Shown: positions 1 to 64,000 of the stretch, one piece after another
Layout of the letters: the number at the start of each line of letters is the position of its first letter
Numbering within the stretch: position 1 is the first letter of the stretch
Source of the DNA: Antedon mediterranea
Taxonomy: Eukaryota > Echinodermata > Crinoidea > Comatulida > Antedonidae
Assembly: GCF_964355755.1 (NCBI RefSeq)
Contig: NC_092676.1
Location: forward strand, 23,480,288 to 23,544,287
DNA: 64,000 nucleotides
Direction: 5' to 3'
Notes under the pieces: generated by a model
What the model was told of the DNA's origin: nothing
The model's input: the letters and a program-made list of their open reading frames with translations, nothing else
Databases searched by the model: none
Made by a program: the position numbers and the translations under genes

Positions 1-447
1 ATTTTTATGCAATAAAGTTTCTCGCCGACGATCTCTCGGCCTACATTGAAGGATTAACGAAAACATTAAGTACGCAGTATTAATAACGCCGCAATTAGAG
101 CCGTTCTCGACAATTCTATAAATCGTTCTATTTCCAGATAGCATTGAATAACTTAAAAAAACATCAACCTATCCTTTTGTAAAAATCATCAAATTGGCAT
201 AATGTGTAGACTAATTAAATTCGGTTGTAACATTAATCTCAACTCATTAAAACACCCACACATAATCACATGATAGTGCATGTTAATGATATATTCAACA
301 TTTGCAGTATTTTTTTGTTTGAAAGAACCATAGATTCAATAATATTTTTACTTCAAAATGTATTGTTTTTAGATCCTTTGGTTCAATTGTTAACGATTTA
401 ATCTAAACAATATAGGCCCCTAATTCGTTATTTCGTTTAATTCGAAA

Positions 448-716
448 TTAAAGATGTATTGTCCGCCTTTTTTAAATACCATTTTAATGTCACATAATAC
501 CGTAGTTATCCACTACTGTATGACCAAAAATTGATTTAGGCCTACCTGAAAAAACTGAAATTTAAAGCAAAAAATGGTCAAATTGGCTGCCATTTTTTTT
601 GGTTAAATTTAACCATTTATTGTGTTATATTATAAGTGAAAACATAAACTATTCAAAATCTGATTTAATTAATCTTCATTTTTCATGTTTTTGAGGGACA
701 ATACATATGTAAGCGG
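448..716. mobile_element. MITE, family E
   Basis: Ends are inverted: AAAGATGTATTGTCC at the left and GGGACAATACAT at the right. The interior, which includes a poly-T stretch followed by GGTTAAATTTAACC, matches related elements at 16325-16617, 22280-22498 and 42830-43140. It is a non-autonomous DNA element with no coding capacity. Confidence 0.5.
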
Positions 717-1057
717 AATTCGGCAGTGTGTTGCGTCGCTAATCTCGTTTGAACAATCATATTAGTATAGTTATAGAAAAAACAATCGAATTCAATCACA
801 TTCAACTTTATACTTTTCTTAATATGTTCTCATTTATCTGCAATTTCAACTCTATGTCTTCTTTTAGGTGTACTTTAGCCTACAGTGCATTCTTGAAATC
901 TCAAGCGCGGTCAATGCAGCAGGGTGAACCATGTTGGCAGGTGAAGGCCTGTCATGTCTTGTAACTCAACACTGATATATCGATACTTATCCATGTATCT
1001 GTCAAGAGTTACATATGTAAATTCGACAAAAAAATTTGGTTCTGGACATGAGAATGT

Positions 1058-2050
1058 TCATTATCATTATCGTATTGACTGAAAATTGCTATCATAATGC
1101 TTGGCTCTTTTGTTTTGTGCTCAGATACCGTAGTTAAATTACGATATACACAGCATTAAAAAATGACGTATACCCTAGTTTACACACGCACGTCATTATT
1201 CAGTGCCTGTATACACGTCACTATCCCATTCAGTGATGTAATTTTATCATTATCGTATTACTGACAATTGCTATCATGATGCTTGGCTCTTAAAAGTGTT
1301 GTGCTCAGATACCGTAGTTTTTCACGCTGCTGCTCTAGCCTGCTACGTCCCATTAGGACTACTCAATCAGAAGCTAAAGCAAGCAGCAGTTATAGTTCTA
1401 AGGACGACATTTTTTAGAAAATGGAAACTCCACTATAATTTATAGATATCCAGCTGCTAGACCCAAAAACGTCTGGGAAAAGAGTCTATTAGGACATGCT
1501 AAAAGTACAACTCCCAAAGCATTTCTGGTATTTATGAGTTCCATTTGACTGTAATACTGACTTTTGACTGTAAATTCACTGTCAGATATTCATTGAATTA
1601 TTATCAAAACAGTCCATTAAAGTTTGTGTTTGTAATAGGATACTTCAAACTTGAAATATCTAGGGTGATGAAGTGACCCCCAGACTTCACCTTAGCAATA
1701 CAATTAACTAAAGTGACAGAAATGGAGTATTCACTTCTAACAAAAAAATAATATTTATTCACATATAAAAAGAGAAAAGAAACCCCAAAACCATTGTCTG
1801 ACAGACAATTTAAGTATTTGTTGCTTTAAATTACATTTTCAGGTAAAAACTATTAGGCCTATGTGACAATAAAACGACACATTCAAAAACATTTGAAATA
1901 AAAAATATTTTTCAATAAGCGAGCAGCGTTTTTTGTAGGAAATATTTCTTGTTTAAATTACGATATTATACAGTATTAAAAATGACGTATAGTTTACACA
2001 CGCACGTCATTATTCAGTGCATGTATACACATCACTATCCCATTCGGTAA
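1058..2050. repeat. Interspersed direct repeats (two kinds)
   Basis: A block of about 80 bp ending GCTCAGATACCGTAGTT occurs at 1058-1137 and again at about 1238-1320. A second block containing TTTACACACGCACGTCATTA occurs at about 1136-1240 and at 1956-2050. The copies are nearly identical and co-oriented, so they are recent duplications. A degraded relative of MITE family E may lie between them (about 1740-1920). Confidence 0.55.
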
Positions 2051-5029
2051 CGTGTCGATACCAATACGTTTAGAGTCGACCGTCGACCCGTCGTTACTAG
2101 GGTCACACCCACTCCGGTCACAAAGATGGGTCATGACATTTTTTTTTTAAATAAAAGTACAGTTAGGCCTAAATTTGATTCGCTACGGTAGCAATTTAAA
2201 ATAAAAACCTAAAATATTTGTGTTTAAAATATCCAATACATGATCCTATAAACTATATCTGAATAGGTCGACTAGCAAGTTTCTCCATTTATACGATGTC
2301 GCATTTGCATAGACCTATTATCTATTTTATATGTCTGCTAATGACAATCAATAAATGATATTCCTGCTTGAATACATAATTAGTGCTCGCAGCATAAGAT
2401 GGTATGCTACGCATGTCATTATCCACTTCTAAATCTTTAGGCTGTCTCTGGGCGCACATGATTCAGAGACCATACAACCGATATGAGATCAAACGTGTCC
2501 AAATAATTATGTAGATATGATAATTTCTTTCCACAGAGATTGTATTATGCATATGAAATATTAAATTGTATGAAATTGATAATTACAATTCGAAAAAGCA
2601 ATTAGTGTAAGACAAATCAGTAAGCCATGATGTGAAGAAATGATTTCCAAATATGGAAAGCTTTTTTTGGTGCGGTTCTCTCTTGCTGGGCAGACAACCA
2701 GGTGCTATGGCTCGAATAGCAGACGAAAACAAGCATGGAACACTTTAAAACACAAAAAGTACAAGAGAACGCCATGTGTGCACCTCGTTGTTACAGCATC
2801 CAAGTAGATATTGTGTTAACAGCAGTAATGTAAACCCATTGAGAGCGGCCAGTCATTACACTAATTTAGCTTGTTAAGCACTCTCGAGGCTATATTTTGT
2901 AAAACACCAAACATTAATTAATCGATAAAACGAATAATGAATTCAGCTGTTGGGTACTCATGTCATTTAATAGGATTAAGCTGTGTGATACTATAGTAAT
3001 GTATAACGATGTAATTTCAGTCCAAACAAGCGCTTCTTTATATAATGATCTTTTAGATAATAATTTCCTTGGTTACATACACGTTTGTTTTAACACATTA
3101 CATCTGTTACCATGTGTATACAATGTGTAATGTGAAATACTAACGTATTTGGGATGATATAAAGGGCAATAATTAACTAGCAACAACCCCAAGGCGAAAC
3201 AATCAATTTGGTGCGCAAGTTCAACAGTTGATAACATAGTACAGCTTTTTGTACGCGCGCGTAAACTTTGTGTTTGCCGTACGTACGCGCGTTTGAGAAG
3301 TGATCAAAATGAAAATTACGCGAATAGGCTTACAGTTTAACGTTTAAACAACTACGCCAAGATAATTTTATGTAGAAAATGTTAATTTATATTTGCTAGG
3401 ATATTGATTAAGTATTAAAATAATAACAATATGCAGATATAAAAATAAACATGCTAGGACTCACATGGTTACATTTTAGTAATCTTAAAAATAGATAAAT
3501 GTCATTTAGCTCGGAACTATAAAAGAATTAGAAATCTCTATAGAGTTTAGGCTGATGGATTTGTAAGGACTTAAGTCATAAGTCAATGAGTCGTATCATG
3601 GAAGGACTACATGGTTGTATGAATAGGACATGAAGTTCAAAAGTGGAAGGCTGGAAATGTATATGAATAAATATATATGTAACAAAACATTAAGTCAAAT
3701 GTTTTCCATTACAAAAACAAGCTTAAGTCAAAGTATAATACGCATGATTTAGAGTGTTTAAATACACCTCAGACGCAACACATGGCATCTATTTCTAGTT
3801 CAGAAAAACTTTGGGTTTAAAGTGAAGTTAAGAATGGCACAAATACACATACACATAAAAATAATTCTTTAGATATTTTTAACTGTAATTTTTCTCAATT
3901 TAAATGTATTATTAATGAAATTATTTAAATTTTCTTTTTAATTTGTATATATTTATATTGGCTCATTTTTTATAGTTTAGTTTTTATTTTCAACCTGTTA
4001 TTGGTGTTTTACACTGTTGGTTTGATATAAAGAATAAAGAATACACAATACAGATACACACAGAACCTGGCATAGAAACAACATTCATTTCAACAATTTG
4101 CCAATTAGGCATTTGGTGAAAAAGAGTCCTAACTTATAACCATTCTCAAATAAAATTAGATGAAATATAGTTTTACTGCTTGTGTTGTCGGCTTTACGTT
4201 TTCGAACGACGGTACGCCTATTTGAAAAAAAAAGATATAACACAGAATGCTGTCTGCAGTGGACAGGTGTTTAATTATAATAAATCTGTTTGAAATTACA
4301 TTTCTGGATAACCATTATGAAATCATCATCTAGGCCTTATATAATCATGAACATTTAATGAATTCTTATTATATACAAGTTTCAGGTAAGACTTAGACTT
4401 TCCCCAAGTTTGTAGTTATTGTATTTTTTATGTTAGTCCCAACAATCGGCGTTTCGATTTTCGTCCTAAAACTACAGTTTACGGGCTCAAGTAGTATACG
4501 TATGAAACGCCATATATGCCAAAATGTTTATCTTTTTACTAATATTAAGTCAAAAATCTGTCTAGAACCTAGACTAGGTCTAGCCGTAACACAAGAAGAT
4601 TCTATAAGCGTACTACATTTCAAATAATATATAATTTTGTATAACCATCATTATGTCATCCACAACCATCAGTGTGTGTAACCTTAACACAGTTGTACAG
4701 TTTTATAAGAATAATAGTATGTTTCCACAATAATTCTTGTATCATCAATCCTCGTTAGCCGGCAAATGTTCGTTTACCACCGAATATATTTGACATCGTC
4801 TGTGATTTATTTGAAGTTGAAGCACGACAACATACCATGGGGAGTTGCAATTAATGCACACGTCACTAATTTACCTAATTAAGGCGTCATAAAGTGTCAC
4901 AGTTTGCTTCAGTAATTCTATACGCACAGTAGATCAATAGTAGTGTATGACAGGCCAACTTCGACAAAATGAAGACTATACAGAGGAAATAATTGACCCA
5001 TGGGGAACTTATTTCTCCATGATCTACCT

Positions 5030-5345
5030 AAGCCAGTCTACACTAGACAACTTTACCAAACATTTGTTTGCAAACTTCCAATATTTGGAAAGGTTCTCAG
5101 ACTATGTTAATGGCTGTATTTTTGTCTACCTGTAATGTCACATGACTACAAAACTGTGATTTGCAGAAGTTATAAATTCCAGCAAAGTTTGTCAAGATTA
5201 TGGCACACTTCTGCAAATTAGATTTCTGCAGTTTGCCCAAATGTGTCGACTGATCTACACTCAAATCTTTGCAACATGTTATTGCCAAACTCGGTGTTTG
5301 CTCAAGTTTCAAAATTAAAGTTTGTTAGTGTGATGCTAGTATAGA
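5030..5345. mobile_element. Degenerate inverted-repeat element
   Basis: Begins AGTCTACACTAGACAAC and ends with AAAGTTTGTTAGTGTGATG followed by TAGTATAGACAG, an imperfect inverted pair. The interior repeats short GTTTGCAAAC-type palindromes. It belongs to the same group as the elements at 5685-5776 and 5776-5975. Confidence 0.4.
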
Positions 5346-5575
5346 CAGGTTCAGATCAGTTATCAACAGGAAACATGCAATGATAACAATTTCTTCTCTA
5401 TGGAATCCACTTTTGACTCTAAGTGAGTGAAATTATCTAAGAGTAGTTTAAAAACTCATTTATTGAGCAAATTTCAGGATTTTTTTGGAATTGGCGCTAT
5501 ATATATACATCATTCACATCATTTAAATTTCATACCTATTTTTGGTTGTTAAATAGAAATACTACTTTATTTCAG

Positions 5576-6873
5576 AATGTGTGTGACTCATGGAGATGTA
5601 TTTCTACACTATATAAGACCTGGGCAGTTCGTAGATTCACCGGAATGGTTAGCAACTGATGGAACTAAACGGACATTTCAGGTAAAGCTCTCTACACTAG
5701 CCAATTTTAATTTGAAAATTTGAACAAACTACGAGTTTGGAAAGAAAGTTTTACAAAGTTTGCTAGTGTAGACTAGATGATAAATGACAGCAAGCTGCAG
5801 GAAACTAGTTTGCAGAAGTTAGGCCGTGCACGTTCTTGACAAATGTAGTTTGCTGAGGTTTGCGAACTCAGCAAATCAACTGGTAGACCTACTTGGCAGT
5901 CGCGGTCCTTCACAAGTGGCAAATTCAGAGTTTGCAAACAAAAGTTCGATAAAGTTTGCTAGTGTACACGAGGCTTAAGCTCTGTCTTCACTAGCAAACT
6001 GTATGTAAAAAAAGATGTGCCTATATATGGAAATATCACTACCATATTTGGGCACATCTCACTCCAATTTGAGTCTAGACAGAGGTTAAGTTTGTCAACT
6101 GACACTAGTAACCTTTGGAACACTTCCCTTGATAAACTTGGAGTTTGCGAACAAAGTTTACATTAGCAAACTTTGCAAACTCAGGTTTCGGCAAAAATTG
6201 TTGGTGTATACCAATTGACAAAACTAGTTTGCAAAAGTTACGCCGTACCTTCTTGGCAAACTAGTATACTGATGTTTGTGAACCAGGATGGTGTTATCAT
6301 GTAGATGACAAAATAAGTCTAGTCTTGCAGTTTACAAACAGAAGTTTAGGTTCCTAATAAAAAGGAAACCGTCTGTGTAGATAGTATTTAAGAACCTCTC
6401 TAAACAGTGACAATTTAACTGACTGGGAAGGAACATGGTTGTTATGATGCTTGATAGTTCTTTTCTTGTTCTAGGTAACTATTACTGCTGACGAAGACTG
6501 TCGATACGTCCAGTGGTCAAGAAGAAAGTTAGAATCCTTCCTTAAAAGAGAACCTTTCATGAAAGTGGTTATGCAGACTTGTGTTGGTAAAGATGTATCA
6601 CAAAAGTTATACGCTATCAGTCAAGGCGAAAAACGGATGCCAAATGCCACACTCCGATCACCTTCTTCACTGGAAGAGCAAGACGATGTGGAATGGATGA
6701 ACGAGGATACGGGCTTGCTACGTCACAAATGGGAGCCAGTAGTAGACGATGATGACGAATTCAGACGTGATAGTGATCAAAGTGCAGCTTCGGCGGTCAA
6801 CATTCGACAGAGCATCGCATCAGGAAGAGGTGTTGAGTCTACAAACGATGATGGCGCACATCGCACTGCATAG
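5576..6873 (+). CDS. POPDC: Popeye domain-containing protein (POPDC/BVES family), 3' part
   Basis: Two coding exons: 5576-5681 (enters with one base of a split codon) and 6475-6873 (stop TAG). POPDC proteins are three-pass plasma-membrane proteins with a cytosolic cAMP-binding Popeye domain, acting in muscle and epithelia. The sequence reads HYIRPGQFVDSPEW and then FQVTITADEDCRYVQWS, which carry the two diagnostic cAMP-site motifs DSPE and FQVT. The end of the domain, VGKDVSQKLYAI, follows. The remaining ~80 residues are an acidic and Ser-rich tail, variable in the family. Splice sites are consensus (TTTCAG/AATG, CAG/GTAAAG, TTCTAG/GTAACT). The transmembrane segments and the N-terminal half of the Popeye domain are not in the visible exons, so this is the end of a longer gene. 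The intron between the two exons is packed with MITE debris. Which vertebrate paralogue (BVES, POPDC2 or POPDC3) it matches is not resolved. An AATAAA near 7346 may be the polyadenylation signal. Confidence 0.9.
5685..5975. mobile_element. One or two degenerate MITEs in the POPDC intron
   Basis: A 5' end TCTACACTAGCCAA pairs with AAGTTTGCTAGTGTAGACTAG at about 5756-5776. A second segment ends AAGTTTGCTAGTGTACACGAGG at about 5972. These are stacked short DNA elements without coding capacity. Confidence 0.4.
5976..6086. mobile_element. MITE family A, short divergent copy
   Basis: Starts AAGCTCTGTCTTCACTAG and ends GTCTAGACAGAGGTT. The interior carries the family core, ATCACTACCATATTTGGGCA. It lies inside the last visible POPDC intron. 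Confidence 0.55.
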
Positions 6874-7144
6874 CCGTTCCCATTTTTCACCGCATGTATA
6901 TTCATTGCATGGTAACAGGTTCACTTTAGTGTGATGCATGTAACTCAAGGGTTCCCAAAGGGGGAACTATTTGGCACGGTCACTCGTGTAAACTATCAAA
7001 AATTGTTTCCCAAAACGGCAATGTAATCGTACCGTGCGCAAACAAAACCTTATCTAGACGCAAATAGGCTTTAGACCAACACAAAATTTCTCAAAATATA
7101 TAAATTAGGTATAACTTTACGCTAAAGCTCTGTTCAAGGACGTG

Positions 7145-7319
7145 AAGCTTTGTTCCCACTAAGACGCAACGCAAGGACATAAACCGCAACGACGTAAGAC
7201 GCTACGCAAGCGTTTCGCCCAGCGGGTTCGCCCAGTGGGAACCAAGCTTAAGCGCAAATCATCTCATCGTGATTGGTCAATTACTTGTGTTGAGTTTCGT
7301 CCTAGTGGGAAACAAGCTT
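7145..7319. mobile_element. MITE family B
   Basis: Inverted ends AAGCTTTGTTCCCACTA and TAGTGGGAAACAAGCTT, with internal GACGCAACGCAAGGAC-type sequence. Same family as the fuller copies at 37043-37225 and 62141-62321. Confidence 0.65.
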
Positions 7320-7928
7320 TTAACTTTTTTTTCGGGGTTTACTTTACAATAAACTGACTGCCCGCCAACTGGTTCAATACAAAATGATTGAAACAATAAT
7401 CACGTATAGAGCGCTGTATTTCTGATTCAGCATTTTCTTATGAATTGGACTCTGTCAGAATTGATATTTTGTATACATGCCTCGAGGCATGAAAGTTCTA
7501 TATTCCGAACATATATAATTATCGTCCCACAGACAATACGTTTTGATTACTTTCCATGACGTTGAAAGCAGCAACATGAAATACATTAATGCAGATGAGA
7601 GCACGCACGAGCGGTCACGCGCGCGTAAATGACTGCGCATTTTCGGCGAAATATGTATTAGTCGTCACATGACCAAACTTAATTACGATTATTACAGTAT
7701 AATTAGCTTCAACATGCATTGCTACGATTTACGGCAGCTAGGAGACACATTCGGGACCCAGCAAACTTGTCCCCTTAATTGTTTCTTCTGAATAATTTGG
7801 CCTTATAAGGGTATCAAATGGAAAAGTGAAATTATTATTATAATCTAGCACGACGTCATTGCGTACAGAAAAATAATCATCCATGCGTATTAACCAAAAT
7901 GTTTGATTTTTATGAAAACACACGCGTA

Positions 7929-8056
7929 AAGCTCTGTCTACACTATCAAAGTTTATGTGACAAAAAAAATATGAACATGATGATGTCATATCACTACCAT
8001 ACTTGGGCACATCACACTTTTTTTGTCACACTAGTTTGATAGTGTAGACAGAGCTT
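7929..8056. mobile_element. MITE family A
   Basis: Terminal inverted repeats AAGCTCTGTCTACACTATCA and TGATAGTGTAGACAGAGCTT, flanked by TA on both sides, as expected for a Tc1/mariner-type target duplication. The core ATCACTACCATA...GGGCACATCACAC is shared by all copies in the window. Confidence 0.8.
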
Positions 8057-10836
8057 TAAGCTTATGGCTACGATAAAACCCCGACAAGCCCTCATCGAGA
8101 CTTATACGAACATCGATTCCACTGTATATAATAAGCCATATATATTAATAAATGCTGCTATGCAAGTTTCACGTAGAGGTAAAATCCATCAATAAAGGTA
8201 ATATTACTAGCTACAAATAATTCGATATAAAATATTTCAAATATCGAATTATTTGGCTTACACGGATTTTGTTAAAAACTATTTCAGCATGCACAAATAC
8301 ATGTGACATTTAAAAATCGATATATTCTTAATTGTGAAGTAACGGTACCGTAAATATTTTACCATATTTAATAATTAATTTTTCTGACCTTATTGCCTTA
8401 TTGTGTATTCATAAACGAGTTTGTTTATACGAACGCAGTGATATTTAGGTTGAAATGTTGATACAAGGATGTAATCATATAATAATTACTATAATTCAGT
8501 GTCACGGTCCATATGGAAAATACCATGAAGTACACAATTCAAATACTGAAAACCATATGGTTCTGTTATATTTCTAGGTTTAATGCCATTGGTCATGCCC
8601 AATAAATTGTTGCGTATTTAAATTGTACCACAGTACACAAGCGTAACGAATATACACATAAAATTGCGCTATGATACTACGACTACCCTAAATTCAGAGA
8701 TTAGCATCAATAATGCTACATGTATGAATTTTATTAGATCATATTATTTTATCGTTCACGATTCGAGCAAAAATCGCGTTGTATTGTAAATGTCAAAAAA
8801 GATTTTCTATACATTCTGCACTTTATGTTAGTGAACACCTTTTATATTTTAAACGTTTCAATCTGCCTTTTCCTACTTTATTTTGTAGTGCACGTTTTAG
8901 ATTGTAATGAAATATCCATATATACATTTCACATAAAGTCGTATCGTGTAAATACATTCGCCATCATGCCGTCGTCCTTTTATAAGACCTGTAATCACGT
9001 CCCGCGCACGCACACCGTCATTACCTACCGATTCGCATTCTATTCATCCCGACACGTGCTTGAAACACAACCCCCCATCCCTCCCTGAGCCTATACAAAA
9101 TAAAAGTTCCACTACTTTCTTTCCAATGTTCAACACAATACAAATGCTAAGATTGTGTATATCGCAGTGTGTATATATACAAATCATATTTATTATTACA
9201 ATATTCTAATATACTTGGCAGATTTGATTGATTTTGCAAAGGTCTTTAATAGTTTAATGATCTATACTTAATTAATGTTAACCATTGCCAATTCTAGATC
9301 ACTCGCCATACCCTAGGGCAATGTCAATGTCAACTGTTATAAAACTATCTTTCCAAGTCTTCCAACACACCATCATATCGTAAAAGGTAGAAAACTCCAA
9401 ATTTCTAAACATTCATTTCGTCTTATTTTTATAGGTGAAATGTTGGCTAGAAATCACGTGATGACACCATTTGGAAGTTTTTCCGAACATGTAACATCTG
9501 TGTAATCAGACGATAACTGGTCATTGCAAAAAAAGAAAAAGATCTTTCTTGAAAAGTTACCAGTAAGGACGCGCTGGTGTGAAACTATGGGTTCATTTCT
9601 GTTAAGAACACCAACGGACGAAAACAGTTATGATTCCAGATGACGGTCGGTCGGTCTGTCCGGTCGTCTAGTTCTAAGTTGTACAGATTTTTGAATGAAT
9701 TTGAGATTTTGTGGATTGCTGAAACGTGTATGTATTCAATTTGTAGCCACGAGTAAAGTATGACGGTGAAACCGATAAATCAGCTAGACATGACTTGATA
9801 TATTTAACACTATCAAAGATTTATTCATCAACATTTTGATTTATATTTTTTTGCCATTTTTTAAAGCAAAAAACACATTTTAAACTTTTATTTAGAATTT
9901 GTGTGACATTGGTATCGATTGGATTAAAGTTTATATTTTTTTTTCAATTTATTTATAAACTCAATTATTTCTCTATATTAAGTAGGCCTAAACGAGGTTC
10001 ACAAATAAAGCATTCCATTTTCGTGAGTTCGTTTGGTAAAATTTCAGTTACAAATTCAGAAAGAAATTACGGCGTTTTACCACCCCTAAACTGCCCTAGC
10101 TACATTGTTTTTAAAATCCTAACTCTTGTCTAGGCCGAATCTACACACCTAACACAAGCAATGGTTTCTTCGGAAATTGTCATCGTAAAAATAAATTATC
10201 TATTCATGTTTAAAATAATTGCCAAATAACATAGGCCTATAATCAGAATTGGTTTTTTTTAAATGATAAAAAAATCATGGCTTTGGACAAGTATACATGG
10301 TGTAACTCCACTTCAAATTGTGCTATAGCCCCTAAGCTAATTTGGGCGTATACTACAATACAGTAATTTAAATACAAGGAACGCACTCCTCCTATGCAAT
10401 ATTTTCTTGTATATCTATAGTGTAAAATTCGATCAAACTATAATATTTAAATTCATGTTAAAGGGATACGGATGCAATGTACACTTTTAAAAGTTATATC
10501 CTAACATATTTAGCATGAATATCATATAAATATAAACTTACACTATGATTATTAATTAAATTATATAAAGCAATAATAATATGGAAACTGTATATTTACT
10601 AAATATTTAAGACATTTATTCTCCTATAAATGTCGCTCTGGGTTTATTTATATTTTTTATTGCTTTTTAAAAAAAATATTTAAAGATCTATTTGCGATGC
10701 AGTGATTGTTGTGATAACTGTCTTGTTATACGTTAACTTGTATTATTCTCTATACATTAATGCAGTATAAGAACCCTCTATTAGGGGACATCTTCAAAGT
10801 GTCACCTTAACAAAGCGTGTTCCATGAACAGGGTTT

Positions 10837-13085
10837 GTGCTTTATAGCGTTAAAACATATTGTCCCTGATTTGCTTAAAGGGAAAGTGTCCCTCTAATAA
10901 TGGTGTTCCCTAAATAGGGGTTGGGTTTAGCGTTAAAACATATTGTCCCTGATTTGCTTAAAGGGAAAGTGTCCCTCTAATAATGGTGTTCCCTGAATAG
11001 GGGTTGGGTTTAGTGTTAATACATATTGTCCCTCATTTGCTTAAAGGGAAAGTGTCCCTCTAATAATGGTGTTCCCTGAATAGGGGTTGGGTTTAGCGTT
11101 AAAACATATTGTCCCTGATTTGCTTAAAGGGAAAGTGTCCCTCTAATAATGGTGTTCCCTGAATAGGGGTTGGGTTTAGTGTTAATACATATTGTCCCTC
11201 ATTTGCTTAAAGGGAAAGTGTCCCTCTAATAATGGTGTTCCCTGAATAGGGGTTGGGTTTAGCGTTAAAACATATTGTCCCTCATTTGCTTAAAGGGAAA
11301 GTGTCCCTCTAATAATGGTGTTCCCTGAATAGGGGTTGGGTTTAGTGTTAATACATATTGTCCCTCATTTGCTTAAAGGGAAAGTGTCCCTCTAATAATG
11401 GTGTTCCCTGAATAGGGGTTGGGTTTAGTGTTAATACATATTGTCCCTCATTTGCTTAAAGGGAAAGTGTCCCTCTAATAATGGTGTTCCCTAAATAGGG
11501 GTTGGGTTTAGTGTTAAAACATATTGTCCCTCATTTGCTTAAAGGGAAAGTGTCCCTCTAATAATGGTGTTCCCTGAATAGGGGTTGGGTTTAGTGTTAA
11601 TACATATTGTCCCTCATTTGCTTAAAGGGAAAGTGTCCCTCTAATAATGGTGTTCCCTGAATAGGGGTTGGGTTTAGTGTTAATACATATTGTCCCTCAT
11701 TTGCTTAAAGGGAAAGTGTCCCTCTAATAATGGTGTTCCCTGAATAGGGGTTGGGTTTAGTGTTAATACATATTGTCCCTCATTTGCTTAAAGGGAAAGT
11801 GTCCCTCTAATAATGGTGTTCCCTGAATAGGGGTTGGGTTTAGTGTTAATACATATATTGTCCCTCATTTGCTTAAAGGGAAAGTGTCCCTCTAATAATG
11901 GTGTTCCCTGAATAGGGGTTGGGTTTAGTGTTAATACATATATTGTCCCTCATTTGCTTAATGGGAAAGTGTCCCTCTAATAATGGTGTTCCCTGAATAG
12001 GGGTTGGGTTTAGTGTTAATACATATATTGCCCCTCATTTGCTTAAAGGGAAAGTGTCCCTCTAATAAGGGTGTTCCCTGAATAGGGGTTGGGTTTAGCG
12101 TTAAAACATTATATTGCCCCTCATTTGCTTAAAGGGAAAGTGTCCTCTAATAATGGTGTTCCCTGAATAGGGGTTGGGTTTAGTGTTAATACATATATTT
12201 CCCCTCATTTGCTTAAAGGGAAAGTGTCCCTCTAATAATGGTGTTCCCTGAATAGGGGTTGGGTTTAGTGTTAATACATATATTGTCCCTCATTTGCTTA
12301 AGGGAAAGTGTCCCTCTAATAATGGTGTTCCCTGAATAGGGGTTGGGTTTAGTGTTAATACATATATTGCCCCTCATTTGCTTAAGGTAAAGTGTCCTCT
12401 AATAAGGGTGTTCCCTGAATAGGGGTTGGGTTTAGCGTTAAAACATTATATTGCCCCTGATTTGCTTAAGGGAAAGTGTCCTCTAATAAGGGTATTCCCT
12501 GAATAGGGGTTGGGTTTAGCGTTAAAACATATATTGCCCCTCATTTGCTTAAGGTAAAGTGTCCTCTAATAAGGGTGTTCCCTGAATAGGGGTTGGGTTT
12601 AGCGTTAAAACATATATTGCCCCTCATTTGCTTAAGGTAAAGTGTCCTCTAATAAGGGTGTTCCCTGAATAGGGGTTGGGTTTAGTGTTAAAACATATAT
12701 TTCCCCTCATTTGCTTAAGGTAAAGTGTCCTCTAATAAGGGTGTTCCCTGAATAGGGGTTGGGTTTAGTGTTAATACATATATTGCCCCTCATTTGCTTA
12801 AGGGAAAGTGTCCTCTAATAAGGGTGTTCCCTGAATAGGGGTTGGGTTTAGCGTTAAAACATATATTGCCCCTCATTTGCTTAAGGTAAAGTGTCCTCTA
12901 ATAAGTGTGTTCCCTGAATAGGGGTTGGGTTTAGTGTTAAAACATATATTTCCCCTCATTTGCTTAAGGTAAAGTGTCCTCTAATAAGGGTGTTCCCTGA
13001 ATAGGGGTTGGGTTTAGTGTTAATACATATATTGCCCCTCATTTGCTTAAGAGGAAAGTGCCCCCTAATAGGGGTTTCCGCTGAA
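10837..13085. repeat. Tandem array of about 26-27 units, period about 83 bp
   Basis: The landmark GGGGTTGGGTTTAG recurs every 82-85 bp from 10917 to 13010. Left-hand units are almost identical (exact 83-bp spacing at 10901, 10984 and 11067). Right-hand units, beyond about 11850, gain ATATTG and GCCCCTC variants and lose bases in the AAAGTGTCC segment. No open frame spans the array. The unit resembles part of a dispersed element seen at 39335-39615. Confidence 0.95.
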
Positions 13086-13778
13086 TAGGGATGTACCTGT
13101 TCTATTGTACAATAGTTTACCATTAATATTATTTAACATTTTGCATATTCGTATCAATAACATTGTTTCATAATTTCAAATGAACAACTTTCTTTTTCTA
13201 ATTCTGTTTTTTTTTGTATTCTTTTCGTGACGTGTTTTTATCATAAATACACTCACGACTTTTGATTATATTTTAGTGGATAGAGTGAACTGACATTATA
13301 AGTGTGCATTATATTTTGTCATTATAAATGATTTTTAACAAAAATAAAACTGTATCTCTTGACCAATCCGTGTAAATTCCTATTTAAAACTCCTCAAAGC
13401 CTAACTAATAGGAATCGCTGATAACGGTATTAAAATATGAGCTAGTATTTTAAATACATCACTATTATATAATAGTGTACAACCAATCAGCCATGAGTAT
13501 AACGTATAAACTACTTACGTAATATTTAATGTAAATTAACAGTTATTTATAATTCTAGATCATAAAGTCATTACTACATTTTTTATAAGCAATGTAATAA
13601 ATATTTACTACTATAACAAATACGCTGTTTTTATCATTAATGTTAATAAATTCAATACAGGAACTGGTTTTGTAATCGATTTTATCTTTCATTACTTTTG
13701 AATTGCTCATTTTTTTAAATAAATATTAGTAGCGTGGGCTTAGAAAAGTATTTTGGATGTAGAGGAAATGAAATATAT

Positions 13779-13920
13779 AAAGCTCTGTTTATGCTATCAA
13801 ACTACTTTGACAAAAAAAAAGTGTGATGTTCCCAAATATGGTAGTGATATGATGTAATTGCATCCATTATGGGCACAACACATTTTGTTGTCACATAAAG
13901 TTTGATAGTGTAGACGAAGC
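13779..13920. mobile_element. MITE family A
   Basis: Left end AAAGCTCTGTTTATGCTATC, right end TTTGATAGTGTAGACGAAGC. The core CCCAAATATGGTAGTGATAT is in reverse orientation to the copy at 7929. Confidence 0.7.
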
Positions 13921-14019
13921 ATTTTTTAAATTTTCATATGCATCCAAAAGCGAGTAACTCGCCAGGATGGATAAACTATTTTATAATTTATCATGCTTAT
14001 AAACTAATTCTCATTTGAG

Positions 14020-14115
14020 GCTTAGGGAGTGGAGTTGGAAGAGTCATAAGTCACAACCCTGGCACTAGGTCAGGGATTAGAAGGCAAGCACGTTGACCAC
14101 CAAGCTACAGCTCCA
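14020..14115 (-). mobile_element. tRNA-derived SINE fragment
   Basis: On the minus strand it reads GTGGAGCTGTAGCTTGGTGG followed by TCAACGTGCTTGCCTTCTAA, which resembles a tRNA D-arm (A box) and anticodon arm. It ends with GGGTTGTGACTTATGAC in place of a clean B box. A pol III tRNA-like head that has decayed. Confidence 0.5.
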
Positions 14116-14280
14116 CTACGAGTTGTATATCATCATCTACTTGAGTATATCATCATAAAACCGTGCAACGTTTTTTAAACAGAACACAAACATTAATGCT
14201 CTTCAACTTTTTCCAAAAATTACCTTTAATTCAAATGCATTTCACCAAGTGATTTTTTTTCAACAAATGCTTACATGTAT

Positions 14281-14467
14281 AAAGCTCTGTCTACAGGTAT
14301 CAAACTACTTGACAAAAAAAAAGTGTCATGTGCCCAAATGTGGTAGTGATATAGCCAAATATGGTAGTGATATAGCCAAATATGGTAGTGATATGACATC
14401 ATCATGTACATATATGGGCACATCACACTTTTTTGTCACAAAGTTTGATGTAGTGTAGATAGAGCTT
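14281..14467. mobile_element. MITE family A with internal triplication
   Basis: Ends AAAGCTCTGTCTAC and GTAGATAGAGCTTT, flanked by TA. The 21-bp core segment AAATATGGTAGTGATAT is repeated three times in tandem, lengthening the element to about 187 bp. Confidence 0.75.
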
Positions 14468-14570
14468 TATCATTGTTATTGCTTGACGGGTATTTGATTT
14501 GTGTAGACAACGCTTATGGGGACACTTTGTTGGCTCACAAAGGTTGATTCTACTGTGTAATGACGACTCT

Positions 14571-14713
14571 AAAGCTCTGTCTACACTATCAAACATTGAC
14601 AAAAAAGAAGTGTCATGTGCCTAAATATGGTAGTGATATGACATCATCATGTACATATATGGCCACATTACATTTTTTTGTCACAAAGTTTGATGTAGTG
14701 TAGATAGAGCTTT
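14571..14713. mobile_element. MITE family A, duplicate of the neighbouring copy
   Basis: Ends AAAGCTCTGTCTACACTATC and TAGTGTAGATAGAGCTTT. The 33 bp after its right end (ATCATTGTTATTGCTTGACG and onward) are identical to those after the element at 14281-14467, so element plus flank were copied together. Confidence 0.75.
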
Positions 14714-15170
14714 ATCATTGTTATTGCTTGACGGGTATTTAAGTAGAACATTAAAAAGTGATATAAGATTAAAATGAAAGACTGTGATTATGCCAATGCT
14801 TATTGGAAAGTATATATAGGCATATACATAATATTGAATTCAATTATGGATTTTCCACATTTAATTTATGAAGAATTAAATGTGAAGTCTAATTTATTTA
14901 TATAAAATGAGTTGATTATTCTTTCTGTCTATATTTTTTACAAATATATTTCAACTTTTCCAAGAATTTTATAAAATAAAAATAATTAACTTGATTCTAT
15001 TCATTTTATGAATATTGTCATTTTTAATGAGTAGTACTGCTCAAAATTAAAATTTACTACTGCTGTATGAAAATCAAATTTTCAAATATGTATTATTTCA
15101 TGTCCATTCTGTCTACTGTATTTTCATAGATATACTGTAGATTAAACTTACAAACTGTCAGTGAAACAAT

Positions 15171-18846
<3,676 letters not shown>

Positions 18847-18954
18847 ATTTCTTCAGTGACTAAGTTTTTAGGCCCCGACTTAGGCCCTGTGTGTTATAAA
18901 TATTGGAAGGAGTTGAGATTAACTTTGATATTTTTGTTCCATGTGTGACACGGA

Positions 18955-19110
18955 GGTATATTCAGAGCGTCAGACTGGAGCATTCTCGACTTCTCTACGG
19001 AGCGCCATTTATGCCTTTATTAACTTCAATAATAGAAGTAGTACTACGGTAACTGCTCAAGTGGACCCAATTTAGCACCAGGGATATAAAATAGAAATAA
19101 AAGTCACTAC
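18955..19110 (-). repeat. Inverted copy of a repeat also present at 23950-24090
   Basis: The segment containing TCTACGGAGCGCCATTTATG, then CTCAAGTGGACCCAATTTAG, is the reverse complement of 24090-23950, with minor changes. It starts about 110 bp upstream of the BDH2 start codon, so BDH2's upstream region may lie within or abut this repeat. Confidence 0.75.
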
Positions 19111-19244
19111 TTTTAATATCGTTTCGTATATACCCATATCACAAACTGACAAACATTAACATCTTGGCATTCACATTGATTTAAATTTATCTTTTTCTTT
19201 TTCTTTTCATGTAAATAAACTACGTTCCAAACTGGGCTTGTCCA

Positions 19245-19600
19245 TCTCCATCTTATCGCGTGCTCGGTCATTTAATTAATAAACACGCATCCATACTCCT
19301 CTATAACACTATAATCCTCCCACACGTTGACTATTGATGTAGTGTTTGGGGAATCAGATCGAATATTGACCGAATACAGACCAATCAAAATAGAGCATTT
19401 CGCATTATCCTTAAAGCTCATCCTCTCACGATCACACCACGAACTAACATTTACAACACCTTAAATCTTCATACAGTCCAAGATCGCATGCATCTACAAC
19501 TGGGCTGCCTTGCCTACAGGTCTGCAAATGGTCTTCCCACAGCACATGTGCACACTCATTTGCATAACAAACGCACGGCATACCAAACTACGATGAGATA
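19245..19600 (+). pseudogene. Non-LTR retrotransposon reverse transcriptase, C-terminal remnant
   Basis: From about 19303 one frame reads HVDY, a stop, then CSVWGIRSNIDRIQTNQNRA and FRIILKAHPLT, ending near a stop at 19598. The pattern of a Y-C-S-V-W-G strand followed by a Q-N-R-A-R-I-I helix is typical of the end of the reverse-transcriptase domain in CR1/L2/Jockey-type LINEs. It has an in-frame stop and is a 5'-truncated dead copy. Confidence 0.75.
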
Positions 19601-19879
19601 AAATTAATTCTCTTCTAAACACGTAACGAAGAGAATTAATTCCCTTTTTTTTTTACATTAAAATAAATTGAGGACGCTAAACATAAAATTTAAACCACCA
19701 ACGCAGTTGGCGAGAGCCAAAACAAAAGATGGTATATGTGCTCTCCCTGCCTCAGCACTAAGGCCCTGCCACAGCCTTTTGGGGTCGTTTCCACGACATC
19801 ACCAGATGCATTGATGTTGTCGCCTCATGATCTGTGAACCCCAAACACAGTGGCTCGCATAGTCTTAACTCTATTCCAC

Positions 19880-19950
19880 CGACCGTGGGAATCGAACCCA
19901 CGACATACGTGTTGTTAACACGACGCTCAGACGACTGAGCTAACTGATCA
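19880..19950 (-). mobile_element. tRNA-like (Val-AAC-like) SINE module
   Basis: On the minus strand it has an A-box-like TTAGCTCAGTCG, an anticodon-arm-like TCGTGTTAACAACACG and a B box GGGTTCGATTCCCACG. There is no proper acceptor stem, so it is a SINE-type pol III head and not a working tRNA gene. The copy at 21190-21245 has lost the anticodon arm. Confidence 0.6.
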
Positions 19951-20044
19951 TTTTGGTTTTAGCAACGTTAATAGGATATTTATGACGTAATGATCAATTA
20001 CGAAATACACGTATAAATAGACTATTATCAGCTTTTCATTCATG

Positions 20045-20108
20045 TACTTGGTGGCGTAACGGGTAATGCTCAGTTTTGAGTGCTATCGGCTGGGGTTCGA
20101 ACTCGACG
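20045..20108 (+). mobile_element. tRNA-like SINE module
   Basis: Reads TGGTGGCGTAACGGGTAATG (A-box-like), then TCAGTTTTGAG, then GGGGTTCGAACTCGAC (B-box-like), followed by a T-rich tail. It is repeated at 21262-21327. No acceptor stem can be paired, so it is not a tRNA gene. Confidence 0.55.
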
Positions 20109-20832
20109 GATATTTTTTTTTAAGTAATTTTTTTTTTTTTGTATGGCATTCACTTTTCCATTAAATAGACACCATAAAACCCCAAAAAGAGCCCATGTGT
20201 TCCTCATTTTTTAGTACTCTTGGGTACGATGGGCTTCTTTTTTTACGGATAAGCTTCTTTTCCGCATGGGGTTCTTTTCAAGATTACTTTTGCAAACTAA
20301 AGGAGGGGCGCTTCTAGGTTCCCGCCCGGAAAATTGTGTCTTTACATGATTTGAATTTCTAATAGACCTAAAGATTAGCAAAATCAAAATTTAACTTTTA
20401 AATTTAATTTTGTGGCGTGTTCACCGCGAATGACTAACAATGCCACCTTCCCCATTACACCTGCACAAACTCATTTGCATAACAACGCAAGGCATACCAA
20501 ACTGTTTAAAAATAACTACAAGGTCCCCAGAAATGACACCTATAGTATTTTGAAACATGATATATAAGAGTCTTCACTACCCCACCGTGATTAGGGCTGA
20601 GCAAAGACAATTTTGAAAAAATATTTATTGAAATATGAAATTAAATATTAAGTCTCCAGTAAGCTCACCATGGTTGGGGCAGAGCTAAAAATGAAAACTT
20701 ATTCCCCGGAAATTATGAAACGAAATATATAAGTCTTAATGTGTAACGGTAGAATTATAATTAATGTAAAAGATTAACAAAATAAAAATTGAACAGTGTT
20801 GTGTGTTGATCGCGAATGACTAACAATACCAT

Positions 20833-21335
20833 CTTTCCCACAGCACATGTGCACACTCATTTGCATAACAAACGCACGGCATACCAAACTACGATGAGAT
20901 CAAATTAATTCTCTTCTAAACACGTAACGAAGAGAATTAATTCCCTTTTTTTACGTTAAAATAAATTGAGGGCGCAAAACATAAAATTTAAACCACCAAC
21001 GCAGTTGGTGAGAGCCAAAAAAAAAGATGGTATATGTGCCCTCCCTGCCTCAGCACTAAGGCCCTGCCACAGCCTTTTGGGGTCGTTTCCACCACATCAC
21101 CAGATGCATTGATGTTGTCGCCTCATGATGTGTGGTGGAAAGGGGTACGTATGATCTGTGAACCCTAAACACAGTGGTTCGCATAGCCTTAACTCTATTC
21201 CACCGACCAGCGTGGGAATCGAACCCACGACATACGTGTGAGCTAACTGATCATTTTGGTACTTGGTGGTGTAACGGGTAATGCTCAGTTTTGAGTGCTA
21301 TCGACTGGGGTTCGAACCTCGACGGATATTTTTTT
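20833..21335. repeat. Composite retroelement segment, copy 2
   Basis: A direct repeat of 19536-20120. It shares the CACAGCACATGTGCACACTC start, the same 14-bp hairpin, the body and both tRNA-like modules. It differs by small deletions, mainly in the anticodon arm of the minus-strand module and in the AT-rich spacer, and by an insertion of about 20 bp near 21130. A third, shorter relative of the left end is at about 20450-20500. Confidence 0.75.
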
Positions 21336-21339
21336 TTAT

Positions 21340-23470
21340 GAATATTGTTTTTTTTTTTTTTAAAGTGACACTGTATTGTCGAACATGATTGTATGGTACC
21401 ATACCGGTAGGTATTCAAATATGCTTAATCGATGTAAAAATGCTTTTAAAATAATAATTCATCAATTCTCATCTTTTATTATCTAGTAAAAACTTTTATT
21501 ACAATTCCTTGAAAGTCATTCTAAGAAATAATACATCACCTGAAACCTGTAATAATTGTATAATATAAAATATTACACATTTTCTGTATGTAGTAGGTTT
21601 AAGCGTATACACACATTCTCACGATGTCATTGCGTACACATTGTGATGACAGCCTGGTTATGAAGACGTGTCACATGACACTTGTGATATTCACAAACCA
21701 ATCCAATCGGCCTAAACATTCAATGTCCGTACGTATACACACTTGTTGATGTGTATAAACGCACACCGTCACTGCGTACGAATGACAGGCTCGTTATGAA
21801 GACGTGTGAACGTCTTCAAATATTCACAAACATTCCACTAATCAACTTACGGATATCCACATTCTATTGGCCTACATAGTCAATGTCCGCACCTTTTAAA
21901 CGAACGCGGACAATGCGCACACATTATAATGACCGCCTCGTTATGATGACGTGTCATGATTAAACATAATAAATATTCACATTCCACCAATCAACTTACG
22001 CCTACCACAGCCTTGTGTATAGGTGTTTGTGGCTGGTCTAAAAACGCTCTTTTCCCCCTAGGGTACCGTAGCCAAAGAAGGAGCACCAATACTATATACA
22101 TCATTTGGCTACAGTCATACACAATTAGTGAATAAAAAACATAATATAATATGGTGGGTTAATATATAATAAAACCAGACCAATTAATATGAAAGAACAC
22201 ATTTACAAATAAATGCATCATATTACATATACCGTTCACAATCGAATCTAAAGATTGAAGTTAAAGTACCGTATTATTTAAAGATATATTGTCTCCCTGA
22301 AAACAAAAACAAATGTTTTAATAATCGGAAAAAAAAATATAAACTTGAAATTGGTTGCCAGGTTTTGGTTGAATTTAACCGTTTATTTTGTCTTTTTATA
22401 AGTGAAAACATTGTTTTGGAGTTTTTCTTTCTACGGAAAGTTTAATTTTAGTAATTTTCATTGTTCATGTTTTTATGGGAAAATACATCTTTAAAGTATA
22501 ATTTCATATTATTTAATAAGCGCTATATTATTTTCTAAAATATGGTCAACATAATGTGTATGCATTTATACGTCATATATTATTTTTTTATAAAATATAT
22601 TTGTATATATAAGAGGCAAATACCAAAACCATGATTCAATCTATTTCACTTTTTTTTTATTACCGAAAGAAAAATTATGAATCATATTTTGTAATGATTT
22701 TTTTATATAGTACCATATTGAAATCAGTCGTGTTTGTAGTACTAAATGTTTATACATGTAGTATGATAATACTATATCCATCCTGAATAAGTAAAATGGA
22801 GGCGACTAAAAAAAAAATAGTTATATATACTATGTTTACATACCATCCTCTTTGATCGGATTAAAAAGCGCAAAATAAAATTAAACAATCACACTTAGGG
22901 ATCATGTCGGAATTAATCTACTGCAGTTACTGCAGTAATGCATGCTTTCAGTTTGTTTCAATGTTGGTTTATGTTTAGGTTAAACATTTTTTTTAAACAA
23001 TGTGTATGATTAACCAAACAAATTATTGGATAAAAGTGTTGTTACTGCAGTATTTGCAGTACATGTATAATAATCTTGACACGGTTCCTTTACTCTGCAC
23101 TACATTTTTTTTCTATACAATGATAAATTACAGAAGAAATTAATAAACAATAAAAATCAAGGTAATTATTATTTAAATCTTTAACTGTATGATAACTATA
23201 CAATAATTTGATATCATTTATCTAATTAATTAACATTTTGCACGTTTTTATAACGTAACATGGTTTTCCTGTAAGTTTATCATAGCGTTTTTTTACAGCA
23301 TGTTTTAAACCAATGTAAACATAATTTTCGCTTGTACTTGACAGAATAAAGAATATTTACAACAAATACAATCAATGCATTACGGATGGAGTAACCGACG
23401 GATATTGAACATATATACCAAGTTTGAAATATTTTTGAATTCCAGAAGTATTTTTTTGACTATTTACCTA
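21340..23470. other. AT-rich intergenic stretch
   Basis: No gene recognised. Between 21600 and 22010 short blocks such as ATGACAGCCTGGTTATGAAGA with ACGTGT recur three times at irregular spacing, probably decayed repeats. A family E MITE occupies about 22280-22498. I see nothing else. Confidence 0.45.
22280..22498. mobile_element. MITE family E
   Basis: Left end TAAAGATATATTGTCTCCC and right end GGGAAAATACATCTTTAAAG are imperfect inverted repeats. The interior has TGGTTGAATTTAACC as in the copy at 448-716. Confidence 0.55.
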
Positions 23471-23985
23471 TGCTCCCATTGGTGCCAAATTGGGTCCACT
23501 TGAGCACAGTGTATTAAAATACGAAAAGATATTAAAATTCAGTGACTTATTTCTATTTTATATCACTGTGCTCCACTGGCTCCAAATTGGGTCCACTTGA
23601 GCACAGTGTATTAAAATACGAAAAGATATTAAAATTCAGTGACTTATTTCTATTTTATATCACTGTGCTCCCCTGGCTCCAAATAGGGTTCAATTGAGCA
23701 AAGTGTATTAAAATACGAAAAGATATTAAAATTCATTGATTTATTTATATTTTATATCACTATGCTCCCCTGGCTCCAAATTGGGTCCACATGAGCACAA
23801 TGTAATAACATACGAAACGATATTAAAATTAGTGACTTATTTCTATTTTATATCACTGTGCTTCACTGGCTCCAAATTGTGTCCACTTGAGCACAGTGTA
23901 TTAACATACAAAAAGATATTACAATTAGTGACTTATTTCTATTTTATATCACTGTGCTCCACTGGTGCTAAATTTGGTCCACTGA
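23471..23985. repeat. Tandem repeat, about 5.5 units of about 97 bp
   Basis: The phrase TGCTCCACTGGCTCCAAATT (with variants) starts at 23471, 23569, 23666, 23763, 23859 and 23954. The unit includes TTGAGCACAGTGTATTAAAA and TATTTCTATTTTATATCACT. The last unit continues into the repeat that is also found inverted at 18955-19110. Confidence 0.9.
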
Positions 23986-24366
23986 ACCAGTTACCGTAGT
24001 ACTATTTCTATTTCGGAAGTAAATAAAGGCATAAATGGCGCTCCGTAGAAGTAGAGAATGCTCGATCGTCGAAATGACGCTCTGAATATACCTCGACGAG
24101 ACGGAGAGACTGGGTCGAATAACTACGCATGCGTCGCACATAAACAAAGATGATAATTTATTACAGTATTGGAGATTTAAGCTTGCCGGTTTCCTACTAG
24201 GTAACACTGGACATTTGACCAATCACAAGGAACGACCGGATTATCGAATGAACGTCGCGCAATTAATAGTATTGCGTTAATTTGCGTTTCGCCACTACAG
24301 TTGTGGATCCTGGATATCAAAGCTGCAATATCTAAAATGTAGTTTTTCAAGTTTTGTTTAGCCTAC

Positions 24367-24994
24367 CTTTGTTTGTTTGTTTGTTTGTTTGTTTGTTTGT
24401 TTCTTTATTTCCATTCACAAAAAAAAACCACATTAACATACATAAATATTCATTACAAAAATGAAAGAATGGAAAGGGGGAATCTCTGAAGCACAGCTTA
24501 TAAGTAGAAACCCCCTGTTACAAAACAATATACAGTATATATAAATAGTAATATGAAAAAAAGGCACAACGGCATAGGCAAACAAAATGTAACTTTTAAG
24601 AAAAAGAAAAAGAAAAGCAAACAATCCTTTTTTTTTTTATCTTAACCAAAAAAAAAAAAAAAGATTTCTCAGAGAGTAAGATGTAATTGTAAAAAGAAAA
24701 ATACCTGTTCTAATCAGAGTATTGCAAAAGTAATTTATTTTTGTATTTTATTTTAAAAGTTATAGGATTCTTAAGTAACTTAAGAATCTCAGGTATATCA
24801 GGCCAAAGTTCAACCCCTTTACTAACTAAACTTAATGATTTTTGAGTGGTTCTTTTAAATTGTGGGTAGAAATGGTGTTTTTGTCGCGTGTATTTATCGT
24901 GGACAGCTGAGCCTTTGATTAGGACCAATGTTTTCAATGAATACAGTAGGCCTATAATGAAGTACATTCTAATGTTTAGCCTGATGGTAGGCAT
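24367..24994 (-). pseudogene. Non-LTR retrotransposon 3' end with (CAAA)n tail
   Basis: A minus-strand frame at 24994-24710 has a motif set typical of the end of LINE reverse transcriptases: FKRTTQKSLSLVSKGVELWP, then a FKIKYKNKLL end. It is followed downstream by a 3' UTR and a (CAAA)n run at 24402-24367, which is (TTTG)n on the plus strand. Tails of that type are usual for L2/CR1-related elements. The copy is 5'-truncated. Its upstream end abuts a single family B MITE terminus at about 24985-25025. Confidence 0.65.
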
Positions 24995-25228
24995 TGCGTT
25001 GCGTCGCTAGTGAGAACCACGCTTTACGGAGGGTAGAATAACAATAATATAAATATGTTTTAAGCACGTTACCGATCGGAATGCAATGGGAGGGAAGCCG
25101 GACGGAAAGAGACAATATTTAATTTCTGTGGTTAATTTCGAAATTAAAAGTTTAGAATAGGTAACAACAGTACTGAATTTTTACTTATACTCCATCTTCA
25201 TACTTATACATAGTGGTCTTATATATTG

Positions 25229-27852
25229 TTACTTATGTTTATAAAAAATAAATGATTTTGAACTAAGATTATCAGCTTCACAATATTCATAAGAGTGTTC
25301 TAGATCATTCACTTTGTCATAAAATGTTTGTAATCTATCACTTAATCGATCATCTCTCATTCGCTGGATTTCCCGTTTTTCTTTATCTCTCTTGTCTTTC
25401 TTTTCGATCTCAGTTACTGCTAGAATGTTATCAAAGTGTGTAAGAGAGATCAACTCCTTTTTTGAGCGCACCTTTCCGATCTTAGGACGTTTACGAAGAT
25501 GTCGGAAGCTTGACGATCTCGTCGTAGGATTTATAAAGTCAGCAGCACACTGCTCATCCTGATCCGATACTGAATCGCTATCAACTTTAACGGAAGCTTT
25601 AAGCCAAGATATTCGTTCCTTTTGATTTATCGGTGCTTTAAATCGATTAAAGTTCCGGTAGTCTATGAGTTTATTCTCACTGTTATGTTTCTCTGCAGGT
25701 AAATCATACTGTGTCAATTCATTATACACATTGTCTGATTCTCTCATTTCCTTTGATGTATCCAGTTTGTTTGGTAAAGAAGAATGTCTACGGAAAAACA
25801 CATCACCGATATTTTCTACTTTACGATCTACTTTGGAGATTCGATCAACTTGAGAGTAAAAAGGAATGACACTTCTAGATCTTGAAGTGGAAGAAGTCTT
25901 TTCACTTAGCAAAGATGTTTTTAAATCAATATGGTTAGAGTACATTTTTCGTCTAAGTGGAACCGTATTCGCCCTTGTTTGTTTATCATCTTCCTGTATA
26001 AAAAAAAACAAAATCAAATAAAATCTTTTCTTGTTGGAGAGTCTGTAAATATGTCAGATGTTGCACAATTAGTATCTTATTTATAATTGGTTAAAGTATT
26101 TCAATTTTCCATAATTATCATTGGAGATAAATATGTATAAAAAGAACCTTTACCGTTACCGTACCACAACTTCCCACCCTATTATGTTCATTGTCTATAC
26201 ACTTATACAAAGCATCTACGATAGGGACGGTGGCGGTTCCTCAATGTTTGCTCTGGTTTGTGCTATCCTAAAATCGTTTATCTCCCCCTGAAATAAACAT
26301 GACGTCATTGAAGGACATTAAAATCTCCTTTGTTAAAAATATGAATTAATCGAGAAATAAATACCTCGGTACAGATCGGAACACCTGCCGGTAAGTCCAC
26401 CGTTGTATCCTGTAATTAATCATTTCCCAAAGCAACAAGATAAGAATAATACGAAGAAGATAATAACTAAAATCGGAAACCGATATCGTTGTTAAAAAAT
26501 CTATAAGTATAATACGACAGGGATTCTTGTATCGAAGGCAAATGTTTAGTGTTTTGTAGTAGTCACAAATGTCGAAAAGCGTCATTTACATCGATATCCT
26601 TTGACATTTATAGCAATGTTTTTTTACTAGTCTTGCGATTCTTTTTGTATGAGTAGGATTTAAGAGACATTGATGTTACTTAAGCTTAAGTATATTTCAA
26701 AGTACACAACGTTATTGCATCGGAACTATGAATACAAAAAGGAAATGTTTGTAGGATGTAGAGATTTGTTGTAATTTATATAAAAATAGTGAATTCTGGT
26801 TTACAATTTAGCTGAATAAACATGTAGGGACAGCGTACACGTGTATTTTGTGTTTGTTTATTTTAAATTTAAATATATCCAACTATTGTAAATTGCAGGT
26901 GCGAGTGTAATTTCAAACTTCTCTGGTAATACGCAGAATGATAGACTTAATGTTATTGATCATGAGAGAAAAAAATCTGGAAAATAAAAGGATTTGAACC
27001 CAGGACCGTTATATCGTTAATAATTAAGAATGTTGACGAAGCAACAATATCAGTATTTTAGTTCGGCCTCCATTATAGCGAATTGAACATCATTTAGGCA
27101 AGATCGAAACACTAAAACCGTGTACATTGATTAGGCTATCCACCTTAAGATGTGAGGATGGATGAAAATGTTAAAATTCTATATATCGAGAAGCAAATAG
27201 GCCTAATGAAAAAGATTGCGGAGCAGCAAAAGCAATGGATTAGATATAGAGATAGAGGAGATTGTGATGAAGGAAGATATTAAGGTAAAACAAGAAGAGG
27301 AAGGAAAATGATAGCTACGATATGCTTGATATAAATAGAGAAGCATGGAAAAAGATCTGCCAAATGGCAGATGACAAGGGATAGGTCCTGCAGCGGGAAT
27401 CAATCTATATGAGGACGTGCAAAAGGCAAAGTCTGAATGAATCACACAGCCGTGTGAGCAAAGAGTATGTGTTGTTTAGTATCTCATATCTCAGTTTCAG
27501 GAAAGGGGAAGAATAATATGCTTACCGTATCTGTTACTTTATCACGTCTCGGACCCCTTTCTCTCTTTCTGAGAGCAACCACAACCTGAGGAATGTCAAC
27601 ACTTGTTAGAGACCTCGATAAAGCTTTTTGACGTTCAAAACACTTTAATTGCTGAAAAGCATCAAGTTCTTTCTCTTTTATCTCCCAAACACGTTTGCAT
27701 CTTTGTAGATCAAGACGTTCAAGTGAAAAAGCTAGCTCATTGTCCGCATGCCGGTTACTTATTCGTGCTTCACTCTGGTCAATCGGTACAAAGCCGGTAA
27801 ATCGTAAAAGACGGCGGTTTGGTAAGTCTGCATGCACCTGGGATGGCTCCAT
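25229..27852 (-). CDS. Uncharacterised charged protein, 363 aa, two exons
   Basis: Exon 1 is 27852-27526 (109 codons, start MEPSQVHADLPNRRLLRF) and exon 2 is 25993-25229 (254 codons plus stop). The donor ACG/GTAAGC and acceptor TATACAG/GAAGAT are both in phase 0. I do not recognise the family. Exon 1 encodes a likely helical, charged stretch (ELAFSLERLDLQRCKRVWEI...). Exon 2 is Ser/Lys/Arg-rich, with a basic patch (FRHLRKRPKIGKVRSKKEL) and a highly charged coiled-coil-like segment (EIEKKDKRDKEKREIQRMRD) near the C terminus. There is no signal peptide or membrane segment. Such composition is common in cytoskeletal or ciliary accessory proteins, but that is only a guess. The start follows a GGACCAGG context and is the first Met of the frame. 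The 1.5-kb intron holds a LINE scrap at about 27180-27390. The gene is supported by the long open frame and coherent splice sites only. Confidence 0.65.
27180..27390 (+). pseudogene. LINE reverse-transcriptase C-terminal scrap
   Basis: Short frames read KTRRGRK and, after a shift, SYDMLDINREAWKKICQMAD then a stop. This resembles the RGR...RW...D-R-W-R terminus of many LINE polyproteins. It is frameshifted and very short, so low confidence. It lies in the intron of the uncharacterised minus-strand gene. Confidence 0.35.
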
Positions 27853-28865
27853 CCTGGTCCATCAGTGCTAAATCGGTATTATTATCATCATCGTATGCCT
27901 GATATTATTAACGTATGTCTTATGGAAATAGATGCTAATATCAAGCATTAATACGGTACAGAAAGTTAGGCAACACATGATCCCAATTTGATTGCAAATA
28001 CTTTATGAATGAGATGTTTACAAATAGGTTCGTCCTCTCAACTAGCAATTGTTCTTGAGATGAGTTGCGAAATAAACCAATATTACTAAGATACAAAACA
28101 ACTTGCTTTTGACGTAGGCCTATTATCGTGTGTTCTTTAAAAGTTAATCTTACCGTATTTATTCCGCTCGTATACTAAGGAACAGATTTTAGAAAACATC
28201 GAGAAATTTGCACTGCATCTCGAGCGTAAAAACACATTTATCAGATGTGTTCGACAGTTTTTTATCGTTTGAACTAATAATTCCTCCTCACTCGCGTTTC
28301 ACAAACAATTCGTTTAATAAATTGTAGCAAAACAAACCGACGAGTGATGATATAGATTCTGCAACCTCTTTCAAAAAAGACAATGGTTTATGTACCTTGA
28401 CATTGGCACGGTTGAGTGATTTTTGATTGTTGTTTCGTCAATGATGATACTGTCAATAATAACTAATATTGAAATGAAAATATTTTTGATTTATGTACAT
28501 GGCTTTCATTAAATAATCCATTCAGTTTTTAATTCTGTAACGGTTTTAAATGTTATTATTATTAATAATAAATTATTATTAATTATAAATTCTAATACCA
28601 AATTTGTAGCATGCTATAATTTATAATAAGTGAAAGTGAAATATTTTTATTTCTAATGTTAAAAATGTACCACATGGTCTATGGTTTGTATGATTTAATG
28701 TAAATGTTTAAAAATAAAGTGAATTTTAATTTTGGGTGCCGTTTATTCTGTGAGATATGTTGTTGGCTACATAAATAAATATAACATAGAAACATTTAAA
28801 GAAGTTGCAGGTAATTTGATGGAACAATAATAGGTGGTGGTGGTAGTGGTTCTTGTGTGGTGGCT

Positions 28866-29770
28866 GTTGGTGTATATATATATAAACTTTATTTAGACAC
28901 GAGACTGATGTGCAGTACAACTCGTTCAATCAATATTGATTGTTTTTACACAAGTTCGTGATACTGTATTACAAAACAAAAAAATCAACACCATATAAAT
29001 ACAACAGAAACGAAAAAAATTGAAATTGAAAAGAAACAAAATTACAGCAGAATCCCCTTCATCTGACACCTCTATTTAGGGTACACCATACCGGTACTTC
29101 CCGTGTAAACGGGAACCCTTATCGAAGTGTATAATGTATGGGATTCAACTGTAATACATAATAAGTCTTTTGGATTTCATTTACCTTAAAATAATAGTGA
29201 TAAAACACACATTTTACATAGTATTTAGCCATTTTAAAAGTTGGATGTAGATCGTAGATTACCATACCATTATGTTTTACAATGCATTTTTCAGATACGT
29301 TTTAAACAACTTAACTGAATTTGGAAGGGTATCAACATTGAGACTATTCCATATAATTGCTCCACGATAAGACAGACTTCGTTTTTTAAAATCGGTTTTT
29401 GGCTTTGGGATGAATAGATGTGTATCACTGTGCCTTAGATTATAATTTATATCATTGAATGTAAATACATTATTTAGGTAAGGTGGGGCATTATCTGTCA
29501 AAACCTTATATATAACCATACAACATTCATATCTATCTTGATAAAATAAAGGTGACCAATTAATTTGCCTTAGTGCCTCACTACTAGGTGTGTCCCATGT
29601 TAGACCACACACGATTCGAGCTGTTCTGTTTTGGATAGTTTGAACTCTTTTCATTAGAGTTTGACTACTATTTCCCCAAATTATGTTACAATAGCTCAAG
29701 TAAGGTATTACAATAGAGTTTGCAATATGTTTTAATATGTTTTGTGGAAAATAATAGCTACATCGTCTAG
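28866..29770 (-). pseudogene. Non-LTR retrotransposon 3' end (reverse-transcriptase C terminus)
   Basis: Minus-strand frame 29699-29277 reads MSYCNIIWGNSSQTLMKRVQ, then TIQNRTARIVCG, and later SYRGAIIWNSLN. These are the classical end motifs of the RT domain in CR1/L2/RTE-like LINEs (SYCN-WG; QNR-ARI; Y-G---WN-LP). The same frame extends upstream to about 29770 before decaying. Downstream lies a 3' UTR with an AATAAAG at about 28888 and a (TA)n-like tail near 28866. The copy is 5'-truncated and cannot move by itself. Confidence 0.8.
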
Positions 29771-30092
29771 TAGTTATTGGTGGCGGGGCAGTGGTGGTCA
29801 GACGGATGTCGTGCGAACAGACTCTTGGCGTGTTTGCGGCCTAAAACCACAAACACATTTGTAATCAAGCTGTGAACTCATTTGTACATGATGAATACAT
29901 CTTTAGATATTGTCTCGGTTAATAATTAATCTTGAATCTAATTAAAGTACAAGGTAAACATGTATTGCAATACGGCCTATATAATACTTTATTATCAGTT
30001 ACAGACTCTTAAATCTACAATGTGATATTGAAATCATGTTTCAAGTATATTTGTGTTTAAATTACGTTTAGAATTAATTTATATAAATTAGA

Positions 30093-30225
30093 TTGAGCTC
30101 TGTAACAATATCAAACTGCATGTGATGTGCCCATATGGACATGATGATGTCATATCACTACCATATTTGGGCATATAACCCCGACAAGTTGGGCACATCA
30201 TATTTTTTGTGTTTAAAACGTAGCT
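30093..30225. mobile_element. MITE family A, degenerate
   Basis: Left end GAGCTCTGTAACAATATCAA; core ATGATGTCATATCACTACCA intact; the right end is decayed (AAAACGTAGCTTTA). Confidence 0.5.
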
Positions 30226-30448
30226 TTATTTAATTAGGCATATACTGAAAAACAACGGTAGGCTTCTCTGTATAATTGGGAAAAAAGTTATAAAGTCTTA
30301 TCGGACTCGTCGCCAATGGTGACTTAACGTGGCAATGACATATGCCAAAATGTATTTCGAGTGCATTGATCATTCTGAAGTAGGCCTACCATTCGTTTCT
30401 TTTTGTTTTTATGAGTATGGCTTTAAAGTGATACATTCCTTTGTACTT

Positions 30449-30584
30449 AAAGCTCTGTCTACACTATCAAACTTTATGTAAACAAAATATATGGACATGA
30501 TATAACGTCATATCACTGCCATATTTGGGCACATAACACTTGTTTTGTTTTCAAACTAGTATGATAGTCATGTAGACAGAGCTT
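30449..30584. mobile_element. MITE family A
   Basis: Left end AAAGCTCTGTCTACACTATC, right end GATAGTCATGTAGACAGAGC, with the core CACTGCCATATTTGGGCACA. Flanked by TTAA on the left; the right flank has drifted. Confidence 0.75.
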
Positions 30585-31835
30585 CAGTCTCCACTGGTTG
30601 GTTACCGTATTGGATAATTCTGTACTATTTTTTTAAATACTTTCGTATCGATATAGGCCTGAGGTATGCAGTCAGATTGATTTTGTGCGATGAAGGAGGC
30701 GAGGAACTGACGTTTCTTCGTCCATTCCCCTGTCCAGCGGCATTATTGTCCGATAGGCCTGCTTGTGAGGTAAGGTCGAGAAACAGACGTTTCACCTTCT
30801 CTGGTTTAGTTTTTGCAACTCGTCAGTCCTTTTAGAATTTTTCATCATAAGCGCCGATGTTGTTGTTTTGACGGGGAAATCGATTGTCTGTTTTTGTCCT
30901 CACCCACATATTCCGATTCAATCCGGTTAAAAAAAACAGCAGTAATTATTTTCATTTTAAATACTTTTCGCATCATAACATGATAATGGTTAAGCAAAAA
31001 ATCGATTGTTTTAATTTTAATTGGCCCCCAACAAAGATAATTAAGAAATTGGTTATCAGAAGTATGTTTAGCACTCTCCGTTGAGATTAATTATAGAGAT
31101 GACCATGGGATAATAATTCTAATTATTATTAATTACTGTCATGAGATGACTAATAATAATGTCTCATCGGGGTCAATGTTGTACAACATTAATTAGTAGC
31201 TACTGTCGTAACATCGATGGACCGTGTTTTCTGTTAGCCTCAACATGGAATTAAATTAGATTTAAACATCGTCTACGTACGGCATTACGTTATTGAATAT
31301 TGATTTTAAAGTATCCGATATCCGACGTGTAGTGTACTAACTCAACAAATTGTTAAATTAATCCTAAATATCAATACTTCATGTGCTGTTTTTTTGTCAT
31401 GTACCGTAACCTGCAGTCTTGTTAGGGGTCAAGCTTAAAGTATCATACTTATTTTACCTCCTTTCACACTTCTTTGTTTTTTTAAAGTACAAGTAGGCCT
31501 ATCTCTATATATTCTTTTTATTAGTTTGATACCTTATTGTTTATTACTATGATACCTGTTATCATTGTTTCACATAACTTGTATTATTTTTGAAGTGTGA
31601 ACAATTGAATAAAAGAAAGAAAGAAAGAAAGAAAGAAAATAATGATAATATGGATCTGAGCCATTGGGGGCAGAAGTAAATGATCGTGTCAGATGCATTT
31701 AAAAGGGACTGTCATAGATAATTCCATCAATTAGAAATTGTGAAAGGGAAGTTTAAAAATAATTATACTTTTAAGTTAAAAAAAAAAATTAAATGTACAA
31801 AATTGCAATGAAAAATTACTCTAAAAAAATTTACA

Positions 31836-31907
31836 TGACCCCGACGTGATTTGAACACGCAACCTTCTGATCTGGAGTCAGACGCGCTACCGTTGCGCCA
31901 CGGAGTC
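31836..31907 (-). tRNA. tRNA-Trp (anticodon CCA)
   Basis: A 72-nt minus-strand gene that folds cleanly. Acceptor stem GACTCCG pairs with CGGGGTC (one G-U), followed by discriminator A. The D arm contains GGCGCAACGGTAGCGC (A box). The anticodon loop is CTCCAGA within TCTGACTCCAGATCAGA, and the T arm carries TTGCGTGTTCAAATCACG (B box). There is no intron and CCA is not encoded, as expected. A T7 run (31829-31823 on the minus strand) follows as a pol III terminator. It is divergent to RPL13A, whose start codon is 245 bp away. Confidence 0.97.
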
Positions 31908-32109
31908 ATTGTTAGGAAAGTTGTTGTAAATAAACTTCTTATTCTACTTAGATAAGATTCATGTGTTTTGAATTTGGTATTTTGTATAATTGAATAGATA
32001 TTTAATTATAAAGATTGGTTGGAGTAAATGAAACTGTTGATTTTCTGTGTTTTTTAAAAAAAAATTTTATAGAATAAATTAAAACAGAATAAAATCTACC
32101 CACAATACA

Positions 32110-32152
32110 CTTCGTCATTGAAGAATTACGGTCACGTGGTCTTTTCCGTGCC
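32110..32152 (+). promoter_or_regulatory. RPL13A core promoter with 5' TOP-like start
   Basis: An E-box CACGTG (32133-32138) is followed immediately by CTTTTCC (32141-32147), a terminal-oligopyrimidine motif. Ribosomal protein mRNAs normally start at the C of such a tract; here that would leave a 5' UTR of only 12 nt before the ATG at 32153. Confidence 0.6.
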
Positions 32153-35100
32153 ATGTCGAGCTTTGAGAAGGTATGGTTAAAAACTGTGATTGTTTTACTG
32201 GCTTATTCATCATAAGTTATGTTCTTTAACAATAAAATATGAAGTCACTGCATGCTAAATATATTATTACGTTAGGTAGTCTTGTAAATATTTACCAAAC
32301 TTGTACAGATGACTAAAAATATTACAGAAAATGCACAGGCTTATTCACTCGAGTTGTCGGGAGTGTGACTCGAGACAAACCGGCCAGAGAAGAAAAGCAT
32401 GTGCTGTGTGGCATGGCCGAAACTGAACCTGCCTTGACCTAACTCTAAGCCTAGCTAACGAAAGTCCATTGAAATGTGATTGGTTGTATGTTGTGCATTT
32501 GGATTTATTTATTTTATTATTAAATTCTGCTAAAGTTATGCTTTTTTATATAAAAAAGAAAGTTATAGGCCTAGCTAGGTAGGCCTAAATTATAATAAAT
32601 CTTGAAAATATAAAGCCCCTTTTTAAAATTGTTAATTTTTTCGCAGATAAGCCTATTAAAAGAGTTTTTTTACTTTTTACTAGCCTTGTGAAGTACTCTG
32701 CCTCTCTGTAGGCCTAGGCCAAGCTTAGAGTAGCCTATATTTTATTTTCTTATTTCAGTAGGCCGATTGTAATTTGTGGTATGTCAATGATGCTTTACCT
32801 ACATTGTATGATATTTAATGATCATAAAATACATTTTCCTGAGACATCACCACGTTACCACACAGTCACATATTTGTCCTTTCTCTGTGTAGGCCTAATT
32901 TCAACGTTTATCATTTATGATTTAACATTTTATTTCTTGCAGGTGATCATTATTGATGGTAGAGGGCACCTTCTGGGTCGCCTGGCTACCATCGTTGCCA
33001 AAAACATTCTTCAAGGTATGATTTTATGATAGAATTATTTCCTTCAAGAAGTTTGTTTCTAAAAAAATAATTTTTCAGTGATGATGGATAACTGCTGAAT
33101 CAGTTTTGAAGAAAAACCCTTTACATGCACTACCATCTGAGAAAAAAACAAACTTTTGTCCAACGGGGAACATTTTCGCCAATGTAGCACGTCACCGAAG
33201 AACCCCTGCAATGATGAACCACACCGAACCCTATTGAACCAAATCCAACAATTACCCCAATGAGCGAAATCATGCAGTTTATGATGGGCCAGTTACAAGA
33301 TCAGGCCCTCTTCTATAAATGGCTTCATGGACTAATTATCGCTAACTTTGCTGGGTAGATCACCAACTTATCCGGATAAATAAATAACATTCTCATCAAG
33401 TAGTAAATCTATATCATGTTCTTGTTGCACTATTTTCCATAGGTCAAAGGATCGTAGTGGTAAGATGTGAAGGTATCAACATTTCTGGAAGTTTCTACAG
33501 AAACAAATGTAAGTTTACAAATAATTTTAAAATAATATAATTAAATTCTCTCTTTTCTGACAAAAAGAAACAAACGTTTAGTAATATGTCTATGATGTTT
33601 TACCTACATTGTTTGATTTCATGAAAAAAACATTCAATTTCTGAGACATTTACATACAAATGATTTTGACTGAAATTTATAGTTAATAGTTATCAGTTCT
33701 TGACTAATGTTCTTAAAAGTCGAAAGTTAGTAATGTGTACTGTATGTATTATTAATTTTCGATAGTGAAGTATCTTGATTTTCTGCGTAAACGATGTAAC
33801 ACAAAGCCTTCCCGTGGCCCGTACCATCTTAGGGCACCGAGCAAGATGTTCTGGAGAGTAGTCAGAGGTAAAGTTAATGATTTCAACGATTTTTTACTAT
33901 TTATGACATTCATAGAAACCACATCAATGATGAATTCTTTTCTTCTGGATATTCTGTGACAGTTTTTGACATTTGAAATCTGAGATGTGTGTGTGTTGCC
34001 ATGGACATAAGAGTTAAATCCTGATGTAGCAAGTGCCCTTTGCGCTTTCAATGTTCCGCAGTTCTATGTGATAGTATTGACGCTGCTAGACAAACACATT
34101 TTGTTTTTGCAAAAAAACACATAATGTGGTCTAGTACTACCCGTAAATACCAAATGAAAAATATGTGGCTGTCCATGAGATTTCTTTTCACCTGTTTAGT
34201 GTATGGACCATGTGCAATAGTACATGCCTGTTCCAATTCAAAACTGTAGGGACAGTTATATCTCCCACACAGCATTCATTATGTTAATTAATTAATTGTA
34301 TGCTTATTTTATATCAGGTATGCTCCCACACAAGCTAGCCCGTGGAAAGGAAGCTTTAGAGAAACTGAAGGTGTTTGAAGGCATTCCACCTCCATACGAC
34401 AAGAAAAAGAGAATGGTTATACCTGCCGCTCTTAAAGTACTCAAACTTAAGCCCAACAGAAAGGTTAGTATGGCAGTTGTATTTCCAAGCCTAGAGTACT
34501 AAATATTATTGTATATTTTAAGGTTTATGAACGTAGTTTGAGCAAGGTGATCATGAATAATTTCAAGGGATCTACTTGCAACATATAAAAATTAATAGAG
34601 TTTTTGTACACTATCTACATGTCGATGATGGCTTATTCAGCGGAATGAAACATATGTGATTCTAAAATTAAACTACTGAGACATGTTTTCCCATTCAAGA
34701 TAATGATTAGCTTTTTAGGGATCCACTCATCAATACATTTTTATTTAAAAATTAAATTCCCTGGAATGTGAATTTCTAAGTACCTTGTTCAAATGTGCAA
34801 ATATGGTATATTTATCTTTATGTAATTTCTTAAAGATTTTGTATTTGATGGTTTTAGTTTTGTGATCTCGGACGTCTCGGCCACGAAGTTGGATGGAAGT
34901 ACAAGGATGTTGTAGAAACGTTGGAGACAAAACGTAAAGCGAGGGCGCAAATCCGATATGAGAGGAAAAAGAAGTTGCAGGTGTGTTGACATTGAAATTT
35001 GATATTCAGATTTAGTATTGGGTATACTCTATACTATACTTAAAGCTTTTGACAGTGTATACCATATCTTCCTTTTGTATTATATTTTCTATATTCTAGT

Positions 35101-35622
35101 ACCAATGATCGTATTTCAGTGGTGAATTTCTAATTTCAATGTATAAGGTCTGAACTTGATTTGTTTGGACTTATTTTTCTCCTTCCCATGACATATTATG
35201 TTTTAATCATGTTTATAAAGTTTATAACCTGTTTTTTGGTAGAAAAAAGAAAGAAACTGGGTGCCCAAAACTGCAACATTCCAGTAGCCCTTTTAATAAC
35301 TTTTTGTTTGCGTCTGTGATGATATGTAACTCTCTGATCATCAATAAATGAGAGAAAACAATTTACATGCACTACCATCTGAGACAAAATGCAAATGAGC
35401 AAAATGTTATACGACTTATTATACTATTATTCAATAGTGTACGTGTGCATATTATATGTACAAATGTTATGACCTTGCATAATGAGTGTTGAAAATATTA
35501 ACTTAATATATAAAAAATTCTTGTATTACATCTTGCAGAGCATCCGAAAACAAGCTGCTGAAAATGTGATGTCCCAGATCTCAGAACAACAGAAATTCAT
35601 TGAATCTTGCGGCTACCGTTAA
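32153..35622 (+). CDS. RPL13A: 60S ribosomal protein L13a (uL13)
   Basis: Seven coding exons: 32153-32170, 32943-33015, 33443-33508, 33766-33867, 34318-34463, 34858-34980 and 35539-35622 (stop TAA), totalling 203 aa, exactly the human length. It is a universal uL13 component of the large cytosolic ribosomal subunit. The first exon encodes only MSSFEK. Then come [14 protein letters not shown] (uL13 signature), [56 protein letters not shown] and a Lys/Arg-rich helix. The C-terminal extension (after LQ) is less conserved, as in other phyla. All introns are GT-AG. Each of the six introns contains one box C/D snoRNA, as also known for mammalian RPL13A, so the gene is a snoRNA host. Expression is probably controlled translationally through its TOP start. 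Tandem duplications around the 3' UTR and a seventh snoRNA beyond the stop suggest an additional non-coding 3' intron. Confidence 0.98.
32781..32847 (+). ncRNA. Box C/D snoRNA, SNORD34-like (RPL13A intron 1)
   Basis: Terminal stem ATGTC/GACAT encloses C box AATGATGC and D box CTGA (32839-32842). The guide TTTACCTACATTGT precedes a D'-like ATGA. From established knowledge, 28S rRNA contains ACAATGTAGGTAA, which pairs with this guide; it is the site served by SNORD34 in mammals. A paralogue sits in intron 3. Confidence 0.8.
33071..33146 (+). ncRNA. Box C/D snoRNA, SNORD33-like (RPL13A intron 2)
   Basis: Stem TTTTTC/GAAAAA, C box AGTGATGA (33077-33084), D' box CTGA (33095-33098) and D box CTGA (33137-33140). 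The guide ACATGCACTACCAT lies directly upstream of box D, the same string as in vertebrate SNORD33, which directs 2'-O-methylation of 18S rRNA. Confidence 0.85.
33586..33649 (+). ncRNA. Box C/D snoRNA, SNORD34-like (RPL13A intron 3)
   Basis: Stem ATGTC/GACAT, C box TATGATGT, guide TTTTACCTACATTGT next to D' box TTGA (33613-33616), and D box CTGA (33641-33644). Clearly a paralogue of the intron 1 snoRNA, with the same guide and same stem. Confidence 0.85.
33920..33989 (+). ncRNA. Box C/D snoRNA (RPL13A intron 4), target unassigned
   Basis: A six-bp terminal stem CACATC/GATGTG encloses a perfect C box ATGATGA (33927-33933) and D box CTGA (33980-33983). Possible guides are TTTGACATTTGAAAT upstream of D and TCTTCTGGATATT upstream of a D'-like CTGT. 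I could not assign a target by eye. Confidence 0.75.
34617..34686 (+). ncRNA. Box C/D snoRNA (RPL13A intron 5), target unassigned
   Basis: A seven-bp stem ACATGTC/GACATGT encloses C box GATGATGG (34624-34631) and D box CTGA (34676-34679). Possible guide regions are CTAAAATTAAACTA upstream of D and GGCTTATTCAGCGGA further 5'. No target recognised. Confidence 0.75.
35310..35388 (+). ncRNA. Box C/D snoRNA, SNORD33-like (RPL13A intron 6)
   Basis: C box TGTGATGA (C core 35316-35322), D' box CTGA (35334-35337), C'-like ATGAGA, guide TTACATGCACTACCAT and D box CTGA (35379-35382). A short GTC/GAC closing stem. A paralogue of the intron 2 and 3'-flank snoRNAs. Confidence 0.85.
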
Positions 35623-35704
35623 TATTTAAAAAGAAACTTTATAAAATCTGCAGGTACTTGTTAATATTTAAAAAGAAACTTTATAAAATCTGCAGGTACT
35701 TGTT
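35621..35704 (+). repeat. Tandem duplication, 42 bp x 2, at the RPL13A stop codon
   Basis: AATATTTAAAAAGAAACTTT...CTGCAGGTACTTGTT occurs at 35621 and again at 35663. Each copy contains CTGCAG/GTACTT, a plausible 5' splice site just after the stop codon. Confidence 0.85.
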
Positions 35705-35831
35705 AAATTTCCTAATTCAATTCACATTTATTTAGTCATCATTTATAATTACAATTACAGTATATCAAGAAGTTTATAATTTTAAACATTCTGTAAATAA
35801 CACCTGTTGTCATTGGTATTCACTATTTAAA

Positions 35832-35911
35832 TTTGTCTGTGATGATGATGGTATTCTCTGACATTCATAGATGAGAGAAACCCCTTACATGCACTACCAT
35901 CTGAGACTAAA
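35832..35911 (+). ncRNA. Box C/D snoRNA, SNORD33-like, downstream of the RPL13A stop
   Basis: C box GTGATGA (35839-35845), D' box CTGA (about 35858-35861), C' ATGAGA, guide TTACATGCACTACCAT and D box CTGA (35901-35904), closed by GTC/GAC. It lies 209 bp beyond the RPL13A stop codon. As animal box C/D RNAs of this class are normally intron-encoded, it argues for a 3'-UTR intron in the host transcript. Confidence 0.85.
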
Positions 35912-36298
35912 TGCCAATGTTCCATCTTGTACAATTTGTGAATATCACAGATTTCATTATTAAATTTAGTAGTTTAGCCTAAATGCCTTGAAAAACCCTC
36001 CTGTCAAGCTCAGTCCCACTTTGATTTAATTTTTATCTAATTTTCAAAACCATTACAGTAGTTGAACTTGGGTTTTAAATGAGATATATTATAACCCATC
36101 GTGTTCCAAATTGTACACGAGTTATATACAGAAACATCTTATTCCACCCAGGTGTAGAACTGGGTACTTAGTAAGGTCAAGACACAACTTTGCGTTATGG
36201 GCCCGGAGTATGTTTCCATACATGTTTGATAAAAAAAAAATTACCAGGGTAATAATATGTACAGCGTTTTACAACATTAGGAGCTTTATAAATATTAT

Positions 36299-36632
36299 TA
36301 TATTATAGACTAATTAAATATGTACAATGTAGTTACCACTGGAAAGGGAATAAGGCTGTATATTATGAATGTATTCAAATTTCTATTAATGTACATGACC
36401 TTTAAAAGTTAATAAACGCTAATTCAGTAGAATATTTTTCTTGCAGAGAAACATCGACAAATAAATTTTATTATTATAGACTAATTAAATATGTACAATG
36501 TAGCTACCACTGGAAATGGAATAATGCTGTAAATGATGAATGTTTTCTAATTTCTATTAATGTACATGACCTTTAAAAGTTAATAAACGCTAATTCAGTA
36601 GAATATTTTTCTTGCAGAGAAACATCGACAAA
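36299..36632 (+). repeat. Tandem duplication, 171 bp x 2, downstream of RPL13A
   Basis: The block TAGACTAATTAAATATGTAC...TTTTTCTTGCAGAGAAACATC occurs twice, with the 3' ends at 36447 and 36618. Each copy has a polypyrimidine tract plus TTGCAG/AGAAAC, a good candidate 3' splice site, and an internal GTTAATAAACGC. The second copy leads into about 150 bp that ends in AATAAA at 36773-36778, a candidate last 3'-UTR exon. Confidence 0.85.
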
Positions 36633-37042
36633 CTGTTACGGTTACAGATGCCAAGTTTTAATATTAATGAAGAATAGACAATATATTTCTGGATTGTGGA
36701 TCATCTTGTCTAGAATAACATTCTCAAAGGACACAACAAACAAAAGCAATTAAAAAGTCAACATCTTTGTATAATAAACCTTACTGCAGGTTAAATATGT
36801 GTTATGGTTTTATTTTTCGTATTTGTGTTGAATTTAAAAAAAATGCTTTTATATATAGTCACTTTGTCAAAATTGAAAAAGCTTGGCCTGGCCAAAATAT
36901 GCATATCAACAGTAGAACCTCTGGTACATCCCTATATTCGCATGGGGCAAAAATATATTTTAACATTAAGGTCAACACTTATTACGGGTTATTAATATCT
37001 CCTTTGCGAAGTCTCCTGAATACTGGGACATCTCTGTTTTAT

Positions 37043-37225
37043 TTAAGCGTGGTTCCCACTAGCGACGCAACGCAAGGACGTAACGCAACGCAAGTGAATT
37101 GACCAATCACAAGCGATGGCTTATTCGCTTGTGATTGCTAACTGTCTATAACTTAGCTTGTCATTGGTTAAAACGCTTGTGTTGCGTTTACGTCCTTGCG
37201 TTACGTTCTAGTGGAACCAAGCTTA
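37043..37225. mobile_element. MITE family B, near-complete
   Basis: Inverted ends AAGCGTGGTTCCCACTAG and CTAGTGGAACCAAGCTT, about 180 bp. The interior carries GACCAATCACAAGCGATGGC. It is the same element as 62141-62321 but in the opposite orientation. Confidence 0.8.
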
Positions 37226-38010
37226 AGGGGACACTTTTCCATGAATTAAATGGTGATCAGTTGTTTTTACACTATACAATACTGTATAGCTAACCCTTAT
37301 CCAAGGCCTTTTGTTGGGTTCTAAAAGTGTCCAGTTAATAGGTGTACTCGGGTAACTAGTTTTGTTGATTGTTTGGAAGTTTTATTTATTGGATTTAAAG
37401 AACAATACTGTACATCTAATGTAGAATATTTCCTATAAAGAAAATTGTGGTTGACGTTGATTTCACAACACAGTATAACGTGCTAATTGGCTGAATACAG
37501 CAGCACTTGAATATTCGATACATCTTTGCACTTTGACATCCGTTATGACGAGATCCTTTTCTATACATATCGATTTTGTTGTTTATCATTTCCCTAATTT
37601 TTGTCTCGCAAAAATTGTTCTTGTGTAGAATTCTTTGTCACAATGATAGAATGCTTATCCTCAAACTTCCTACCTTGAAACAAAAAGGAAGTGAAAATTG
37701 ATTTCTAAAATACACAACAGATGTTTATGATTTTTAGAAGATTAACCCGGCTTTTTCGATGTTCGAGATCACAAGAGTTTTGAGACGGAGCAATAAGTGT
37801 AGATATATCATTTACGTAACTGGAGGATATGAAAGCTGATGGTTTATTGATTTGGTGAAGTGATAAATGTGTTGTCGGGCTGTGTCAAAGCCTTTGTGTT
37901 CAGTTCAATATTGATTTAACATTTTTCTTTACGTAATGAAAGATACAGTTCAACTAGAATGATTACTTAAACGAATGATATAGCAAGAAGAATAGAAACT
38001 CATTCAGGTT

Positions 38011-38345
38011 TTTATGGCCATACTGCGTTAAAATACCGGTTCTCATTAGATCATCAAAGTTAAGCAACATTGGGCCTGGTTGTGTTGTGGATGAAAGACC
38101 ATCTGGAACTTGCGTCAGGTGGTGTATACACCGGAGAATAATGATATTATAATGCACATATAATGCGGGTTAAAGAACTTGGTACATAATTCGAAAAGAG
38201 TAGGGGTCGTCTCTCGGTGTGCTGGCTCCCGTAGGTCCTTGGAGGACATAATCTGAATTTCCTCATATTCCAGTTAAGCTTGAGGATCAGAATAAATACC
38301 TTACCTCATTAGAATTAAAGTGGTAACCACTATTGTACTTAATTA
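38011..38345 (+). mobile_element. 5S rRNA-derived SINE (SINE3 / Deu-SINE type)
   Basis: The head follows 5S rRNA along most of its length: TATGGCCATACTGCG, then AAAGTTAAGCAACATTGGGC, CTGGTTGTGTTGTGGATG, AAAGACCATCTGGAAC, and AGGTGGTGTATAC at about 38132. The internal pol III promoter (A box near AAGTTAAGCA, C box near GGATGAAAGACC) is recognisable but mutated. The body has GTTAAAGAACTTGGTACATA and AAAAGAGTAGGGGTCG. From memory this resembles the Deu domain shared by deuterostome SINEs; that part is inference. It ends near AAGCTTGAGGATCAG. Confidence 0.7.
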
Positions 38346-39124
38346 GTCCCAATAAAAACAACTATTTAATCTCTTAAACAAATTTTATTTCTTTGGCAAA
38401 ATAAATTTTCAAAAAACAATTCAGAGCCAGACACAATACTTTAATCACATTCTGGTGAAGCATAAGCAATCGTATAATGTCCTCTTATAATTATTGTCTT
38501 TCTTAATTCCCTTTTTAGCTGATAAAATTCAACAGATAAGTATTCTTTTCTAGGCCCCTATAATAATGATTATATAATTTAGCTACCACATCAGTTAAAG
38601 CATAAATTGCAAAATATAAACACAGCTCAGTCAGTATACCCTTCAATGTAGCTGCATTATGTAGTACTACCAATAACACAATTGCCATACAATACAGTTA
38701 TTTGTGTATTCTGCAACATTGATAACAGTAATGATTAGTATACACCGTGCATTAATAATACAATAGGACACATTATTATATTTACAATTAGGACACTCCC
38801 AATGCCACACCCTAAGTCTGCTAGCAATACACTTAGTGTGGACATGGGATACATTATTTTACGTCATAAATACCCCTCATTTCACCCGCCACACCTCAGA
38901 AGAAGTTAACAATACACTTAGTCTAAACAATCAATTTCATACTCAAAAGAAATTTTCAATTTACAAAACGAAAATAAGAAATTTGTGCAAGATAGGAATT
39001 CTTGTGTTAGTGAAACTGGAACACAGAAGTTAACATACAGTAGATACACTTTGCATACTGTATTTATAAAGCTATTATACAATAGAGAGTTCATAAATAT
39101 AGCTTTGATATAAAGGTGTTAGGA

Positions 39125-41036
39125 TTAGGTGGCTGAACTCGCTGATTGGTCAATAGACTGCTTTGATGTCTGCTTGACTCTGTAGTCGTTGAGGGCAGCC
39201 TTGATAGCATCTTCAGCCAACACTAAAAAAATAGGATAAAAATATAAATACAACTGTATTGTTTTAAAAATAATATATTTGCAAGTCAACTGTTTTTAGA
39301 ATATTTTTCCCCAATATTTGTTCAATATACTGTAGTACAGTAGATCCCCTTTGTGGAGCACTTCTATTCAGGGGACATATTAAAGGGTCAATTTCCTGTA
39401 ATTCCCAGGCATTGTTTGGTGGCAGCACGCGATACGAAGGGACCCTTAGGGGAAAAGAAAGTTGTGGTATGTGTTTCAGCCCAGTAGGCTGCAAGTAGCA
39501 GGTTATCCCTCACTTACATTTATATGTTTTAACACTACGGCCAACAACTATTCAGGAGGCAACCATATTAAGGAGAAATTTTGTTGGGTATAGAAGGTGT
39601 CCCCTTAATAATGGTCCTAATATATAAGAATTTAATTGATTACAAGTAAACTTATTACTTGAACAATGAAGTTTGACAGGTGGAAGACACAATTCATTTG
39701 TAATATCCTTGTTCTTGATTTCAGTGGCCTCATCCAACTACAAAGGGAAAAAAGGGAAATACACTCAATGAATGAAGAAAGAAAAGTTGAAATTGATTGA
39801 ACTTGAATAATATTAATAATACTGAGCATTCTGCATTAAGGACTATAGGGTGTGATAATGGAAGTCAATTCCAGATCAATGGTGCTTGAGCAAAAAATAT
39901 TTTGGGTCTGATTGGAAATGAGAGTTTGTTTTTAATTCTTGTCTGTTTATTCAAACTTGGCAAGGTGCAGATAACGTTAGCTTTAAGTCTTTCAAATTTA
40001 AATTATTTTTTAATGCCATAAAAATAAATTAGGGGGTGGGGGGTGGTGGAATTATACTAGGATTGCATTAACAAAGGAAATATTTAGCCAACTCACAGTC
40101 TTTCCTTTCACCCATTCAGTGGCTAAAGAACTTGAAGCAATTGCTGAGCCACAACCAAATGTCTTGAATTTAGCATCAACAATTTTACCATCGTCATCAA
40201 CTTTGATCTGAAAGCAAGAATGTATTTATAAATACAATGACTACAATTATTTTAGTAGTCCAAAACATTTTTATTGATGCATTTTTTTAGTGTGGAAGCT
40301 TTAAAATTAAGGATTTTTAAAAGCATATTTTATTGTTTTAAGTTCATAGAATTTCGAATAAATGATGTGCACGTCACTACCTGAAGTTTCATAACATCAC
40401 CACATGCTGGCGCTCCAACTAATCCAGTTCCAACATTCGCATCTTCTTTATCCAATGCACCCACATTACGTGGATTCTCATAATGATCGATCACCTATTA
40501 TTTTTTTTAAAACATCATATTTTATTAAACATTCAATGCAATCAATCAATAATACATAGTACATGTTGTAAAAAAAATCTTTAATTATCAAACTCTAGAA
40601 ACTAGCATATAATAATATACTATATTACTAGAGTAGATAGAGGCCTACTAGTACTACTGTAGACAAAAATACATTCATTATTCAATTACATGAAGTGAAG
40701 AAAAAAAAACAAAGCAACCTAGGCCTACAATAACATTAACTTTATTTATATTGTAACGACAATGAGATGAAAATGGGCTTTATTAAACTACAAAAAAAAA
40801 GTGTGATTGAAGGGCGAAACGACCAAGCATTAAAACGTCACAAGGCAAAAGACGAATTGCGCATGCTATTTGTTACATAACATGTGAAGTAAACAAGCCA
40901 TGTTATTAATTTAATTACACGTAAATTTCATGTTTTCACTCACATTCTTATGATAACTTGAAGATAAACTAACGATAGCATTTCTCTTTTGAAGAACCAA
41001 ACGCAGCGATTTTCCAAATTCACGGGCAAGTGCCAT
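39125..41036 (-). CDS. ISCU: Iron-sulfur cluster assembly scaffold protein ISCU, mitochondrial
   Basis: Five coding exons on the minus strand: 41036-40944, 40494-40381, 40207-40097, 39737-39659 and 39222-39125 (stop TAA), giving 164 aa (human isoform 167). ISCU is the scaffold on which NFS1, frataxin and a ferredoxin build [2Fe-2S] clusters in the matrix. Residues 1-30 ([20 protein letters not shown]...) are Arg/Lys-rich without acidic runs, a mitochondrial presequence, ending before [12 protein letters not shown]. The three cluster ligands are present with family spacing: Cys62 in GAPACGD (with Asp64), Cys88 in FKTFGCGSA and Cys131 in [14 protein letters not shown] (124-128) is the binding motif for the HSPA9/HSCB chaperones. 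The C terminus [16 protein letters not shown] is standard. All junctions are GT-AG and in phase. The gene is head-to-head with FDX1; 174 bp separate the two start codons, so the promoter is probably shared. Confidence 0.98.
39335..39620 (-). mobile_element. GGGGACAC-type element (family F)
   Basis: Located within ISCU intron 4. On the minus strand, 39555-39495 reads CCTGAATAGTTGTTGGCCGT then AGTGTTAAAACATATAAATG, which aligns with the 83-bp array unit (CCTGAATAGGGGTTGGGTTT, then AGTGTTAAAACATATATTTC). The ends carry GTCCCCTTAATAATGG and TTCAGGGGACATAT. Relatives are at 37226-37335, 52025-52195, 54905-55100 and 59150-59295. Confidence 0.6.
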
Positions 41037-41210
41037 TATTTTAGAGTCTTCTTTTGATGCGTTTTATTATTTTTTTAAGCAATATGGATGTGTGTCATGA
41101 GTTTTTTATTTTTGTGGTTTCGCCGCGCGCCCTCAAACACATCAACTTAGGCCTGCTTAGAGAGGGGGCGCAATGCACAACTAGCATAGAATTTTTATTA
41201 AAAAACAGAG
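41037..41210. promoter_or_regulatory. Bidirectional promoter between ISCU and FDX1
   Basis: Only 174 bp lie between the two divergent start codons, so both 5' UTRs and both core promoters must fit here unless an upstream non-coding exon exists. The segment includes a GC-rich stretch (TTCGCCGCGCGCCCTC, about 41118-41133) and a TAGGCCTGC. No TATA box stands out, as is usual for housekeeping divergent promoters. Confidence 0.7.
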
Positions 41211-43872
41211 ATGGCAGCCTTTCGAAGTATAACGCGAAATCTGATTTGCCACTCCAAGCAGTATTTTCAACAAGTTTTAACACATCAAACCACCGCAAAC
41301 TACATTCGACTAAAACCAATAACATCATGTAATATACTTCTTGGTCGATTTTCCTCTTTGCATCCAAATCAAGCCAAAGAAACGTAAGTGAAAGTTAGGC
41401 CCAACTAGCTAGGCCTACTGCTGTTTGCTTCTTCTTGTGAAAGCGCAGCCTTGACTTGATATCCTGGCGTGAAACATAGGCCGGTAATTCATTAGGCCTA
41501 GCCTAGCTATGTAAATTACATTTAATACCATAGGCCTACTGTTTATTCTATTTTTTAAATTTAATGCATACAGGAATAACTAGCCTAGCTAGGGTAATGC
41601 TTTAGGGAATATCCCACACCATTAATTTAATGGAAGAAACATTTATTTTATTTAATTATAATTTAAAATTATTATTAGGCGTAGGCCCTAGGCCTAGGTA
41701 TATAATATATTATTACTTTAATCAATAGGATAAATGTGACGTACATAAACAGAGATGGTGAAAAGGAAACCGTAAAAACTGCACTTGGTGAAAACCTTCT
41801 AGACATTGTACTTGATAATGACCTAGATATTGATGGATTTGGTAAGAATAACACTGTCATACTAATCTACCCCGGTATGGTTATATGACCAACAATGATA
41901 TCCAGTACATGTTACTAACATGTTCTAGTAGTAAATTTAACATTTAGTTAAAATATTGTTAAACTTTTCATTCTAAAGCGCGTTAATTGTCAGCTTCTCA
42001 GCCACAAAAAATTGCTTATGACAGTCGGTGGTCTTCGGTTTCGTAATAAACCTAATCGGTATTTTTTTAATTAAAAAAGTATAAAACGTACACAGTTTTA
42101 AAAAAAGAAGCAAACAGAGTACATTTCTTCAAGTGGAGTATATACTAACTAAAAGCATACATGTCCCACGCATCTGACGTGAGGCTAACACTTTTTAATG
42201 CAAGCTTTCCCGCCAAGCACCTAAAAATGTTTCACAAATCTCAATCTTTTTTTTTTTTTTAAATTACTTGAAAACGACAAAATTATATGATTTAATCACA
42301 AAGCTATTTGAAATCACCTTTTTATGAAACTGTAATGTATCTGAATTAACACTACACAGGCAAATGTATAAAGCTCTCCCTACACTCTCATACTTTATTT
42401 GACAAAATGTGATGTGTTGTGTGTGATGGACAAGATGATGTCATGTCACTACCATATTTGGGCATATCAATACCTTATTTGGGCATGTCACACTTTTTTG
42501 TCAAACTAGTTTCATAGTGTAGACAGAGCTTTAGGTTACTGTTATACAGTTTTTATACGGTATAACTACTCACATACTGTTTACTCATACTTTCATAGAA
42601 TGTAGTATGTAAATGTTGTCTGATAGTGTCATAGTCATTTTGTTTGTCATAGGTCAGATTAGTGTCTTGGCTGCTCAATCTTTGTTTGTCTACATCTGTT
42701 TGATGTCATGTGTACTTTGAGCCACTATTTATATTCACCCTTTTCAAACTGGCCCCTTTATTCAAATAAATATACCTAGGAATATGTGTGCCACACACAA
42801 AAAAACAATAATTAATGTACAATTTTTAAAGATGCAACTATTGATACTCCAAAAACATGAAAAATGAAGATTAATAAAATCAGACTTTGAATTGGACATT
42901 TTTTTTTCAAGTTATTTAGTTCTGTATAAAAAAATTAACAAAAATAGTGGTTTCAATTTAATGAAAAACCCATTGTCTGACAGACAAATTAGAATATGTT
43001 TTGCTTTAAATAACAGTACAGTAAATAAAATGTTTTCGATCAAATTTTTTGTCAAAGTGGGTAACTATAATTATGTGACATTAAAATGGCATATTCAGTA
43101 AAAAAAGAATTGTTTTTTTCTGGGGGACAATACATGTTTAAATCATTTGAGAATGATTTGTTTTTTTAGGTGCCTGTGAAGGGACATTAGCCTGCTCAAC
43201 ATGCCATTTGATATTCAAGAAAGAAATCTTTGATCAACTTCCTGGTGCCACAGATGAAGAAATGGATATGTTAGATCTTGCGTATGGACTTGAAGAAACG
43301 TAAATCTTTTATTATAAAAAATTTATTATTTTCAACATTTATATACATAATCATCTTATACCTCTTTCACACCTGCAAAAAAGTAACAAGTTGTAACAAG
43401 GTTTGCATAGTGTGAAGACAATTTTTTTGGAAAAGGTAAACACACCGATGAGAGGCCTGTTTTTGTTTTAAGTTGTTGCTGCGCATGCATGTATTTCCCT
43501 GGTATTAAACTGACCAACCAGAGTAATCAAATAGCGCAGAACTATGTGATACAGTGCACCAAGTCGTTCCATAGGGAATTAGTAGTAGTACTCATCATGA
43601 TACGATACACAGGCATAAGCCATCTCCCAGTGGTGCCTATCTCCTCTCCGGGTTGGTGGTGTTTTTAAATACAAAACATGAGAATATAAACAATATATAA
43701 AGCGTGCCAAAGTAAATTATTCACACATAATGACAGATATCCAATATATAACTGTATTGTATTCATTTGTATTTCTAGGTCTCGTTTAGGTTGTCAAGTG
43801 TGTGTAACTAAAGATATGGACGGAATGGAGGTCAAAGTTCCTGAAGGAATCAGTGATGCTAGAGATGTCTGA
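41211..43872 (+). CDS. FDX1: Mitochondrial [2Fe-2S] ferredoxin, adrenodoxin (FDX1) type
   Basis: Four coding exons: 41211-41383, 41729-41841, 43170-43299 and 43779-43872 (stop TGA); 169 aa. Adrenodoxin-type ferredoxins pass electrons from ferredoxin reductase to mitochondrial P450s and lipoyl synthase and contribute to Fe-S assembly. Residues 1-58 ([20 protein letters not shown]...) form a basic presequence. The core starts [15 protein letters not shown]. The four ligands Cys98, Cys104, Cys107 and Cys144 keep the adrenodoxin spacing (C-X5-C-X2-C-X36-C) in [16 protein letters not shown] and [10 protein letters not shown]. The acidic recognition helix [15 protein letters not shown] and the tail GISDARDV favour FDX1 over FDX2, which has a different loop and C terminus. 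All junctions are GT-AG and in phase. Intron 2 contains a family A and a family E MITE. The start codon lies in CAGAGATGG, and it gives the presequence. The gene is divergently paired with ISCU. Confidence 0.97.
42370..42532. mobile_element. MITE family A
   Basis: Ends AAAGCTCTCCCTACACTC and ATAGTGTAGACAGAGCTTT, flanked by TA; core CACTACCATATTTGGGCATA, part of it duplicated. In FDX1 intron 2. Confidence 0.75.
42830..43140. mobile_element. MITE family E
   Basis: Left end AAAGATGCAACTATTGATAC then CCAAAAACATGAAAAATGAA; right end GGGGGACAATACATGTTTAA. The interior CATTGTCTGACAGAC and ATGTGACATTAAAATGGCAT match the copy at 16325. It ends only about 30 bp before the FDX1 exon 3 acceptor. Confidence 0.55.
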
Positions 43873-46839
43873 AGGTCAACCCATCAATGAGAGAGATTAT
43901 ATAATTCATATCAATATGTAAATGATGATGATAATAATTTAAAGAGAAATCAAATTAAACATATCATGCTCCACTATGATTGCTGAGCTTTCCACTTGAA
44001 ATTGTCTGGGCAGATCTATTTGAACTTCTAAATGCTGTGCCTAGTGGCAGGTGTTGTACAACGGCCGCATGCATTCCCGTAGGGTGTTAATAGTTACTAT
44101 AGTTCACCCATCCTTAAAAAATAGTTTTATCACTGTTGTACAGGCCTGCTAAAAAGGTAACACTAAAAAATACTGGCCCTAAAATGTGTAATGAATATTG
44201 ATTATCTCCTACCTTCGTCCTCTTTGATTGGCCAGAAATGACAGATTAGTTTAGCATCTGAATAAAATATTTTTATATAAGTAAATGTCAATAAATATAG
44301 ATTAATGATGAAAATGATTGTATTGTATGGTAAATTGAAGTATTGTATTTCTGTTCTGTAAAAATAGTTATAAATAAAAGCTATCATGAAATATGTTAAT
44401 GAACTGAAAGATTATAACCATAGAGATGATTTTATTAAATAACAAAGGCTGTGGATTAAATTCCATGTAAAAAAAAACATTTTAATCATCAAATTGAGAG
44501 GAATGAAAAAGAGGAAAAGTTGATTGTGTTGGAATTGTAATAACTACGCCCTCTATTTTATCCTGAAAAATCGATAATCACGACTCCTCGACCTCTCCTC
44601 GCCGCGAGTGAAAAGTGAAAACCGCGAAGCGAAAGAGAGGTGGTTTCAACGGAAGTTACCGGTGTGTGAGTGGAGTCCATTTACGGTTTGATTTTCCTAT
44701 TATTTCTTACACTTAATATATGCTTAGGGTAACATTTTTCATAGCATTCATTATTTAAAAAATGTCTTATTCTGATTGTTAGCTTGGTTTTGCTTAATAT
44801 ATTTTTTAATTCATAAAAATTAGTTAATCGATCGGCCGACACTTTACCATCATGTAAATGGTACGCCAACGGTAGCCCGACGAGCTGATGTTCGTGTGGG
44901 GGCGTTGGCAAAGAAAGGGCGGTTGTGTGGTGGTGTAGGATTTATCTTTGGGATTACTCATTTTTGGTCATTTCGGGACTCCGCCTTTCCGTGTTTTTTT
45001 CCTTCTTATGCTGGTCGCTGTGTATGTTAATATTGGACAAGAAGGTTAGTTGGAAATATAAGTCTAATGTTAGTATCATCTTTACTTTTTTTTATGTGCT
45101 TGCTTGTATTTTATAGGGTAACAGACAGTAGTTGTCTCTACTTCTATTAGAGTAGTACTACTACTAGCCTACTTCTACTAAAGGACTGGCTAGACTAGAT
45201 TTATTATATATCCATTAAAAAGAGGGATGAGCCTAGATTTAGATCAGGCTAGGATGAGAGGGAGTAAGTCTTCTGCTGCTTCTGTTTGAATCTGTTGGAG
45301 GGTCCTAGCTAAATAGGTGTAGGTATAATTAGTTAGGTCAACAGGTTACCATACATTCAACAGGTAAGGTATTGATGATGGTTTTTCATCAAGCAAAAAA
45401 AATAACTGACAATTTTATCAATTAATGTTTAATTTATTAAATAATTCATCAGTAGATTTATTTTCCAGGTATTTCTAATTATTCAAGAGAAGAGATTTTT
45501 TTCTATCAAAAATTACTTGCACTGTGAAATCAATGACAATTTACTCTTTGTTTGTTTTGTATTTGTAATTGAGGAAATTGATTTTATTTTGAATTACTGT
45601 GTTTCATCAAACCAAATAAATTTGGTTTTAATGATAAAAAAATAATAGTTTGGTTGTTGATATAAATATGTTATAGGATTACGTAGGAATATTTCTATAG
45701 GCCTATAATTTGTATTGCATACTTTCAAAATGAGTCACATATATGAGTAGTCCCTTGGCTTCATGATACATGCATAGAAACTAAATAACATTGGGTGGTA
45801 CTACACTAAATACTATTCACAACTATCTGACCTGTTGTGAAATGAGGTCATAGGTCAAGGCCTAATAAATGTTGTTTCTGTACCCAGGCTTTAATTATAC
45901 TTTTTATGTGTTTGAGTGACCAGGCCACTATGAAACTTTTTGTGTTTAAACAGGGAGGTGATCTGATAGTGTTAGTTTCAAGTAGTAAAGCAAATTAGCT
46001 TTTCTGACCCAGTATACTTATACAAATAGTGAAATCGGCAATAATGATAATTAGTGACCGGAGTACTGTACAGTATGCATACAGCCAGAACAAGCATGAC
46101 CATTTCGTGATAAAGTACAGTAGGCCTCAAAATGGTGTAAAATTAACGGTCAGCTTCTTTATTTAGTCGTGGGTTGTTAAGCAAGCGGTTATTAATTAAG
46201 GCTTAATTACCTTATCTGATGCTTACAGTACTACAATCACATCAATACGCTTCATAGCGCATTCTACTAGTACTACTGAACTGTATATTGTGCCATTTAT
46301 TCCTGTCATGGGCTGGGTGTGTCTGAAGTGAGTCTCAATACCAAAGGTCAATGTAGTTAAAAATGCAAAATGTTCATCATCCACACAGTAAAATAGCAAT
46401 AAATGTATAGTCTGAATATAATGTAACGTGACAGTCATTGTACCAAATTATGTAACCTTACTGACACAGTACACAATAAAAAATATTCAGTTAAAAACAA
46501 AGTATATAAAATAGTTTTGTATAAAGAGGAAATCTTTTTTGCAACCATTGATTTCAGTAGCGGATCCAGGATTTTAAAATAGGGCGTGCCCAGGGCCTAA
46601 AATAGTAAATTTTAGTAGACAAACTGAAATTAGTGTCCTACCTTTTGCATTACAAAATTCAAAATTTAGGGCTGGCTGGAATATCCCCTTGATGCCAGTG
46701 GATTTCAAGTGAAGTCCACTATTAGATCAAAGTGACAGTATTTGAAATCTTTGAACTGTGAATCCTGTATAGTATGTTTCCCTTCCTATGTACATTAAAG
46801 ATTAACATTAGTGTTTAATATCATTATTTTATCTTACAG
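43873..46839. other. Intergenic region and probable promoter side of the ERM gene
   Basis: This follows the FDX1 stop. The span 43873-44400 probably includes its 3' UTR (an AATAAA lies near 44374). The region 44560-45060 is comparatively GC-rich (CTCCTCGCCGCGAGTGAAAAG) and contains AAGAAG/GTTAGT near 45040-45050, which could be the donor of a non-coding first exon spliced to 46840. No coding gene is recognised. Small open frames at 44681-44911 and 44925-45116 show no family motif. Confidence 0.4.
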
Positions 46840-63329
<16,490 letters not shown>

Positions 63330-64000
63330 GTACGTAATCTTGTAGTACTGTAGGTTAAAATTACCCTAGCCACGTCTACAGAGGTAATAGACAGGGATCA
63401 CCAGTACACACAATTATAAACACTAGGTACGTAATCTTGTAGTAGGTTAAAATTACCCTAGCCACGTCTACAGAGGTCATAGACAGGGATCACCAGTACA
63501 CACAATTATAAACACTAGGTACGTAATCTTGTAGTAGGTTAAAATTACCCTAGCCACGTCTACAGAGGTCATAGACAGGGATCACCAGTACACACAATTA
63601 TAAACACTAGGTACGTAATCTTGTAGTAGGTTAAAATTACCCTAGCCACGTCTACAGAGGTAAGAGACAGGGATCACCAGTACACACAATTATAAACACT
63701 AGGTACGTAATCTTGTAGTAGGTTAAAATTACCCTAGCTACGTCTACAGAGGTAATAGACAGGGATCACCAGTACACACAATTATAAACACTAGGTACGT
63801 AATCTTGTAGTAGGTTAAAATTACCCTAGCTACGTCTACAGAGGTAAGAGACAGGGATCACCAGTACACACAATTATAAACACTAGGTACGTAATCTTGT
63901 AGTAGGTTAAAATTACCCTAGCCATGTCTACAGAGGTAAAAGACAGGGATCACCAGTACACACAATTATAAACACTAGGTACGTAATCTTGTAGTACGTT
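63330..64000. repeat. Tandem array of 92-bp units at the start of ERM intron 6
   Basis: Seven units and a partial one begin GTACGTAATCTTGTAGTA (starts at 63330, 63427, 63519 and every 92 bp thereafter; the first is 97 because of CTGTA inserted). Identity between units is very high, with a few A/G and C/T variants. The array runs off the window. The first unit begins exactly at the exon 6 splice donor, and every unit repeats CTAG/GTACGT. Confidence 0.95.

What the first reader, a model, noticed from the sequence alone, without database searches (positions are those of the whole stretch)
32781..35911. Seven box C/D snoRNAs at the RPL13A locus, one in each of six introns and one past the stop codon
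Every intron carries a stem-closed C...D unit. Three share the SNORD33-type guide (ACATGCACTACCAT) and two the SNORD34-type guide (TTACCTACATTGT). Two have guides I cannot assign. Mammalian RPL13A hosts SNORD32A, 33, 34 and 35A, so host and guides are anciently linked, but here SNORD33 has expanded to three copies and SNORD34 to two. SNORD33 copies occupy introns 2 and 6 and the 3' flank; SNORD34 copies occupy introns 1 and 3. The two unassigned guides could target new rRNA positions.
Basis: partly seen in the sequence, partly recalled or inferred. Interest (0 to 1): 0.78.

Follow-up and report, generated by a model that had tools for sequence, protein, structure and literature searches.

The report
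Seven snoRNAs in RPL13A gene
An invertebrate ribosomal-protein gene (RPL13A) carries a small RNA that guides ribosome modification in each of its six coding introns plus one after the stop codon; five are copies of two guides already known from mammalian RPL13A, so this is a well-supported but largely ordinary case of snoRNA duplication inside one host gene.

Summary
The host is RPL13A (uL13): seven coding exons and six introns, each intron with one box C/D unit, and a seventh unit past the stop. A strict scan for C box, D box and closing stem over both strands of all 64 kb returns only the units of introns 1-5 (0.03-0.08 expected by chance in the gene region). The units in intron 6 and after the stop have short stems but match Rfam SNORD33.

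Rfam models and this genome's own rRNA confirm SNORD33 x3 (18S U1267, by recollection human U1326) and SNORD34 x2 (28S U2090, by recollection human U2824). No further copies were found in the genome.

Of the two unassigned units, the intron-4 one has an 11-bp D-guide match to 18S C306, suggestive only (about 0.4-1% per guide by chance). The intron-5 unit has no significant target.

The expansion fits documented cis-duplication of snoRNAs within a host. The same genome holds two SNORD35 copies in RPS11 and two complete plus one truncated in RPS16; none is in RPL13A. The post-stop copy probably lies inside the RPL13A transcript, because no AATAAA or ATTAAA precedes it; whether it is intronic is unresolved. 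A new member of a known kind.

The parts
32153..35622 (+). RPL13A (uL13) coding region, 7 coding exons: 32153-32170, 32943-33015, 33443-33508, 33766-33867, 34318-34463, 34858-34980, 35539-35622 (stop included)
   Evidence: open 203-aa conceptual protein with GT-AG introns (the intron 5 borders are shifted by one base here to fit GT-AG); Pfam Ribosomal_L13 9e-23; PDB uL13 chains
32780..32849 (+). u1: SNORD34-type box C/D unit, intron 1; C box ATGATGC 32787, D box CTGA 32839, D'-type guide TTACCTACATTGT
   Evidence: Rfam SNORD34 37.7 bits (cut-off 38), E 9e-5; 13 WC bp to 28S U2090
33071..33146 (+). u2: SNORD33-type unit, intron 2; C box GTGATGA 33078, D box CTGA 33137, guide ACATGCACTACCAT
   Evidence: Rfam SNORD33 45.4 bits, above cut-off; 13 bp to 18S U1267
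33584..33651 (+). u3: SNORD34-type unit, intron 3; C box ATGATGT 33592, D box CTGA 33641
   Evidence: Rfam SNORD34 52.3 bits, above cut-off; same 28S target
33919..33992 (+). u4: unassigned box C/D unit, intron 4; C box ATGATGA 33927, D box CTGA 33980, 6-bp closing stem CACATC/GATGTG, D guide GACATTTGAAAT
   Evidence: strict scan; 11 WC bp to 18S C306 in the D register; unique in the genome; Rfam SNORD36 only 26.6 bits, below its cut-off of 30
34617..34686 (+). u5: unassigned box C/D unit, intron 5; C box ATGATGG 34625, D box CTGA 34676, 7-bp closing stem ACATGTC/GACATGT
   Evidence: strict scan; unique in the genome; no significant rRNA or snRNA target
35308..35389 (+). u6: SNORD33-type unit, intron 6; C box GTGATGA 35317, D box CTGA 35379
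   Evidence: Rfam SNORD33 43.1 bits, just under the cut-off of 44, E 1.3e-5; same 18S target
35831..35911 (+). u7: SNORD33-type unit past the RPL13A stop codon; C box GTGATGA 35839, D box CTGA 35901
   Evidence: Rfam SNORD33 45.2 bits, above cut-off; no AATAAA or ATTAAA between stop and u7; flank similarity to u6
35654..36617 (+). possible 3'-UTR intron that would contain u7: donor-like CAG|GTACTT at 35654 or 35696, acceptor-like TTTTTCTTGCAG ending at 36446 or 36617, or CCACCCAG ending at 36151
   Evidence: splice-site scoring only; donor-like motif in the top 3.3% of GTs, acceptors 36446 and 36617 unremarkable; not proven

Best explanation
RPL13A is a multi-snoRNA host gene. Each intron is spliced from the pre-mRNA. 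The C/D motif binds the box C/D proteins, exonucleases trim the debranched intron to a 65-80-nt RNA, and the resulting snoRNP directs 2'-O-methylation 5 nt upstream of box D or D'. u2, u6 and u7 (SNORD33) redundantly guide 18S U1267. u1 and u3 (SNORD34) redundantly guide 28S U2090. u4 and u5 are further box C/D snoRNAs: u4 may guide 18S C306, and u5 is an orphan. The extra SNORD33 and SNORD34 copies arose by cis-duplication between introns of the host. u7 is a sister of u6 that landed behind the stop codon and is most likely released from the same transcript. Shown here: gene structure, boxes, stems for u1-u5, family matches, duplexes to the genome's own rRNA, and copy number. Inferred: expression, processing, methylation and the duplication mechanism.
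For: Rfam SNORD33 and SNORD34 matches. The strict C/D-plus-stem scan finds only RPL13A introns in 64 kb on both strands, against 0.03-0.08 expected in the gene region. Guide-rRNA duplexes in the D+5 register beat the shuffled guides: -22.5 versus a null minimum of -18 to -20 kcal/mol for SNORD33; -21.5 and -18.8 versus -18.0 and -16.1 for SNORD34; 13 WC bp with 0 of 100 shuffles for SNORD34. The guide plus D block is 22/22 identical in all three SNORD33 copies while the rest of the unit is only 17-19 of 40 identical, which is the pattern of selection on the guide. Closing stems differ between units yet stay paired. Parallel cis-duplication of SNORD35 in RPS11 and RPS16 in the same genome. Published precedent for cis-duplication of snoRNAs within one host gene (PMC2653536; PMC3412847).
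Against: No RNA data exist for this genome here, so expression and methylation are untested. u6 and u7 have only about 3-4 bp closing stems. Single-strand folding gives no significant z-scores, which is usual for C/D snoRNAs. The rDNA copies in the assembly are fragmentary and may include pseudogenes. u5 has no target.
Confidence: 0.93

Rival explanations
1. Only part of the set is active: one SNORD33 and one SNORD34 copy plus perhaps u4 and u5 are expressed, and the others (especially u7 outside the coding introns, and u1 or u6) are decaying duplicates.
For: A truncated SNORD35 copy without its 3' half exists in RPS16 of this genome, so copies do die here. u1 and u6 fall just under the Rfam cut-offs. 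u6 and u7 have short stems.
Against: All three SNORD33 guides and D boxes are identical over 22 nt although their surroundings have diverged to about 45% identity. u1 and u3 both keep 13 WC bp to 28S.
Confidence: 0.3
2. u7 is not part of the RPL13A transcription unit but is transcribed independently from its own promoter.
For: It lies about 215 nt past the stop codon; independently transcribed snoRNAs exist in some animals (general knowledge).
Against: No canonical AATAAA or ATTAAA lies between the stop and u7; the first are at 35959 and 36411, so the RPL13A transcript most likely covers u7. No promoter was tested.
Confidence: 0.2
3. u4 is a guide for a lineage-specific 18S methylation at C306.
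For: 11 contiguous WC bp starting at the second base from box D, in the D+5 register; 0.16% of dinucleotide and 0.3% of mononucleotide shuffles do as well. The 11-nt 18S target is intact in two rDNA copies and altered by one base in a third.
Against: Background rate is not negligible: 4 of the other 382 CTGA sites in the window and 0.36% of random 20-mers also reach 11 bp, and about 9 guides were tried. The duplex is weak (-13.3 versus a null minimum of -13.1 kcal/mol).
Confidence: 0.4
4. u4 and u5 are chance C/D look-alikes in introns.
For: Neither matches an Rfam family above cut-off; u5 has no target.
Against: Both have 6-7 bp closing stems directly flanking perfect C and D boxes, and only RPL13A introns in the whole 64 kb have such units; 0.03 expected at stem 5 or more.
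Confidence: 0.07

Closest known systems
Mammalian RPL13A with SNORD32A, SNORD33, SNORD34 and SNORD35A
   Same: Same host gene; SNORD33 and SNORD34 with the same guides, each in its own intron (mouse order SNORD32a, 33, 34, 35 in PMC4234469; human positions from general knowledge).
   Different: Three SNORD33 and two SNORD34 copies here; no SNORD35 in this host (one search places it in RPS11 and RPS16); two further units; one unit past the stop.
snoRNA cis-duplication within a host gene (chicken, sponges, nematodes, platypus)
   Same: Paralogous snoRNAs in neighbouring introns of one host, described as the main route of snoRNA gain in chicken (PMC2653536); in sponges an H/ACA snoRNA is duplicated within RPL13A itself (PMC3412847).
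   Different: Here two C/D families are multiplied in one gene until every coding intron is occupied.
SNORD35 in RPS11 (human SNORD35B, from general knowledge)
   Same: SNORD35 also found here in RPS11 introns.
   Different: Two copies in RPS11 and two complete plus one truncated in RPS16 in this genome.

Membership tests
box C/D snoRNA | C box (RUGAUGA-like) and D box (CUGA) at the ends | tested here: met
   all seven have [AG]TGATGN and CTGA; u1, u3 and u5 depart from the C consensus at its last base
box C/D snoRNA | terminal stem next to the boxes | tested here: met
   5-7 bp for u1-u5; only about 3-4 bp for u6 and u7, so weak for those two
box C/D snoRNA | 10-21 nt antisense to rRNA or snRNA directly upstream of D or D', with the D+5 base paired | tested here: met
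   u1, u2, u3, u6 and u7 yes; u4 suggestive; u5 not found
box C/D snoRNA | expressed as a small RNA bound by fibrillarin, NOP56, NOP58 and 15.5K | not testable with these tools
   no RNA data
SNORD33 (RF00133) | covariance model score at or above gathering (44 bits) | tested here: met
   u2 45.4, u7 45.2; u6 43.1 just below, E 1.3e-5
SNORD33 (RF00133) | D guide to the conserved 18S U (human U1326 by recollection) | tested here: met
   13 bp to 18S around U1267 for u2, u6 and u7
SNORD34 (RF00147) | covariance model score at or above gathering (38 bits) | tested here: met
   u3 52.3; u1 37.7 just below, E 9e-5
SNORD34 (RF00147) | D'-type guide to the conserved 28S U (human U2824 by recollection) | tested here: met
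   13 WC bp plus 2 more to 28S around U2090 for u1 and u3
SNORD36 (RF00049), considered for u4 | score at or above gathering (30 bits) | tested here: not met
   26.6 bits, E 0.43; the D guide does not match the SNORD36 consensus guide
SNORD35 (RF00211), considered for u4 and u5 | match to the family model in RPL13A | tested here: not met
   genome search puts SNORD35 in other genes, none in RPL13A

The most novel reading that the evidence does not exclude
u4 and u5 guide lineage-specific ribosomal methylations (u4: 18S C306), and u7 is made from a spliced 3'-UTR intron that exists to carry a snoRNA, so that every intron of this ribosomal-protein gene, coding or not, is a snoRNA carrier.
Probability: 0.2. 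Interest if true: 0.45.

Novelty: new member of a known kind. Interest (0 to 1): 0.3.

Why it matters
It documents that the RPL13A-SNORD33/34 host link reaches outside vertebrates and that the two families multiplied inside the host until every coding intron was filled. Together with SNORD35 in RPS11 and RPS16 of the same genome, it argues that SNORD35A in mammalian RPL13A was not part of the arrangement shared with this lineage, or was lost here. It gives one concrete, testable candidate methylation site (18S C306). None of this changes how snoRNAs are understood to work.

Tried and rejected
(1) Rfam SSU and LSU models over the whole genome failed twice, so rRNA was found with short 18S and 28S pieces written from memory, fetched and identified with Rfam. 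(2) COX1, sought to place the organism, was not in the assembly. (3) Extra SNORD33/34 copies: the 1-mismatch guide hit L022 and the exact hit L023 lack C/D boxes and Rfam matches, rejected. (4) u5 D' guide to the 28S 5' end (9 WC bp, or 13 bp with a 2-nt bulge, -19.3 kcal/mol): null mean -18.3 and 8 of 100 shuffles as good, rejected. (5) u7 D' guide to 28S (8 bp): 12 of 100 shuffles, rejected. (7) SNORD36 for u4. (8) A 3'-UTR intron around u7: donor-like CAG|GTACTT occurs twice because of a tandem copy of the CDS end, so it may be incidental; left open. (9) Paper searches found no report on this locus in invertebrates; the library is partial and three searches failed on syntax.

Full report
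Observation. The stretch is the RPL13A (uL13) gene. Seven exons give an open 203-aa protein with GT-AG introns, which Pfam calls Ribosomal_L13 at 9e-23 and which matches uL13 chains of solved ribosomes. Each of the six introns holds one box C/D unit, and a seventh lies about 215 nt past the stop codon.

Chance. A strict rule ([AG]TGATGN, then CTGA, with at least 4 bp of closing stem) applied to both strands of all 64 kb returns five places, exactly the units of introns 1-5. Dinucleotide shuffles of the gene region give 0.08 (stem of 4 or more) or 0.03 (stem of 5 or more) on average and never more than one. The units in intron 6 and past the stop do not pass because their stems are short, but both match Rfam SNORD33 (45.2 bits for u7, above cut-off; 43.1 for u6, just below).

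Identity. u2, u6 and u7 are SNORD33; u1 and u3 are SNORD34. Against the rRNA of this same genome (L007: 18S, 5.8S and most of 28S; L014 and L015 for the rest), the SNORD33 guide forms 13 bp with 18S (two G-U) with the D+5 base on U1267. The SNORD34 guide forms 13 Watson-Crick bp plus two further pairs with 28S with the D'+5 base on U2090. Duplex energies of -22.5 (SNORD33) and -21.5 and -18.8 (SNORD34) kcal/mol exceed all shuffled guides. From general knowledge these correspond to human 18S U1326 and 28S U2824.

Copy number. Genome searches with the two Rfam models and with guide patterns at up to one mismatch return only the RPL13A copies; the two other places inspected (L022, L023) have no C/D boxes and no Rfam match. 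Only the best candidates are scored in such searches, so a diverged copy could be missed.

Selection. Between the three SNORD33 copies the guide plus D block is identical over 22 nt, while the interval between C box and guide is 17-19 of 40 identical and the 3' flank 9-16 of 26-29. u6 and u7 also share flanking sequence, so u7 is most simply a copy of u6. Closing stems differ in sequence but stay paired in u1-u5.

Unassigned units. u4 and u5 are single-copy in the genome. The u4 D guide has 11 contiguous Watson-Crick pairs with 18S in the correct register, with the D+5 base on C306; 0.16% of dinucleotide and 0.3% of mononucleotide shuffles do as well. But 4 of the 382 other CTGA sites of the window reach 11 bp too, and about nine guides were tried, so the family-wise chance is roughly 5-10%. 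To my knowledge no human 18S methylation is listed at the matching place. The u5 guide finds no target better than shuffles, nor in human snRNAs recalled from memory.

Past-the-stop copy. No AATAAA or ATTAAA lies between the stop codon and u7; the first are at 35959 and 36411, so the RPL13A transcript very likely runs through u7. A donor-like CAG|GTACTT at 35654 and again at 35696 and acceptors at 36446/36617 or 36151 would make u7 intronic, but the donor-like motif comes from a 42-bp tandem copy of the end of the coding sequence and scores below the coding-intron donors. This is unresolved.

Wider pattern. The same genome holds SNORD35 not in RPL13A but in RPS11 (two copies in L032, almost identical) and RPS16 (two complete copies and one without its 3' half in L033), all on the same chromosome as RPL13A. 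Multiplying snoRNAs within ribosomal-protein hosts is therefore general in this genome. The literature calls it cis-duplication and describes it in chicken (PMC2653536) and in sponges, including an H/ACA snoRNA duplicated within sponge RPL13A (PMC3412847).

Organism. The assembly is 354 Mb in 18 contigs. The 18S reads to me like an echinoderm or close relative, but this is recollection and was not tested.

Verdict. The open points are the targets of u4 and u5 and how u7 is made.

Noticed in passing
L032 (G000:C7:25457000-25463500), minus strand 2723-2799 and 3466-3542: Two nearly identical SNORD35 copies in introns of RPS11 (38.9 and 38.3 bits); human SNORD35B is also in RPS11 (general knowledge).
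   Followed up: yes
L033 (G000:C7:28642500-28650500), minus strand 3044-3116, 3804-3878 and 4879-4918: Two complete SNORD35-like units and one truncated copy lacking its 3' half in or beside RPS16, with duplicated flanks: a snoRNA caught in duplication and decay.
   Followed up: partly
35593-35706: A 42-bp tandem repeat covers the end of the RPL13A coding sequence and the start of its 3' UTR; the repeats carry CAG|GTACTT, a donor-like motif absent from the first unit.
   Followed up: partly
36294-36632: A 168-bp tandem duplication (94% identical) downstream of RPL13A, each copy ending in an acceptor-like TTTTTCTTGCAG.
   Followed up: partly
L007, L014, L015, L016 (contig C2): rRNA genes in the assembly are scattered and broken; in L007 the 28S match stops near the GTAACTATGAC site where R2 retroelements usually insert (recollection), so the copies fetched may be inactive.
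   Followed up: no
38010-38130 (+); 31836-31907 (-); 19880-19949 (-): A 5S rRNA match barely over its cut-off (38.4 versus 38 bits) and two tRNA matches in the window.
   Followed up: no
29277-29840 (-): 187-aa open frame that looks like the end of a non-LTR retrotransposon reverse transcriptase (by eye).
   Followed up: no
28S 5' end, L007 about 2810-2830: The D' guides of u5 (9 bp) and u7 (8 bp) both have their best matches in the same 20 nt near the 28S 5' end; neither is significant alone.
   Followed up: partly
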